A stretch of DNA of 64,000 nt, from the NCBI RefSeq assembly GCF_040529055.1, contig NZ_CP132342.1, forward strand, positions 1,486,001 through 1,550,000, given 5' to 3'. A program made the position numbers and the translations under genes. This document shows, piece after piece, positions 1 to 64,000 of this stretch. This DNA comes from Xanthomonas sontii (lineage in GTDB: Bacteria > Pseudomonadota > Gammaproteobacteria > Xanthomonadales > Xanthomonadaceae). Below the pieces are notes generated by a model, which made no database searches, was not told where the DNA came from, and saw nothing but the letters and a program-made list of their open reading frames with translations. The stretch's first letter is position 1. Each line of letters begins with the position of its first letter.

Positions 1-836
1 CGCAGCTCGGGCAACTGCGCCTGTGCACCGAACTGGGCACGCTGGAAGTGGCGCCGCAGGAAATCGCGGTGATCCCGCGCGGCGTGCGCTTCCGCGTGGA
101 ACTGCCCGACGGCCCCGCGCGCGGCTACGTGTGCGAGAACTTCGGCGGCCTGCTGCGGCTGCCCGACCTGGGGCCGATCGGCGCCAACGGCCTGGCCAAC
201 CCACGCGATTTCCTCACGCCGGTCGCCGCCTACGAGGAAGACGAGGGCGACTTCGCACTGATCGCCAAGTTCCAGGGCCATCTGTGGCGCGCGCCGATCG
301 GGCATTCGCCGCTGGACGTGGTCGCCTGGCACGGCAACTACGCGCCGTACAAGTACGACCTGCGCCGCTTCAACACCATCGGCTCGATCAGTTTCGACCA
401 TCCCGATCCCAGCATCTTCACCGTGCTGACCGCGCCCAGCGACACGCCCGGCACCGCCAATATGGATTTCGCGATCTTCCCGCCGCGCTGGTTGGTGGCG
501 CAGCACACCTTCCGGCCGCCGTGGTTCCACCGCAACGTGGCCAGCGAGTTCATGGGCCTGGTGCACGGCGTCTACGATGCCAAGGCCGACGGCTTCGCCC
601 CGGGCGGCGCGTCGCTGCACAACTGCATGAGTGGGCATGGCCCGGACGCGGCCACCTTCGACAAGGCCTCGCAGGCCGACCTGTCGCGGCCGGACGTCAT
701 CGCCGACACCATGGCCTTCATGTTCGAGACGCGTGCGGTGCTGCGCCCGACCGCACAGGCGCTGGACGCCGCGCATCGCCAGCGCGACTACCAGCAGTGC
801 TGGCAGGGCCTGCGCCGGCACTTCCGCGCGCCCTGA
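1..836 (+). CDS. hmgA: homogentisate 1,2-dioxygenase, C-terminal part (5' end outside window)
   Basis: The reading frame is open from the left edge (codons begin at base 3), so the gene is cut by the window. The visible ~277 residues match the C-terminal half of homogentisate dioxygenase, the Fe(II) enzyme that opens the ring of homogentisate to maleylacetoacetate in tyrosine and phenylalanine breakdown. The iron-site signature is present: [17 protein letters not shown] carries the family His (codon at 528) and Glu (codon at 546), and [11 protein letters not shown] carries the third ligand region. A cytosolic enzyme of ~430-440 residues is usual, so about one third is missing. An internal ATG at 48 is not the true start, because conserved sequence continues upstream of it. 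Family assignment is very secure. Confidence 0.96.
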
Positions 837-909
837 GCGGGCGCCGGCGCGGCCGCGCCGCTCAGGCTGCTGCCGGGGCTGCCGCTGCGACGCACGGCGG
901 CGCTGCCCG

Positions 910-1416
910 TCAGGCGGCCTCCGCCGCGGTCGCCAGCGCGCCGTGCAGCGATGCCGGCAGGATCTCCAACACGCGCTCGCGGATGCGCTGCGCGTAGCGC
1001 TCGGAGGTCATCTCCGGCATGGTGCGCAGCGCCAGCGCGATCGCGCGCAGGGTGTCCTGCTCCTCGCGCGCGGCGCGCAACTGCAGCTGCAGGGCAGGCG
1101 AGGCCGGATGCCGCTGCAGTTGCAGCAGGTCCAGCAGATACATGCGTGCATTGAGCAGGGCGCGACGCGGGTCGGCCGGTGGTGGTGGCGCGCTCGCGGC
1201 CACCGTTGCGGCGGCGACGCCGCGCCCATCGTCCAGGTAGCCCTGCTCCAGCAGCCCCTGCACGATCGCATCGGCGCCGCGGCCGCCCAGCGTGGTCAGT
1301 TCCTCGACGCTGCGCTGGCCGTCGGCCAGGATCAGCACGCGTCGCTGGCGCATGTCCAGCGGCGCATCGTGCGATTGCAGTGCCGCAAGGGCGAGGGCGG
1401 TCTTGCGCGGGTGCAT
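910..1416 (-). CDS. conserved hypothetical protein, possible winged-helix-like N-terminus
   Basis: A 168-residue protein that I do not recognise. The start at 1416 (MHPRKTALALAALQ) is chosen because residues upstream in the open frame are low-complexity Arg/Pro sequence typical of GC-rich read-through. Residues about 25-60 (ILADGQRSVEELTTLGGRG, then AIVQGLLEQGYL) look like a small helix-turn-helix or winged-helix unit of the kind seen in bacterial regulators and stress-signalling proteins. A Pro/Ala linker follows, and the C-terminal half is predicted to be mainly helical (RAALLNARMYLLDLLQLQ). There is no signal peptide and no membrane segment. It converges on hmgA. The fold is inference from pattern only. 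Confidence 0.62.
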   Translation of the reverse strand: MHPRKTALALAALQSHDAPLDMRQRRVLILADGQRSVEELTTLGGRGADAIVQGLLEQGYLDDGRGVAAATVAASAPPPPADPRRALLNARMYLLDLLQLQRHPASPALQLQLRAAREEQDTLRAIALALRTMPEMTSERYAQRIRERVLEILPASLHGALATAAEAA

Positions 1417-1642
1417 GGCGGCGGGGTCGGTAGGCGCGCAGCGTGGCGCAGCGCGGTGAAATGCCGATGACAGGGGCGATGCGTCGGCGTGTCGGTGCCG
1501 GCAAGCGGCACGCCGTCGACGTGGTCGAACGCCTGGTCCGGGACGCGGTGCTCGGCCGCGCATGCCTGGCAGTGGGTCGCCGCTGCCGTGCAGGGCGAGG
1601 GCATGCACGCTAGCCTATGCGCTGGTCCAGTGAGGAAGTGCG

Positions 1643-2335
1643 ATGAAGCCGATTCAACCAGGCGTGGCGGTGTTGCTGCTCGCGCTCGCCGCCTGCGACC
1701 GGCAGCCGCCCGCGCCGCCGGCCGCGCCTCCCGCACCGTCTGCGCCGGCGCAGGCGCCGACCGCGGCACCCGCCACCGCCGACGACGGCGCCTTGCCGCC
1801 GCCGGACATCGACCAGCCCGATAGCGACGTGCCGCCGGCACAGGCGCCGGCCTCGGCGCTGCCGCCGGAACTGGCCGCGGACGACCGGCAACTGGCCCGC
1901 ATCGATGGCTATGGCGACCTGCGCCTGGGCATGCCGGCGGCGCAGGCACGCGCCGCCTGGGGCGGCGAGCTCGACGGCCAGCCCAGCGCCGGCAGCAGCT
2001 GCTACGTGCTGCGTCCGCGCTGGGCCAAGGGCAACAACCGGTTCGGCCTGATGATCGAAGGCGACAAGTTGGTGCGCTACGACGTGCGCACCCCCAAGGA
2101 GACCGCGCCCGGCGGCGGCAAGGTCGGCATGGACCTGGCGCAACTGCGCGCGCTGTACGCCGGTCGCGTGGAAGAGCAGCCGCACAAGTACGTCGAAGGC
2201 GCCAAGATGCTGCGCGTGCGCGGCGAGTCCGGCCAGCCTGGCGTGCTGGTGTTCGAGACCGACGCAGCCGGCAAGGCCGTCGCCTGGCGCGTGGGCCTGC
2301 CGCCGCAGGTGGATTATGTGGAGGGGTGTGGCTGA
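1643..2335 (+). CDS. putative lipoprotein, unknown function
   Basis: A 230-residue protein starting with a short lipoprotein signal peptide (MKPIQPGVAVLLLALAAC), with the lipobox LAAC giving a lipidated Cys at about residue 18. A Pro/Ala-rich flexible stretch (residues 20-75) then leads to a folded C-terminal domain of about 140 residues with a conserved-looking core (YGDLRLGMPAAQARAAWGG). That core resembles the small lectin-like or SmpA/OmlA-like lipoprotein domains in which an RxGMsxxqa-type motif occurs, but I cannot name the family. A good ribosome binding site, GAGGAAG, precedes the ATG. It probably sits in the outer membrane facing the periplasm. It stands alone between two minus-strand genes. 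Confidence 0.78.
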   Translation: MKPIQPGVAVLLLALAACDRQPPAPPAAPPAPSAPAQAPTAAPATADDGALPPPDIDQPDSDVPPAQAPASALPPELAADDRQLARIDGYGDLRLGMPAAQARAAWGGELDGQPSAGSSCYVLRPRWAKGNNRFGLMIEGDKLVRYDVRTPKETAPGGGKVGMDLAQLRALYAGRVEEQPHKYVEGAKMLRVRGESGQPGVLVFETDAAGKAVAWRVGLPPQVDYVEGCG

Positions 2336-2340
2336 GAAGC

Positions 2341-2495
2341 CGGGAATAGGGAATCGGGAGTGGGGAATCGGAAAGGCGTGCGGGTCGAGTGATGGCGGGA
2401 ACTCGGCCCGCCTATGTCAATGTCACCCACGTGGTGCATGAACGCTCCTTGGCTTTTCGCTTTTCCCCATTCCCGATTCCCGATTCTCCATTCCC
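2341..2495. repeat. inverted pair of GGGAATC heptad arrays
   Basis: Bases 2341-2371 are a run of degenerate 7-base units of the type GGGAATC/GGGAATG, and 2465-2495 carry the same units on the opposite strand. The two arrays face each other across about 93 bases. The right-hand array lies inside the 3' end of the RND gene ending at 2423 and is translated. The same arrangement occurs at 5588-5736 and 12002-12335. Confidence 0.8.
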
Positions 2496-5400
2496 AGCCG
2501 GCGCTCGCGCCGGCGCTCGCGTCGGGCGTACCAGCGTTCGCGCAGGCAGGAGAAGATCACGTACAGGGCCGGGGTGCTGAGCAGGGTCAGGCTCTGCGAG
2601 ATCAGCAGGCCGCCGATCATCGCGATGCCGAGCGGGCGGCGCAGCTCCGAGCCTTCGCCCAGGCCCACCGCCAGCGGCACCGCGGCCAGGATCGCCACCA
2701 TCGTGGTCATCATGATCGGGCGGAAGCGCACGATGCAGGCTTCGCGCGCGGCCTCCAGCGGGGTCTTGCCGTGCTCGCGCTCGGCGACCAGGGCGAAGTC
2801 GATCATCATGATCGCGTTCTTCTTGACGATGCCGATCAGCAGCACCAGCGCGATCATCGAGATCACCGACAGCTCGGTGCCGGTGACCCACAGCGCCAGC
2901 AGCGCGCCCATGCCGGCGGCCGGCAGGGTGGAGAGAATGGTCACCGGGTGCACCAGGCTCTCGTAGAGCATGCCCAGCACGATGTAGACCACCACGATCG
3001 CGGCCAGCACCAGCACCAGCATCGAGTTCGGCTGCAGCTGCACGCCGAAGCCGCCGCCGTCGGCGATGCGGATATCGCCGGGCATGCGCAGCCCGGCCAC
3101 GGTGGCGGCGATGATCGCATCGCCCTCGCCGGTGCTCACGCCTGGCGCCAGGTTGTAGCTCAGGTCCATGGTCGTGTACTGGTTCATGTGCGTGATCTGC
3201 GACGGCGCCAGCCCCGGCACCTGACGCGCCACCGCGGTCAGCGGGATCATCGTGCCGTTGCGGGTGGGCACGTAGATGCGGTTCAGCGCCGCCGGCGTGG
3301 CGGTCTGGTCCGGCAGCGCGTTGACCACCACGCTGTACTGGTTGAGGTCGGAGTAGATGGTGGAGATCTGGCGCTGGCCGAACGCGCCGTACAGCGCGCC
3401 GTCGATGGCGCCGATCGACACGCCCAGGCGCGCGGCCAGGGCGCGGTCGATGACGATGTTCTGGCGCAGGCCGGCGTTGTCCACATCGGTGCCGACGTCG
3501 CGCAGCTTGGGGTTCTGCTTCAGGGCGGCCTGCAGCTTGGGCAGCCACTCCTGCAACTGCGCGTTGTCGTTGCCCTGCAGCGAGACGCGGTACTGCGCGC
3601 CCTGGCTGGTGCCGCCGCCGCCGTCGCTGGGCAGATCCTGGATCGCGCGCAGGCGCAGCTGCAGGTCGGGGTAGCGGTCGGCCTTGGCGCTGAGCCGCGC
3701 CAGCACCTGCGCGGTGGTATCGGTGCGGCCTTCGTCGCGGCGCTTGAGCTCGATGTTGAAGCTGGCGCTGGAACCCTGGCGGCTGCTGCCCAGGCGCGCG
3801 CCGACGATCTTCACCGCCGGGTCGGACATCAGCATGTCGGTGATGCGGCGCTGGCGGGTGAGCATGTCGGCGAAGGACACGGTGGCGCTGGAGGTGGCGC
3901 GGCCCCAGATCAGGCCGGTGTCCTGCGCCGGGAACGAGCCCTTCTTGACCGCGCCGGCCAGGAACACCGTGGCCGCGATCAGCAGCAGCGGGGTCAGCGC
4001 CAGCAACAGAGCGTGGCGCAGCGAGAAGTCCAGGGCCACGGTGTACACGCGCAGCATGCGATCGTGCATGCGCTCCAGCCAGGCGCCGAAGCGGCCGGGT
4101 TGCTCCGGCTCGGCGTGCGCGGACAGGAAGCGGCTGCACAGCGCCGGGGTCAGCGTCAGCGAGACCACCGCCGAGACGCAGATCGCCGCGACCAGGGTGA
4201 CGGTGAACTCGCGGAAGAACACCCCGATCATGCCGCTGGCGAACAGGATCGGAATGAACACCGCCACCAGCGAGGCGGTGATCGAGACGATGGTGAAGCC
4301 GATCTCGCGCGCGCCGGCCAGCGCCGCGTCCAGCCGCGACATGCCCTCGTCGAGGTGGCGCATGATGTTCTCGATGACCACGATCGCATCGTCGACGACG
4401 AAGCCGATCGCGATCACCAGCGCCAGCAGGCTCAGGTTGTTGAGGGTGAAGCCCATGACGTACATCGCCAGCGCCGCGCCGGCCAACGACAGCGGCACGG
4501 TGGCTGCGGCGATCAGCGTGGGCGCCAGCCGGCGCAGGAACAGCGCCATGGTCAGCACCACCATCGCCAGGCTGATCATCAGTGTGGCCTGCACCTCGTT
4601 GAGCGAGGCGCGGATGGTCGGCGTGCGGTCGAAGTACGCCGTCATCTTCGTGCCCGGCTGCAGGTAGGTGCGCAGCATCGGGATCTCGGCCTTGACCCGG
4701 TCCACCGTCTCCACGATGTTGGCGCCGGCGCGGGTGAACACATACATCACCACCGCCGGCTTGCCGCCGAACCAGGCCGCCTGGTAGGCGTCCTGCTGGC
4801 CGTCGTAGACGTTGGCGATGTCGCGCAGGCGCACCGCGCGGCCCTGTTGCTGGCTGATCACCACCTGGCCGAAGTCGGCGGCCTTGGCCACCGCGTCGTT
4901 GGCGACGATGGCGGTGGTGGTGGCGCCGTCGCTGAGGAAGCCGGTGGGCGAGGTGACGTTGGCCGCGCGCACCGCGTTGCGCAGGTCGTCCGGGGTCAGG
5001 CCCATGGCGTTGAGCGCGCGCAGGTTCACGTCCACCCGCACCGCCGGGGTGGAGGCGCCGCCGATGTCCACCGAGGCCACGCCGGTGATCTGGCGCAGGC
5101 GCTGCGCCAGCAGCGAATCGGCGACGTTGTACAGCTCGTCGGCCGACTGCGTGTCCGAGGTCAGGGCGATGGCGATGACCGGGTCGTCGTTGGGATTGGC
5201 CTTCTGGTAGCGCGGCGTGGCCAGGCCGGAGGGCAGGTCGGCCTGCGCGGCGTTGATCGCGGTCTGCACGTCCTGCGCCGCCGAATCGATGTTGCGGCTG
5301 CTCTGGAACACCATGAACACCTGGCTGTTCCCCTCCGAGCTGGAGGAGCGCATGGTGTCGATGCCGGGCACCTGGCCCAGGTGCCGCTCCAGCGGCGCGG

Positions 5401-5590
5401 TGACCGTGGCGGCCATGGTCGAGGCATCGGCGCCGGCCTGGCTGGCCTGCACGAAGATCACCGGGATCGAGATGTTCGGCAGCGCCGCCACGCCCAGGCG
5501 CAGGTAGCACATCATGCCGATCACGAACAGGCCGATGGCCAGCAGCGCGGTGCCGATGGGACGGCGGATGAAGGGCGCGGAGATGTTCAT
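2423..5590 (-). CDS. mdtC: RND multidrug efflux permease, MdtC-like (HAE1 family)
   Basis: A 1055-residue inner-membrane pump of the AcrB/MdtC class that drives drug or metabolite export with the proton gradient. It begins MNISAPFIRRPIGTALLAIG, the usual first transmembrane helix of the family. The TM4 motif GFVVDDAIVVIEN, with the paired proton-relay Asp residues, lies near residue 398. It is the last gene of an adaptor-pump-pump order (10408 to 2423), the layout of mdtABC, in which MdtB and MdtC form a mixed trimer. No outer-membrane channel is encoded here, so a TolC-type partner must lie elsewhere. The protein is about 30 residues longer than E. coli MdtC. The extra C-terminal tail (after RRERRLGMENRESG) is encoded by an intergenic heptad repeat. 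Confidence 0.93.
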   Translation of the reverse strand: MNISAPFIRRPIGTALLAIGLFVIGMMCYLRLGVAALPNISIPVIFVQASQAGADASTMAATVTAPLERHLGQVPGIDTMRSSSSEGNSQVFMVFQSSRNIDSAAQDVQTAINAAQADLPSGLATPRYQKANPNDDPVIAIALTSDTQSADELYNVADSLLAQRLRQITGVASVDIGGASTPAVRVDVNLRALNAMGLTPDDLRNAVRAANVTSPTGFLSDGATTTAIVANDAVAKAADFGQVVISQQQGRAVRLRDIANVYDGQQDAYQAAWFGGKPAVVMYVFTRAGANIVETVDRVKAEIPMLRTYLQPGTKMTAYFDRTPTIRASLNEVQATLMISLAMVVLTMALFLRRLAPTLIAAATVPLSLAGAALAMYVMGFTLNNLSLLALVIAIGFVVDDAIVVIENIMRHLDEGMSRLDAALAGAREIGFTIVSITASLVAVFIPILFASGMIGVFFREFTVTLVAAICVSAVVSLTLTPALCSRFLSAHAEPEQPGRFGAWLERMHDRMLRVYTVALDFSLRHALLLALTPLLLIAATVFLAGAVKKGSFPAQDTGLIWGRATSSATVSFADMLTRQRRITDMLMSDPAVKIVGARLGSSRQGSSASFNIELKRRDEGRTDTTAQVLARLSAKADRYPDLQLRLRAIQDLPSDGGGGTSQGAQYRVSLQGNDNAQLQEWLPKLQAALKQNPKLRDVGTDVDNAGLRQNIVIDRALAARLGVSIGAIDGALYGAFGQRQISTIYSDLNQYSVVVNALPDQTATPAALNRIYVPTRNGTMIPLTAVARQVPGLAPSQITHMNQYTTMDLSYNLAPGVSTGEGDAIIAATVAGLRMPGDIRIADGGGFGVQLQPNSMLVLVLAAIVVVYIVLGMLYESLVHPVTILSTLPAAGMGALLALWVTGTELSVISMIALVLLIGIVKKNAIMMIDFALVAEREHGKTPLEAAREACIVRFRPIMMTTMVAILAAVPLAVGLGEGSELRRPLGIAMIGGLLISQSLTLLSTPALYVIFSCLRERWYARRERRRERRLGMENRESGMGKSEKPRSVHAPRG

Positions 5591-5736
5591 GGGGCCGGGA
5601 ATGGGGAATGGGGAATCGGGAATCGCAGTACGCGCCCGGTGTCAGTCTTTCGAGGATCCGGCATGGAGTGAACGAGTCGGCAGCGCGCGGACTCGGCGCT
5701 TTCCGATTCCCGATTCCCCATTCCCGATTCCCGGCC
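5588..5736. repeat. inverted pair of GGGAATC heptad arrays between two RND genes
   Basis: Bases 5591-5626 (GGGAATGGGG... type units) and 5702-5735 (the complementary units) form a long imperfect inverted repeat with a loop of about 75 bases. It fills nearly the whole 148-base gap between the two permease genes. Their transcript would therefore carry a long hairpin between the two coding regions. Confidence 0.85.
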
Positions 5737-5738
5737 CC

Positions 5739-8700
5739 TCACGCCCTTCCCTCCGCCGCCGTCGCGTGCCGCGCCGCACGCCGCTCACGCCAGGTGCGCA
5801 CGCGCTCGGAAGCGCGTTCCATGTACAGGTAGATCACCGGCGTGGTGTACAGGGTGACCAGCTGCGACAGCAGCAGGCCGCCGACGATGGAGATGCCCAG
5901 CGGGCGGCGCAGTTCCGAGCCGATGCCGTCGCCCAGCGCCAGCGGCAGTGCGCCCAGCATCGCCGCGGCGGTGGTCATCATGATCGGGCGGAACCGCAGC
6001 AGGCAGGCGCGGCGGATCGCGTCGTGGGCGTTGGCGCCCTCGCGGCGCGCGTCGATCGCGAAGTCGATCATCATGATCGCGTTCTTCTTGACGATGCCGA
6101 TCAGCAGCACGATGCCGACGATGCCGTCCACCGACAGGCTCAGCCCGCACAGCATCAGCGCCAGCAGCGCGCCGACGCCGGCCGGCGGCAGCGTGGAGAT
6201 GATCGTCAGCGGGTGGATGTAGCTCTCGTAGAGCACGCCCAGCACGATGTAGATCAGCACCACCGAGGCCAGCAGCAGCCACACCACGTCGGTCTGGCTG
6301 CCGGTGAACTCGGCGGCCTTGCCGATGAACTCGGCATGCAGCTGCGGCGGCAGCTGCAGCTGCGCGCGGGTTTCCTCGATCGCCGCCACCGCCTGCGACA
6401 GCGAATAGCCCTGCGCCAGGTTGAACGACACGGTGACCGCCGGCAGCTGCTGCTGGTGGCTGACCACCAGCGGCGTGGTCGACTGCTTGGCCTCGGCCAC
6501 CGCCGCCAGCGGCACGGTGCCGCCGCTGCCGACGGTGATGCCGGTGTTCTGCGCGCCGATGCCGGTGGCGGTGGAGGAGTTGCTGGAGGTGGTCTGGCCG
6601 AAACTGGTGGCGTTGCTGGCGGTCAGCGCGCCGCTGCCGTTGCTGGCCACCGCCAACTGGTTGAGCAGTGCGGTGCTGGTACGGAACTCCGGCGCCACTT
6701 CCAGCACCACGCGGTACTGATTGAGCTGGGTGAAGATGGTGGAGATCTGGCGCTGGCCGAAGGCGTCGTACAGCGTGTCGTCGATGGTCTGCATCGGCAC
6801 GCCGAGGGTGCTGGCCTTCTCGCGGTCCACGTGCAGTTCCAGCGCACGGCCCTGGTTGGCCAGGTTGTTGTCCACGTCGGCCAGTTCCGGGCGCTTGCGC
6901 AGCGCCTCGGTCAGGCGCGTGGCCTGGGTGGCCAGCTCGGTGCTGTCCACGTCCGAGAGCGAGTACTGGTACTCGGTGGCGGCCACGCGGGTATCCAGGG
7001 TCACGTCCTGCACCGGCTTCAGGTACAGGGCGACGCCGGGCAGCCCGGCCACCGCCTTCTGCAGCCGCGGCAGCAGGTCTTCCAGGCTGTCGCGATCGCT
7101 GCGCGGCTTCAGCACGATGCTGAGCTGGCCCTGGTTGAGCGTCGGGTTCATCGAGCCGGCGCCGATGAAGGCGGCCACGCCGGTCACCGCCGGGTCGCGC
7201 CGCAGCGCCTCGGCCACCGCCTGGGTGCGCTGCTCCATCTGCGGGAACGCCACGTTCTGGTCGGCCTGGACCACGCCGGTGATCAGCCCGGTGTCCTGCT
7301 CGGGCAGCAGACCCTTGGGGATCACCACGTACAGCAGCACGGTCAGCACCATCGTCGCCAGCGCCACCAGCAGGGTCAGTTTCTGGTGGCCCAGCACCCA
7401 GTCCAGGCTGCGCTCGTACACGCCGACGGTGCGCGACCACAGCGTGGTCTTGCCGGCCGCCGCGGTGCGCTCGTGCGCGTCCTCGCCCTCGGGCAGTGCG
7501 TCGGGCTTGAGCAGGTAGGCGCACATCATCGGCGTCAGCGTCAGCGACACCAGCATCGAGATCACCACCGCGATGCTCAGCACCCAGGCGAACTCGTGGA
7601 ACAGGCGGCCGGTGACGCCGGGCATCAGGATCAGCGGCAGGAACACCGCCACCAGCGACACGGTCAGCGACAGCACGGTGAAGCCGATCTGGCGCGCGCC
7701 GATCTCCGCGGCCTCGCGGCCGCTCTTGCCCTGTTCGATGTAGCGCACGATGTTCTCGATCATCACGATCGCATCGTCGACCACGAAGCCGGTGGCCACC
7801 ACCAGCGCCATCAGCGACAGGTTGTCCAGCGACATGCCGGCGAAGGCCATCACCGCGAAGGTGCCGGCCAGCGACAGCGGCACCGCCACCGACGGGATCA
7901 CCGTGGCCCACAGCCGGCGCAGGAACACGAAGATCACCGCCACCACCAGGCCGATGGTCAGGATCAGGGTGAACTTGACCTCGTGCACCGAGGCGCGAAT
8001 GGTCTCGGTGCGGTCGGAGAACACGTCCAGGTGCACGCCGGCCGGCAGCACGCCCTGCAGCTGCGGCAGGATCGCGCGGATCTGCTCCACCGTCTGCACG
8101 ATGTTGGCGCCGGGCTGGCGGCGCACTTCCAGCAGCACCGCCGGCTTGCCGTCGGCCCAGGCGGCGAGCTGGTCGTTCTCCACCCCGTCCACCACCTTGG
8201 CCACGTCCGACAGCCGCACCGGCGCGCCGTTGCGGTAGCTGATCACGGTGTCGCGGTACTCGGCGGCGCTGGACAGCTGGTCGTTGGTGCCGATGCTGTA
8301 GGACTGGGTCTTGCCGTTGAGCGAGCCCTTCGGCGCGTTGACGTTGGTCTGGGTCAGCGCGCTGCGCAGCGCCTCCAGGGTCAGGCCCATGTTCGACAGT
8401 TGCGCCGGATTGACCTGGATGCGCACCGCCGGGCGCACGTTGCCGGCGATCGACACCAGGCCCACGCCCGGCACCTGCGACAGACGCTGGGCCAGGATCG
8501 AGTCGGCGTAGTTGTTGACCTCGCGCAGCGGCAGCGTGTCGGAGCTGAGCTTGAGGGTGAGGATCGCCGCGTCGGCCGGGTTCACCCGGTTGTAGACCGG
8601 CTGGTAGGGCAGCGAGGAGGGCAGGGTGGACTGGCGGATCGCCGCCTGCACGTCCTGCGCGGCGATGTCGATGTCGCGGTCCATCGCGAACTGCAGCACG

Positions 8701-8972
8701 ATCGTGGACAGACCGGCCGACGAGTCGGAGGTCATCATCTGCAGCCCGGAGATCTGCCCGAGCTGGCGCTCCAGCGGCGTGGTCACCAGCGAGGCCATGG
8801 TGCTGGCGTTGGCGCCGGGATACTGCGTGGTCACCACCAGGCTGGGCGCGTCGATTTCCGGCAGCGCCGACACCGGCAGCTGCCGGTAGCCGAGGATGCC
8901 GAGCAGCAGCACGCCTGCCATCAGCAAGGTGGTGGCGATCGGGCGGCGGATGAAGATCGTCGAAAAGCCCAC
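5739..8972 (-). CDS. mdtB: RND multidrug efflux permease, MdtB-like (HAE1 family)
   Basis: A 1077-residue inner-membrane proton/drug antiporter of the AcrB/MdtB class, starting MGFSTIFIRRPIATTLLMAG. The TM4 proton-relay motif GFVVDDAIVMIEN lies near residue 398. The N-terminal periplasmic porter region matches MdtB-like pumps (EIDAPSLVVTTQYPGANAST). It lies between the adaptor gene and the second permease, so it should be the MdtB partner of a mixed MdtBC trimer. One oddity is a low-complexity Ser/Thr/Gly/Asn insert near residues 775-815 (NGSGALTASNATSFGQTT onward) in the second periplasmic region. It accounts for most of the excess over the ~1040-residue E. coli protein. Confidence 0.94.
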   Translation of the reverse strand: MGFSTIFIRRPIATTLLMAGVLLLGILGYRQLPVSALPEIDAPSLVVTTQYPGANASTMASLVTTPLERQLGQISGLQMMTSDSSAGLSTIVLQFAMDRDIDIAAQDVQAAIRQSTLPSSLPYQPVYNRVNPADAAILTLKLSSDTLPLREVNNYADSILAQRLSQVPGVGLVSIAGNVRPAVRIQVNPAQLSNMGLTLEALRSALTQTNVNAPKGSLNGKTQSYSIGTNDQLSSAAEYRDTVISYRNGAPVRLSDVAKVVDGVENDQLAAWADGKPAVLLEVRRQPGANIVQTVEQIRAILPQLQGVLPAGVHLDVFSDRTETIRASVHEVKFTLILTIGLVVAVIFVFLRRLWATVIPSVAVPLSLAGTFAVMAFAGMSLDNLSLMALVVATGFVVDDAIVMIENIVRYIEQGKSGREAAEIGARQIGFTVLSLTVSLVAVFLPLILMPGVTGRLFHEFAWVLSIAVVISMLVSLTLTPMMCAYLLKPDALPEGEDAHERTAAAGKTTLWSRTVGVYERSLDWVLGHQKLTLLVALATMVLTVLLYVVIPKGLLPEQDTGLITGVVQADQNVAFPQMEQRTQAVAEALRRDPAVTGVAAFIGAGSMNPTLNQGQLSIVLKPRSDRDSLEDLLPRLQKAVAGLPGVALYLKPVQDVTLDTRVAATEYQYSLSDVDSTELATQATRLTEALRKRPELADVDNNLANQGRALELHVDREKASTLGVPMQTIDDTLYDAFGQRQISTIFTQLNQYRVVLEVAPEFRTSTALLNQLAVASNGSGALTASNATSFGQTTSSNSSTATGIGAQNTGITVGSGGTVPLAAVAEAKQSTTPLVVSHQQQLPAVTVSFNLAQGYSLSQAVAAIEETRAQLQLPPQLHAEFIGKAAEFTGSQTDVVWLLLASVVLIYIVLGVLYESYIHPLTIISTLPPAGVGALLALMLCGLSLSVDGIVGIVLLIGIVKKNAIMMIDFAIDARREGANAHDAIRRACLLRFRPIMMTTAAAMLGALPLALGDGIGSELRRPLGISIVGGLLLSQLVTLYTTPVIYLYMERASERVRTWRERRAARHATAAEGRA

Positions 8973-9169
8973 GGGGAAGATCCTTGCTGGTGAGAGTCCG
9001 GCGCGGCCAGGCCGGCGCCGGGAAAGACGGCGGAATCAGCGGGGGCCGCGGCCTTGCGCCACGATCGCGACGCAGGGCGGGAACGCCGCCGCCTGCGCGC
9101 GATCCGGCCGACGCCCGCCACGCAGGCGCGGCAGGGCCGTTGCCGCCGCGCGCCGCGTGCGCGGCACGC

Positions 9170-10408
9170 TCAGCGCGGCCCGCCGCCGCGGCGTCCGCCG
9201 CCGCGCTGCTGCTGCTTGCCCTCGGCCGCCTTCAGTTCGGCCTCGGTCGGCTCCGGCGGCGCTTCGCCCGGCTTCAGCGCGTTCACCTTGGTGCCGGGCT
9301 TGAGCCGGAACTGGCCTTCGGTGACCACCCGCTCACCGGCCTTCAGGCCTTCGGTCAGCTGCACGTGGCTGTCGCCCACTTCCGCGCCCTGCTTCACCGT
9401 CTGCATCTTGACCGTATTGTCGGCCTGCACCACGTACACGTAGTCGCCGTTGGGCCCGCGCTGCACCGCCTGGGTCGGCACCACCACGCCGTCGGCCACG
9501 GTGCGCAGGGTCAGGCGCACGTTGACGAACTGGCCCGGCCACAGCGCGCGGTCGTCGTTCGGGAACACCGCGCGGACCTTGAAGGTGCCGGTGTCGGCGC
9601 TGATCTGGTTGTCGATCACGTCGACCTGGCCGTCGCTGGCGATCGGATGCGCATCGGTGCGGTCCAGCGCGGTCACCGGCAGCGGCGCCGCCGCCTGCGC
9701 CTGGCGCACGTCCTGCAGCTGGATCTCCGGCAGGTTGAAGGTCACGTAGATCGGGTGCACCTGGGTGATGGTGACGATGGTGCTGCTGGTGCTGACGATG
9801 TTGCCCACGTCCACGCCGCGGATGCCGGCGATGCCGTCGCTGGGGGCGAGGATGCGGGTGTACTGCAACTGCACCTGCGCCGCACGCATCTGCGCGTCGT
9901 TGGCGGCGACCGCCGCTTCGTACTGCGCCACCTGGTTGCGCTGGGTGTCCAGGTCGGTCTTGGCCACGTACTGGCGGTAGGCCGGCGAGTCGGAGCGCTG
10001 GAAGGTGGAACGCGCGGTGGCCAGCAGCGCCTGGTTCTGGCGCTTGCTCGCCGCGGCCTGGTCGTAGCTGGCCTGCAGCGAGCGCGGGTCGATCTGCGCC
10101 AGCAGCTCGCCCTTCTTCACTTCCTGGCCTTCGCGGAAGTTCAGGCTCATCAGCTGGCCGCCGACCTGCGGGCTGACGGTGACGGTGCTCAGCGCGGTCA
10201 CCGTGCCGGTGGCGGTGGCGTAGATCGGCACCGCCTGGTGGGTGGCGGCGACGACCGTCACCGGGACCGGCGTGTTGTCGCTGTCGTCGCCCATGCCGTC
10301 ACCGGGGCCGCCGCCCTTGTGATGTCCGCCGCGCATGACGCGCATGCCCACCACCACCACGGCCACCGCTGCGAGGATCAGCAGCGCAATCTTCCAGAAA
10401 CGCGACAT
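9170..10408 (-). CDS. mdtA: RND periplasmic adaptor (membrane fusion protein), MdtA-like
   Basis: A 412-residue membrane fusion protein that links the RND pump to the outer-membrane channel. The start at 10408 is supported by CAGGAG upstream and by a signal-anchor helix directly after it (MSRFWKIALLILAAVAVVVV). A Gly/His/Asp-rich linker (residues ~25-45) is followed by the biotinyl-lipoyl-like half motif (VSPQVGGQLMSLNFREGQEVKKGELLAQID), a helical hairpin rich in Gln/Ala, the second lipoyl half (ILAPSDGIAGIRGVDVGNIV) and the beta-barrel domain. The C-terminus is an RGGG-rich tail. It is first in the mdtABC-type operon and probably carries its promoter in the 10409-10694 divergent region. Confidence 0.92.
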   Translation of the reverse strand: MSRFWKIALLILAAVAVVVVGMRVMRGGHHKGGGPGDGMGDDSDNTPVPVTVVAATHQAVPIYATATGTVTALSTVTVSPQVGGQLMSLNFREGQEVKKGELLAQIDPRSLQASYDQAAASKRQNQALLATARSTFQRSDSPAYRQYVAKTDLDTQRNQVAQYEAAVAANDAQMRAAQVQLQYTRILAPSDGIAGIRGVDVGNIVSTSSTIVTITQVHPIYVTFNLPEIQLQDVRQAQAAAPLPVTALDRTDAHPIASDGQVDVIDNQISADTGTFKVRAVFPNDDRALWPGQFVNVRLTLRTVADGVVVPTQAVQRGPNGDYVYVVQADNTVKMQTVKQGAEVGDSHVQLTEGLKAGERVVTEGQFRLKPGTKVNALKPGEAPPEPTEAELKAAEGKQQQRGGGRRGGGPR

Positions 10409-10694
10409 CCGGGGAAACTCCTGTGGCGAGGCGGGGTGGAGGGCCCTCCCGCAGTGGCTGGTGACGAGCGAGAAAGCATATCGCCGGCGCGTTGCGATTG
10501 GACCATGACTGAAGGGACAGACCCCGCGGGCGGGCAAGGCCGGTCGTCCGCTCTCGCAACGCGCAGGCGGCGCATCGGTTGACACGGATTCGCAAGGGTT
10601 TTTTGTCCGCAACGGGATCCGTGGCCGCCCATCGCCGGCGGCCGATGCACTACAGTGACTGAACGCCCGTTGCGTCCCGATCTGGAGCCCTGCC

Positions 10695-11999
10695 ATGCCG
10701 CGCCTGTCCCGCCTGCTGTCCGCGATGCTGTTCGCCGTCCCCGCCCTGGCCTGGGCGCAGAGCGCCGAGCGCCCGGAGGTGACGGCCGCCGCGACCAGGC
10801 TGCAGGCCAAGGTGGTGGAGTGGCGGCGCGACTTCCACCAGCACCCGGAGCTGTCCAACCGCGAGGAGCGCACCGCCGCCAAGGTCGCCGAGCGGCTGCG
10901 CGCGCTGGGCCTGAAGCCGCAGACCGGCATCGCCCATCATGGCGTGGTGGCCATCGTCAAAGGCGCGCTGCCCGGGCCGAAGATCGCCCTGCGCGCGGAC
11001 ATGGACGCGCTGCCGGTGACCGAGCAGACCGGCCTGCCGTTCGCCTCCAAGGCCACCAGCGAGTACCGCGGCGAGACCGTGGGGGTGATGCACGCCTGTG
11101 GCCACGACGCGCACACCGCGATCCTGCTCGGCGTCGCCGAGGCGCTGGTGGCGATGCGCGCGCAGCTGCCGGGCGAGGTCATGCTGGTGTTCCAGCCGTC
11201 GGAGGAGGGCGCCCCGGGCAACGAGGAGGGCGGCGCCTCGCTGATGCTCAAGGAAGGCCTGTTCCGCGACTTCAAGCCGCAGGCGATGTTCGGCCTGCAC
11301 GTGTTCTCCAGCGTCCAGGCCGGCAAGATCGCGGTGCGCGGCGGCCCGCTGATGGCCGCCTCGGACCGTTTCAGTATCAAGGTGATCGGCCGCCAGACCC
11401 ACGGCTCGGCGCCGTGGAACGGCATCGACCCGATCGTGACCAGCGCCGACCTGATCGGCGCGGCGCAGACGGTGATCAGCCGCCGCGCCAACCTGTCCAA
11501 GCAGCCGGCGGTGCTCAGCTTCGGCGCGATCAAGGGCGGCATCCGCTACAACATCATTCCCGACGACGTGGAGATGGTCGGCACCATCCGCACCTTCGAC
11601 GAGGGCATGCGCCAGCAGATCTTCGCCGACCTCAAGACCGTGGCCGAGCACACCGCCGCCGCGCACGGCGCCAAGGCCGAGGCGCACGTGCCCGACCAGG
11701 ACGGCAACCCGGCCACGGTCAACGACCCGGCGCTGACTGCGCGCATGCTGCCCAGCCTGCAGGCGGTGGTCGGCGCCGGCAACGTCTACGAACCGCCGCT
11801 GCAGATGGGTGCGGAGGATTTCTCGTTCTACGCGCAGCAGGTGCCCTCGATGTTCTTCTTCGTCGGCGCCACCGGCCCCGGCATCGACCCGGCGACTGCG
11901 CCCAGCAATCACTCGCCTCAGTTCCTGCTCGACGAGACCGCCCTGGACGTCGGCCTGCGCGCGATGCTGCAGGTGACGCTGGATTATTTGAAGCAGTGA
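10695..11999 (+). CDS. M20D-family amidohydrolase, exported (N-acyl or peptide amidohydrolase)
   Basis: A 434-residue zinc amidohydrolase of the M20D (hippurate/IAA-amino-acid hydrolase) type. The signal peptide (MPRLSRLLSAMLFAVPALAWAQ) indicates a periplasmic location. Catalytic signatures visible include the metal-binding MHACGHDAHTAILLG and FQPSEEGAPGNEEGG, with the catalytic Glu pair, plus a dimerisation domain near residues 215-330 and the late metal-site MGAEDFSFYAQQVPSMFFF. These enzymes cleave an N-acyl or amide bond next to an amino acid. The exact substrate cannot be read from sequence. CTGGAG lies before the ATG, and TACAGT at 10651-10656 is a possible -10. It is divergent from the efflux operon. 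Confidence 0.9.
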   Translation: MPRLSRLLSAMLFAVPALAWAQSAERPEVTAAATRLQAKVVEWRRDFHQHPELSNREERTAAKVAERLRALGLKPQTGIAHHGVVAIVKGALPGPKIALRADMDALPVTEQTGLPFASKATSEYRGETVGVMHACGHDAHTAILLGVAEALVAMRAQLPGEVMLVFQPSEEGAPGNEEGGASLMLKEGLFRDFKPQAMFGLHVFSSVQAGKIAVRGGPLMAASDRFSIKVIGRQTHGSAPWNGIDPIVTSADLIGAAQTVISRRANLSKQPAVLSFGAIKGGIRYNIIPDDVEMVGTIRTFDEGMRQQIFADLKTVAEHTAAAHGAKAEAHVPDQDGNPATVNDPALTARMLPSLQAVVGAGNVYEPPLQMGAEDFSFYAQQVPSMFFFVGATGPGIDPATAPSNHSPQFLLDETALDVGLRAMLQVTLDYLKQ

Positions 12000-12001
12000 T
12001 T

Positions 12002-12335
12002 GGGGAGTCGGGATTGGGGATTCGCAAGCGCGTGGGTGCGGCGGCTTAGGGAATCGTCATCGGTGCTGCCCCATCGCATATCCGTTGGAGCGGCGCTCGA
12101 TCGTCCCCGGGGAGTCAACCGTCATGCAGGCGCGAGGCGCGAGTGGCGCGCTTGCCGATGGCGCAATGCGTCGGGACTGAAGTCCCTCCCACAGTGCATC
12201 CGGCGGGCTCGCGGTGAGCCTTTGTGGAAGCGACCTCGGTCGCGACGTGCAACGCCTCGCATCGACGCACGCACGTCGATCCAGTGAGCCAGATTTTGCT
12301 TTTGCCAATCCCGAATCCCGAATCCCGAATCCCCG
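12002..12335. repeat. gap filled with heptad arrays and a diverged REPIN
   Basis: The ~380-base gap between the amidohydrolase and queF has no convincing gene. It holds a GGGAATC-type array at 12002-12023, four near-perfect AATCCCG units on the other strand at 12307-12334, and a diverged hairpin doublet in between. The doublet has its left arm near 12170-12193 (GTCGGGACTGAAGTCCCT core) and its right arm near 12221-12246 (GCGACCTCGGTCGCGAC core). Confidence 0.75.
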
Positions 12336-12367
12336 CCCCATACACCTCCCAGCCAGAACGCGCCCGC

Positions 12368-12373
12368 TACACT
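12368..12373 (+). promoter_or_regulatory. candidate -10 element of a leaderless queF transcript
   Basis: TACACT ends seven bases before the queF ATG at 12381, so the predicted transcription start falls one base before or on the A of the start codon. No ribosome binding site is visible. No clear -35 box was seen. Confidence 0.5.
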
Positions 12374-12380
12374 GCACGGC

Positions 12381-13199
12381 ATGAACACCCCCCAGGATTC
12401 CAGTCTCGGCCGCGAGGTCGCCTACCCGTCGCAGTACGATCCCGCGCTGCTGTTTCCCATCCCGCGCGCTGCGGCGCGCACCGAGATCGGTCTCGACCCC
12501 GCGGCGCTGCCGTTCTTCGGCGTGGACCGCTGGCACGCCTACGAACTGAGCTGGCTCGATGCGCAGGGCAAGCCCTGTGTCGCCACCGCGACCCTGCACG
12601 TGCCGTGCGCCTCGCCCAACCTGATCGAATCCAAATCGCTCAAGCTCTATCTCAACTCGCTCAACGCGATGCGCTTCAACAGCGCCGAAGCGCTGCGCAG
12701 TTGCATCGTCACCGACCTGTCGGCGCGCGCCGGCGCCGACGTGGCGATGGAATTCGGCCTGCCGCCGATGGACACGCTGGGCGAGGGCGAGTCGCTCGAT
12801 GCGCTGGACATCGCCATCGACTGCTACGGTCCGCCGCGTCCGGACTTCCTGTCCGCTGCCGACGGCGACGTGGTCGAGGAAACCCTGACCAGCGAATTGC
12901 TCAAGTCCAACTGCCCGGTCACCGGCCAGCCGGACTGGGCCTCGCTGCACCTGCGCTATCGCGGCGGCCGCATCGACCGCGAAGGCCTGCTGCGCTACCT
13001 GATCAGTTTCCGCGAGCACGCCGGCTTCCACGAGCAGTGCGTGGAGCGCATCTTCCACGATCTGATGACCCGCTGCCGGCCGCAGTCGCTGCAGGTGGAG
13101 GCGCGCTACACCCGCCGCGGCGGGCTGGACATCAATCCCTGGCGCGCCACCGCGGACGTGGCCGAACCGCTGAGCTTCCTGCGCGATCTGCGTCAGTAG
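12381..13199 (+). CDS. queF: NADPH-dependent 7-cyano-7-deazaguanine reductase (QueF, long form)
   Basis: A 272-residue cytosolic enzyme that reduces the nitrile preQ0 to preQ1 with two NADPH in queuosine tRNA-modification synthesis. The substrate-binding signature [17 protein letters not shown] is near residues 89-105. The nucleophilic Cys is at about residue 178 ([13 protein letters not shown]), with the catalytic Asp at about 185. The C-terminal [18 protein letters not shown] motif is also present. The length fits the bimodular E. coli-type QueF. The start codon has no ribosome binding site but lies just after a TACACT box, suggesting a leaderless mRNA. The gene stands alone. Confidence 0.97.
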
Positions 13200-13271
13200 G
13201 CCAGCGCTGACACTGCGATTGCACTATCCGCCGGGACGCGCGACATCATCGACGCGGCCGAGCGTGCTGCA

Positions 13272-13295
13272 GTCGGGACTGAAGTCCCTCCCACA
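13272..13295 (+). repeat. single REP-like half-site
   Basis: One copy of the GTCGGGACTGAAGTCCCTCC-type unit also seen at 12170 and 57863. It has its own small dyad (GGGACT...AGTCCC). No matching inverted partner was seen nearby. The rest of the 13200-13570 gap shows no gene. Confidence 0.7.
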
Positions 13296-13570
13296 AGAAG
13301 CGCCCTGCGGGGAACGCTGTCGTCAGCTTCTCTGCGGCAGGCCGGGGTTCGCGCAGTCGTCGCCTGGACGATGCGCCCACATGGCGATGGTGGCGAGTGC
13401 CCGCGGTCCCGCTGGCATGCACGGTCCCGAGCGTGCGAGCGACACATTTCGCCGCGTTGCAATGCGCGCGGCGCGCCTGAACCGCAGCCGCGCGGTTCAC
13501 GGCCGCGCGATCCTTTTTTAACAAATCCTGTGACACCGTGGCAGCGTCCCATCACGCAGGAAGCCACGCG

Positions 13571-13864
13571 ATGAACAGCGACAAGCGCGCCGATTTCTCG
13601 GCGGTCACCGCCAAGGTGGACACCACCGCCGACGTCGTACAGAAGGCGGATTTTTCCGCCGTGCAGAGCAAGGTCGACAGCACCGCCGAGCAGGTGCAGC
13701 AGGTGTACGTAGTCAAGCCTGGCGATTCGTTGTCCAAGATCGCCAAGCTGCATTACGGCGACGGCAACGCCTGGACGCGCATCTTCGAGGCCAACCGCGA
13801 CGTGCTGGCCGACCCCGACAAGATCTATCCCGGCCAGACCCTCAAGCTGCCGGCCGGCGCCTGA
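13571..13864 (+). CDS. small LysM-domain protein
   Basis: A 97-residue protein with a C-terminal LysM domain (about residues 45-95: YVVKPGDSLSKIAKLHYGDG ... IYPGQTLKLPAG). LysM domains bind peptidoglycan or other GlcNAc-containing polymers. E. coli Kbp/YgaU, a cytoplasmic K+-binding protein, has a similar C-terminal half. The N-terminal half is a two-fold repeat: ADFSAVTAKVDTTADVVQ is followed directly by ADFSAVQSKVDSTAEQVQ. No signal peptide is present, so a cytoplasmic Kbp-like role is possible. The start at 13571 is preferred over 13538 because CAGGAA lies at the right distance. The lipoprotein gene follows after 47 bases and may be co-transcribed. Confidence 0.86.
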   Translation: MNSDKRADFSAVTAKVDTTADVVQKADFSAVQSKVDSTAEQVQQVYVVKPGDSLSKIAKLHYGDGNAWTRIFEANRDVLADPDKIYPGQTLKLPAGA

Positions 13865-13911
13865 GGCGTCGCCACCACCACCTTTCGTTATTCCGACAGG
13901 AGTCCCCACCG

Positions 13912-14436
13912 ATGAAGACCCGCTCGATCTCCGCGTTTTCGCCCCTGATGATCGCCCTGGTCGGCGCGTTGGCGCTGGCCGGCTGCAAGAAGCAGGAGCA
14001 GCAACAGACCGTGTCGCCCGATCCCACCTCGTCCGCGCCGACCGAGCAGATGCCGGGTCCGGCCGCAGCCCCGGCGGAGCAGCCGGCGCCGGCCGCCGCA
14101 GGCGCCAATGCGGTGAACGTGGCCGCCGTCGCTGTCGGCAACACGGCCGCCGCGGACAAGTCCGTCGCGCCGATGACCACGCTCGCCAGCAAGGACAAGA
14201 TCATCGTTTCGGTGAAGACCGAGGGCTCGGCGACCAACGCCAACGTCGGCGCCAAGCTGGTGTTCCAGGACGGCCAAACCGCCGGCGAGCGCACCGAGAC
14301 GCTCAATACCAGCGGTGCCGACACCACCAACTTCGAGTTCACCAATCCCAAGGGCTGGCCGGCTGGCCAGTACAAGGCCGAGGTCACCGTGAACGGCCAG
14401 GCGGCGGGCACGCCGCAGACGTTCGAGGTGAAGTGA
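13912..14436 (+). CDS. putative lipoprotein, unknown function
   Basis: A 174-residue protein with a lipoprotein signal peptide ending in the lipobox LAGC (lipidated Cys near residue 25). A Gln/Pro/Ala-rich linker reaches about residue 75. The C-terminal ~100 residues (LASKDKIIVSVKTEGSAT ... AEVTVNGQAAGTPQTFEVK) look like a single all-beta, Ig-like domain. ACAGGAG precedes the start. It lies 47 bases downstream of the LysM gene and ends before a strong terminator at 14501. Family not recognised. Confidence 0.82.
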   Translation: MKTRSISAFSPLMIALVGALALAGCKKQEQQQTVSPDPTSSAPTEQMPGPAAAPAEQPAPAAAGANAVNVAAVAVGNTAAADKSVAPMTTLASKDKIIVSVKTEGSATNANVGAKLVFQDGQTAGERTETLNTSGADTTNFEFTNPKGWPAGQYKAEVTVNGQAAGTPQTFEVK

Positions 14437-14500
14437 TCCAGGGCTGAGGCCCGATCACGGGTCGCACGCGCCGCCTCTCTCCCGGCACGTGCGACACGCT

Positions 14501-14528
14501 GGCGCAGCCGTGAGGCTGCGCCTTTTTT
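14501..14528 (+). terminator. rho-independent terminator after the lipoprotein gene
   Basis: A perfect 9-base-pair stem (GGCGCAGCC / GGCTGCGCC) with a GTGA loop is followed by six T residues. It ends the LysM-lipoprotein transcript. Confidence 0.92.
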
Positions 14529-14623
14529 ATGCGTGGCCCGATGCTCCGACAGCACTGCCGATGCGCTGGAGGAAGAAGGTGTGGGGGGACTTCAGGACAC
14601 TCCCATCGCCCGGAAACCCGTCA

Positions 14624-14692
14624 TAGGAGCGGCTTCGGCCGCGACACCGGCCTTAGCGGGGTACGCCCGTCGCGGCTGACGCCGCTCCTGCC
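14624..14692. repeat. REPIN-like hairpin doublet
   Basis: Two inverted arms, 14624-14645 (TAGGAGCGGCTTCGGCCGCG core) and 14669-14692 (GTCGCGGCTGACGCCGCTCC core), face each other across 23 bases. It is the same family as 31888, 48675 and 57932. Apart from this doublet the 14529-14829 gap shows no gene. Confidence 0.85.
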
Positions 14693-14829
14693 ACGGAGGC
14701 GCAAGCTGCATCCGGCGGATCAGCGGCGCCCTTCCATCCCGACCCACGTCCTGGACGATGCCTTGCGGTCCACTCGGCGGCTTCTGCGTGCACCACCGCT
14801 GGCCAGCACCGCGCAGCCGCGCACGGCGA

Positions 14830-15954
14830 TCAGTGATGCGCGTGCAGATCCAGCATGCGCCCACCCACCACCACCTGGCGCAGGCGCAGGTCGCTGTCCA
14901 GCACCACCAGGTCGGCGCAGGCGTCGGGGGCGATGCGGCCGCGGTCGCCGAGGCTCAGGTAGTCGGCCGGGAAGGTGGAAACGCGCTGTGCGGCGTCGGC
15001 CAGCTCCAGGCCCGCCTGCACCAGGTTGCGCAACGCCTGGTCCATGGTCAGTGCGCTGCCGGCCAGCGAGCCGCTGGCCAGGCGCACGCAGCCGCCGCAC
15101 TTGTGCACGCGCTGCTCGCCCAGTGCGTATTCGCCGTCGGGCATGCCGGTGGCGGCGGTGGCGTCGGTCACCGCGTACAGGCGCGGGATCGCACGCGCGG
15201 CAAGGCGAATCACGCCGGGATGCACATGCTGCAGGTCGGGAATGAGTTCGGCGTACTGCGCATGCGCCAGCGCCGCGGCGGCGATGCCGGGGCGGTAGTG
15301 GTCCACGCCGGTCATGCCGTTGAACAGGTGGGTGAAGCCGGCCGCGCCGGCCTGCAGCGCCGCCACGCCGTCCTCGTAGCTGCCGGCGCTGTGGCCGAGC
15401 TGCACGCGGATACCCAGCGCGGTCAGCGCCGGAATCAGCGCGGTGTGCGCACCGATCTCCGGCGCCAGGGTCAGCACCCGGATCGGCGCCAGCGCCTGCC
15501 ACTGCTGGACCTGGGCGAGGCTGGCCTCGATCGTGCGGTCGGGTTGCGCGCCCAGCCGCTGCGAGCTGATGAAGGGGCCTTCCAGGTGCACGCCGGCGAT
15601 GCAGGCGGCGTCGGCATCGGGCGCGGCCATGGCCGCGGCGACGCCGCGCAGTGCGTGCGCGATCTCCTCGACGCCGGCGGTCATGGTGGTCGCCAGCAGG
15701 GTGGTGGTGCCGAAGCGCAGGTGGGCGCGGGCGATGCGCCGCGCCGCGTCGCCGCCCTGCATCAGGTCCACGCCGGCGGCGCCGTGCACGTGCAGGTCGA
15801 CGAAGCCCGGCAGGATCAGCGGCAATTGCGGATCGTCGCCGCCACTGTGGTCGTCCACCTGCAGCCGGCGCACGTGGGTGTCGAAGTGGACGTGGCCGCG
15901 ACGCCAGCCCAGCGGGGTGAGCAGGCGGCCATGCAGGGAACGCGTATCGGTCAT
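14830..15954 (-). CDS. agaA: N-acetylgalactosamine-6-phosphate deacetylase (NagA/AgaA family)
   Basis: A 374-residue amidohydrolase that removes acetate from an N-acetylhexosamine-6-phosphate in the cytosol. Family motifs visible are DLHVHGAAGVDLM near residue 53 (metal site), HLEGPFIS, LGHSAGSYEDG, THLFNGMTG and the catalytic VTDATAATGMPDGEY. By sequence alone it could be a GlcNAc-6-P deacetylase (NagA). Because it is last in an operon with agaS, agaK, agaZ and an AgaR-like regulator, GalNAc-6-P is the more likely substrate. The ATG overlaps the stop of the regulator gene by four bases, so translation is probably coupled. Confidence 0.9.
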   Translation of the reverse strand: MTDTRSLHGRLLTPLGWRRGHVHFDTHVRRLQVDDHSGGDDPQLPLILPGFVDLHVHGAAGVDLMQGGDAARRIARAHLRFGTTTLLATTMTAGVEEIAHALRGVAAAMAAPDADAACIAGVHLEGPFISSQRLGAQPDRTIEASLAQVQQWQALAPIRVLTLAPEIGAHTALIPALTALGIRVQLGHSAGSYEDGVAALQAGAAGFTHLFNGMTGVDHYRPGIAAAALAHAQYAELIPDLQHVHPGVIRLAARAIPRLYAVTDATAATGMPDGEYALGEQRVHKCGGCVRLASGSLAGSALTMDQALRNLVQAGLELADAAQRVSTFPADYLSLGDRGRIAPDACADLVVLDSDLRLRQVVVGGRMLDLHAHH

Positions 15955-16733
15955 GGCGCGGGCTCGGCGACGATCACCTCGATGCCCAGCCGCTGCAGCC
16001 CCTCGCGGGTGGCCTCGTCGATGCCGGCGTCGGTGATGATGGCGTGGATCTGGTCCAGGCGGGCGATGCGGTGCAGGCTGACCCGGCCGAACTTGGAGGC
16101 GTCGGTCAGCACCACGATGCGCCGCGCGCGCTCGACCATGCGGTGGTTGAGCCGCGCTTCGGCCTCGTCGTGGGTGGTCAGGCCGAACTGCAGGTCCAGG
16201 CCGTCCACGCCCAGGAACAGCGTGTCGAAGCCGTAGGCGTTGAGGCTGGCCTCGGCCTGGCTGCCCTGCAGCGACAGAGACTGCTGGCGCAGTTGGCCGC
16301 CGGTGAGCAGCACGTTGATGCCGGGTGCGTTGGCCAGTTCCCAGGCGATGTTGAGGCCGTTGGTCATCACCGTGACGTCGCGGTGCGCGCGCAGGTGCCG
16401 GGCCAGGGTCATCGTGGTCGAACCGGAGTCGATGATGATGTTGGCGCCGGGCTGCACCATGCGCGCGGCGCAGGCGCCGATCGATTCTTTCAGTGGCAGG
16501 TTCAGCGCGTCCTTTTCGTGGATGTCCTGCTCCTGCGGCGGCGTGCGCACCAGCGTGGCGCCGCCGTGGGTGCGGGTGGCCAGGCCCTGCGCCTCGAAAT
16601 GGTTGAGATCGGCGCGAATGGTCACCGCCGACACGTCGAAGCGTTCGACCAGATCGGCAACCTGCACCGTGCCATGTTCGAGCAGCGACTGCAGGATCTG
16701 CTGGCGGCGGGAGCGGGTGTTGCGCATGGCCAT
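15951..16733 (-). CDS. agaR: DeoR-family repressor, AgaR-like
   Basis: A 260-residue DeoR-type regulator. The N-terminal winged helix covers about residues 8-60 (RRQQILQSLLEHGTVQVADL ... FDVSAVTIRADLNHFEAQGL, then the THGGA hallmark), followed by the sugar-phosphate sensor domain (IIIDSGSTTMTLARHL, VMTNGLNIA, LFLGVDGLDLQFGLTTHDEA, VLTDASKFGR). It is encoded inside the aga operon between agaZ and agaA, overlapping agaA by four bases. AgaR repressors are known to bind clusters of CTTTC. Nine such sites lie in the divergent promoter region at 20221-20490, which makes this the likely repressor of both operons. The start could be two codons later. Confidence 0.9.
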   Translation of the reverse strand: MAMRNTRSRRQQILQSLLEHGTVQVADLVERFDVSAVTIRADLNHFEAQGLATRTHGGATLVRTPPQEQDIHEKDALNLPLKESIGACAARMVQPGANIIIDSGSTTMTLARHLRAHRDVTVMTNGLNIAWELANAPGINVLLTGGQLRQQSLSLQGSQAEASLNAYGFDTLFLGVDGLDLQFGLTTHDEAEARLNHRMVERARRIVVLTDASKFGRVSLHRIARLDQIHAIITDAGIDEATREGLQRLGIEVIVAEPAP

Positions 16734-16760
16734 TCTCGGATTCGCGGGCGACCGGGAAGA

Positions 16761-18095
16761 TTAGCCGTTCTCCGCGACGCCGGCAGCCGCTTCGGCGCTT
16801 GGCCGGCGCGCGCCGGCGCGGTTGGCGCTGCAGGCGCGGGCGTATTCGCCCAGGCACAGGCCGATGCGGTGCTGGACCAGCGCCGCCGGGGTAGTGGCGA
16901 GCTGGCCGGCGCGCACCGCGCGGTACTGCTCGGGCAGGAACTGGCTGAGCAGCACCAGCGGCGGCGCATGCCGTTCCAGGTTGGCGAACAAGGTGTCCAC
17001 CGCCGCGCGCACCGTCGGCGCGCCCCAGTAGTAGCGGCAGCGGTCGCTGAAGGAATGGCGGCGCAGCAGGCGTTGCGCGGCGGCGTCGCCCGGATAGTAG
17101 GACTGCCAATACCCGGGTTGCGCCTGCATTGCCGCGTCCAGCACCTGCGGCAGTTGCGAGCACTGCGCCGCGGGGAACAGTTCGGCTTCGATCGCGGCCA
17201 GCGCGCACAGCGCTTCGCGATAAGCGAAGGTGGCGGCCGGGCCGACCTTGAGGATGGCGAAGTGGTCGCGCACCAGCGCGTGCAGCGCGTCCTCGCGCTG
17301 GTAGTCGGTGGAGTGCGCCTCGAACACGATGCGCGGCTGCTGCTCGAGGAAATCGGCCAGCGCGGCGGCGGCGGCCGGATCGTAGTCGTGCACGCTACTG
17401 TGGTCGAAATCCACGCCCGGCTGCACCACCAGCGCGATCACCCGCTGCCACGCGGCGCGCAGCGGCGGCGTGTCGAAGGCCTGCCGGTGGATGGCCAGGG
17501 TCTGCGCGGCCGCGGTCGGCGTGGTCACCTGCAGGCCGCCGGCCAGCGAGGCTTCACCGCCGGGAATCGGCACCTCGGTGCCGATCACGTACACCGGTGG
17601 CGGCAGCCCATGCGCGGCGGCGGTGCGCTCGGCGATCTCGGCCAGTTCGGCCGACCGCGCGGCGACGACGGCATCGGGCAGCGGCACCGGATCGTCGGCG
17701 CAGGCCATGCTGCAGTCCAGGTGGATCTTGTGGAACCCCGCGGCGACGTACTGTTCGATCAGCACGCGCGCATGCGCCATGGCCTCGGCGGCCGGCCCCT
17801 TCTGCCAGGCGTTCGGGCCCAGGTGATCGCCGCCCAGGATCAGCCGCGCGCGCGGGAAGCCTTCCGTCTCGGCCAGTGCGCCGACGTAGTCGCGGTACTG
17901 CGCCGGGGTTATGCCGGTGTAGCCGCCGAACTGGTCGACCTGGTTGGAGGTGGCCTCCACCAGCAGCAGCGTGTCGTGGGCCAGCGCGACCTGCATCGCC
18001 GCGCGCAGCACCTGGTCGTTGCTGCAGCAGACGCTGTACAGGCCGACGTTGGCGCCGGCGCGATGGGAGGCGAGCAGGGTCTGCAAGGGCGACAT
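16761..18095 (-). CDS. agaZ: tagatose-bisphosphate aldolase-associated subunit (GatZ/KbaZ/AgaZ family)
   Basis: A 444-residue protein of the GatZ/KbaZ family (VGLYSVCCSNDQVLRAAM near residues 17-34, LILGGDHLGPNAWQ, GFHKIHLDCSMACADD, VYVIGTEVPIPGGEA). In E. coli these proteins partner and stabilise the catalytic class II aldolase KbaY/GatY that splits tagatose-1,6-bisphosphate. Other catalytic roles have been proposed for AgaZ. No KbaY/AgaY gene is nearby, so either a distant aldolase is used or this protein acts differently. It sits 15 bases after agaK and 27 bases before agaR in the same operon. Confidence 0.92.
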   Translation of the reverse strand: MSPLQTLLASHRAGANVGLYSVCCSNDQVLRAAMQVALAHDTLLLVEATSNQVDQFGGYTGITPAQYRDYVGALAETEGFPRARLILGGDHLGPNAWQKGPAAEAMAHARVLIEQYVAAGFHKIHLDCSMACADDPVPLPDAVVAARSAELAEIAERTAAAHGLPPPVYVIGTEVPIPGGEASLAGGLQVTTPTAAAQTLAIHRQAFDTPPLRAAWQRVIALVVQPGVDFDHSSVHDYDPAAAAALADFLEQQPRIVFEAHSTDYQREDALHALVRDHFAILKVGPAATFAYREALCALAAIEAELFPAAQCSQLPQVLDAAMQAQPGYWQSYYPGDAAAQRLLRRHSFSDRCRYYWGAPTVRAAVDTLFANLERHAPPLVLLSQFLPEQYRAVRAGQLATTPAALVQHRIGLCLGEYARACSANRAGARRPSAEAAAGVAENG

Positions 18096-18110
18096 GGGGA
18101 CTCCGGCGGA

Positions 18111-19049
18111 TCAGGAATAGGCGGGATGGCAGGCCAGCAGCGCGGCACCACGGGCGCCGCCGGCATCGCCGAAGCGCGGCGGCACGATCGGCGGCACCTG
18201 CACGCCGGCGAACAGGTGCGCGGCGATGGCGTCGGGCAGTTGCCGGTACAGCGGCGGGTATTGCGACAGCCCGCCGCCGAGCACGATCACGTGCGGGTCC
18301 AGCGCCAGCACCACGGCGGCCAGGCTGTGGCCGAGCAGGTCGCGGTGGATGTCCAGCGCCTGCTGCGCGCGCGCATCGCCGGCCTCGGCCAGGGCGATCG
18401 CCGCGCTGGCATCGGCGGCGTCGCTGCCGAGATGGCGCGCGATCGCCGCCACGCCGCTGCCGGACACGTAGCGCTCCACGCAGCCCTGCAGGCCGCAGCC
18501 GCAGTCCAGCAGCGGCAGGCGATGGCGCTGCAGCAGGTGCCCGGGCACGCTCCAGTGGCCCCATTCGCCGGCGATGCCGTTGCAGCCGGCGAGCAGGCGG
18601 CCCTGCACGCAGAAGCCGCCACCGGCGCCGGTGCCGAGGATGGCGCCGAACATGCTGGGGTAGCCGTCGGCGGCACCGCCGTGCGCCTCGGACAGCGCGA
18701 AGCATTGCAGGTCGTTGCCGATGCGCAGCGGACGCGGCAGCCGCGCCTGCAGATCCTGCGCCACGCACTGGCCGGTCAGCGCCGGCACGTTCGCGCTCAA
18801 CTGGCGGCCGCTGCGGCGGTCGCGCACGCCGGGCAGGGCGATGCCGAGCGGGCTGTCGTGGTGGCCGAGCGCGGCATCGGCCGCGGCCACCAGCGCCACC
18901 ACCGCCTGCAGGAAGCCGGCGTAGTCGCCCTGCGGCGTGGCCACGCGGCGCCGCCACAGCACCTGCAGCGCGGCGTCGCAGGCCACCAGTTCGATCTTGG
19001 TGCCCCCGACGTCCAGGCCGTAGCAGGTGGGCGCGCCAGGCTCAGCCAT
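18111..19049 (-). CDS. agaK: ROK-family sugar kinase, predicted GalNAc kinase AgaK
   Basis: A 312-residue ROK kinase. The ATP-binding DVGGTKIELV lies near residues 13-22, with the sugar-binding and catalytic region IGNDLQCFALSE, the GTGAGGGFCV loop, GEWGHW, and the zinc motif CGCGLQGCVERYVSG typical of N-acetylhexosamine kinases. It would use ATP to phosphorylate free GalNAc at C6 in the cytosol. A GlcNAc kinase (NagK) cannot be excluded by sequence. The GalNAc assignment rests on the neighbours. Its start overlaps the end of agaS by eight bases. Confidence 0.88.
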   Translation of the reverse strand: MAEPGAPTCYGLDVGGTKIELVACDAALQVLWRRRVATPQGDYAGFLQAVVALVAAADAALGHHDSPLGIALPGVRDRRSGRQLSANVPALTGQCVAQDLQARLPRPLRIGNDLQCFALSEAHGGAADGYPSMFGAILGTGAGGGFCVQGRLLAGCNGIAGEWGHWSVPGHLLQRHRLPLLDCGCGLQGCVERYVSGSGVAAIARHLGSDAADASAAIALAEAGDARAQQALDIHRDLLGHSLAAVVLALDPHVIVLGGGLSQYPPLYRQLPDAIAAHLFAGVQVPPIVPPRFGDAGGARGAALLACHPAYS

Positions 19050-20196
19050 GGTGGATGGTGACGCCCTGGACCACGCGGTTGACGGTGCCGTCGGGGAACG
19101 GGTTGTCTGGGGTCAGGCCGAGCGCGGCCGAACGCTGCAGTGCGAACAGTTGCGCGAAGCCCAGCCACAGCGGCGCCAGCCACGGATCGTCCAGGCCGGC
19201 GACGGCGAGCGTGTGGTCGTCGCCGGCCCCGATGTCCGCATGCGGGCCGATCGCCAGCACCTGGCCGGCCACGCCATCGCGGCGCAGTTCGTCCAGCAGG
19301 TCCTGCTCGTAGCGGCGCGCCAGCGGCTGCACGCTGCGCAACACCACCACCAGGGTGCTGCGGTCGAGCGTGGACTTGGGGCCGTGGCGGAAGCCCAGCG
19401 GCGTGTTGGCCAGCGCCAGCACGCGGCCGGCGGTGAGTTCCAGCACCTTCAGCGCGGCCTCGCGCGCCAGCGCTTCCAGCGGGCCGCTGCCGAGATAGAT
19501 CACCCGTGCGAACGGGCGCTGCGCCAGCGCCGCCACCGCGCCATCCCATTGCGCCAGGCCGCGGTCGGCCAGTTCGGCCAGCCGCTGCAGGCGCGCGCTG
19601 CGCGTTTCCCATGGCGCACGGTCGAACACGCTCAGCGCCGCCAGCAGCATGCAGGTCAGGCTGCTGGTCATGGCGAAGGCGCGATCGCAACTGGCCGGCG
19701 GCATCAGCAGGGTGCAGGTGTCGGCGCGGCCGGCGCCGCGGCGGGCCAGTTCGCCGTCGGCGTTGCAGGTGATGTCGAGGAAGCGCGCGTCGTCCACGTC
19801 GCTGCGCACGCGCTCCACCGCGGCCACGCTTTCCGGGCTGGAGCCGCTGCGCCCGAACGACACCAGCAAGGTCGGCCGCGCGCGCTGCAGGTACAGCGCC
19901 GGATGGGTCAGCAGGCTGGTGGTGTGCACCGCACGCACCTCGGCCGGCCACTGCGCATTGATCGCGTCGGCCACCATCTCGGCGATGAAGCCGGAACTGC
20001 CGGCGCCGGTGAACAGCACGCGCTGGTTCGGATCGGCGAGGCGGTCGCCGAGGAAGGCCTGCAGGCGGTCGCCGGCCCGCGCCAGGTCCTGCGCCAGGGT
20101 CCGCCACAGCGCCGGCTGCTGGGCGATCTCGCGGGCGGTATCGGCCCCGCCCAGGCGCTGCCAGGCGGATGCATCGGAAAGCGGAAGGAGGTCCAT
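19042..20196 (-). CDS. agaS: SIS-domain galactosamine-6-phosphate deaminase/isomerase AgaS
   Basis: A 384-residue protein with two SIS (sugar isomerase) domains: VLFTGAGSSGFIAEMVADAI near residues 60-80 with LLVSFGRSGSSPESVA, and VIYLGSGPLEALAREAALK in the second half with NTPLGFRHGPKS. AgaS proteins convert GalN-6-P to tagatose-6-P and ammonia. The start at 20196 is chosen because ACAGGAACC precedes it. The open frame runs 18 codons further upstream, but into the promoter region. It is the first gene of the aga operon (agaS-K-Z-R-A), divergent from the glycosidase/receptor operon. Confidence 0.91.
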   Translation of the reverse strand: MDLLPLSDASAWQRLGGADTAREIAQQPALWRTLAQDLARAGDRLQAFLGDRLADPNQRVLFTGAGSSGFIAEMVADAINAQWPAEVRAVHTTSLLTHPALYLQRARPTLLVSFGRSGSSPESVAAVERVRSDVDDARFLDITCNADGELARRGAGRADTCTLLMPPASCDRAFAMTSSLTCMLLAALSVFDRAPWETRSARLQRLAELADRGLAQWDGAVAALAQRPFARVIYLGSGPLEALAREAALKVLELTAGRVLALANTPLGFRHGPKSTLDRSTLVVVLRSVQPLARRYEQDLLDELRRDGVAGQVLAIGPHADIGAGDDHTLAVAGLDDPWLAPLWLGFAQLFALQRSAALGLTPDNPFPDGTVNRVVQGVTIHHG

Positions 20197-20221
20197 GCGG
20201 TGGTTCCTGTTGGGCCAGCGC

Positions 20222-20250
20222 ACCATCCGGCTTTTCTTTCGAAATGTCAA
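20222..20250 (-). promoter_or_regulatory. candidate promoter of the aga operon
   Basis: On the minus strand TTGACA (20250-20245) is followed after 17 bases by GATGGT (20227-20222), which would start transcription near 20215, about 19 bases before agaS. A CTTTCGAAA site lies in the spacer. The -35 is perfect and the -10 is poor. Confidence 0.5.
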
Positions 20251-20442
20251 ACATCGAAAGAAAAAAGAAAGTATTTACCTGTGCCCGATGTGTCTGCGGA
20301 TCGCCCGCCCTAAAACGAAAGATGCAGGTGGATGCGGCTATAGCAAGCCGGATCAGCCGATTCTGCCGAGCTGAAAGCAAAGTCATGCGAGGCAATATCT
20401 TTCGTTTTTCCAAAATAAATCTTGTTTTTTGCTTTCAATTTA

Positions 20443-20472
20443 TTGACATCTTTCAAATCCCTGGCCTAGAGT
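20443..20472 (+). promoter_or_regulatory. candidate promoter of the GH31-receptor-GH109 operon
   Basis: TTGACA (20443-20448) and TAGAGT (20467-20472) are separated by 18 bases. A CTTTC site (20450-20454) sits in the spacer and another (20483) near the predicted transcript start. Confidence 0.6.
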
Positions 20473-20519
20473 CGGCGCAACGCTTTCGAAACGCCCGGGG
20501 AAACGGGTTTGGGGGTCGT

Positions 20520-23500
20520 GTGGAGAACCGCGTTCGTCGCTCGTCGCTGTTGCCTGCGATCGCGCTGCCGGCCCTGCTGCTGGCGGCGGCCACCGTCGTC
20601 GCCGAGCCGGTCGGCAACCTGCGCACGGTCGCCGCCGGCACCAGCCGTGACGGCGTGCAGGGCTGGGACCTGCAGACCGACCGTGGCGTGCGCCTGCGCA
20701 TCGAGCTGCCGGCGGCGGACATCGTGCGCGTGCAGGCCGGGCGCCACGGCACGCTCACCGGCGCCGGCGACAAGGCCACGCCGATCGTGCTGCCGCAGCC
20801 CAAGGCCGCGGTGCAGGCGCAGCTGGAAGACGATGCGCAGGAGCTGCGCGTGCGCACCGACGCGCTGGTGCTGCACGTGCAGCGGCAACCGCTGCGACTG
20901 CGCCTGGAGCGGCTGGAACAGGGCCGCGCGGTCGCGCTGTGGCAGGAACTGCAGCCGCTGGACCTGGACGCCACGCAGAGCGTGCAGGTGCTGTCCTCGC
21001 AGGCCGACGAAGCCTATTACGGCGGCGGCCAGCAGAACGGGCGCTTCGAGTTCAAGGGCCGCGAACTGGAAGTGTCGTATTCCGGCGGCTGGGAGGAGGG
21101 CGATCGCCCGAGCCCGGCGCCGATGCTGCTCAGCAGCCGCGGCTGGGGCATGCTGCGCAACACCTGGAGCGACGGCAGCTACGATCTGCGCCAGCACGAC
21201 CAGGCCACGCTGCTGCACCGCGAAGACCGCTTCGACGCCTACTACTTCGTCGGCGCCGACCTGCCGGCCCTGATCGAGCGCTATACCCGGCTGACCGGCC
21301 GCCCGAGCATGCTAGCGCGCTGGTCGCTGTCCTACGGCGATGCCGATTGCTACAACGACGGCGACAACGCCAAGAAGCCCGGCACCGTGCCCGACGGCTG
21401 GCATGACGGCCCCACCGGCACCACCCCGGACGTGGTCGACAGCGTGGCGCGGCAGTACCGCGAGCACGACATGCCCGGCGGCTGGATCCTGCCCAACGAC
21501 GGCTACGGCTGCGGCTACACCAGGCTGCCGGAGACCGTGCAGGGCCTGGCCCGCTATGGCTTCCGCACCGGCCTGTGGACCGAGAACGGCGTGGACAAGA
21601 TCGCCTGGGAAGTCGGCAAGGCCGGCAGCCGCGTGCAGAAGCTGGACGTGGCCTGGACCGGCAAGGGCTACCAGTTCGCGATGGACGCCAACCACCAGGC
21701 CTACGACGGCATCCTCGCCAATTCCGATGCGCGCCCGTTCCTGTGGACGGTGATGGGCTGGGCCGGCATCCAGCGCTACGCGGTGGCCTGGACCGGCGAC
21801 CAGAGCAGCAGCTGGGACTACATCCGCTGGCACGTGCCGACCCTGATCGGCTCCGGCCTGTCCGGCATGGCCTACGCGGCCGGCGATGTGGATGCGATCT
21901 TCGGCGGCAGCGCCGAGACCTTCACCCGCGACCTGCAGTGGAAGGCCTTCACCCCGGTGCTGATGGGCATGAGCGGCTGGTCGTCGAACGCGCGCAAGCA
22001 TCCGTGGTGGTACGACGAGCCGTACCGCAGCATCAACCGCGATTACCTGAAGCTGAAAATGCGCCTGACCCCGTACATGTACGGCCTGGTGCACGACGCC
22101 GCGCAGACCGGCGCGCCGCCGGTGCGCGGGCTGATGTGGGAGGACCCGCGCGATCCGCACGCGCAGGACGAGACCTACAAGACCCAGTTCCTGCTCGGCC
22201 GCGACCTGCTGGTGGCGCCGGTATACCGCAGCCAGGCGGCCAGCCGGGGCTGGCGGCGCGACATCCATCTGCCGGCCGGCGGCTGGATCGACTACTGGGA
22301 CGGCCGCCGCGTGCAGGCCGGCGCCGACGGCCGTCAGCTCGACCGCCAGGTCGATCTGGCCACGCTGCCGCTGTTCGTGCGTGCCGGCGCGATCCTGCCG
22401 ATGTACCCGGCGATGCTGTACGACGGCGAGAAGCCGCTGGACGAGGTCACCTTCGACCTGTATCCGCAGGGGGCCTCGCAGTACACGCTGTACGAGGACG
22501 ACGGCAACACCCGCCGCTACCAGCAGGGCGAGTCCAGCACGCAGGTGGTGCGCATGCAGGCGCCGGCGCAGGGCAGCGGCCCGGTGCAGGTGTGGATCGA
22601 TCCGGTGCAAGGACGTTACGCCGGACAGCTGCCGCAGCGCCGCTATGCCTTGCGCGTGCTCGCGCGGCAGGCGCCGCGGTCGGTGCAGGTCGGCGAGCGC
22701 GCGCTGCCGACGGTCGCCGACGCCGCGGCCTTCGCCCAGGCCAGCGAAGGCTGGTACTTCGACGCCACGGAGCGCCGCGGCACCGTGCACGTGCGCACCG
22801 CCGTGCAGGACATCCGCCAGCCGCTGCAGCTGCGGCTGGACTTCCCGGTCGCCGCCGCCGCGGCCGACGACGCCTATCCGCCGGCGCCGGTGCTGGGCCG
22901 CGCGCTGCCCGCCGACAGCCTGCTGGTGGTGAACCGCCCGGCCGAGGAACCGGGGCACCCGCTGGAGAACGCCTTCGACGACGACCCGGGCACCTGGTTC
23001 CGCAGCGTGCGCAACCAGGCCGTGCGCACCGGCGCGCACGAATGGGTGATCGGTTTCGGCGAGCGCAAGATGATCGACGGCATCGAGCTGGCGCCGCGCA
23101 ACGACAAGAACTGGAAGCACGGCCAGGTGCGCGACTACGAGGTCTACCTGGGCGACAGCAATGGCGAATGGGGTGAGCCGGTGGCGCGCGGCCATCTGCG
23201 CTTGCAGGAAGGCGTGCAGCGCATCGACTTCCCGGCGCATGCCGGCCGCCTGCTGCGCTTCCGCGTGCTGAGCGTGCAGAACCCCGAGGGCGACGGCGCC
23301 GACAGCAACGATCCGATGGTCGTCGCCGCGCAGCGCCGGCCGCGCGCCTTCGACGCGCTGCAGCCGCGCGACGTCGGCCCGATCGCGCTGTCCACCTTCC
23401 ACATCCTCGAGCACCCGGCGCCGGAACGGCCGGCGCAGCAGCGCTATCTGTCCGAGCTGGCGTTGCCGGCGGCGCTGGCCGGTCGCGTGCGCGCCGACCA

Positions 23501-23882
23501 GGCCTTGCGCGGCGATGCCGGCATGCGCATGAACGGCCTGCAGTTCCGCCGCGGCCTGGGCGTGGGCGCCGACAGCCGCCTCGACCTGCGCCTGCACGGC
23601 GACTGGCGCCTGCTGCGCGCCGACCTGGGCATCGACGACGCCTGCCGCAGCGCCGGCGGCCTGCAGTTCCAGGTCTGGGGCGACGGCCGCCTGCTCTACG
23701 ACAGCGGCCTGGTCAGCGCGCCCGGCGTGGTCAAGCCGGAACTGGATATCCGCGGCCTGTCCACGCTGAGCCTGCGCACGCTCGGCGCGCAGGGTCCGCA
23801 GCCTGCCCAGGTCTGCGGCAACTGGGCCAACGCCGTGCTGATCGGTCAGGAGGGCGACACCGCCAGCTTCGTCGCCCCATGA
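20520..23882 (+). CDS. secreted GH31-family glycosidase with C-terminal carbohydrate-binding domains, predicted alpha-N-acetylgalactosaminidase
   Basis: A 1120-residue exported glycoside hydrolase. The GTG at 20520 is chosen because it is followed by a signal peptide (LLPAIALPALLLAAATVVAE) and lies after the predicted promoter. The frame stays open far upstream without biological support. The catalytic (beta/alpha)8 region has GWILPNDGYGCGYT, the probable nucleophile Asp at about residue 376 (KLDVAWTGKG) and acid/base Asp at about 427 (AWTGDQSSSWDYIRWH), and a GH31 C-terminal beta domain (VAPVYR ... LPLFVRAGAILP). An F5/8C-like discoidin domain follows (residues ~800-940), then an NPCBM-like module (ALPAALAGRVRADQ onward). 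The Aga context and these active-site sequences point to the alpha-GalNAcase branch of GH31. Substrate is inferred. Confidence 0.85.
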   Translation: MENRVRRSSLLPAIALPALLLAAATVVAEPVGNLRTVAAGTSRDGVQGWDLQTDRGVRLRIELPAADIVRVQAGRHGTLTGAGDKATPIVLPQPKAAVQAQLEDDAQELRVRTDALVLHVQRQPLRLRLERLEQGRAVALWQELQPLDLDATQSVQVLSSQADEAYYGGGQQNGRFEFKGRELEVSYSGGWEEGDRPSPAPMLLSSRGWGMLRNTWSDGSYDLRQHDQATLLHREDRFDAYYFVGADLPALIERYTRLTGRPSMLARWSLSYGDADCYNDGDNAKKPGTVPDGWHDGPTGTTPDVVDSVARQYREHDMPGGWILPNDGYGCGYTRLPETVQGLARYGFRTGLWTENGVDKIAWEVGKAGSRVQKLDVAWTGKGYQFAMDANHQAYDGILANSDARPFLWTVMGWAGIQRYAVAWTGDQSSSWDYIRWHVPTLIGSGLSGMAYAAGDVDAIFGGSAETFTRDLQWKAFTPVLMGMSGWSSNARKHPWWYDEPYRSINRDYLKLKMRLTPYMYGLVHDAAQTGAPPVRGLMWEDPRDPHAQDETYKTQFLLGRDLLVAPVYRSQAASRGWRRDIHLPAGGWIDYWDGRRVQAGADGRQLDRQVDLATLPLFVRAGAILPMYPAMLYDGEKPLDEVTFDLYPQGASQYTLYEDDGNTRRYQQGESSTQVVRMQAPAQGSGPVQVWIDPVQGRYAGQLPQRRYALRVLARQAPRSVQVGERALPTVADAAAFAQASEGWYFDATERRGTVHVRTAVQDIRQPLQLRLDFPVAAAAADDAYPPAPVLGRALPADSLLVVNRPAEEPGHPLENAFDDDPGTWFRSVRNQAVRTGAHEWVIGFGERKMIDGIELAPRNDKNWKHGQVRDYEVYLGDSNGEWGEPVARGHLRLQEGVQRIDFPAHAGRLLRFRVLSVQNPEGDGADSNDPMVVAAQRRPRAFDALQPRDVGPIALSTFHILEHPAPERPAQQRYLSELALPAALAGRVRADQALRGDAGMRMNGLQFRRGLGVGADSRLDLRLHGDWRLLRADLGIDDACRSAGGLQFQVWGDGRLLYDSGLVSAPGVVKPELDIRGLSTLSLRTLGAQGPQPAQVCGNWANAVLIGQEGDTASFVAP

Positions 23883-24001
23883 CCGCCCCGTAACACCGCT
23901 CCTCCCCCGCCTTTCCCGACTGCGGCCGCCTGGCCGTGGCCCGGGAGCGCTTTGCCCGCCGATTCCGCGTTCGCGCCGCACCCTGCCAGGAGAGAACCCC
24001 G

Positions 24002-26974
24002 ATGTTGCCCGCCCGTCACCGCCATCCCCGCTGTCGCCCGCTCGCTCCGTTGACCCTGGCCATCGCCGGTGTCCTGCTCGCCGCCCTGCAGCCCGCCGCC
24101 GCGCAGGACAGTCAGGCCGCCACCGACCTGGCCCGGGTCGAAGTCACCGGCTCCAACATCCGCCGCACCGACGTGGAGACCGCCTCGCCGGTGCAGGTGA
24201 TCAGCAAGCAGGACATCCAGGCGATGGGCGCGCGCACGCTGCTGCAGGTGCTCGACAACCTGCCCGCGGCGCGGCCGGCGCAACAGGACGCGCGCTCGCT
24301 GTTCACCGGTTCCGATGGCGCCTCGCAGGCCAATCTGCGCGGCCTCGGCGCGCAGGGCACGCTGGTGCTGTTGAACGGCCGTCGCCTGTCGTACTACGGC
24401 GCGCCGGCCGGCTTCCAGACCCAGTTCGTCAACATCGATGCGATCCCGGCCGCGGCGATCGAGCGCATGGAAGTGCTCACCGACGGCGCCTCGGCGGTGT
24501 ACGGCACCGACGCGGTGGCCGGCGTCATCAACGTGATCACCAAGCGCAACTTCCAGGGCGCGGAGATCAATTTCAGCAACGACACCTCCACCCGCATCGA
24601 CTCCTACGGCGAGCACCAGGCCAGCATCACCGCCGGCTTCGGCGACCTCACCGAGAACCGCTTCAACGTCTACGGCGCGGTCAACGTGTACCGGCGCGAT
24701 GCGATCCCGTTGCGCGACTTCTACGACAAGCGCCCGGCGCAGTACTACGTCAACAATCCCAACTACCTGACCAACCTGCGCCTGGGCGTGGGTAGCAAGC
24801 CGGGCCAGTTCAACCCGGGTAGCTACTTCGCCTTCGACCCGGTCACCGGGCGCCGCGTGCAGGAAGCCGCACCGGGCTGCCAGAACGTGCTGACCAGCGA
24901 GGCCGCCGGCCCGCGCTGCGTGTGGGAAACCTGGTTGAACAACGAGATCGACGCCGGCGCCAAGTCCGAACGCAACACCGCCTACCTCAACGGCACCTTC
25001 CTGGTCGGCGCCAGCACCGAACTGTTCGCCGAAGCCACCTACACCGACATCGACCTGCGCGCCAACGGCGGCACCCCACGCGCGTTCAACACCACCACCG
25101 GCAACCCCACCAGCTGGTTCTCCCGCAACACCGGCAACACCGTCAACCAGTTCCTGTATCCGTTCCTCGGGCCCAACAACGAGTACAACCATGCCAGCCC
25201 GCAGTTGAAGGCGATGATGGGCGGCGTGGTCGGCCTGCAGTACCTGCTGCAGGACGCCGGTCCCGACTACTTCGGCCAGCGCAACACCGACAAGAGCTAC
25301 CGCGTGCTCGGTGGCGCGCGCGGCAGCTTCGGCGACTGGAACTGGGAAACCGCCTTCGCCACCGCCGGCACCCACTCGGTCACCTACCAGACCGTCAACG
25401 TCAACGTGAAAGGCTTCGAGAAGGCGTTCGGCCCGTTCACCATCGACCCGGGCACCGGCCGGGTGATCATCTCCGACCACCCGGCGTACAGGTTCGGCGA
25501 GATCAGCGCCGCCAACGCTGCGCTGATCCGCGAAGCATTCCCCACCTTCGACATCGAATCGTGGACGCGCCTGCACACCCTCGACGGCAAGATCGAAGGC
25601 CCGTTGTTCCAGCTGCCGGCCGGCGAGATGCGCGCCGCGTTCGGCTTCAACGCCAGCCGCGAGACCTTCTACACCCCCGGCAACCCGGACGCGGCCAACG
25701 GCCTGATCACCCAGCAGGGCGGCTCCTGGTTCGATGGCAAGCGCAACACCTATGCGCTGTTCGCCGAGACCGTCGCGCCGATCACCGACAAGCTGGAACT
25801 CGACGCCGCGTTGCGCGCCGACAAATACCCGAACTTCAGCACCAACCTGGCGCCCAAGGTCGGCTTCAAGTACCAGGCCTTCGAGCAACTGTTGCTGCGC
25901 GGCACCTATTCCACCGGCTTCCGCGCGCCCAGCCTGGCCGAGTCCGGCAGCGGCGGCGTCTATGCGCAGCTGGGCGGCTATCGCGACGAGGTGCGCTGCG
26001 GCGAGACCAACGCCATCGCCAACCTGCTGCTGCAGTCGCGCCGCAGCGGCGACGTGGATCTGGGCAAGAGCCTGCTCAATGCCGACTGCAGCCGCACCGT
26101 GGCGCGCATGACCCAGCCGAACCCGGACCTGAAGCCGGAGAAGGCCAAGATCGCCACGCTCGGCTTCGTCTACGAGCCGGCCAACTGGCTGTCGGTCTCG
26201 GCCGACTACTGGTTCATCTATCGCGACAACGAGATCGTCGCCCCGGACTACCGCCGCGCCGGCGACATCACCGCCATGACCCGCTCGCCGATCACCGACA
26301 GCGACCGCGCCAACCTCGCCCAGCTGGCGGCGATGTGCGCCGACCCGGCCAGCGGCGTGGCCTGCCCGGGCACGCTGCCAGGCTACAGCGTGGGCAATGT
26401 CGCCAGTGTGGTCGGGCAGTACCGCAACCGCGGCAAGACCCTGGTCGACGGCTTCGACATCGACGCGCGCAGCCGCTTCTCGCTCGGCCAGTGGGGCGGG
26501 CTGAACATCGGCCTGGCCGCCACCATCGCCAACCGCAACCGCTTCTACATGGACCAGGACAGCGGCTGGTACTACGGCGACGTGGTCGGCTACTACAACA
26601 ACCCGCGCCTGCGCGCCACGCTCAACGCCGACTGGACCTACCGCCAGGTCACCACCAGCATGTTCGTCAACTACGTCGGCGGCACCAAGTGGGCCACCGA
26701 CCGGATCGACGCCGAGGACAACAACCCGCAGACCTGCACCGCCGGCTACCTCAAGCTGCAGCCGAGCAAATGCGATGGCGCGCCGTCGTGGTGGACCGCC
26801 AACCTCAGCGTCACCTGGCGCCCGGACGACGCCTGGAACCTGAGCTTCACCGTCAAGAACCTGTTCGACCGCCTGCCGTTCTACGATCCGAACAGCTTCC
26901 TGGGCGATTCCAGCGACTACGCCACCATCTTCGGCCGCGGCTACAGCGTGACCATCGGCTACCGCTTCAAGTGA
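24002..26974 (+). CDS. TonB-dependent outer-membrane receptor, predicted GalNAc-glycan transporter
   Basis: A 990-residue TonB-dependent receptor. The ATG at 24002 is chosen because CCAGGAGAG precedes it and a signal peptide follows (cleavage near PAAAQ/DSQ). A TonB-box-like LARVEVTGSNIRRTD occurs near residue 40. The plug domain has SPVQVISKQDIQAMG, LRGLGAQGTLVLLNGRR and IERMEVLTDGASAVYGTDAV, and a 22-strand barrel ends in YSVTIGYRFK with a C-terminal aromatic-Lys end. It lies 119 bases after the GH31 gene and 64 bases before the GH109 gene. It most likely brings GalNAc or small glycans released by those enzymes across the outer membrane, as in Xanthomonas carbohydrate utilisation (CUT) loci. 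Confidence 0.93.
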   Translation: MLPARHRHPRCRPLAPLTLAIAGVLLAALQPAAAQDSQAATDLARVEVTGSNIRRTDVETASPVQVISKQDIQAMGARTLLQVLDNLPAARPAQQDARSLFTGSDGASQANLRGLGAQGTLVLLNGRRLSYYGAPAGFQTQFVNIDAIPAAAIERMEVLTDGASAVYGTDAVAGVINVITKRNFQGAEINFSNDTSTRIDSYGEHQASITAGFGDLTENRFNVYGAVNVYRRDAIPLRDFYDKRPAQYYVNNPNYLTNLRLGVGSKPGQFNPGSYFAFDPVTGRRVQEAAPGCQNVLTSEAAGPRCVWETWLNNEIDAGAKSERNTAYLNGTFLVGASTELFAEATYTDIDLRANGGTPRAFNTTTGNPTSWFSRNTGNTVNQFLYPFLGPNNEYNHASPQLKAMMGGVVGLQYLLQDAGPDYFGQRNTDKSYRVLGGARGSFGDWNWETAFATAGTHSVTYQTVNVNVKGFEKAFGPFTIDPGTGRVIISDHPAYRFGEISAANAALIREAFPTFDIESWTRLHTLDGKIEGPLFQLPAGEMRAAFGFNASRETFYTPGNPDAANGLITQQGGSWFDGKRNTYALFAETVAPITDKLELDAALRADKYPNFSTNLAPKVGFKYQAFEQLLLRGTYSTGFRAPSLAESGSGGVYAQLGGYRDEVRCGETNAIANLLLQSRRSGDVDLGKSLLNADCSRTVARMTQPNPDLKPEKAKIATLGFVYEPANWLSVSADYWFIYRDNEIVAPDYRRAGDITAMTRSPITDSDRANLAQLAAMCADPASGVACPGTLPGYSVGNVASVVGQYRNRGKTLVDGFDIDARSRFSLGQWGGLNIGLAATIANRNRFYMDQDSGWYYGDVVGYYNNPRLRATLNADWTYRQVTTSMFVNYVGGTKWATDRIDAEDNNPQTCTAGYLKLQPSKCDGAPSWWTANLSVTWRPDDAWNLSFTVKNLFDRLPFYDPNSFLGDSSDYATIFGRGYSVTIGYRFK

Positions 26975-27038
26975 GCGCACCTGCAGCAGCATGCGTGCCG
27001 GCCGACGCCGGCGCGCATCCAAAAGGAGACCGCACATC

Positions 27039-28394
27039 ATGAAACGACGCGACTTCATCGCCGCCGGTGCCGCCATCGCCGCCAGCAGCCTGCTGCCGCA
27101 GACGCCGGCCTGGGCGCGCAAGCGCACCCTGCGCCTGGCCATGATCGGCACCGGCATGCGCGGTCAGGTGCTGCTGACCGAACTGCTGCGCCGCGACGAC
27201 GTGGAACTGGTCGCCCTGTGCGACAGCGAGCCGATCATGCTCGGCCGCGCCATGGCCATGGTCGCCAAGGCCGGCAAGCCCGCACCCACCGCCTACGGCC
27301 AGGACCGCGACGCCAGCGCCTGGAAGCGCGTGCTGGCGCACAAAGGCCTGGATGGCGTAATCGTGGCCACGCCCTGGGAGTGGCATGCGCCGATGGCAAT
27401 CGCGGCGATGCAGGCCGGCGTGGCGGTCGGCTGCGAAGTGGTGGCCGGCATCACCCTGCAGGACCACTGGGACGTGCTCAACGCCCAGCTCGCCACCGGC
27501 ACCCCGTACATGCTGCTGGAGAACGTCTGCTACCGCCGCGACGTGATGGCCGCGCTGCAGATGGTGCGGCAGGGCCTGTTCGGCGAACTGGTGCACCTGC
27601 AGGCCGGTTACCAGCACGATCTGCGCGGGGTGAAGTTCAACTCCGGCGACCCGGACCAGCCCTACGACAGCGGCGTGGAGTTCGGCGCCAAGGGCTGGAG
27701 CGAAGCGCGCTGGCGTACCGCGCATTCGGTGCAGCGCAACGGCGAGCTGTACCCCAGCCACGGCATCGGCCCGTGCGCGATGTACGCCGGCATCAACCGC
27801 GGCAACCGCATCACCCATCTCAACGCCTTCGCCAGCAAGGCCCGCGGCCTGCACGACTACACCGTGGCCAAGAGCGGCGGCAACACCCATCCCAGCACCA
27901 AGGTGGCGTTCAAGCTGGGCGACGTCGTCACCACCACCCTGGCCTGCGCCAACGGCGAGACCATCCTGCTACAGCACGACACCTCGCTGCCGCGTCCCTA
28001 CTCGATGGGCTTCCGCGTGCAGGGCACCAAGGGCCTGTGGATGGATCTCAACCAGTCGATCCACCTCGAAGGCCGCAGCCCGCCGCACCAATGGGAAGCC
28101 TTCAAGCCCTACCAGGACCAGTACGAGCATCCGCTGTGGACGCGCTACGCCGCCACCGCGGCCGGCGCCGGCCACGGCGGCATGGACTGGTTCGTCATCC
28201 ACGCCTTCGTCGAAGCACTGAAGGCGAGGGCACCGATGCCGATCGACATCTACGACGCCGTGACCTGGAGCGCGATCACCCCGCTCTCCGAACAGTCGAT
28301 CGCCAGCGGCTTCCAGACCGTCGCATTCCCGGATTTCACCGCGGGCGCGTGGCGCCAGCGCACGCCGATCTTTGCGTTCGACGGCACGTACTGA
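27039..28394 (+). CDS. GH109 glycosidase (NAD-dependent alpha-N-acetylgalactosaminidase family), Tat-exported
   Basis: A 451-residue Gfo/Idh/MocA-fold protein with the features of glycoside hydrolase family 109. These enzymes cleave terminal alpha-GalNAc through an NAD+-dependent oxidation/elimination cycle. The start at 27039 is supported by AAAAGGAGAC and by a twin-arginine leader (MKRRDFIAAGAAIAAS), meaning export as a folded, cofactor-loaded protein. Visible signatures are the NAD-binding RLAMIGTGMRGQVLLTELL, VIVATPWEWHAPMA, CEVVAGITLQDHW, LLENVCYRRDVMAALQMV and YQHDLRGVKFN. It is third in the plus-strand operon. A plain sugar oxidoreductase is the alternative, but the ATPWEWH and CYRRDVM blocks match GH109 better. 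Confidence 0.9.
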   Translation: MKRRDFIAAGAAIAASSLLPQTPAWARKRTLRLAMIGTGMRGQVLLTELLRRDDVELVALCDSEPIMLGRAMAMVAKAGKPAPTAYGQDRDASAWKRVLAHKGLDGVIVATPWEWHAPMAIAAMQAGVAVGCEVVAGITLQDHWDVLNAQLATGTPYMLLENVCYRRDVMAALQMVRQGLFGELVHLQAGYQHDLRGVKFNSGDPDQPYDSGVEFGAKGWSEARWRTAHSVQRNGELYPSHGIGPCAMYAGINRGNRITHLNAFASKARGLHDYTVAKSGGNTHPSTKVAFKLGDVVTTTLACANGETILLQHDTSLPRPYSMGFRVQGTKGLWMDLNQSIHLEGRSPPHQWEAFKPYQDQYEHPLWTRYAATAAGAGHGGMDWFVIHAFVEALKARAPMPIDIYDAVTWSAITPLSEQSIASGFQTVAFPDFTAGAWRQRTPIFAFDGTY

Positions 28395-28466
28395 GCGCGG
28401 TCGCCCCGGTACTCCACGCCTTGCATCCGTGCCGGGTGGCGGCCGGGTGTTTCGCTCCACGGACAC

Positions 28467-28494
28467 TTGCATGTCAAACACCAGCGGCTATAGT
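28467..28494 (+). promoter_or_regulatory. candidate sigma-70 promoter for the acidic orphan gene
   Basis: TTGCAT (28467-28472) and TATAGT (28489-28494) are spaced by 16 bases. Transcription would start near 28501, leaving a ~120-base leader before the ATG at 28621 and excluding the upstream in-frame ATG at 28471. Confidence 0.6.
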
Positions 28495-28620
28495 GCCGCG
28501 CGTGGTGCGCTCCGGCGCGCTTTTTTCTGCGTGTCCAGTGTTGCGGTCGTGCCGATTCGCCTTGGGTGGACGGCCGGCCTGGGCTGGGCGTCGATCATCC
28601 TTCAGCCGTCAGTGAGCGCA

Positions 28621-29103
28621 ATGAACGCACCCCTCTTGGAACTCGTCGAGCTTCTTTCTTCCGGCAGCACCGAACCCGACGAACGAAGCGAGATCGTTCG
28701 GGACATCGAAGCCTTCCTGCCGGAGCTGGAGTGGACCGAGTGCGAGGAACAGGCGTATGCAGTCGCGATCACCGCGGCGATGGAGCGTTACTCCGCCAAC
28801 GGCGACAAGATGATCGATGTCCACCACGAGCTCTGCCAGATGATGGGCGACGCATTCCCTGCCTTTCCCAAGAACGTGGAGACGCAGACCGAGTACTACA
28901 CCTGGCTGGACCGCCACCTTGCCGAGTGGACGGACGAAGGCGACGGCTACGACGTGGTGGAAATCGACGATATGACCACCGAAGACCAGCACCTGTTTGT
29001 GGTCTACCGACGCGACGTGCCGCGCATTCTCGAGATTGCGGCGTCGTTGGGCGTGCCCGCCAGGCGTCCGCTGGACTACTGGCGCGGGCTCGGGTACGTC
29101 TGA
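28621..29103 (+). CDS. small acidic cytosolic protein, unknown function
   Basis: A 160-residue protein, strongly acidic (LELVELLSSGSTEPDERSE, then DIEAFLPELEWTECEEQ), with no signal peptide or membrane segment. The start at 28621 is supported by the promoter at 28467-28494, which overlaps an earlier in-frame ATG. Base composition is less GC-extreme than in its neighbours. It stands alone after the GalNAc locus. Small acidic single genes of this kind are often immunity or inhibitor proteins, but no toxin gene is adjacent and I see no family motif, so the function is unknown. Confidence 0.75.
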   Translation: MNAPLLELVELLSSGSTEPDERSEIVRDIEAFLPELEWTECEEQAYAVAITAAMERYSANGDKMIDVHHELCQMMGDAFPAFPKNVETQTEYYTWLDRHLAEWTDEGDGYDVVEIDDMTTEDQHLFVVYRRDVPRILEIAASLGVPARRPLDYWRGLGYV

Positions 29104-31813
<2,710 letters not shown>

Positions 31814-31835
31814 TCGCCCGAACTGGCTGTGACGC

Positions 31836-31863
31836 AAGGGCCGCCCCTCGGGGCGGCCCTTTG
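31836..31863 (+). terminator. hairpin terminator after icd
   Basis: A 12-base-pair GC-rich stem (AAGGGCCGCCCC / GGGGCGGCCCTT) with a two-base apical gap ends in a short T run. The T tract is weak, so termination may be partial. Confidence 0.65.
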
Positions 31864-31887
31864 CGTTTCCGGCTCAGGAAGCGTCCG

Positions 31888-31954
31888 GTAGGAGCAGCTT
31901 CAGCCGCGACAGGGCGTTCCCGGTACGGCCGGTCGCGGCTGAAGCCGCTTCTAC
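31888..31954. repeat. REPIN-like hairpin doublet
   Basis: Arms 31888-31910 (GGAGCAGCTTCAGCCGCGAC) and 31932-31954 (GTCGCGGCTGAAGCCGCTTC) are nearly perfect inverted copies separated by 21 bases. Confidence 0.92.
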
Positions 31955-32059
31955 GGCTGACCTGCGTCCGGCTCGATCCTGGCGAAGCGGGCCGCTGGAT
32001 GTGCGCACGAGACGGAGCGTGGCAGGGTGCCCGACACCCGCGCGACGCCACCACCTGGG

Positions 32060-32065
32060 TACACT
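32060..32065 (+). promoter_or_regulatory. candidate -10 element of a leaderless aceK transcript
   Basis: TACACT ends six bases before the aceK ATG at 32072, placing +1 exactly on the start codon. No ribosome binding site is present. Confidence 0.5.
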
Positions 32066-32071
32066 GCGGGC

Positions 32072-33811
32072 ATGCCCTCCACACCGCTGCCGCTGCCGTC
32101 CGAACGCCGTGCCCTGGTCATCGGCCGCATCGTCTTCGAGGCGTTCGAGGACTACCACGCGCGCTTCGCGCAGATCTCGTCGCGTGCGCGCCAGCGCTTC
32201 GAGGCCCGCGACTGGAGCGCCGCGCGCGAAGATGCGATCGAACGCATCGCCCTGTACGACCAGTGCATCGCCGAGTGCATGCTGCGCCTGCGCGCGGTAC
32301 TGCTCGGCCAGGCGCACGATCGCGCGCTGTGGATCCGTGCGCGCGACCACTACGCCGAACTGATCGCCGCGCTGATCGACCAGGAACTGTACAAGACCTT
32401 CTACAACACCCTGACCCGACGCTTCTTCCGCACCCAGGGCGTGGACGCGCAGATCGAGTTCGTGGCGCTGGACATCGAACCCACCGACGCCATCACCCAT
32501 CCGGTGGCGCGGCACAACTATGTGGTGTCCGAGGCGCGGCCGGTGGATGCGTTCGTGCGCGTGCTCGGCGACTACCGCTTCGACGTGCCGTACGCGCACC
32601 GCACGCGCTGCGCGGCGGCCATCGCGGTGCGGCTGCAGGACGACCTCGCCCACTGGGGCGAGAACCCGGTGCGCGGCATCGAACTGCTGGAGACGGTGTT
32701 CTATCGCGAGCGCCGCGCCTACCTGATCGGCCGCGTGTTCGGCGAACACCGCTTCTCGCCGTGCGTGATCGCCCTGGTCAACGACGAACAAGGCCTGCGC
32801 GCCGAGGCGGTACTGACCAAGCGCAACGACGTGGCGCAACTGTTCGGCATCTCGCGCAGCTATTTCCAGGCCGACCTGGCCACCGTCGGCGATGCGGTGG
32901 TGTTCCTGCGCAGCCTGCTGCCGCACAAGCCGATCGACGAGCTGTACACCATGCTCGGCCGCGCCAAGCAGGGCAAGACCGAGCGCTTCCGGACCTTCTT
33001 CCGCCACTTCCAGGCGCATCCCAACGAACAGCTGGTGCATGCCGAGGGCACGCCGGGCATGGTCATGGCGGTGTTCACCCTGCCCAGCTACCCGCTGGTG
33101 TTCAAGCTGATCCGCGACCGTTTCGCCTATCCGAAGACGATGAGCCGCGAGGAAGTGGAGGAGAAGTACGCGCTGGTGTTCAACCTCGATCGCGTCGGCC
33201 GCCTGCTCGACGCGCAGCCGTACCGCTCGCTGCGTTTCCCGCGCACGCGTTTCGCGCCGGCGCTGCTGAAAGAGTTGATGGAGGGCTGCGCGCGCAGCCT
33301 GCGCGAGGATGGCGACGACCTGATCGTCGAGCTGTGCTACGTGCAGCGGCGCCTGCGCCCGTTGAACCTGTACCTGCGCGAGCAGGGCGCCGAGGCCGCG
33401 CGCGAGGCTGCGCTGGACTACGCGCAGGCGATCAAGGACATGGCCCGCAACAACATCTTCCCCGGCGACATGCTGCTGAAGAACTTCGGCGTATCGCGGC
33501 AGGGCCGGGCGGTGTTCTACGACTACGACGAACTGTGCCTGGTCACCGACTGCAACTTCCGCGACTGGCCGCAGCCGCGCAACGAGGAAGAGGCGATGTC
33601 CGCCGAACCCTGGTTCCACGTCGCCCCGCGCGACGTGTTCCCGGAGCGCTTCGCGATGTTCATGGGCCTGCCCGCGGCCTCGCTGGAGGCGGTGCGGCAT
33701 GCGCACGGCGAGCTGTTCGATCCGCAGTGGTGGCGCGACCTGCAGGCGCGGCTGCGCGAGGACGATTATCCGGACGCGCCGCCTTACCCGGATGCGCTGC
33801 GCCTGGCCTGA
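32072..33811 (+). CDS. aceK: isocitrate dehydrogenase kinase/phosphatase
   Basis: A 579-residue bifunctional enzyme that phosphorylates and dephosphorylates isocitrate dehydrogenase, switching flux between the TCA cycle and the glyoxylate bypass. Family blocks are clear: an N-terminal helical regulatory domain ([37 protein letters not shown]), the kinase-like core ([20 protein letters not shown] near residue 330, [19 protein letters not shown]) and the catalytic [19 protein letters not shown] with VFYDYDELC. The ATG at 32072 matches the family N-terminus. The frame also opens 15 codons earlier. There is no ribosome binding site and TACACT lies just upstream. It follows icd, separated by a terminator and a REPIN. 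Confidence 0.97.
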
Positions 33812-33872
33812 GTTGCCGGCGGGCCGCCAGTGCGTTGTAATCGGCGCCTCATCTCAGGCAAAGGAATGCGCA

Positions 33873-34766
33873 ATGCACCGTCGATCCCCCCGTTCGTGGT
33901 GGCGCTGGAGCGCCGTGCTGTCGCTGCTGCTGGCGTTTACTGCTGTCGCCGCCGACGGGGTCGGCCCCGGCGCGGTGCGCAAGCAGATCGAGAGCAGCAT
34001 GCTGGTGAGCGGCACGATCGACATCGAGCCCAGCGGCACGGTGTCGGCGCTGGCGCTGGATCGGCAGGAGCGCCTGCCCAAGGGCGTGGTCGACTTCGTC
34101 CGCAGCACCGTGATGCAGTGGAAGTTCGAGCCGGGCCTGCGCGATGGCAAACCGGTGCCGGCGCGCGCGCCGATGACCCTGCGCGTGGTCGCCAAGCGCC
34201 TGCAGGGCGACGACTACCAGGTCGAGATCCGCGGCGCCGATTTCAGCCACTACGATCCCAACGACCGCAGCGTGGTCACTTCGATCCAGATGAAGCCGCC
34301 GGCCTATCCGGAAGCCGCCTACAGCGTCGGTGCCGCGGGATCGGCATATCTGGTGCTCAAGGTCGGCCGCGATGGTCGCGTCGCCGACGCCGCGGTGGAG
34401 CAGGTCAACCTGCGCGTGGTGGCGTCCGAGCGGCAGATGCAGCAACTGCGCGAGGTGCTGGGCAAGAGCGCGCTGGGTGCGGCGCGCAAGTGGACCTTCC
34501 GCCCGCCGAGCGAAGGCAAGGACGTGGAGGCGCCTTACTGGACCGTGCGCGTGCCGGTCGATTACGCGCTGCGCGACGATATGCCCGAGGGCGCACCGTC
34601 GTCCTATGGCCGCTGGACCAGCTATGTGCCCGGCCCGCGCCAGCGTGCGCCGTGGATCACCGGCGAGGACGCGACAGGCTTCTCGCCGGACCTGTTGCCG
34701 GCTGGCGGCGTGTACATGGCCGACGGCGCCGGTCCGCGCCTGCTGACGCCGCTGCAGGGCGGTTGA
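33873..34766 (+). CDS. exported protein with TonB-C-like domain
   Basis: A 297-residue exported protein. The signal peptide (WRWSAVLSLLLAFTAVAA) ends near residue 27. The central region carries a TonB C-terminal-type fold (PPAYPEAAYSVGAAGSAYLV then LKVGRDGRVADAAVEQVN, near residues 140-180, with the usual YPxxA start), preceded by a weaker similar block (GTVSALALDRQERLPKGVVDF). There is no N-terminal membrane anchor or Pro-rich spanning segment as in true TonB, so it is probably a periplasmic protein of the energy-transducer TonB superfamily rather than a working transducer. AAAGGA lies seven bases before the ATG at 33873. It follows aceK by 61 bases. Confidence 0.85.
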   Translation: MHRRSPRSWWRWSAVLSLLLAFTAVAADGVGPGAVRKQIESSMLVSGTIDIEPSGTVSALALDRQERLPKGVVDFVRSTVMQWKFEPGLRDGKPVPARAPMTLRVVAKRLQGDDYQVEIRGADFSHYDPNDRSVVTSIQMKPPAYPEAAYSVGAAGSAYLVLKVGRDGRVADAAVEQVNLRVVASERQMQQLREVLGKSALGAARKWTFRPPSEGKDVEAPYWTVRVPVDYALRDDMPEGAPSSYGRWTSYVPGPRQRAPWITGEDATGFSPDLLPAGGVYMADGAGPRLLTPLQGG

Positions 34767-34828
34767 TCGGCGACGGTGTTCGCCCGGTCTTACAGGCCGG
34801 GCTGCCCCGCGCAGACCACCCGCCGACG

Positions 34829-35596
34829 TTAGCGTGCCGCGCGGCGATCGCCGTCGCGGCGCCGGGTCGAGACGACCAGCACCGCCAGCAATAGCGCGGC
34901 CAGCAGCAGCGACGCACCGACCGTACCCAGGTCCAGCCCGCCTTTGCCGGCCGGCTTGCTCAGCAGGTCGCCGAGGGTGGCGCCGAACGGACGGGTCAGC
35001 ACGAACGCCGCCCAGAACAGCGCCGTGCGCGAGACCCGGGTGAACGCATAGGCCAGGGCGATCGCCGCCAGCAGCGCCGCGATCAGCAGCGCGCCGCCGG
35101 CGAAGCCCAGCCCCGAACTGTCGGCGAGGTAGTCGCCCAGCGCGGTGCCCAGGGTGTTGGAGACCAGGATCGCCAGCCAGTAGAAGACCTCGGCACGGCC
35201 GCTGCCGATCCGCGCGACCGACAGGCTGCGTTCGCACAGCCACCACGTCGCCAGTACCGCGACCAGCAGGCTCACCAGCAGCAGCGCGCCCTGCGCGTAG
35301 CCCAGGCCCAGGCTGCGGTCCATGTAGTCCGACAGCGTGGTGCCGGCGGTGCTGGTGGTCAGGATCACCCACCAGTAGCGCCATGGCTGGAAGTTGCGAG
35401 CGTGCAGTTGCGCCCACAGCGAGACCAGGAAGACCCCGAGCAGCAGCACGCTGCTCAGCGCATAGCCGACATCCAGGGTCATCGACAACAGATCGCCGCC
35501 GGTCTCGCCCAGGGTGGTGGCGCAGATCTTCATCACCCAGAAACCGAGAGTGACCGGGGCGACCTTGCTGACGGCGGTGTTGGCGGTGGCGGGCAT
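34829..35596 (-). CDS. four-repeat integral membrane protein (COG4705-like)
   Basis: A 255-residue polytopic membrane protein made of four homologous units. Each has a motif of the type T-x-G-x-T-x-x-D followed by two hydrophobic helices: TTLGETGGDLLSM near residue 25, TAGTTLSDYMDRS, TLGTALGDYLADS and PFGATLGDLLSKP. The conserved acidic residue in each repeat suggests a transport or ion-binding pathway, but the family has no established function that I can cite. The start at 35596 is preferred. An alternative start at 35629 would add 11 residues, and the frame runs to 35704 through an implausible Cys/Arg-rich stretch. It converges on the gene at 33873. Confidence 0.82.
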   Translation of the reverse strand: MPATANTAVSKVAPVTLGFWVMKICATTLGETGGDLLSMTLDVGYALSSVLLLGVFLVSLWAQLHARNFQPWRYWWVILTTSTAGTTLSDYMDRSLGLGYAQGALLLVSLLVAVLATWWLCERSLSVARIGSGRAEVFYWLAILVSNTLGTALGDYLADSSGLGFAGGALLIAALLAAIALAYAFTRVSRTALFWAAFVLTRPFGATLGDLLSKPAGKGGLDLGTVGASLLLAALLLAVLVVSTRRRDGDRRAAR

Positions 35597-35711
35597 GGCG
35601 ACGGACGCGGCGGGGCGAATGCCGCCCATCTCACCCGCGCCCACGTCGAAAGACCGTCGGACCCGACGCCAGCAAGACACTGGGCAACACAGTGCCGCCG
35701 CCACAAACGCG

Positions 35712-35735
35712 AACGCCCCGCCGAAGCGGGGCGTT
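35712..35735 (-). terminator. hairpin downstream of rho, probable terminator
   Basis: A 10-base-pair stem (AACGCCCCGC / GCGGGGCGTT) closes a TTCG tetraloop on the minus strand, 22 bases after the rho stop codon. The following T tract is poor. Confidence 0.6.
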
Positions 35736-35756
35736 GCGGTCGAACCGGCGCTGGAC

Positions 35757-37553
35757 TCAGCGCTTCATCGAACCGAAGAACTCGTCGTTGGACTTGGTGT
35801 TCTTCATCTTGTCCAGCAGGAATTCCATCGCCGCGATCTCGTCCATCGGATGCAGCAGCTTGCGCAGGATCCAGATCTTCTGCAGCAGTTCCGGCTCGAT
35901 CAGCAGGTCCTCGCGGCGGGTGCCGGAGCGGTTGATGTCGATGGCCGGGTACACGCGCTTCTCGGCGATACGGCGGTTCAGGTGCACTTCGCTGTTGCCG
36001 GTGCCCTTGAACTCTTCGTAGATCACCTCGTCCATCTTGCTGCCGGTCTCGACCAGCGCGGTGGCGATGATGGTCAGCGAGCCGCCTTCCTCGACGTTGC
36101 GCGCCGCGCCGAAGAAGCGCTTGGGGCGGTGCAGGGCGTTGGCGTCGACACCGCCGCTGAGCACCTTGCCGGAGGACGGCACCACGTTGTTGTAGGCGCG
36201 GGCCAGGCGGGTGATCGAGTCGAGCAGGATCACCACGTCCTTCTTGTGTTCGACCAGGCGCTTGGCGCGCTCGATCACCATTTCGGCGACCTGCACGTGG
36301 CGCGCGGCCGGCTCGTCGAAGGTCGAGGAAATGACCTCGCCGCGCACGGTGCGCTGCATTTCGGTCACTTCTTCCGGGCGCTCGTCGATCAGCAGCACGA
36401 TCAGGTGCACGTCCGGATGGTTGGTGGTGATCGCCGTGGCCACCTGCTGCATCAGCATGGTCTTGCCGGCCTTCGGCGGGGACACGATCAGCGCGCGCTG
36501 ACCCTTGCCCTGCGGCGCCATCAGGTCGAGGATGCGGCCGGAGATGTCTTCCGAGGAACCGTTGCCGCGCTCCAGGGTGAAGCGCTTGCGCGGGAACAGC
36601 GCGGTCAGGTTCTCGAACAGGACCTTGTTCTTGCTCGCTTCCAGCGGCTCGCCGTTGATGGTGTCGACGATCGACAGCGCGAAGTAGCGCTCGCCGTCCT
36701 TCGGGAAGCGGATGCGACCGGACAGGTGGTCGCCGGTGCGCAGGTTGAAGCGGCGGATCTGGCTGGGCGAGATGTAGGTGTCGTCCGGGCCGGCGAGGTA
36801 GCTGGCCTCGGCCGCGCGCAGGAAGCCGAAGCCGTCCGGCAGGATTTCCAGCACGCCGTCGGCGGCGACGCCTTCGCCGTGGCGGGTGAGCACCTTCAGC
36901 AGGGCGAAGATCACATCTTGCTTGCGCGCGCGGGCCACGCCGTCCTGGATGTTGAGCTGCTCGGCGATGTCCAGCAGCTTCTGCGCCGGCATCTTCTTCA
37001 GATCGCTCAGCGAGTAGATCGGGAAGCCTTCCGGCACGCTGGCGTGCGGGCGCGGCACGAACGGCTCGTTGCCGCCGTTGTCGCTGGGCAGGCCGTTGTC
37101 CTGGAAGCGGTCGCCGCCGCGCTGGTTGCGGTCGCGGTCGCGGCGATTGCGGAAGCGATCGCGGCGGTTGCCCTGCTGGTTGTTCTGGTTGTTCTGGTTC
37201 TGATTGTTGAAGCGGTTGTTGTTGCCGCCGTCGCGCGGCTCACGGCCTTCGCGCGGCTCGCCGCCTTCGGACGCCTGGCCGCCGCCGCCCTGCTGGGCCG
37301 GCGCGTCGCCGCCGCCGTGGCTCTGGCCGCTGCTCGCGGCCGGGGCCGACTCCGGGGCCGCGGCGCGCGGCGCCTCGGTCTGGACGGGTGCAGGCGCGGG
37401 CGCGGGATTCAGCGGCAGGGTCGGCTGTGCCGGCGCGCCGTGTTCGGCGGCGCCTTCCGCGCCGCTCGCGGCCTTGCTGACGCGCGGCTTGCGCACGCGC
37501 TTCTCGGCGGGGGCGTCGGCGCTCCCGGGTTCGGACATGGTGTGATCGGACAA
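35757..37553 (-). CDS. rho: transcription termination factor Rho with long disordered N-terminus
   Basis: A 598-residue Rho, the hexameric RNA helicase that ends transcription and silences foreign or untranslated RNA. E. coli Rho has 419 residues, and the extra ~170 are at the N-terminus. The protein starts with a charged Ala/Pro/Gly-rich segment. Residues ~108-130 are Asn/Gln-rich ([19 protein letters not shown]) and ~130-147 Arg/Asp/Asn-rich ([17 protein letters not shown]). The canonical protein follows: the N-terminal helix bundle ([20 protein letters not shown]), the cold-shock RNA-binding domain ([15 protein letters not shown]), Walker [12 protein letters not shown] near residue 360, [14 protein letters not shown] and the Q/R loops ([16 protein letters not shown]). 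It lies downstream of trxA on the same strand. Confidence 0.97.
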
Positions 37554-37795
37554 GTGGTGTTCCTCGCTAAGAGTGCGAGCGCCCAGCGTGGGGGCATACG
37601 GGGTTGGGAGGAGGTCTGGGAGAGAATCTTCCAGAGGGGGTGCGGTGTGCGAATGCCACCGGATGTATCGACACTATCACCGCCACGCAGGCACGGCAAG
37701 CAGGCGTTCGTGGGCGATTCAGCCGCCGGCGATGCTGCGCCGGCCGGGCTGCCGCGGCGCCGCCCCGGTTGCGGAGCGGTCGCCGGCAGCGGGTG

Positions 37796-38137
37796 TCAGG
37801 CGGCGCTGCCGCCCAGGGTCTTGTCGATCATCTGGGTCAGCTGGCCCTTGCCGACCGCGCCGATCTGAGTGGCCTGGATCTGGCCGTTCTTGAACAGCAG
37901 CAGCATCGGGATCGAGCGCACGTGGTACTTGATCGCGGTGGCGCGGTTCTCGTCCACGTTGACCTTGGCGACCTTGAGGCGGCCGTCGTAGGCGTCGGCG
38001 AGATCGTCCAGCACCGGCGCGATCATCTTGCACGGGCCGCACCACTCGGCCCAGAAGTCCACCAGGACCGGCTCGTCGGACTGCAGCACCGTGGCATCGA
38101 AATCGGCGTCGCCGACGTAAAGGACCTTGTCGCTCAC
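37796..38137 (-). CDS. trxA: thioredoxin 1
   Basis: A 113-residue cytosolic thioredoxin that reduces protein disulfides with electrons from NADPH via thioredoxin reductase. The active site WCGPCK has Cys33 and Cys36. The cis-Pro segment [13 protein letters not shown] and the usual [18 protein letters not shown] core are present. A GTG start at 38137 is chosen because CCAGGAGAAC precedes it and the protein then has normal length. The open frame further upstream is unrelated sequence. It is followed by rho, and rhlB is divergent, an order conserved in gammaproteobacteria. Confidence 0.97.
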
Positions 38138-38340
38138 TTTGGGGGTTCTCCTGGGCCAATGCGACTGGCCGGACCGGGTGGCCGCCGCATTGCGGTAAAC
38201 TGGGGCATTGCGCGGCGATCTCAAGGGATTCCCCCTGTCGCGCGACCCGCGCATGGAAGACGCCAGTGTGCGACGCTGCCGGGACCGATGCAAGCCGCGA
38301 CCTTACGCTTCGGGCGGGGTGGCCTCACGAAGATGGAATG

Positions 38341-40098
38341 ATGAGCGACAAACCGCTGACCGATGTGACTTTTTCCGCGTTCGAACTGCAGCCCGCGCTG
38401 CTCGCAGGCCTCGAAAGCGCCGGCTTCACCCGCTGCACCCCGATCCAGGCGCTGACCCTGCCGGTGGCCCTTCCCGGCCGCGACGTGGCCGGCCAGGCCC
38501 AGACCGGTACCGGCAAGACCCTGGCGTTCCTGGTGGCGGTGATGAACCGCCTGCTCAGCCGCCCGGCGCTGGCCGACCGCAAGCCGGAGGATCCGCGCGC
38601 GCTGATCCTGGCCCCGACCCGCGAGCTGGCGATCCAGATCCACAAGGACGCGGTCAAGTTCGGCTCCGAACTGGGCCTGCGCTTCGCCCTGGTCTACGGC
38701 GGCGTGGACTACGACAAGCAGCGCGAACTGCTGCAGCAGGGCGTGGACGTGATCATCGCCACCCCCGGCCGCCTGATCGACTACGTCAAGCAGCACAAGG
38801 TGGTGTCGCTGCACGCCTGCGAGATCTGCGTGCTCGACGAAGCCGACCGCATGTTCGACCTGGGCTTCATCAAGGACATCCGCTTCCTGCTGCGGCGCAT
38901 GCCCGAGCGCGGCACCCGCCAGACCCTGCTGTTCTCGGCCACCCTCAGCCACCGCGTGCTGGAGCTGGCCTACGAGCACATGAACGAGCCGGAAAAGCTC
39001 GTGGTCGAGACCGAGAGCATCACCGCCGCGCGCGTGCGCCAGCGCATCTACTTCCCCTCCGACGAGGAGAAGCTGACCCTGCTGCTGGGTCTGCTGTCGC
39101 GCAGCGAGGGCGCGCGCACCATGGTGTTCGTCAACACCAAGGCGTTCGTCGAGCGCGTGGCGCGGGCGCTTGAGCGCAACGGCTACCGGGTCGGCGTGCT
39201 GTCCGGCGACGTGCCGCAGAAGAAGCGCGAGACCCTGCTCAACCGCTTCCAGAAGGGCCAGCTGGAGATCCTGGTGGCCACCGACGTGGCCGCGCGCGGC
39301 CTGCACATCGACGGGGTCAAGTACGTCTACAACTACGACCTGCCGTTCGACGCCGAGGACTACGTGCACCGCATCGGCCGCACCGCGCGGCTGGGCGAGG
39401 AGGGCGACGCGATCAGCTTCGCCTGCGAGCGCTATGCGATGAGCCTGCCGGACATCGAGGCCTACATCGAACAGAAGATCCCGGTCGAGCCGGTCACCGC
39501 CGAGTTGCTGGTGGCGCTGCCGCGCACCCCGCGCGCGCCGGTAGAGGGCGAGGCGGCCGAGGCCGATGGCGAGGAGAGCATCGGCGAGATCTTCCGCGAG
39601 GCCCGCGCCCAGCGCGAGGCCGACGAGCAGCGTCGTGGCGGCGGTCGCGGCAAGCCCGGCGGCGGTCGCAGCGGCCCGGGCGGCCGTGGCGAGTCGCGCA
39701 GCGCCGACGGCAAGCCGCGGCGTCCGCGCACGCCGCGTCCGGCCGATGCCACCGCCGCTGCGGCCGACGGCACTGCGCCGGCTGCCGCCGCGCCAGCGTC
39801 TGCCCCCAAGCCGCCGCGTGCCGCGCCGGCCGAGGGCGCAGCGCCCGCGGTCGAGGGCGAGCGTGCGCCGCGCAAGCGCCGTCGCCGTCGCGGCGGGCGT
39901 CCGCTGGAAGGTGCCGAGGGCGCACCGGCCGGCAACGGCAGCGCCGCCCCGGCGACCGCGGCCCCGGCCAAGCCGGTGCAGGTCGTGGCCACCCCGGTCA
40001 AGGCTGCGCGCCAGGCCGAGCGTGGTGCGGCGGCGAAGAACGATTCGTTCCTGACCCGCCTGGGCCGCAAGCTGCGCTCGCTGGTGTCCAGCTCCTGA
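38341..40098 (+). CDS. rhlB: DEAD-box RNA helicase RhlB with long C-terminal tail
   Basis: A 585-residue ATP-dependent RNA helicase. The Q motif ([14 protein letters not shown]), Walker A ([11 protein letters not shown] near residue 53), DEAD at 166-169 ([13 protein letters not shown]), SAT and the C-terminal helicase motifs ([27 protein letters not shown]) are intact. RhlB assists RNA decay. In E. coli it is part of the RNase E degradosome. The core is followed from about residue 405 by a ~180-residue low-complexity tail with Arg/Gly patches ([18 protein letters not shown]) and Ala/Pro stretches ending near a basic RKRRRRRGG block, which probably binds RNA. An ATG one codon earlier (38338) is equally possible. 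It is divergent from trxA-rho. Confidence 0.95.
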
Positions 40099-40159
40099 GC
40101 CGGACCGGCCGTCCGCCGCGTGCGACGCGCGCGGTGGACGAACACCCCAGCCGCTCCGG

Positions 40160-40165
40160 CATAAT
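40160..40165 (+). promoter_or_regulatory. candidate -10 element of a leaderless ftsEX transcript
   Basis: CATAAT ends six bases before the ftsE ATG at 40172, so +1 would coincide with the start codon. There is no ribosome binding site and no clear -35. Confidence 0.45.
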
Positions 40166-40171
40166 CGCCGG

Positions 40172-40858
40172 ATGAGCGTTCTGCGGTTCGACAATGTCAG
40201 CAAACAGTACGCCGGCGGCCACGCGGCGCTGGTGGACGTCAGCTTCGAGGTCGAGGAGGGCGAGATGCTGTTCGTCACCGGCCATTCCGGTGCCGGCAAG
40301 AGCACCCTGCTCAAGCTGATCCACCTGAGCGAGCGGCCCTCGCGCGGCGCGGTGCTGTTCGGCGAGCGCAACCTGCTGAAGGTACGCGGCCGCCGCGTGC
40401 CCCTGCACCGGCGCGAGGTTGGCGCGGTCTACCAGGACCACCGTCTGCTCACCGACCGCAGCATCGCCGAGAACGTCGCCCTGCCGCTGATCCTGCGCGG
40501 CACCCGTCGCGCCGAGATCGGCAAGCGCGTGCGCTCGGTGCTCGAGCGCATGGGCCTGGGCCACCGCGAGAAGGCGCTGCCCTCGCAGCTGTCGGCCGGC
40601 GAGCAGCAGCGCGTCGGGATCGCCCGGGCGATGGTTGGCGAACCGCGGCTGCTGGTCGCTGACGAACCGACCGGCAATCTCGACCCGACCCTGGCCGCGG
40701 AAATCATGCAGCTGTTCGCCGAACTGCCGGCGCGTGGCACCAGCGTGCTGGTGGTCAGCCACGACCTGGCCCTGCTCAAGCAGATGCGCAAGCGCGTGCT
40801 GATCCTGGACCACGGCCGCCTGATCGACGACATCTCGCCGCAGGACCTGGCCGAATGA
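40172..40858 (+). CDS. ftsE: cell-division ATP-binding protein FtsE
   Basis: A 228-residue ABC ATPase that forms the FtsEX complex at the division site. FtsEX does not transport solutes. It activates periplasmic peptidoglycan amidases via EnvC-type partners. Walker A GHSGAGKSTLLKLI (about residues 37-50), Q-loop region GAVYQDHRLLTDRS, the signature LSAGEQQRVGIARA and Walker B LLVADEPTGNLDP are all present. The stop overlaps the ftsX start by four bases (ATGA), so the two are translationally coupled. The TATA-like box directly before the ATG suggests a leaderless mRNA. Confidence 0.97.
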   Translation: MSVLRFDNVSKQYAGGHAALVDVSFEVEEGEMLFVTGHSGAGKSTLLKLIHLSERPSRGAVLFGERNLLKVRGRRVPLHRREVGAVYQDHRLLTDRSIAENVALPLILRGTRRAEIGKRVRSVLERMGLGHREKALPSQLSAGEQQRVGIARAMVGEPRLLVADEPTGNLDPTLAAEIMQLFAELPARGTSVLVVSHDLALLKQMRKRVLILDHGRLIDDISPQDLAE

Positions 40859-41799
40859 GCGCGCGCAACGCCGGCGCCGCGGCGCCCTCGCGGCTGGGCG
40901 TGTGGTGGGACCACCACCTGCACAGCATCGTCTACAGCCTCGGCCGCGCCATGCGCAAGCCGTGGGCGACGCTGCTGACCATGGCGGTGATGGCGCTGGC
41001 GCTGACCCTGCCGCTGGGCCTGTCGATCGCCCTGGACAACCTCAAGCAGTTCGCCGGCAGCGTGCAGCAGTCGCGCGACATCAACGTGTTCCTGAAGACC
41101 GACGTCGACGCCGCCGCGGCGCAGGCGCTGGCGCAGACCCTGCGCGGCCGTGGCGATGTGGCCGCGGTGACGCTGCGCACCCCCGCCGAAGGCATGGCCG
41201 AGCTGCGCGACAGCGCTGGCCTGGGCGAGGCGCTGGACGCGCTGCAGGACAACCCGCTGCCGACGCTGCTGATCGTCACTCCCGCCGCGGCCGACGACAC
41301 CCCGCTGGCGACCGCGCTGACCGCGCTGCCGCAGGCCGACCTGGTCCAGCACGACGCGCTGTGGCGCAAGCGCCTGGACGGCTGGCTGCATTTCGGCGAA
41401 CGCCTGGTGCAGGTGCTGTCGCTGCTGCTCGGCGCCGGTGCGGTACTGGTGGTCGGCAACACGGTGCGCCTGGACATCCAGTCGCGACGCGAGGAGATCG
41501 GCGTGCTGCAGCTGCTCGGCGCCAGCGACGGTTTCATCCGCCGCCCGTTCCTGTACCTGGGCGCCTGGTACGGTTTCGGCGCCGGAGTGCTGGCGCTGGG
41601 CCTGCTCGCCGCCTCCGGCATGGCCCTGGGCCAGCCGCTGGCGGCACTGGCCGACAGCTACGGTAGCCACTTCGTGTTGCACGGGCTGGACGCGCTGCAC
41701 GCCGGCTTCGTGCTGCTCGGCACCCTGCTGCTGGGCTGGCTCGGCGCCTGGTTGGTGACCGGTCACTTCCTGCGCCAGACGCGGCCCACCGACACCTGA
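40855..41799 (+). CDS. ftsX: cell-division protein FtsX
   Basis: A 314-residue inner-membrane protein, partner of FtsE. A short cytoplasmic N-terminus (WWDHHLHSIVYSLGRAMRKP) leads to TM1 (WATLLTMAVMALALTLPLGL). A periplasmic loop of about 130 residues follows (FAGSVQQSRDINVFLKTDVD), then three further membrane helices in the C-terminal FtsX/MacB-like domain (VLVVGNTVRLDIQSRREEIG, VLQLLGASDGFIRRPFLYLG). The loop binds the amidase activator. It overlaps ftsE by four bases and ends seven bases before the receiver-domain gene. Confidence 0.96.
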   Translation: MSARNAGAAAPSRLGVWWDHHLHSIVYSLGRAMRKPWATLLTMAVMALALTLPLGLSIALDNLKQFAGSVQQSRDINVFLKTDVDAAAAQALAQTLRGRGDVAAVTLRTPAEGMAELRDSAGLGEALDALQDNPLPTLLIVTPAAADDTPLATALTALPQADLVQHDALWRKRLDGWLHFGERLVQVLSLLLGAGAVLVVGNTVRLDIQSRREEIGVLQLLGASDGFIRRPFLYLGAWYGFGAGVLALGLLAASGMALGQPLAALADSYGSHFVLHGLDALHAGFVLLGTLLLGWLGAWLVTGHFLRQTRPTDT

Positions 41800-41806
41800 G
41801 GCGCAC

Positions 41807-42649
41807 ATGGCCGGGCACGAGCTCAAGCATCTGATCAGCGCCGCCCCCCGGGTGATGGTGGTCGATGGCTCGAAGCTGGTGCGCAAGCTGATCGCCGACG
41901 TGCTGCATCGCGAACTGCCCGACGTGACCGTGGTCGGCTGCGCCAGCATCGCCGAGGCGCGCGCCGCACTGGAGGCCGGCCCGGTCGATCTGGTCACCAC
42001 CTCGCTGGGGCTGCCCGACGGCGACGGCCTGACCCTGGCCCGCAGCGTGCGCGAAGCCGCCGGCCAGGCCTACGTGCCGGTGATCGTGGTCTCCGGCGAC
42101 GCCCAGCAGCACCTGGTCGAGCGCCGCTTCACCGAGTACGTCACCGACTATTTCGACAAGGCGCTCGGCCACGAGGCGCTGGCCACCTTCATCCGCGGCT
42201 ACGTGCAGCCGCAGCCGGTGGCCGGCGCCACCGTCCTCTACGTCGAGGACAGCCGGGTGGTGGCCGAAGCCACCAAGCGCATGCTCGAGCGCCAGCAGCT
42301 GCACGTGGTGCACGTGCTCAGCGCCGAGGACGCCTTCGCCCTGCTGACCGCCGAGTCGCTGGGCCGCACCACCCGCCGTATCGACCTGGTGCTGACCGAC
42401 GTCACCTTGAAAGGCGAGCTCAACGGCCGCGACGTGGTCCAGCGCATCCGCGTCGACTTCGCCTACGGCAAGCGGCGCATGCCGGTGCTGGTGATGACCG
42501 GCGACAGCAATCCGCACACCCAGTCCGAGCTGCTGCGCGCCGGCGCCAACGACCTGGTGCAGAAACCGATCGAAGAGCGCCTGCTGGTCACCAAGGTGCT
42601 GTTCCAGTTGCGCCTGGCGCGGCTCGACGAGATCGCGGTGACCTTCTGA
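41807..42649 (+). CDS. double-receiver response regulator; first receiver lacks the phospho-acceptor Asp
   Basis: A 280-residue protein of two CheY-like receiver domains and no output domain. In the first (about residues 14-125) the acidic pair is reduced to VVDGS (Asp20, Gly21), and the phospho-acceptor position is Ser66 ([13 protein letters not shown]), so it should not be phosphorylated. The second (about 138-275) is intact: VLYVEDSR, phospho-Asp198 in [18 protein letters not shown] and QKPI. It may act as a diffusible phospho-relay or protein-binding switch. It starts seven bases after ftsX and is followed by ung, but whether it is linked functionally to division is unknown. No sensor kinase is nearby. 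Confidence 0.9.
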
Positions 42650-42677
42650 CCGATGTGATGTCCCGAGCCTGGAAGCG

Positions 42678-43409
42678 ATGAGCAACAACGAAGACGAAAG
42701 CCGGATCCAGCTGGAGCCGTCATGGAAGGCGCAGGTCGGCGACTGGCTGCTGCGTCCGGAGATGCGCGAGTTGGCCACCTTCCTGCGCCAGCGCAAGGCC
42801 GCCGGTGCGCGGGTGTTCCCGCCGGGGCGGCAGATCTTCGCCGCCTTCGACGCCACCCCGTTCGAAAAGGTGGAGGTGGTGATCCTCGGCCAGGACCCGT
42901 ACCACGGCTACGGCCAGGCGCACGGGCTGTGCTTCTCGGTGCTGCCGGGGGTGCCGGTGCCGCCGTCGCTGCTGAACATCTACAAGGAGATCGAGGACGA
43001 CCAGGGCATCCGCCGTCCCGACCATGGCTGCCTGCTGCCCTGGGCGCAGCGCGGCGTGCTGCTGCTCAACGCGGTGCTGACGGTAGAGGAGGGCCGCGCC
43101 GGCGCCCATCAGGGCAAGGGCTGGGAGGGCTTCACCGACCACGTCGTGGAGACCCTCAACCGCGAGCGCGAGGGTCTGGTGTTCCTGCTCTGGGGCAGCT
43201 ATGCCCAGGCCAAGGGCAAGGTCATCGATACCCGCCGCCACCGCGTGCTGAAGGCGCCGCACCCCTCGCCGCTGTCGGCGCACCGCGGCTTCCTCGGCTG
43301 CAAGCATTTCTCCGCGGCCAATGAGTACTTGAAGCGCCGCGGCGCCGCCCCCATCGACTGGAGTCTGCCGCCGCGCGCAGAGCTGGAAGCGGCGCTGGGC
43401 GGCGCCTGA
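42678..43409 (+). CDS. ung: uracil-DNA glycosylase, family 1
   Basis: A 243-residue DNA repair enzyme that excises uracil from DNA. The water-activating motif [17 protein letters not shown] has Asp73. The uracil-binding [13 protein letters not shown] region and the DNA-loop [17 protein letters not shown] with the catalytic His at about residue 195 are intact. It starts 28 bases after the double-receiver gene and may be read through from the ftsEX transcript. TGGAAGCG before the ATG is a weak ribosome binding site. Confidence 0.97.
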
Positions 43410-43592
43410 ACCGCGGTTGGACAGGGCGACGCTGTCGCCTGACGTGGACGCCATTTTCGCGAACCGGCTGCTACTTTTGCGGTCAGAGAACGGGATGACG
43501 ATGCGTCCCGATTGTTTCAGTGGCTTGTGATGCAGTGTCATTCCTGATTCATATGTTGCATAAACAGAACACAGGAACTTTTTACTGTACCC

Positions 43593-43615
43593 AGCAGTCC
43601 AATTAGTAGACTGCT
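43593..43615 (+). promoter_or_regulatory. hairpin immediately upstream of the rpoH start codon
   Basis: AGCAGTC (43593-43599) and GACTGCT (43609-43615) are perfect inverted arms separated by nine AT-rich bases. The second arm ends three bases before the ATG at 43619 and covers the position where a ribosome binding site should be. A temperature-sensitive structure limiting sigma-32 translation is a plausible role. Confidence 0.55.
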
Positions 43616-43618
43616 AAG

Positions 43619-44506
<888 letters not shown>

Positions 44507-44536
44507 GTCGCCTGCGGCGAGCGATTGCAACGTGCG

Positions 44537-44565
44537 AAAAGGCCCGGCATTGCCGGGCCTTTTTC
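44537..44565 (+). terminator. rho-independent terminator after rpoH
   Basis: A 12-base-pair stem (AAAAGGCCCGGC / GCCGGGCCTTTT) with a three-base loop runs into a T tract. The A run on the other side makes it potentially bidirectional. Confidence 0.93.
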
Positions 44566-44629
44566 TTGTCCTGGGCTGCCCGCGGATTGGCGACTGCCGG
44601 CTGCGGAAGTCCTTCCGCACGCCGCTGGA

Positions 44630-45268
44630 TCACGACTCCGGCGGACGCGCCACCGGCAGGTGCCAGCCGTAGCGGATCGCCATGAAGCGCAGGCCGAAGC
44701 ACAGCACCGCACCCACCCCCAGGCCCCAGGGCTGCGGCAGGTGCAGCACCTGCGCCGCGGCCACCACGCCGCCGCCGAGCAGCGCCGCCACCGCGTACAG
44801 CTCGGCCTGCAACACCACCGGCGTGCGCGCCACCAGCAGGTCGCGGACGATGCCGCCGCCGATGCCGCTGAGCATGCCCAGCAGCGGCGCGCTGAGCGGG
44901 CCCAGGCCGAACGCCAGCGCCTTGCTGGTGCCGTAGACCGCGAACAGCGCCAGGCCCATCGCGTCGAAGATCTGCACCGGATTGCGCAGGCGCTCGACCG
45001 TGTGGTGGCTGTAGAAAGCCAGCAGCCCGGCCAGGCAGGCGACGCCGAGATAGCGCACGTCGGCCAGCGCCGCCGGCGGGGTGGCGCCGATCAGCACGTC
45101 GCGGGCGATGCCGCCGGAGACCGCGGCCGCGCACGACAGCACCAGCACCCCGAACAGGTCCAGGCGGTGGCGCACGCCGACGGTGGCGCCGCTGATCGCG
45201 AACACGAAGGTGCCCAGCAGGTCGAGCAGGAACAGGAAGGTGGCCAAAACGGCACTGCGCTGCAGCAA
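44630..45268 (-). CDS. TRIC-type cation channel / YicG (UPF0126) family membrane protein
   Basis: A 212-residue protein with seven predicted membrane helices and two copies of the UPF0126 unit. The Gly-rich signature of each (AVSGGIARDVLIGATPPAAL near residue 50, SGIGGGIVRDLLVARTP in the second half) matches prokaryotic TRIC trimeric potassium-permeable channels. The reported start is a TTG at 45268 with no ribosome binding site, and it overlaps the T run of the preceding terminator. A second TTG eight codons later is possible. Function beyond monovalent cation permeability is unknown. Confidence 0.85.
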   Translation of the reverse strand: MLQRSAVLATFLFLLDLLGTFVFAISGATVGVRHRLDLFGVLVLSCAAAVSGGIARDVLIGATPPAALADVRYLGVACLAGLLAFYSHHTVERLRNPVQIFDAMGLALFAVYGTSKALAFGLGPLSAPLLGMLSGIGGGIVRDLLVARTPVVLQAELYAVAALLGGGVVAAAQVLHLPQPWGLGVGAVLCFGLRFMAIRYGWHLPVARPPES

Positions 45269-45298
45269 AAAGGCCGGCTAGGATCGCAGCCCGGCCTT
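45267..45298 (-). terminator. rho-independent terminator of ndh, overlapping the next start codon
   Basis: On the minus strand AAGGCCGG (45298-45291) pairs with CCGGCCTT (45277-45270) across a 13-base loop, followed by T residues that run into the TTG start of the channel gene. Confidence 0.75.
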
Positions 45299-45304
45299 GC
45301 AGTG

Positions 45305-46609
45305 TCACCTGTCCACGGGCGGTGCGGGCTGCGCCTGCGTGTCCTCCGCCGCGGGCGGGTCGCCGAGGATGATGCGCGCGGCGCGCTGGTAGCTCCAGTA
45401 CGCCCAGGCCCAGTTGAGCAGCACCACCACGCGGTTGCGGAAGCCGATCAGGAAGAACACGTGCGCGGCCAGCCAGAACCACCAGGCCAGCACCCCGGAG
45501 AGCTGCAGCCGGCCCAGGTGCACGATCGCGGCCATGCGCCCGATGGTGGCCAGGTTGCCGTAGTCGGCATAGCGGAACGGCACGCTGGCGGTGTCGCCGC
45601 GCAGCCGCTGGCGCAGGGTGTCGGCGACGTGCCGGCCCATCTGCTTGGCGGCCGGTGCCACCCCGGGAACCGGGCGGCCGTCGGCCTGCTGCAGCGCGGC
45701 CAGGTCGCCGGCCACGAACAGCTCCGGATGGCCGGGCACGCTCAGGTCCGGCTGCACCTGCACGCGGCCGCTGCGGTCCAGCGGCGTCTGCAGGGTCTTC
45801 GCCAGCGGCGAGGCGGCCACGCCGGCGGCCCAGACCACGGTCCGCGCCGGCACGAAGGCGTCGCCAAGGCGATAACCATGGGCGTCGATGTCGGCGACCG
45901 GCACCCCGGTCAGCACGTCCACGCCGAGCTTCTCCAGCTGTTTCTGCGCCTTGGCCGAGAGGTGTTCGGGGAACGAGGACAGCACCCGCGGGCCGGCCTC
46001 GATCAGCCGCACCCGCGCCTCGGCCGGGTCGATGCGGCGGAACTCGTGCTTCAGCGTGTGCCGCGCGATCTCCGCCAGGGTGCCGGCCAGCTCGACCCCG
46101 GTGGGGCCGCCGCCGACGATGGCGAAGCTGAGCCAGGCCGCGCGCGCGGCGGGGTCGGTTTCCGCCTCGGCACGTTCGAACGCCAGCAGCAGGTGCCGGC
46201 GCAACTGCAGGGCATCGTCCAGGGTCTTCAGGCCGGGTGCGTGCGCGGCCCAGTCGTCGTGGCCGAAATAGGCGTGGGTGGCGCCGGTGGCGACCAGCAG
46301 GTAGTCGTAGGCCAGCGCCTGCCCATCGGCCAGGCGCACTTGCCGCGCCTGCTTGTCGATGTCGACGACTTCCCCAAGGCGCACCTCGACGTTGTCCTGG
46401 TGGCGCAGGATCTGCCGCAGCGGCGCGGCGATGTCCGGCGCCGACAAGCCGGCGGTGGCGACCTGGTACAGCAGCGGCTGGAACAGGTGATGGTTGCGGC
46501 GGTCGATCAGGGTGATGCGCAGCGGCGTCCTGGCCAGGGCGCGGGTGGCCCACAAGCCGGCGAAGCCACCGCCGACCACGATCAGGTGCGGCACGGGTGT
46601 GTCGTTCAT
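45305..46609 (-). CDS. ndh: type II NADH dehydrogenase (NDH-2)
   Basis: A 434-residue monotopic flavoprotein that passes electrons from NADH to the quinone pool without pumping protons. Two Rossmann motifs are clear: HLIVVGGGFAGLWATRAL near residue 8 for FAD and FAIVGGGPTGVELAGTLAEI near residue 163 for NADH. The quinone-site region (AAKQMGRHVADTL) is present, and the C-terminal hydrophobic part (GVLAWWFWLAAHVFFLIGFR) provides membrane attachment. GGAGTCC lies just upstream of the ATG. It is transcribed toward the TRIC-type gene, with a terminator between them. Confidence 0.95.
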   Translation of the reverse strand: MNDTPVPHLIVVGGGFAGLWATRALARTPLRITLIDRRNHHLFQPLLYQVATAGLSAPDIAAPLRQILRHQDNVEVRLGEVVDIDKQARQVRLADGQALAYDYLLVATGATHAYFGHDDWAAHAPGLKTLDDALQLRRHLLLAFERAEAETDPAARAAWLSFAIVGGGPTGVELAGTLAEIARHTLKHEFRRIDPAEARVRLIEAGPRVLSSFPEHLSAKAQKQLEKLGVDVLTGVPVADIDAHGYRLGDAFVPARTVVWAAGVAASPLAKTLQTPLDRSGRVQVQPDLSVPGHPELFVAGDLAALQQADGRPVPGVAPAAKQMGRHVADTLRQRLRGDTASVPFRYADYGNLATIGRMAAIVHLGRLQLSGVLAWWFWLAAHVFFLIGFRNRVVVLLNWAWAYWSYQRAARIILGDPPAAEDTQAQPAPPVDR

Positions 46610-46803
46610 GCAGGACTCCAGGAGCGGGAGAAAGAGGAGAGCGTCCGGTATCGGCGCGGCGGTCGCCTCGCAGTCGCGCGCGCACCGATCCGCCGGAACG
46701 CGCGCTGCCGAAAAGGCGCTGCGCGCTCGTCGAGGGCCGGACCTGCATGTCCGTATAGTAGCGCGATGCCAAGCGCGGTCAGCGACAGGGAGGACGCACG
46801 CTC

Positions 46804-48537
46804 ATGCCAGCGACAGTGAAGCCGCGCGCATCGGCGCCGCCGCCGGCGCCGCTGCCGTCGCGCTGGCGCAGCCTGCTGTTCTGGGCCAAGACCCGTGCGC
46901 TGCAACTGCGCCGTGCGCTGCACGATCTGCGCGACGGTCCGCGCCGGCATCGCCGCGATGCCGGCCTGGCGATCGCCGACGGCACCTGTGCCGAATCCGT
47001 CACCGCGCTGTGGCCCGACAGCGAGGAGACCGCACCGCAGCTGGTGGCCGGCAAGATCCACAACCTGCGCCTGGCCGCGCGTGCGCTGCACGGCGTGGAG
47101 GTGCCGGCCGGGGCGACCTTCGGTTTCTGGCGCCAGCTCGGCCGCGCCACCCGCCGCCGCGGCTTCGTCGCCGGCCGCGAACTGCGCGAGGGCTGCCTGG
47201 TGCCGTCGATCGGTGGCGGCCTGTGCCAGGTGTCCAATGCGATCTACGACGCGGCGCTGCGGCAGGGCCTGGAGATCGTCGAGCGGCACCGCCACACCCA
47301 GGTGATTGCTGGCTCCCTGGCCGAGCGCGACCGCGACGCGGTGGTGTTCTGGAACTACGTGGACCTGCGCCTGCGCGCCGCCGCGCCGTGGCGGCTGGAG
47401 GTGTGGCTGGACGGCGAAGCGCTGCATGTGCGCATCCGTGGCGGTGCCGTGGCGCCGGCGGCGTTGCCGTTGCCGCCGCTGCAGCGACCTACCGCGCCGG
47501 CCGGTGTCGACGCCGCCAACGACTGCACCCGCTGCGGCCGCAGTGCCTGCCATCGCCATGTGCCAGCGGTGCCCGATGGGCTGCACCGCACCTGGCTGGT
47601 CGATGAGGACTGGCCGGAGTTCGCCACGGACCGCCGACGCCGGCAGCAACCCGGCGACCGCGTGCTGGCGCTGCCGCGGACCAGCGTCGCGGCCTTGCGC
47701 GCGGCGCTGCTGAGGCGCTGGTGGTTGTGGCGCGGCATGCCGTTGCCGCAGGCGCGCCAGCGCGCGCAGCGCATCCGCCTGCAGGCGCTGCGGCGGCGCC
47801 TGGGCGCGCGCGATGTCGACCTGGTGGTGCCGCAGAGCCTGTTGCCGGAGCTATGGCTGGCCGGCGAGTTGCAGGGCCGGCGCTGGGACGTGTACATGAC
47901 CGCCTTGCCGATGCATCTGCTGCAGGCGCGCCTGGACGTGGCCGCGCAGCGGCATCCGCACAGTCCCACCCTGCGCGATTTCCGCGCCGATCCGGCGCTG
48001 GTCGCCGCCGAGCGTGCGGCACTGGCGCAGGCGCGGCACTGGATCACGCCGCATCGCGAACTGCTGGCGCTGGCCGGCAGCCGTGGCCTCGCGCTGGAAT
48101 GGCAACGGCCGGCGCTCCCGGCAGCCGCGGCGGAGCATGCGGCCATCACGGCGGACGCCGTACCGCGGGTACTGCTGGCGGCCTCGGCGCTGGCGCGCAA
48201 GGGCGCCTACGAACTGCGTGAGGCGGTGCGTGATTTGCCGCTGGTGTTGCTGCTGCCGCCCGGTGCGCAGGAGACGCCGGACTTCTGGAGCGGCATCGCG
48301 GTGCAGCGGGTCGCGTCGATGGCCGAAGGCGTGCACGCTGCTTGCCTGGTGCTGCTGCCGGCGTGGATCGAGCAACAGCCGCGCGGCCTGTTGCTGGCCA
48401 TGGCGCTGGGCAAACCGGTGATCGCCACCGCCGCCTGCGGCCTGTCCGCGGACGCTGGCGCGTGGCGCTGCGTGGAGGCCGGCGACAGTGCTGCGCTGCG
48501 CGCGCAGGTGATCGACGCCTTGGGTCTGGCGGGCTGA
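46804..48537 (+). CDS. VanW-domain protein fused to a glycosyltransferase-like region
   Basis: A 577-residue protein. Residues ~75-215 form a VanW domain (GRATRRRGFVAGRELREG, then the hallmark IGGGLCQVSNAIYDAALRQG and ERHRHT). VanW domains are linked to cell-envelope functions in some bacteria, but no biochemical role is established. A Cys/His cluster at about residues 241-250 (CTRCGRSACHRH) looks like a small metal site. The remaining ~300 residues resemble a GT-B glycosyltransferase, with a donor-domain-like end (PRVLLAASALARKGAYEL ... EQQPRGLLLAMALGKPVIAT). No signal peptide or membrane helix is seen. GGGAGG precedes the ATG and TATAGT (46754) is a possible -10. The glycosyltransferase part is inference. 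Confidence 0.82.
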   Translation: MPATVKPRASAPPPAPLPSRWRSLLFWAKTRALQLRRALHDLRDGPRRHRRDAGLAIADGTCAESVTALWPDSEETAPQLVAGKIHNLRLAARALHGVEVPAGATFGFWRQLGRATRRRGFVAGRELREGCLVPSIGGGLCQVSNAIYDAALRQGLEIVERHRHTQVIAGSLAERDRDAVVFWNYVDLRLRAAAPWRLEVWLDGEALHVRIRGGAVAPAALPLPPLQRPTAPAGVDAANDCTRCGRSACHRHVPAVPDGLHRTWLVDEDWPEFATDRRRRQQPGDRVLALPRTSVAALRAALLRRWWLWRGMPLPQARQRAQRIRLQALRRRLGARDVDLVVPQSLLPELWLAGELQGRRWDVYMTALPMHLLQARLDVAAQRHPHSPTLRDFRADPALVAAERAALAQARHWITPHRELLALAGSRGLALEWQRPALPAAAAEHAAITADAVPRVLLAASALARKGAYELREAVRDLPLVLLLPPGAQETPDFWSGIAVQRVASMAEGVHAACLVLLPAWIEQQPRGLLLAMALGKPVIATAACGLSADAGAWRCVEAGDSAALRAQVIDALGLAG

Positions 48538-48674
48538 GCAACGCACGAGGTGTCACGGCCGCTGGCGCGTTGCCCGCCTGCCTCGCTACGCGTCAAGCGG
48601 ATGCGCTGTTCCTCTAGAGCGGCTCCGGGGGGAATACGGGTGGTGTCGCGATACGCGCCATTGCCTCATGCCTC

Positions 48675-48742
48675 GTAACAGCGGCTTCAACCGCGACGAA
48701 GCACTCCCGGTAACGCCTCATCGCGGCTGAAGTCGCTTCTAC
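48675..48742. repeat. REPIN-like hairpin doublet
   Basis: Arms 48675-48697 (GCGGCTTCAACCGCGAC) and 48721-48742 (TCGCGGCTGAAGTCGCTTC) lie between the convergent VanW and priA genes. Confidence 0.85.
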
Positions 48743-48790
48743 GGCATTGGACAGCGCGTCGGTTCTGCCGAGCTGCCACCACTCGCCGCC

Positions 48791-50980
48791 TCAGTACAGA
48801 TCCTGCGGATCCACATCCAGCGACCAGCGCACCCGCCGTGCCTGCGGCAGCGCGTGGATCGCCGGCACCGCCGCGTCCAGCAACGCGTGCAGCGCGCGCC
48901 GCGTGTTGGCCGACAGCAGCAACTGGGTGCGCTGGAAACCGGCGCGGCGCGGCATCGGCGCCGGCATCGGGCCGAAGCGCTGCACCTCGTCCTGCACCGG
49001 CAGCAGTGCGCGTACCGCGGCGAGGAAGGCGTTGGCGTGTTCGACCTGCTTGGCCTCGGCACGCAGCAGCGCCAGGTGCGCGAACGGCGGGAAGCCGGCG
49101 GCCTCGCGTTGCTCCAGTTCCGCGGCGGCGAAGGCGTGGTAGCCGCCGTGCACCAGGGTCTGCAGCAGCGGATGCGCGGGGTGGTGGGTCTGCAGCCAGA
49201 CCTCGCCCGGGCGCGCGGCGCGGCCAGCGCGCCCGGCGACCTGGATCAGCTGCTGCGCAAGCTTCTCGCTGGCGCGGAAATCGGCCGAGAACAGGCCTTC
49301 GTCGATGCCCACCACCACCACCCGGCTCAATTGCGGCAGGTCGTGGCCCTTGGCCAGGATCTGGGTGCCGACCAGGATGCCGGGCGCAGTGCCGAGCGTG
49401 GCCAACTGCGTCTCCAGCGCATCGCGGCGCTGGGTGGTGCTGCGGTCAATGCGCAGCACCGGCACGTCCGGGAACGCCTGCACCAGGCGCTCCTCCAGGC
49501 GTTCGGTGCCGATGCCCTGCGGCTGCAGGGCCAGGCTGCCGCAGTCCGGGCAGGCCAGCGGCGCCGGCTGGCGCGCGCCGCAGTGGTGGCATTGCAGGCG
49601 CCGGCCGCCGGCGTGCACGGTCATCGGTGTGGCGTGCAGCGGGGTGCTGCAGCGCTGGCACGGCGCGGTCCAGCCGCAGTCGTGGCACAGCAGCACCGGC
49701 GCATAGCCGCGGCGGTTCTTGAACACCAGCACCTGGCCGCCGTCGGCCAGTGCCGTGCCGATCCCGGCCAGCACCTCGGGCGACAGCCCGTCCTGCAGCG
49801 GGCGCTTGCGCACGTCGAGCACGCGCACCGTCGGCGGTCTGGCGTCGCCGGCGCGGCGGGTCAGGCGCAGGTGTGCGTAGCGGCCGCCGCTGGCGTTGTG
49901 CAGGCTCTCCAGCGACGGCGTGGCGCTGCCCAGCAGCACCGGCACGTCCAGCGCCTTGCCGCGCACCAAAGCGAAATCGCGGGCGTGGTAGCGGATGCCG
50001 TCCTGCTGCTTGTAGCTGCCGTCGTGTTCCTCGTCGACCACGATCAATCCTGCCCGCGGCAGCGGCACGAACACCGCCGAGCGGGTGCCGACCACCACCC
50101 GCGCCTCGCCGCGCCAGGCGGCGGCCCAGACCCGGGCGCGTTCGTTGTCGTTGAGCCCCGAATGCAGCGCGTGCACCGGCACCCCCAGGCGGGCGCGGAA
50201 GCGGGCCAGGGTCTGCGGGGTCAGGCCGATCTCCGGCACCAGCACCAGCGCCTGGCGCCCGCGCGCCAGACAGGCGGCGATCGCCTGCAGGTAGACCTCG
50301 GTCTTGCCGCTGCCGGTCACACCGTCGAGCAGGAACGGGGCGAAGCCGGCGGCGGCGACCACTGCGTCGATGGCCGCCTGCTGCTCGGCGTTGGGCACCG
50401 GCCCGGGCTGTGGCTGCGGCGCCGCAGCGCTGGCCGGCACCGCGATGCGCTCGGCGTGGCCGCGCTTGGCCAGCGCGCGCGCGGCGCTGCGCCAGTCGTC
50501 CATCGCCTGGTCCAGCCGGTCCTCGTCCATGGCGCCGTCCGCCAGCAGCCCGGCGAAGCGGTGCGGGCGGGTGCCGGCGCGGGCGCGGTGGCTGGCGCCG
50601 GCCTCGGTCAGGCGCCAGGCCCAGGCGTGGGTGTCGGGCAGCGGTTCGCCGCGACGCAACGGCACCGGCAGGGCGGTCGCCAGCACCTCGCCTAGCGGCG
50701 CATGGCTGTAGCGCGCCAGCCAGCGCAGCGACTCGGCCAGTTCGCCGTGCAGCAGGGGCACCGGGTCCAGCCAGGCCAACGCCGCGCGCAGGCCGCCGGC
50801 GTCCTCGACCTGGCCGATCGCCGCCACCACCCCGCTCAGTTCGCGGTTGCCGAACGGCACCTGCACCCGGCGGCCGACGTCGCCGTCGGCGACCGTGCCC
50901 CCGGGCGGCGGCAGGTAGTCGAACACCTGCGGCAGCGGCACGGGCAGGGCGACGCGGAGCGTGGCGGCGGGGGAGGGCAT
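48791..50980 (-). CDS. priA: primosomal protein N' (replication restart helicase PriA)
   Basis: A 729-residue superfamily 2 helicase that reloads the replisome at stalled forks and D-loops. The N-terminal 3'-DNA-binding domain (VALPVPLPQVFDYLPP), Walker A LLDGVTGSGKTEVYLQAI, DEEH box IVVDEEHDGSYKQQDG, and the eight-Cys zinc region (LLCHDCGWTAPCQRC, LQCHHCGARQPAPLACPDCG) followed by helicase motifs V/VI (GTQILAKGHDLPQLSRVVVV, AGRAGRAARPGEV) are all present. AGGCGG lies directly before the ATG. A MITE-like element ends only nine bases upstream of the start codon, so it must separate the gene from, or provide, its promoter. Confidence 0.97.
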   Translation of the reverse strand: MPSPAATLRVALPVPLPQVFDYLPPPGGTVADGDVGRRVQVPFGNRELSGVVAAIGQVEDAGGLRAALAWLDPVPLLHGELAESLRWLARYSHAPLGEVLATALPVPLRRGEPLPDTHAWAWRLTEAGASHRARAGTRPHRFAGLLADGAMDEDRLDQAMDDWRSAARALAKRGHAERIAVPASAAAPQPQPGPVPNAEQQAAIDAVVAAAGFAPFLLDGVTGSGKTEVYLQAIAACLARGRQALVLVPEIGLTPQTLARFRARLGVPVHALHSGLNDNERARVWAAAWRGEARVVVGTRSAVFVPLPRAGLIVVDEEHDGSYKQQDGIRYHARDFALVRGKALDVPVLLGSATPSLESLHNASGGRYAHLRLTRRAGDARPPTVRVLDVRKRPLQDGLSPEVLAGIGTALADGGQVLVFKNRRGYAPVLLCHDCGWTAPCQRCSTPLHATPMTVHAGGRRLQCHHCGARQPAPLACPDCGSLALQPQGIGTERLEERLVQAFPDVPVLRIDRSTTQRRDALETQLATLGTAPGILVGTQILAKGHDLPQLSRVVVVGIDEGLFSADFRASEKLAQQLIQVAGRAGRAARPGEVWLQTHHPAHPLLQTLVHGGYHAFAAAELEQREAAGFPPFAHLALLRAEAKQVEHANAFLAAVRALLPVQDEVQRFGPMPAPMPRRAGFQRTQLLLSANTRRALHALLDAAVPAIHALPQARRVRWSLDVDPQDLY

Positions 50981-50989
50981 CCGCCTAGT

Positions 50990-51259
50990 CTAGGGCGTGT
51001 CACCAATCCCCGAGCATGCCGCGTTGGGTCTGGCAGGCGCGCAGCCGGCGTTGCGGGCGCAGCGCCTAACTGGCCGTCAGGTCAAGCCGCGCGGCGCCGG
51101 CTGCGCGCCTGTCAGATCCAACCCGAAGGGCCGCGGTTGCGCACGCCCGTGGCCGCGTCATCGCTCGGGCGTGGACGCACGTCCACTTCCTCGCTCTTCC
51201 TTGCCACAGGCACGCGCAATCACGGCGCGGCATGCTCGGGGATCGGTGACACGCCCTAG
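50990..51259. mobile_element. MITE-like element with 30-bp terminal inverted repeats and CTAG target duplication
   Basis: The outer repeats 50994-51023 (GGCGTGTCACCAATCCCCGA start) and 51226-51255 are inverse copies with 29 of 30 bases identical. They are flanked on both sides by CTAG (50990-50993, 51256-51259), a 4-base target duplication. Inside the left half a second pair of 27-base inverted arms (51024-51050 and 51095-51121, 25 of 27 matching) makes a nested hairpin. The 262-base element has no credible ORF and so is non-autonomous. It lies directly upstream of priA. Confidence 0.88.
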
Positions 51260-51362
51260 CGGCCGCCGCAAGGGGGTTCCCGGGTGCCGGGAGTTGCGCG
51301 CGATTGCTGCCCGCAAAGTGATAAACCGGTCGTAAATGGCCGCCGCGCTTGGGGAATCGAAT

Positions 51363-51385
51363 TTATCCACATCTGCTGTGGATAA
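51363..51385. promoter_or_regulatory. two perfect DnaA boxes in inverted orientation
   Basis: TTATCCACA (51363-51371) and TGTGGATAA (51377-51385) are both exact consensus DnaA boxes, head to head with five bases between. They lie at the left end of an AT-richer stretch (51361-51540). No dnaA, dnaN or rpmH gene is near, so this is unlikely to be oriC. It could be a regulatory or DnaA-titrating site. Confidence 0.75.
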
Positions 51386-51677
51386 AGCTGTGTATGACGG
51401 GCATGCTCCACGCCGTGAAGACGGACTCACAAGCCTCTGCCACGAGTTGGACAAAAAAGCGCCAATCGCATTTATTCTTTTCGAAACAACAACTTGGCCG
51501 TGAAACACAGATGCAACATGGTTTCGCGGGGGCTTGACAAGACCTGTCGCAGGCCAATGTCCGGCGCTGTGCACAACCGGCCGTCGCGACAGCCGCGGGT
51601 GAGCCGATCGGGACGCCGCTGTCAAGCGCGCGGTGTGGCGGCTGCCTCGTTATCATCGCGCCGATGATGGAGTTCCG
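51386..51677. other. AT-richer intergenic region without a convincing gene
   Basis: Between the DnaA boxes and the next gene the base composition drops well below the genome norm. A short plus-strand frame (51349-51537) has no ribosome binding site and no recognisable product. TTGACA occurs near 51535 without a good -10. A five-codon frame (ATGATGGAGTTCCGATGA, 51664-51681) overlaps the start of the following gene. Confidence 0.5.
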
Positions 51678-53135
51678 ATGACCGCCACGTCCCCTTCCGA
51701 CGGCGTGGCCGCACCGCCCGCCCTGGCCGCGTTCCTGCGCGGCATCGAACGCCGCGCCGCGGTCCTGGCCGACCTGCAGAGCGGCCGGCCCGAACGCGGC
51801 ATGCCGGCCCTGGCGGCGGCGATGCGGGCCTTCCGCAGCCACGCCGCGGCGCTGCCGATGGCCGACTGGCCGCTGCGGTTCTGGAAGCTGCTCGCTGCGG
51901 TGCCCACCCTGCGCCAGGCCGATGCCGCCGACGGTGCCTGGTCGGCGCCGCTGGCGCATCTGCGCAGCCTGCAGCCGGCCGACCGCCTGGCGCTGTTGTT
52001 GCGCATCGTCGCCGGGCTGGACGAGCCGCTGGCCGCGCAGGTGCTGCAGCTGACCGCCGAGGACTACCAGCAGGCGCTGGCGCGGGCCTGTCCGCGCGAC
52101 GCCGGCGGGCGTCCGGATGCGGCCGGCTGGCGCGCGCTGGCCGACGCGGCGCAACAGTGTCTGCGCGATCTGCCGCCGGCGCGGCTGCAGGCCCTGGCGC
52201 AACTGCGCGATGCGGCGATCGCCGGGAGCACGGCCTCGCCTGCGCCGGCCAAGGCGCCGGCCCCTGCCGCCGCCGCGGCCGCGGCGCGTCCACGCCGCCG
52301 CGACGCGCGCTCGGCCCTGCGCACGCGCCTGGCCGGGGCAGTGATCGCGGTGGTGGTCCTGGCCCTGGTCGGGACGGTGTTCTGGGACCGCCTGCCCTGG
52401 CATCGGTCCCGCGCCGCGACCGCGGCCGGTGGCAGCGACGCGAGCCTGGCGCTGGGCGATACCGGCCCGGTGCAGGTGGAAGTGCTGCCGCCGGAATCGG
52501 ACACCGCCAGCGCGCCGCCGCTGCCGGCCGACCCGCCGGCGCCGCTGCCGGAGCCGGCGATCTACGACCTGGATTTCTATGCGTGGTACGCGGCCGGCGC
52601 GCCGCCGCCGCGGATCGAGCGCAGCGCGCCCAGCGCCGCCGACCTGGCCGAGGCCGCCGAAGCCCCGCCGGCGGCCACCGTTGCCCCGGCCGTCGCGCCC
52701 GCGGCGACCACGCCACCGGCGCTGACCCCGGCGCAACTGCGCGCGCGCCAGGCCGCCTGGGACGCGCTGCCGGCGGCGGCGCAGGCGCGGCTGCGGCAGG
52801 TCGCCACGGCCTTCGCCGGCCTGCCGATCGAGCAGCAGCACAGCCTGCATGCGCAGTTCGCCGAGATGGACGCCCTGGAGCGCCACGGCTGGTTGCTCGG
52901 CCCGGAACTGGGCGCCGAGTTCTGGGCGCTGCAGCCGCTGCTGGGCTACGTGCCGGAGGCGCAGCGGCAGGCACTGCTGGGCCTGTTGCGCGGTCTGCCC
53001 GCGGACCAGCGCGAGCATCTGGCGCTGCTGTCGCAACGCACCCCGCCGCAGGACCGTGCCGCCTTGCGCCGCGACCTGCTGGCGCAGGGCGCCGACAGCC
53101 GTGGTGCCTGGCTGAAGCAGCGCGCCGCGCGCTGA
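51678..53135 (+). CDS. single-pass membrane protein with C-terminal DUF3106-like domain
   Basis: A 485-residue protein. Residues 1-205 are a helical, Ala/Arg-rich cytosolic region. A membrane helix lies near residues 217-237 (RLAGAVIAVVVLALVGTVF). A Pro/Ala-rich periplasmic linker follows, then a C-terminal domain (about 350-485) with short repeats such as LPAAAQARLRQVATAFAGLP and LRGLPADQREHLALLSQR that resembles DUF3106. TGGAGT lies at the right distance before the ATG at 51678. It is followed by a MATE gene after 160 bases. Its function is unknown. Confidence 0.8.
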   Translation: MTATSPSDGVAAPPALAAFLRGIERRAAVLADLQSGRPERGMPALAAAMRAFRSHAAALPMADWPLRFWKLLAAVPTLRQADAADGAWSAPLAHLRSLQPADRLALLLRIVAGLDEPLAAQVLQLTAEDYQQALARACPRDAGGRPDAAGWRALADAAQQCLRDLPPARLQALAQLRDAAIAGSTASPAPAKAPAPAAAAAAARPRRRDARSALRTRLAGAVIAVVVLALVGTVFWDRLPWHRSRAATAAGGSDASLALGDTGPVQVEVLPPESDTASAPPLPADPPAPLPEPAIYDLDFYAWYAAGAPPPRIERSAPSAADLAEAAEAPPAATVAPAVAPAATTPPALTPAQLRARQAAWDALPAAAQARLRQVATAFAGLPIEQQHSLHAQFAEMDALERHGWLLGPELGAEFWALQPLLGYVPEAQRQALLGLLRGLPADQREHLALLSQRTPPQDRAALRRDLLAQGADSRGAWLKQRAAR

Positions 53136-53295
53136 ACTGCGCGCGGCGCCTGGCGTTGCGTGCACCTGGTCCCGGGCCTCAGGTCCTGGCTTCTCCTGCA
53201 GTGATCCGCCGCAGCGGGTAGAATGCCCGGCCTCCGCCACCCGGTGCCGGCGCTGTCTGCGCGGCCGCAGTCGGCGGGATCGCCAGAGTCTTGCA

Positions 53296-54666
53296 ATGTT
53301 TTCGTCTTCCACCCCGGCCTCGGTCCGGGGCCGCGAACTGCGCACCACCGCGCAGCTCGCCCTGCCGCTGGTCCTGGGGCACGTCTCCACCGGCCTGATC
53401 AGCTTCGTCGACAACGTGATCGCCGGCCACCACGGCACCCGCACGCTGGCCTCGGTGACGGTCGGCACCGCGCTGCTGTGGCTGCCGATGATGATCCCGA
53501 TCGGCACCCTGATCGCCCTGACCGCCTCGGTGTCGCAGCTCGACGGCGCCAAGCGCCATGCGCAGATCGGGCCGCTGTTCCGCCAGGCGCTGTGGCTGTC
53601 GCTCGGCCTGGGCCTGCTGATGTTCGCGTTCCTCAGCGTGATGCCGATGGCGCTGCCGCAACTGGGCATCGCCGCGGAGATCGTGCCCGGCGCGCGCGAC
53701 TTCCTGCTTGCGATCCGTTGGGGCGTGCCGGCGCTGGTGCTGTACTTCTGCATGCGCTACCTCAGCGAAGGCATGCACTGGACCCTGCCGACCATGCTGC
53801 TCGGCTTCGGCGGCCTGCTGCTGCTGGCGCCGCTCGGCTATGCGCTGACCTTCGGCCTGTGGGGCCTGCGCGAGCACGGCGCCGGTGGCCTGGGCATGGC
53901 CTCGGCGATCATGATGTGGGCGCAGGCGCTGTGCTTCGCCATCTACCTGGCGCGGTCCAGGCGCTTTGCGCCGTTGCGCCTGTTCGCGCGGTTCGAGGCG
54001 CCGGACCTGCGCGCGATCGTCGGGCTGCTCAAGACCGGGCTGCCGATCGGCGTGACCATCCTGATGGAAGGCGGCCTGTTCATCGTCACCGCGCTGCTGA
54101 TCGCGCGGCTCGGCGAGGTGCCGGCGGCGGCGCACCAGATCGCGATCAACGTGGCGCAGCTGTGCTTCATGGTGCCGATGGGCGTGGCCGAGGCGACCAC
54201 GGTGCGGGTCGGCCGCGCCGCCGGTGCCGGCGACGCGGTAGGCGTGCGCGGCGCGGCCTGGGCCGGCTATGCGATCGTGCTCGGCACCCAGGCGCTGTCG
54301 GCGCTGGTGCTGCTGGTCGGCCACGACGCCATCGTCGGCGTCTACACCAGCGATCTGGCGGTGGCGGCGCTGGCCTCCACGCTGCTGCTGTACGCGGCCA
54401 CCTTCCAGTTCCCCGACGGCGTGCAGGTGCTGTCGGCCGGCGCGCTGCGCGGCCTCAAGGACACCCGCGTGCCGATGTTGCTGGCCCTGTGCTCCTACTG
54501 GGGCCTGGGCATGCCGCTGGGCGCCGGCCTCGGCCTGTGGCTGGGCTGGGGACCGCAGGGCATGTGGATCGGCCTGATCCTGGGGCTGACCGCGGCGGCG
54601 GTGATGATGGGTGCGCGTTTCCGCTGGAGCAGCGCGCGGCTGCTGGCGGCGCCGGCGGCCCCCTGA
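53296..54666 (+). CDS. MATE-family multidrug/Na+ antiporter (NorM-like)
   Basis: A 456-residue inner-membrane transporter with twelve predicted helices in two MatE halves (TTAQLALPLVLGHVSTGLIS near residue 17, VTVGTALLWLPMMIPIG, then LKTGLPIGVTILMEGGLF in the second half). MATE pumps expel cationic drugs and metabolites in exchange for Na+ or H+. TAGAAT at 53219-53224 could be a -10, giving a leader of about 65 bases. No strong ribosome binding site is seen before 53296. The substrate is not predictable. Confidence 0.93.
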   Translation: MFSSSTPASVRGRELRTTAQLALPLVLGHVSTGLISFVDNVIAGHHGTRTLASVTVGTALLWLPMMIPIGTLIALTASVSQLDGAKRHAQIGPLFRQALWLSLGLGLLMFAFLSVMPMALPQLGIAAEIVPGARDFLLAIRWGVPALVLYFCMRYLSEGMHWTLPTMLLGFGGLLLLAPLGYALTFGLWGLREHGAGGLGMASAIMMWAQALCFAIYLARSRRFAPLRLFARFEAPDLRAIVGLLKTGLPIGVTILMEGGLFIVTALLIARLGEVPAAAHQIAINVAQLCFMVPMGVAEATTVRVGRAAGAGDAVGVRGAAWAGYAIVLGTQALSALVLLVGHDAIVGVYTSDLAVAALASTLLLYAATFQFPDGVQVLSAGALRGLKDTRVPMLLALCSYWGLGMPLGAGLGLWLGWGPQGMWIGLILGLTAAAVMMGARFRWSSARLLAAPAAP

Positions 54667-54742
54667 CTTCAGACGCATGTGCGGCGCCTGACGCAGCCGG
54701 TATGCTGCGCAGGCGCAAGACGCCTTCCTTTCGGAGCTTTCC

Positions 54743-56641
54743 ATGAACCAACCCGTGCGTCGCAGCCCCGTCGCCAACTTCTTCGTCGGCCTGTGGGATG
54801 TGATGAACTTCACCCGCCGGTTGATCTTCAACCTGGTGTTCTTCGGTTTCCTGTTGCTGATCCTGCTGGCGATGGTGTTCGCCATGGCACGCGGCGACGG
54901 CGGCAAGGCGCTGCGCGACCGCACCACGCTGCTGATCGCGCCGGAAGGCAAGCTGGTCGAGCAGTTCAGCGCCGACCCGGTCAGCCGCGCGCTGGCCAAG
55001 GCGATGAACGACAAGGGCGCGCAGGAGATCCAGTTGCGCGACCTGGTGCGCGCGATCGAGGCGGCCAAGACCGACCCGAAGATCGAGCGCGTGGCGCTGC
55101 GCCTGGACAAGCTGCAGCCCAGCGGCTTCGCCTCGATGCGCGAGGTGGAGAAGGCGCTGCAGGACCTGCGCAGCTCCGGCAAGCAGATCGTCGCCTACAG
55201 CGACAATCTGAATCAGTGGCAGTACCTGCTGGCCGCGCAGGCCAACGAGGTCTACCTGGACCCGATGGGCTCGATGACCCTGGAAGGCCTGGGCCGCTAC
55301 CGCCAGTACTTCCGCGAGGGCCTGCAGGACAAGCTCGGCGTGGACGTGCACCTGTTCAAGGTCGGCGAATACAAGTCCGCCGCCGAGCCGTACGTGCTCG
55401 ACGCGGCCTCGGCGGCGTCCAAGGAAGCCGACCTGTTCTGGATGAACGATGTGTGGCAGCGCTATGTGGCCGACATCGCCAAGGCGCGCAAGCTGGCGCC
55501 GGAGCAGATCAACGCCGGCATCGACACCATGCCCGAGGGCGTGGCCGCCGCCGGCGGCGATCTGGCCAAGTTCGCCCTGCAGCAGAAGCTGGTGGACGGC
55601 CTGAAGACCCGCGAGGACGTCGAGCAGTTGCTGGCCAAGCGTGGCGTGGCCGACGACGATGCCGACACCGGCTACCGCAACGTCGACCTGGACGGCTACC
55701 TGCAGCAGCTGGACCTGCGCCGTTCGCCGGTGGACTCGCGTCCGCAGGTGGCGGTGGTGGTCGCCGCGGGCGAGATCAGCGGCGGCGAACAGCCGGCCGG
55801 CCGCATCGGTGGCGAGTCGACCGCGGCGCTGCTGCGCCAGGCGCGCGACGACGACGCGGTCAAGGCGGTGGTGCTGCGCGTGGATTCGCCCGGCGGCGAA
55901 GTGTTCGCCTCCGAGCAGATCCGCCGCGAGGTGGTGGCGCTGAAGGCTGCCGGCAAGCCGGTGGTGGTGTCGATGGGCGACCTGGCCGCGTCCGGCGGCT
56001 ACTGGATCAGCATGAACGCCGATCGCATCTACGCCGACCCGTCGACGATCACCGGCTCGATCGGCATCTTCGGCATGATCCCCAACATCACCCGCACCCT
56101 GGACAAGATCGGCGTGCATACCGACGGCGTGGGCACCACCCGTTTCGCCGGCGCCTTCGACATGACCCGGCCGATGGATCCGGCGGTGGGCCAACTGATC
56201 CAGTCGGTGATCAACAAGGGCTATGCCGACTTCACCGGCAAGGTCGCGCAGGCGCGCGGCAAGTCGGTCGAGGCCATCGACCAGGTCGCGCGCGGCCGCG
56301 TCTGGAGCGGTGCGCAGGCCAAGGAGCGCGGGCTGGTGGACGCGTTCGGCGGCTTCAAGGACGCGGTGGCAGATGCCGCGGCGCGCGCCAAGCTGGGCGG
56401 CCCGGACAAGTACCGAGTGCGCTACGTCGAGAAGCCGGCCACGCCGTTCGCGCAGTTCGTCAGCGGGTTCGCCGGCAGCCGCCTGGGCGTGTGGATGCTG
56501 AGCGACTCGGCGCTGGGCCATGCCCTGCTGGCGCGCAGCCTGCCGGAACTGGACACCCAGCTGCGCTTCGTCAAGGACGCGGCCGACACCCGTCCGGGCG
56601 CACCGGTGAAGGCGCTGGCCTACTGCTTCTGCGGTCTGTAA
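54743..56641 (+). CDS. sppA: signal peptide peptidase SppA, 67-kDa type
   Basis: A 632-residue inner-membrane serine protease that degrades leftover signal peptides in the periplasm. The N-terminal anchor helix (LIFNLVFFGFLLLILLAMVF, residues ~30-50) is followed by two tandem S49 domains. The Ser/Lys dyad is split between them: Lys at about residue 211 (KVGEYKSAAEPYV) and Ser at about 417 (MGDLAASGGYWIS), as in E. coli SppA. CGGAGC lies eight bases before the ATG. Confidence 0.96.
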   Translation: MNQPVRRSPVANFFVGLWDVMNFTRRLIFNLVFFGFLLLILLAMVFAMARGDGGKALRDRTTLLIAPEGKLVEQFSADPVSRALAKAMNDKGAQEIQLRDLVRAIEAAKTDPKIERVALRLDKLQPSGFASMREVEKALQDLRSSGKQIVAYSDNLNQWQYLLAAQANEVYLDPMGSMTLEGLGRYRQYFREGLQDKLGVDVHLFKVGEYKSAAEPYVLDAASAASKEADLFWMNDVWQRYVADIAKARKLAPEQINAGIDTMPEGVAAAGGDLAKFALQQKLVDGLKTREDVEQLLAKRGVADDDADTGYRNVDLDGYLQQLDLRRSPVDSRPQVAVVVAAGEISGGEQPAGRIGGESTAALLRQARDDDAVKAVVLRVDSPGGEVFASEQIRREVVALKAAGKPVVVSMGDLAASGGYWISMNADRIYADPSTITGSIGIFGMIPNITRTLDKIGVHTDGVGTTRFAGAFDMTRPMDPAVGQLIQSVINKGYADFTGKVAQARGKSVEAIDQVARGRVWSGAQAKERGLVDAFGGFKDAVADAAARAKLGGPDKYRVRYVEKPATPFAQFVSGFAGSRLGVWMLSDSALGHALLARSLPELDTQLRFVKDAADTRPGAPVKALAYCFCGL

Positions 56642-56697
56642 GCCGGCCCTGCGCCGGCAGCGGCGCGCTCCTGCGAGCGCGTCGCCTGCTTCCTGCA

Positions 56698-56722
56698 ACG
56701 CCGGCCCCCGTGGCCGGCGTTG
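56698..56722. terminator. hairpin between convergent sppA and a small lipoprotein gene
   Basis: AACGCCGG and CCGGCGTT form an 8-base-pair stem around nine bases. It lies between two convergent genes and could serve both, although the T tracts are poor. Confidence 0.5.
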
Positions 56723-56723
56723 T

Positions 56724-56951
56724 TCATTGCGCGGTCGCGGCGTCGAGCGCGGCGTTCTGCGCGGCCGCGGCGTGGTCGAGCGTGGCCTGGGTCTGCCTGG
56801 CGCGATCCAGCGGCTGGGCGATGGCGCTGCGCAATGCGCTGGCCTTCGGTGGTGGCGGCGCATCGGGCGGTTGCGGCGGTGCCGGCTTGCATGCGGCCAG
56901 CAGTGCGAGCAGCGGCAATGCCAACGTCATCCTGTGCAGTGATGCGGACAT
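56724..56951 (-). CDS. small putative lipoprotein
   Basis: A 75-residue protein with a lipoprotein signal ([14 protein letters not shown], lipidated Cys near residue 21), a Pro-rich stretch ([14 protein letters not shown]) and a short helical C-terminus rich in Ala/Gln ([20 protein letters not shown]) that could form a coiled coil. Small helical lipoproteins of this build often sit in the outer membrane, but no family can be named. It is convergent with sppA. The Met at residue 8 is an alternative start. Confidence 0.72.
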
Positions 56952-57017
56952 GGCGGCGACCTCCTCGAGGGTGGAGGTATCATCCTACGCCTCCCATGTG
57001 AGCAGACAGGCACGCGC

Positions 57018-57791
57018 ATGCAGCACCGTTGGCGGCTGGACGGACAGACCGCGCTGATCACTGGCGCCAGCGCCGGCATCGGCCTGGCGATCGCGCGCGA
57101 ACTGCTCGGGTTCGGCGCCGACCTGCTGCTGGTGGCGCGCGACCTCGACGCGCTGGAAGCGGCGCGCGACGAGTTGCGCGAGGCCTTTCCCGAGCGCGAG
57201 ATCCTGGCGCTGGCCGCCGACGTCGCCGACGACGAGGACCGCCGCGAGATCCTGGACTGGGTCGAGGACCATGCGGATGGCCTGCACCTGCTGATCAACA
57301 ACGCCGGCGGCAATGTCAGCAAGGCCGCGGTGGACTACACCGAGGACGAATGGCGCGGCATCTTCGAGACCAACCTGTTCTCCGCGTTCGAACTGTCGCG
57401 CTACGCGCATCCGCTGCTGGCGCAGCATGCGGCCTCGGCGATCGTCAACGTCGGCAGCGTGTCGGGACTGACCCACGTGCGCAGCGGCGCGCCTTACGGC
57501 ATGACCAAGGCAGCGCTGCACCAGCTCACCCGCAACCTCGCCGCCGAATGGGCCGAGGACGGCATCCGGGTCAATGCGGTGGCGCCTTGGTACATCCGCA
57601 CCCGCCGCACCTCCGGTCCGCTGTCGGACCCGGACTACTACGAGCAGGTGATCGAGCGCACGCCGATGCGCCGCATCGGCGAACCGGAGGAAGTGGCGGC
57701 AGCGGTCGGCTTCCTGTGCCTGCCGGCGGCCAGTTACATCACCGGCGAATGCATCGCGGTGGATGGGGGGTTCTTGCGTTACGGGTTCTAG
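57018..57791 (+). CDS. short-chain dehydrogenase/reductase, tropinone-reductase-like
   Basis: A 257-residue classical SDR. The cofactor motif TGASAGIG lies at about residues 14-21, NNAGG at about 95, and the catalytic Ser/Tyr/Lys at roughly 147, 160 and 164 ([20 protein letters not shown]). The C-terminal [17 protein letters not shown] end is typical. The sequence pattern is closest to the tropinone-reductase-like branch common in bacteria, whose natural substrates are unknown. TATCAT at 56978 may be the -10. Two repeat elements follow the gene. Confidence 0.92.
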
Positions 57792-57862
57792 CGGCTGTGC
57801 GCGGCCGCGTGCGCCGGACGCCGGCCGAAAGGCGCAGTGCAGCCAGGCCCCGGGCGTATGTC

Positions 57863-57887
57863 GTCGGGACTGAAGTCCCTCCCACAA
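57863..57887 (+). repeat. single REP-like half-site
   Basis: A copy of the GTCGGGACTGAAGTCCCTCC unit (compare 12170 and 13272) with internal dyad symmetry. It lies 45 bases before a full doublet of the related family. Confidence 0.75.
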
Positions 57888-57931
57888 GGTGGGTGCGCGC
57901 TTACTGCGGTGGATCGGTTGCGGGGTAATCC

Positions 57932-57999
57932 GTAGGAGCAGCTTCAGCCGCGACCAGGCTTTCCCGATAACGCTCGGTCGCGGCTGAAGCCGCTCCTAC
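57932..57999. repeat. REPIN-like hairpin doublet
   Basis: Arms 57932-57954 (GGAGCAGCTTCAGCCGCGAC) and 57977-57999 (GTCGCGGCTGAAGCCGCTCC) are inverted, near-perfect copies separated by 22 bases. It lies in the convergent gap between the SDR gene and the DUF4124-like pair. Confidence 0.93.
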
Positions 58000-58034
58000 T
58001 CAACCAGGCGCACCCCACGCGGGAGCGAGATGGA

Positions 58035-58691
58035 TTACGGCGCTGGCTGTTCTGCGCCGCAGTTGCTGGCCTCGAGCAGGTGCTGACGGCGTTCGAACTC
58101 CGCGTGCAGCGCTTCGGCATGCTCGGGCACGGCGAAGCGCCAGTGCGTCTCGGCTTCGGCCACGTAATTCTTCCAGGCATCGCACAGCTGCTCGGCGGGC
58201 AGCGGCTGGCACTGGTCGCGCAGCACTTCGCAGGCGCTGCCGCCGGCCTGGTTGGGGCCACCGTCCAGGTCCGTCGTGTGCAGTGGTACGCAACGCGGCG
58301 GCGGTTCGGCGGCCTCGCCGATGTAAGACGATTGCTCGCGGGTTGTACAGGTGTACAGCGATGGCGGGGGCAGCTTTGGAGGCGGTGGCGGTGTCGGTTG
58401 CGGTGCAGCTGCCGCGGTGTCGGCCGTGGCCGGCGCGTCCGCAGGCGTGGCATCGTTCGCGGCGCTCGCCGGTGGCGACGATGGCGCAGGCTTGGCCACG
58501 AGCGTGGTCGGCAGTGCGGCGCTGCTGACGCCCTGCATGATTTTCTTCTGCTGGCGCATGCCCTTGGGACAGGGCTGGTTCTGGATGGTCAGGTTGTCCT
58601 GCGCGTCGGTGCAGCGATAGAACACCACCGGTTCGGCGCGCGCGGCGCCGGCACAGGTCAGCACCACGGCGAGGCAGAGTGCGCGCCGCAT
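58035..58691 (-). CDS. exported DUF4124-like Cys-rich protein (second of a pair)
   Basis: A 218-residue exported protein. The signal peptide (MRRALCLAVVLTCAGAARA) is followed by a DUF4124-like start (VVFYRCTDAQDNLTIQNQPC), a long Pro/Ala-rich middle, and a C-terminal part with several Cys residues (LYTCTTREQSSYIG, SACEVLRDQCQPLPAEQLCD) that could form disulfides in the periplasm. Its ATG shares one base with the stop of the upstream gene, so translation is coupled. The two proteins have the same plan and look like paralogues. Function unknown. Confidence 0.82.
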   Translation of the reverse strand: MRRALCLAVVLTCAGAARAEPVVFYRCTDAQDNLTIQNQPCPKGMRQQKKIMQGVSSAALPTTLVAKPAPSSPPASAANDATPADAPATADTAAAAPQPTPPPPPKLPPPSLYTCTTREQSSYIGEAAEPPPRCVPLHTTDLDGGPNQAGGSACEVLRDQCQPLPAEQLCDAWKNYVAEAETHWRFAVPEHAEALHAEFERRQHLLEASNCGAEQPAP

Positions 58692-59446
58692 CAGCTGCCG
58701 CCGCAGTCGCGCGCCAGACGCGCATCGATGCCGCGCTGCTCGGTTTCCATTGCGCGGCGCTCGCTCTGCAGCGCGCTGTTGTAGCGACGGATCAGCTCCC
58801 AGCGACGGTCGCTCAGGCGCGCGCAGACTTCCTGCTCGGGCAGCGCGGTGCAGGTGTCGCGGATCATCGTGCTGCCGGCCGGCACGATCACGCCGGCGCC
58901 GGCGGCCACCCCTGGCGGCGGTGGACCGGGCGGGCGCGGGCCGCCGGGCGGAGGCGGTCCCGGCGGGCCGGGCGAGCGACCATCGGGGCCGCGCCCGGAT
59001 GGCCGTGCGTACGGGCCCTCGGCGTAGCCATAAGCCCACAGCGGCACCCAGCGCGGATTGCCGGCGTTGTCGTCGCTGGTGTAGCGCGCGCCTTCCGGGG
59101 TGACGCACTCGTACATCGGCTGCGCAGGCTGCACGGTGACGATGCGGAGTTCGCGCTGCGGCAGCGGCGCCGGCGAGGCCTGCGTGCGAGCCGGATCGGT
59201 GCTGATGGTGGTGGTCGGCCGCGGCGGCGGATCGCGCGGACGCTGCATGTCCAGCACCTGCTGCTGGCGCGCGTTCTCGCAGGGGGCGTTCTGCAGACTG
59301 ACCGCGCCGGAAGCGGCGATGCAGCGATAGATGCGCACCGACGCATTGCTGCCGTCGCTGCTGACCGTCTGCGTCTGTTGCGCCCAGCCGGCACCGATCC
59401 AGGGCGACAGGCTCAGCAGCAGCAATGGGCGGAGAAGGAGGCGCAT
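58691..59446 (-). CDS. exported DUF4124-like Cys-rich protein (first of a pair)
   Basis: A 251-residue exported protein with a signal peptide (MRLLLRPLLLLSLSPWIGAGWA), a DUF4124-like segment (RIYRCIAASGAVSLQNAPCE), a Tyr/Pro/Gly-rich middle with a PPGPPPPGG-type stretch, and a Cys-containing helical C-terminus (DTCTALPEQEVCARLSDRRW ... ARDCGG). The ATG at 59446 gives a proper signal peptide. The open frame upstream runs through repeat DNA. It overlaps the next gene by one base. The pair is alone between REPIN-type repeats and the function is unknown. Confidence 0.82.
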   Translation of the reverse strand: MRLLLRPLLLLSLSPWIGAGWAQQTQTVSSDGSNASVRIYRCIAASGAVSLQNAPCENARQQQVLDMQRPRDPPPRPTTTISTDPARTQASPAPLPQRELRIVTVQPAQPMYECVTPEGARYTSDDNAGNPRWVPLWAYGYAEGPYARPSGRGPDGRSPGPPGPPPPGGPRPPGPPPPGVAAGAGVIVPAGSTMIRDTCTALPEQEVCARLSDRRWELIRRYNSALQSERRAMETEQRGIDARLARDCGGS

Positions 59447-59563
59447 GCGCGCATCTTGCGCGCCTTGGGCAGCCAGGGAAAGGGTGGTGGGTGTGCGTGA
59501 TTCAGGGCGCGTGGCGTCGCGGCAGTGCTGCCGTGTTGATCTGTCGCTGCGAGGCTTCGCCCG

Positions 59564-59658
59564 TACCCTCATCCGCCCCTGCGGGGCACCTTCTCCCGGT
59601 GGGAGAAGGGAGAAGCCAAAGCCCCTCTCCCGCCGGGAGAGGGGTTGGGGTGAGGGTC
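59564..59658. repeat. composite palindromic repeat with two hairpins
   Basis: The outer arms ACCCTCATCCGCCCCT (from 59565) and AGGGGTTGGGGTGAGGGT (to 59657) are imperfect inverse copies. Inside lie two stronger hairpins, CTTCTCCC/GGGAGAAG and CCCCTCTCCC/GGGAGAGGGG. The rest of the 59447-59751 gap shows no gene. Confidence 0.85.
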
Positions 59659-59751
59659 CGGTGCGCGAAGCGCCCGCGTGGTTCCATCGCGCCATTGCCG
59701 CCAGACGCCGACGCGGCGGAAGACAGGCGTGCCGCGCCGAAGAGCAGCGCC

Positions 59752-60312
59752 TCAGGCGCGCAGGATCTCGCCGCTGGCGGCGTCGCGGATCGGGGTGGGC
59801 TGGGCCAGGCCGCCGGTGTCGCCGTCGAGCAGGCCGTCGAGGTCGCCCAGCACCAGCGGATCCAGTTCGCTGCGCTGCCGTGCCGGCGGCTCGCCGCCGC
59901 GGTTGGCACTGGTCGAGACCAGCGCGCCGCCCCAGGCACGGCACAGGGCGGCCACCAGCGGATGCGCGCTGATCCGCACGGCGATGCCCTGGTGCGCGCC
60001 GGTGATCCAGGGCGGCGCGTGCGCGGCGGCGGGCAGGATCCAGGTATGCGGTCCGGGCCAACTGGCCAGCACCGCGGCCAGCCGGTCCGGCGGCAGGGCC
60101 GACAGGTCGAGCAACGGGCGCAACGGGTCCAGTTCGGCGGCGACCACGATCAGGCCCTTGTCCACGGGTCGCTGCTTGATCCGCAGCAGGCGGGTCACGG
60201 CGGCCTCGTCGTGCGGATCGCAGCCCAGGCCCCACACCGCTTCGGTGGGATAGGCGATCACGCCGCCCTTGCGCAGGAGGGCGACGGCATGGCTCAGGGA
60301 CAGGTCGGTCAT
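59752..60312 (-). CDS. tsaC: threonylcarbamoyl-AMP synthase (TsaC/YrdC/Sua5 family)
   Basis: A 186-residue cytosolic enzyme making threonylcarbamoyl-AMP from threonine, bicarbonate and ATP for the t6A modification of tRNAs that read ANN codons. The family signature GGVIAYPTEAVWGLGCDPHD lies at about residues 16-35, IKQRPVDKGLIVVAA near 45-60, and HPLVAALCRAWGGALVSTSAN with the Sua5/YrdC STSAN motif in the second half. The start at 60312 is chosen because it gives the usual short TsaC N-terminus. The upstream open frame crosses a REPIN-type palindrome. It lies downstream of topA on the same strand, with a large hairpin between them. Confidence 0.95.
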   Translation of the reverse strand: MTDLSLSHAVALLRKGGVIAYPTEAVWGLGCDPHDEAAVTRLLRIKQRPVDKGLIVVAAELDPLRPLLDLSALPPDRLAAVLASWPGPHTWILPAAAHAPPWITGAHQGIAVRISAHPLVAALCRAWGGALVSTSANRGGEPPARQRSELDPLVLGDLDGLLDGDTGGLAQPTPIRDAASGEILRA

Positions 60313-60400
60313 GCGCGCATCATGCGGCACGTCCTCGTCTAAGGACAATGAGGGTCGGTTGGGCAGGACTCGGGATTTTCGCAAGTCTCCGGCCCGCCGC

Positions 60401-60474
60401 TTTTCTGTGGGAGGGGCTTCAGCCCCGACGCCTTGCCGATAAAGCGTCGGGGCTGAAGCCCCTCCCACAGAAAA
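60401..60474. repeat. perfect 31-bp palindromic hairpin
   Basis: Bases 60401-60431 (TGTGGGAGGGGCTTCAGCCC core) are the exact inverse complement of 60444-60474, separated by 12 bases. It combines two REP-like units (GTCGGGGCTGAAGCCCCTCC) head to head. The outer T and A runs would make it work as a terminator on either strand, here most usefully after topA. Confidence 0.93.
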
Positions 60475-60600
60475 ACCGGGTTGTCGCGGATCTTCAGGCG
60501 CTGAGAGACGCCGTCGGCACCGTGAGAAGGCGGCTCGGCGCCCGCGCTCGTACTATTCGAGGGGGTGCATCGGGCCGCCCTGGGCCATCAGCAGAGCGGC

Positions 60601-63087
<2,487 letters not shown>

Positions 63088-63187
63088 GGCGGGTCGGGCT
63101 TCGATGGGCGTGGGCGGACGCCCTGGGGGCGGTAGGGTGGCGCAATTGCTCCGGTTAGTGAAGCGTTGCGGTCTCGCAGAGAAGCCG

Positions 63188-63213
63188 ACGCCCGGGATGG
63201 AACCCCCGGGCGT
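63188..63213. promoter_or_regulatory. strong hairpin in the topA upstream region
   Basis: ACGCCCGGG and CCCGGGCGT pair around eight bases in the 238-base gap between the RDD gene and topA. On the minus strand it lies in the topA leader or at the end of the RDD transcript. A TTGACA (63263-63258, minus) upstream has only poorly spaced -10 candidates. Confidence 0.5.
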
Positions 63214-63325
63214 TCAGCTACGGCGCTTATTTATTAGTGGGCATGTCCGGCGCCCGCTGTCAAGCCGGCGCCCGCCGGCCGGGCAGGCGCGCAGGCGGCA
63301 GCGGGGTTCCCGGAGCCCGCCGGAC

Positions 63326-64000
63326 TCAGTGCCAGCCGCCCTTGGCGGCCACGCCGATCGCCAGCGCCACCACCAGCAGCGCCGCCGCCGACAGCAGGCC
63401 GAACAGGGCCAGGATCACCACCGTGACCGTGCCCAGCTTGCGCTGCTGCCATTCCGGGTGGTCGGTGTAGGCCCACTTGTCCACCACCAGGGTGTCGCAG
63501 AGCATGTCGTGCAGGGCCTGCTTGCGCTCGGTGAAGGCCGCCATCAGCAGGCCGATGCCCAGGGTCAGGCTGCTCAGCATGAAGCCGAAGTAGCGGCCCA
63601 CGCCGCGGGACACGGTGATGCGGCTGCCGTCGGTGCGCACCACCTTGATGCCGACCGCCATCTTGCCCAGCGTGGCCTGCTTGGTGGAGGCGTGGAACAG
63701 GCCGTAGTACAGCGCCGCGATCGCCATCGGCAGCAGGTACAGCAGGAGCAGCATGACGATGCCCGCGGCAGTGCTGAAGTCCGGCTGCTTGCCGAAGCCG
63801 GTGATCCCGAAGAAGCCCAGCATCACCACGAACTGGATCACGTTGGCGACGATGCCGACCAAGAACGCGTCGATCAGGTAGGCGGCCACGCGTTTCCAGA
63901 AACCGGCCTGCACCACCTCGCCGCCGCCGACCACCCGCGCGCCACCGTCGAGCACGGCGCTGGGCGCCGCGTAGGGCGACGCCGCCACGGCCGGCGCGGG
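63326..64000 (-). CDS. RDD-family membrane protein (5' end outside window)
   Basis: The frame is open to the right edge of the window, so the start is not visible. A GTG at 63988 is unlikely to be the start because the Pro/Ala-rich frame continues beyond it. The visible ~224 residues contain an RDD domain: the Arg/Asp pair in GFWKRVAAYLIDAFLVGIV, further helices (VMLLLLYLLPMAIAALYYGL) and a typical TLGKMAVGIKVVRTDG segment, followed by an extra C-terminal helix (VTVVILALFGLLSAAALLVV). RDD proteins are poorly characterised membrane proteins, some with ion-antiport activity. Xanthomonas homologues often carry an N-terminal GYF-like region, which would lie outside. Confidence 0.88.
   Translation of the reverse strand, partial: PAPAVAASPYAAPSAVLDGGARVVGGGEVVQAGFWKRVAAYLIDAFLVGIVANVIQFVVMLGFFGITGFGKQPDFSTAAGIVMLLLLYLLPMAIAALYYGLFHASTKQATLGKMAVGIKVVRTDGSRITVSRGVGRYFGFMLSSLTLGIGLLMAAFTERKQALHDMLCDTLVVDKWAYTDHPEWQQRKLGTVTVVILALFGLLSAAALLVVALAIGVAAKGGWH

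Follow-up and report, generated by a model that had tools for sequence, protein, structure and literature searches.

In Shewanella, the Aga system comprises agaP, omp-Aga, agaA-II, agaK, agaS, and agaO, as given in the main text of PMC2996990. In Bacteroides thetaiotaomicron, BT4243-GH109 and BT3169-GH31 are partly redundant periplasmic α-N-acetylgalactosaminidases (α-GalNAcases) with different preferences, according to the sections of PMC11992087 used here. For the GatZ/KbaZ family, the sections of PMC11907403 used here report that the active site of GatZ resembles that of class II aldolases, its metal being held by two His and one Glu, that E. coli GatZ and KbaZ have C4-epimerase activity, and that tagatose production in a strain without gatZ is restored by E. 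coli gatZ or kbaZ, and not by fbaA, kbaY, or gatY.

In the window (the whole 64-kb stretch of DNA analyzed), positions 14830–28394 hold eight genes in two divergent operons, all of them uninterrupted frames on the strands listed in Table 1 and all belonging to named families, as a sequence-only reading had described. In five of the genes (agaA, agaS, GH31, the receptor gene, and GH109), the start codon was picked by eye. We computed gene content, families, conservation of catalytic residues, box enrichment, and conservation of the locus, and found no match to two aldolase families. The analysis confirms a genuine cluster for capturing, releasing, and catabolizing GalNAc. It is probably a GalNAc scavenging locus under control of an AgaR-type regulator, in which TonB-dependent uptake is followed by GH31 and GH109 and then by AgaK, AgaA, AgaS, and AgaZ, leading to fructose-6-phosphate.

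Table 1 Features of the GalNAc locus (positions in the window)
Feature	Position	Strand	Basis
agaA, predicted GalNAc-6-phosphate deacetylase (NagA-like amidohydrolase), 374 aa	14830-15954	-	PF01979, TIGR00221
agaR, DeoR-family repressor, 260 aa	15951-16733	-	NF040755, PRK09802
agaZ, GatZ/KbaZ family, predicted tagatose-6-phosphate 4-epimerase, 444 aa	16761-18095	-	TIGR02810
agaK, ROK-family amino-sugar kinase, 312 aa	18111-19049	-	PF00480
agaS, predicted GalN-6-phosphate deaminase/isomerase, 384 aa	19042-20196	-	TIGR02815, 3c3j/3odp, E. coli AgaS
Divergent control region, nine CTTTC/GAAAG boxes	20200-20519	.	Box count vs shuffles
Sigma-70-type promoter-like site of GH31 operon	20443-20472	+	Consensus match
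GH31 predicted α-N-acetylgalactosaminidase, GTG start, 1120 aa	20520-23882	+	Profiles and solved structures
TonB-dependent outer-membrane receptor, 990 aa	24002-26974	+	PF07715, PF00593
GH109 predicted NAD-dependent α-N-acetylgalactosaminidase, 451 aa	27039-28394	+	PF21252, 2ixa

The best match of the GH31 protein is to the solved GH31 α-GalNAcases (6m76 and kin; 374 bits), with the next GH31 at 160 bits. Glucosidases and xylosidases, a grouping with which would have spoken against the sequence-only reading, are not top-scoring in this comparison, which is by sequence score and not by tree. Residue D376 aligns with the residue altered in 7f7q/7f7r (the nucleophile), and D427 aligns with an Asp that we take to be the acid/base. 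Both are kept in 80/80 named relatives (the best 80 of 242 loci). The barrel score and the catalytic Asp pair place the protein among the GH31 enzymes as a predicted α-GalNAcase. A profile search finds F5/8C and NPCBM modules at its C-terminus, and its leader is Sec-like, as judged by eye.

The last gene encodes a true GH109 protein, predicted to be an α-GalNAcase. The GH109 C-terminal domain PF21252 scores 269 bits (cut-off 27), the Rossmann domain PF01408 scores 35.8 bits (cut-off 24), and the match to 2ixa scores 477 bits; the PF21252 domain and the 2ixa match rule out a mere Gfo/Idh/MocA oxidoreductase. Ordinary oxidoreductases, the other grouping of concern, are likewise not top-scoring in a sequence comparison made without a tree. 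Residues E162, Y192, Y239, and H242 (counting the codon at 27036 as 1) align with E149, Y179, Y225, and H228 of 2ixa, presumably its active-site Glu, Tyr, Tyr, and His, and are kept in 66/66 relatives in which GH109 was found (among the best 80 of 242 loci). The leader (MKRRDFI) is Tat-like, as judged by eye.

AgaR scores 329 bits against NF040755 (cut-off 260) and 411 against PRK09802 (cut-off 351). The control region shared by the two operons is rich in CTTTC/GAAAG boxes, which lie at 20236, 20256, 20267, 20317, 20373, 20399, 20432, 20450, and 20483. The nine boxes compare with 0.19 expected from the window base rate and with a mean of 1.37 in dinucleotide shuffles, 0/2000 of which reach nine. 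Leyn et al. 2012 reportedly identified CTTTC boxes as the AgaR motif at aga promoters. An AgaR and multiple CTTTC boxes, which together define an AgaR regulon, are thus both present, and the boxes are predicted AgaR sites. A promoter-like site of the GH31 operon (TTGACA-18-TAGAGT) has 10/12 consensus matches (shuffles, mean 0.2) and contains box 20450 in its spacer; no promoter-like site toward agaS was found in the divergent region, a point against our explanation. Bound to the shared boxes, AgaR would keep both operons repressed until an inducer derived from GalNAc is present. The set of divergent regions comprised 77 loci (72 named and five others, at least one of which repeats a named locus); five loci in which agaS and GH31 are not adjacent and three named loci in which agaS was not found were left out. 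A search for a second AgaR site elsewhere with GAAAG-N6-GAAAG was uninformative, because the seven genome-wide matches equal the number given by the reversed control.

The genes for AgaK, AgaA, AgaS, and AgaZ stand together at the locus, the first three products falling below their best curated models and AgaZ passing TIGR02810 only. AgaK matches PF00480, with N-acetylglucosamine kinase as the top NCBIfam model (293 bits, cut-off 380). AgaA, the ATG of which overlaps the agaR stop codon, exceeds the PF01979 cut-off and scores 219.9 bits against TIGR00221 nagA, slightly below the cut-off of 225.65. AgaS scores 408 bits against TIGR02815 agaS_fam (cut-off 529) and ~273 bits against the solved putative ketose/aldose isomerases 3c3j and 3odp. 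That the NagK, NagA, AgaS-family, and KbaZ equivalog models all stay under curated cut-offs counts against our explanation. In that explanation, AgaK would phosphorylate GalNAc, AgaA would then deacetylate it, and AgaS would deaminate the product to tagatose-6-phosphate.

AgaZ scores 596 bits against TIGR02810 (cut-off 569) and 593 against the KbaZ equivalog model (cut-off 707). The six residues compared (C23, E47, H91, E174, H261, and K283) match those of the GatZ active site and are kept in 76/76 relatives in which AgaZ was found (among the best 80 of 242 loci). The catalytic partner GatY/KbaY, which the subunit role of GatZ/KbaZ requires, was not found: class II aldolase (KbaY/GatY-type, PF01116) has 0 matches in the window's own genome (control genomes positive, 11/14). 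Among 36 genomes of the same family, the window's included, no match exceeds the cut-off, and one genome (G034) has a match below it. At the best 80 of 242 loci, all named, KbaY is found in 0/80 and KbaZ in 76/80. DeoC/LacD aldolases have no match in the own genome either (control genomes positive, 13/14), and the idea of a LacD-type aldolase was dropped. With no class II or DeoC/LacD match in the genome, the usual role of GatZ/KbaZ proteins, that of a non-catalytic aldolase subunit, is closed to AgaZ. It would instead epimerize tagatose-6-phosphate at C4 to fructose-6-phosphate, where the pathway would end without a tagatose-bisphosphate aldolase. On balance we favor, with some reserve, such an aldolase-free GalNAc route, with AgaZ itself turning tagatose-6-phosphate into fructose-6-phosphate, in a large group of Xanthomonadaceae. 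KbaY is missing from related Oxalobacteraceae loci too, a result for the loci only, and the claim is confined to Xanthomonadaceae.

A different role for AgaZ is that of a tagatose-6-phosphate kinase, with a class I fructose-bisphosphate aldolase splitting tagatose-1,6-bisphosphate. A bisphosphate route is possible because the genome holds a class I aldolase match (one match of 468 bits, the aligned part of which contains a single TGA; 0 control genomes positive) and one 1-PFK-family kinase over cut-off. Aldolases of class I commonly take tagatose bisphosphate as a substrate. The kinase proposal is already in print, attributed in the section of PMC12118421 used here to its reference 45, presumably Leyn et al. 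2012. We nevertheless judge it unlikely in view of the metal site of GatZ and the epimerase activity of GatZ and KbaZ (PMC11907403, as above), and of the GatZ-type residues kept in the window AgaZ and its relatives. These six residues alone do not prove an epimerase, because E. coli has KbaY yet keeps them in GatZ, as far as the same source goes, and the in vitro C4-epimerase activity of FbaA that it cites counts against the aldolase-free reading. If AgaZ is the epimerase, a single step leads from the AgaS product into hexose-phosphate metabolism, in contrast to the tagatose-bisphosphate route of textbooks. Natural genomes that have AgaZ without its supposed aldolase partner make its role as subunit, kinase, or epimerase testable.

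Conservation of the locus was scanned in relatives by keeping the best 80 of 242 loci and leaving out 5 of the 80 (<20.9 kb). Any of the eight genes was called present when a match spanning 35% of the query reached ≥50% identity, and the permease when its match had E ≤ 1e-5. All eight genes occur together in 58 of the 75 near-full-length named loci, indicating that the arrangement is not due to chance. The two mechanistically different predicted α-GalNAcases that the sequence-only reading saw next to a single TonB receptor and an Aga operon are borne out, and the combination, which it called unusual, recurs across many genera. GH109 is missing from 10 of the 75 and from one genome of the same genus (G011), which counts against our explanation. 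A sugar-porter permease adjoins agaA in 57 of the 75; this permease has no match in the 64-kb window, nor beside agaA in the same-genus genomes G018 and G011, so that, when the permease of relatives is the query, the window differs from the Shewanella-type Aga system in having no inner-membrane permease in the locus. "Complete-looking", as the GalNAc locus had been called, therefore says too much, with the permease missing from the window and no aldolase partner of AgaZ found in the genome. The missing permease also counts against our explanation, in which GalNAc would cross the inner membrane via a permease encoded elsewhere. Two candidates were rejected. The recurrent ~420-aa extra gene of relatives is DUF5077-DUF3472, and its L058 copy has no match in the own genome (a search without positive control). 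Three FucP/GluP/NagP-type genes lie elsewhere in the genome; their products match 0/80 named loci (the best 80 of 242), and their sole match among 90 loci examined is L124, which is without the GH31 locus.

The missing permease could also mean that the locus is degrading in the window's genus. In G011, the alignment to the window breaks off 40 bases short of GH109, at base 26999 of the window; GH109 similarity is absent (best tblastn E 0.8) save for a Tat-like start of about ten codons, visible by eye, after which comes a CRISPR-like array. Just 3/20 genomes of the genus, the window's among them, have a full-length GH31. We consider degradation quite improbable, as all eight frames of the window are unbroken and retain the catalytic residues that were compared, and G018 has all eight genes at 95–99% identity.

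We infer the enzyme activities, cellular location, and substrate of the locus. The receptor has a PF07715 plug and a PF00593 barrel, each over cut-off, and may import α-GalNAc-bearing oligosaccharides or glycopeptides into the periplasm, where GH31 (Sec-like leader) and GH109 (Tat-like leader) would free GalNAc by two different mechanisms, with linkage preferences that probably overlap but differ. Plant glycoproteins, one of the targets suggested earlier, are unlikely, because to our knowledge plants do not make mucin-type O-GalNAc glycans. The main substrate might also be a microbial α-GalNAc polymer, for example galactosaminogalactan from fungi or a surface polysaccharide of bacteria, and not mainly animal or insect O-glycans. 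Many carriers belong to soil or plant genera, some of them fungal antagonists (genera from record titles), and the GH31 protein bears F5/8C and NPCBM modules. Characterized relatives, in the sections of PMC11992087 used here, cut terminal α-GalNAc, e.g., on Tn antigen and blood group A. In addition, profile searches recognize no polymer-cutting endo-enzyme among the eight genes, and we regard the polymer as a plausible but less probable substrate.

At the level of single enzymes, the window GH31 resembles PDB 6m76/7f7q/7f7r, presumably the Enterococcus faecalis enzyme of GH31 subfamily 18, in being matched to them by a wide margin and in sharing the catalytic Asp pair. It differs from 6m76, titled an LPXTG-anchored wall protein, in its leader and C-terminal modules. 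The window GH109 shares with 2ixa and 6t2b (which we take to be from Elizabethkingia and Akkermansia, respectively) a near full-length match, the C-terminal domain, and the four active-site residues; this comparison covers the enzymes alone, and the window GH109 adjoins an Aga operon. Named genomes that encode GH31 and GH109 next to each other allow two unrelated modes of α-GalNAc cleavage to be compared, which is useful in work on mucin and blood-group-A enzymes.

The combination had been thought not described. Among the matches listed, which exclude Leyn et al. 2012, no paper on the locus in Xanthomonas or Stenotrophomonas appears by title or abstract opening, but parts are in print, namely Shewanella Aga with a TonB-type receptor (PMC2996990) and B. 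thetaiotaomicron GH31 with GH109 (PMC11992087), both as far as the sections used here go. The window locus resembles Shewanella Aga in being non-PTS, in having AgaK, AgaS, and a deacetylase, and in its dedicated TonB-dependent outer-membrane receptor. It differs in the GH31 and GH109 pair, neither of which the consulted main text of PMC2996990 mentions, and in having no permease in the locus, whereas Shewanella has AgaP and the relatives have the sugar-porter permease instead. The B. thetaiotaomicron pair brings the same two families together in one cell, but at separate loci, accompanied by a SusC/SusD pair and by BT4240, a GalNAc kinase; AgaS is unmentioned in the sections of PMC11992087 used here. 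E. coli K-12 aga/kba (NC_000913.3) shares AgaR (51% identical), KbaZ/AgaZ (56%), and AgaS (44.5%) with the window; unlike the window, it encodes components of a PTS along with KbaY, a class II aldolase, next to agaS.

The window occupies bases 1486001–1550000 of a genome that is a single contig of 5.02 Mb. The eight-gene GalNAc locus is confirmed as first observed, and Pfam and NCBIfam profile results back the names of all eight genes. In the Aga operon, agaS and agaK share 8 bases, and the stop of agaR is overlapped by the start of agaA. AgaR scores above the cut-offs of curated models, and AgaZ above that of TIGR02810. AgaA, AgaK, and AgaS score under the cut-offs of their best curated models, so their exact substrates are assigned from context and, for AgaS, also from similarity to E. 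coli AgaS. Identities to E. coli proteins are 44.5% (AgaS to AgaS), 51% (AgaR to AgaR), and 56% (AgaZ to KbaZ).

Features of the GalNAc locus and of related loci (L-numbers), with their coordinates
Feature	Place	Coordinates	Remark
agaS-agaK-agaZ-agaR-agaA	window, minus strand		one tightly packed operon
GH31, TonB-dependent receptor, GH109	window, plus strand		in this order; gaps of 119 and 64 bases
Terminator-like hairpin	window	28504–28521	about 110 bases 3′ of GH109
Promoter-like site	window	20443–20472	TTGACA-18-TAGAGT
AgaZ model match (NCBIfam)	window	16761–18095	
DUF3472 + DUF5077 protein	L058	16587–17861	
DUF3472 + DUF5077 protein	L092	8670–9977	
DUF3472 + DUF5077 protein	L090	21385–22650	
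DUF3472 + DUF5077 protein	L115	14791–16044	
DUF3472 + ricin-type lectin domain protein	L063	17197–18888	
Second TonB-receptor-sized frame	L090	16819–19866	adjoins main receptor
Second TonB-receptor-sized frame	L092	5605–8655	adjoins main receptor
AgaS near GH27-type melibiase with NPCBM	L118	6912–8270 and 9257–11101	
Tat-like start	L117	16007 to locus end	range covers this start of about ten codons and the array after it
CRISPR-like array	L117	16136–19823	57 repeat-like matches, about 66 bases apart

Among solved structures, the GH31 protein matches 6m76 (374 bits), 7f7r (372 bits), and 7f7q (371 bits), two of which are titled GH31 alpha-N-acetylgalactosaminidase. The next solved GH31 scores 160 bits, and named glucosidases and xylosidases fall below that among the best 60 of 80 matches. 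By this score comparison (374 versus 160 bits, within the same best 60 of 80), the protein sides with alpha-GalNAcases and not with glucosidases or xylosidases. D376 aligns to the position that is substituted in 7f7r and 7f7q, and D427 aligns to the acid/base position; all 80 named relatives keep both residues, which we take to be catalytic. The protein has an N-terminal leader that is Sec-like by eye and C-terminal F5/8C and NPCBM modules, and its closest named match is from Stenotrophomonas geniculata (89%). The product of the last gene matches the GH109 enzyme of 2ixa over residues 29–451 (477 bits) and 6t2b (227 bits); it also has the GH109 C-terminal domain (269 bits). The best other oxidoreductase reaches 38 bits, so that by score (477 versus 38 bits) the protein belongs with 2ixa and not with ordinary oxidoreductases. 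By eye, the protein has a Tat-like leader, MKRRDFI; its closest named match is from Xanthomonas sp. Kuri4-1 (88%). From these scores and domains, the locus is indeed predicted to encode two unrelated alpha-GalNAcase families. This part of the sequence-only reading stands; its descriptions of the locus as unusual and complete-looking do not.

A scan of a named-genome collection with the GH31 alignment confirms 242 loci; the 80 best were retained. With a gene counted as present at 50% identity or more over 35% of the query, all 80 have GH31, 71 the receptor, 68 agaA, and 66 GH109; agaR, agaZ, agaK, and agaS are found in 76 each, and 58 loci hold all eight genes. In the 75 near-full-length loci (at least 20.9 kb each), agaS is present in 72, the receptor in 69, GH109 in 65, and all eight genes in 58. 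Since the eight genes recur together across genomes, their combination is commonplace in this group rather than singular, and the locus is a conserved form of an already known kind. Carriers of the GH31 include Stenotrophomonas, Lysobacter, Pseudoxanthomonas, Luteimonas, and Vulcaniibacterium and, at 67–69% GH31 identity, Janthinobacterium, Duganella, Massilia, and Rugamonas. Within the genus the distribution is patchy: 3 of 20 genomes (own included) have a full-length GH31, and the same three have a close agaS. Among 100 genomes (own included), six have a full-length GH31; a close agaS (at least 74%) accompanies it in all six and a close GH109 (at least 80%) in five. GH109 occurs without this GH31 in two of the 100 (G026, 66%; G030, 73%).

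Several related loci show further features. A record labelled Bacillus subtilis SK7B5 (L073, JAHREJ010000011.1) has all eight genes at 69–88% identity and is most likely contamination or mislabelled. Six other genomes of the genus (G013, G004, G006, G007, G009, and G012) have a more distant AgaS (46–49%). In L118 (from G013), the only annotated one of the six, AgaS lies near a GH27-type melibiase, and a different alpha-galactosaminidase or galactosidase may thus be paired with the Aga route. In L117, the locus of the same-genus genome G011, a Tat-like start is the sole trace of GH109 (tblastn finds no similarity below E 0.8) and is followed by a CRISPR-like array. DUF3472 proteins lie inside or adjoin related loci, the DUF5077 type in 21 of 80 named loci and the lectin type in L063 and L069. 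Second receptor-sized frames occur in L090, L092, and, similarly, others; by tblastn the L090 copy matches 20 of 90 loci, many from Oxalobacteraceae, some of the matches falling where the main receptor lies, at lower identity.

Of the 75 near-full-length loci, 57 have a sugar-porter permease (E at most 1e-5) next to agaA and in the same orientation. Three such proteins (602, 611, and 621 residues) were scanned; all pass PF00083 and two pass TIGR00879. The permease has no match within the 64-kb window, and therefore this copy is not complete. Likewise, it has no match in the stretch beyond agaA of G018 (L141, same genus) or in about 3.8 kb beyond agaA of G011, and 18 of the 75 loci are without it. 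Any of three FucP/GluP/NagP-type permeases elsewhere in the genome might be a candidate GalNAc carrier.

The 320 bases separating agaS from GH31 (G+C, 48%) contain nine CTTTC/GAAAG boxes, against 0.19 expected from the base rate of the window. Under a stricter control, dinucleotide shuffles of the region average 1.37 boxes and none of 2000 reaches nine. CTTTC is reportedly the AgaR motif of Leyn et al. 2012. The 77 loci in which agaS adjoins GH31 have 3 to 11 boxes (mean 6.9; own dinucleotide shuffles, 1.4), each above its own shuffle mean, although relatedness among the loci, with at least one repeat, means that these are not 77 independent tests. For one arrangement, GAAAG-N6-GAAAG, the whole genome shows no enrichment, with 7 matches against 7 in the control. 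The promoter-like site has a box within its spacer; none was found toward agaS in the region.

The part of the locus most worth testing is AgaZ. In the textbook route, as described in PMC12118421, either LacC or, as a proposed kinase, AgaZ turns tagatose-6-phosphate into the bisphosphate, which a tagatose-bisphosphate aldolase then takes on; PMC5583593 gives the same route. The genome has one 1-PFK-family kinase match over the cut-off among eight. Class II aldolases (PF01116) have no match in it (11 of 14 control genomes positive), nor do DeoC/LacD (13 of 14 positive). Across 36 genomes of the same family, this one among them, none has PF01116 over the cut-off and one (G034) has a sub-threshold match; in other families of the order, 5 of 24 genomes exceed the cut-off. 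KbaY is matched in 0 of 80 named loci and KbaZ in 76, the search in Oxalobacteraceae carriers covering loci rather than whole genomes. The single class I aldolase match has a TGA inside the matched stretch, and no control genome is positive. The NCBIfam AgaZ model is titled 'D-tagatose-bisphosphate aldolase, class II, non-catalytic subunit', although the genome is without a class II aldolase match.

PMC11907403 reports that in a gatZ-deleted E. coli, tagatose production, which starts from fructose-6-phosphate, is restored by gatZ or kbaZ, not by fbaA, kbaY, or gatY; the paper further cites an epimerase activity of FbaA in vitro and lists residues by which the GatZ/KbaZ family differs from class II aldolases. 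All six residues compared are present in the AgaZ of the window and kept in 76 of 76 relatives. E. coli, with KbaY, keeps them too, so conservation alone cannot separate an AgaZ that leads to the bisphosphate from one that ends at fructose-6-phosphate. The simplest reading of the sequences is that AgaZ would close the pathway at fructose-6-phosphate, a reading that rests mostly on the absence of an aldolase partner.

A single locus with both hydrolases and an Aga operon without an aldolase was not found in the open-access literature searched. The Shewanella pathway described in PMC2996990 already joins AgaK, AgaS, and AgaA to a dedicated TonB-type receptor. In B. theta, according to PMC11992087, GH109 and GH31 are periplasmic alpha-GalNAcases that differ in preference and are partly redundant, but they come from separate loci.
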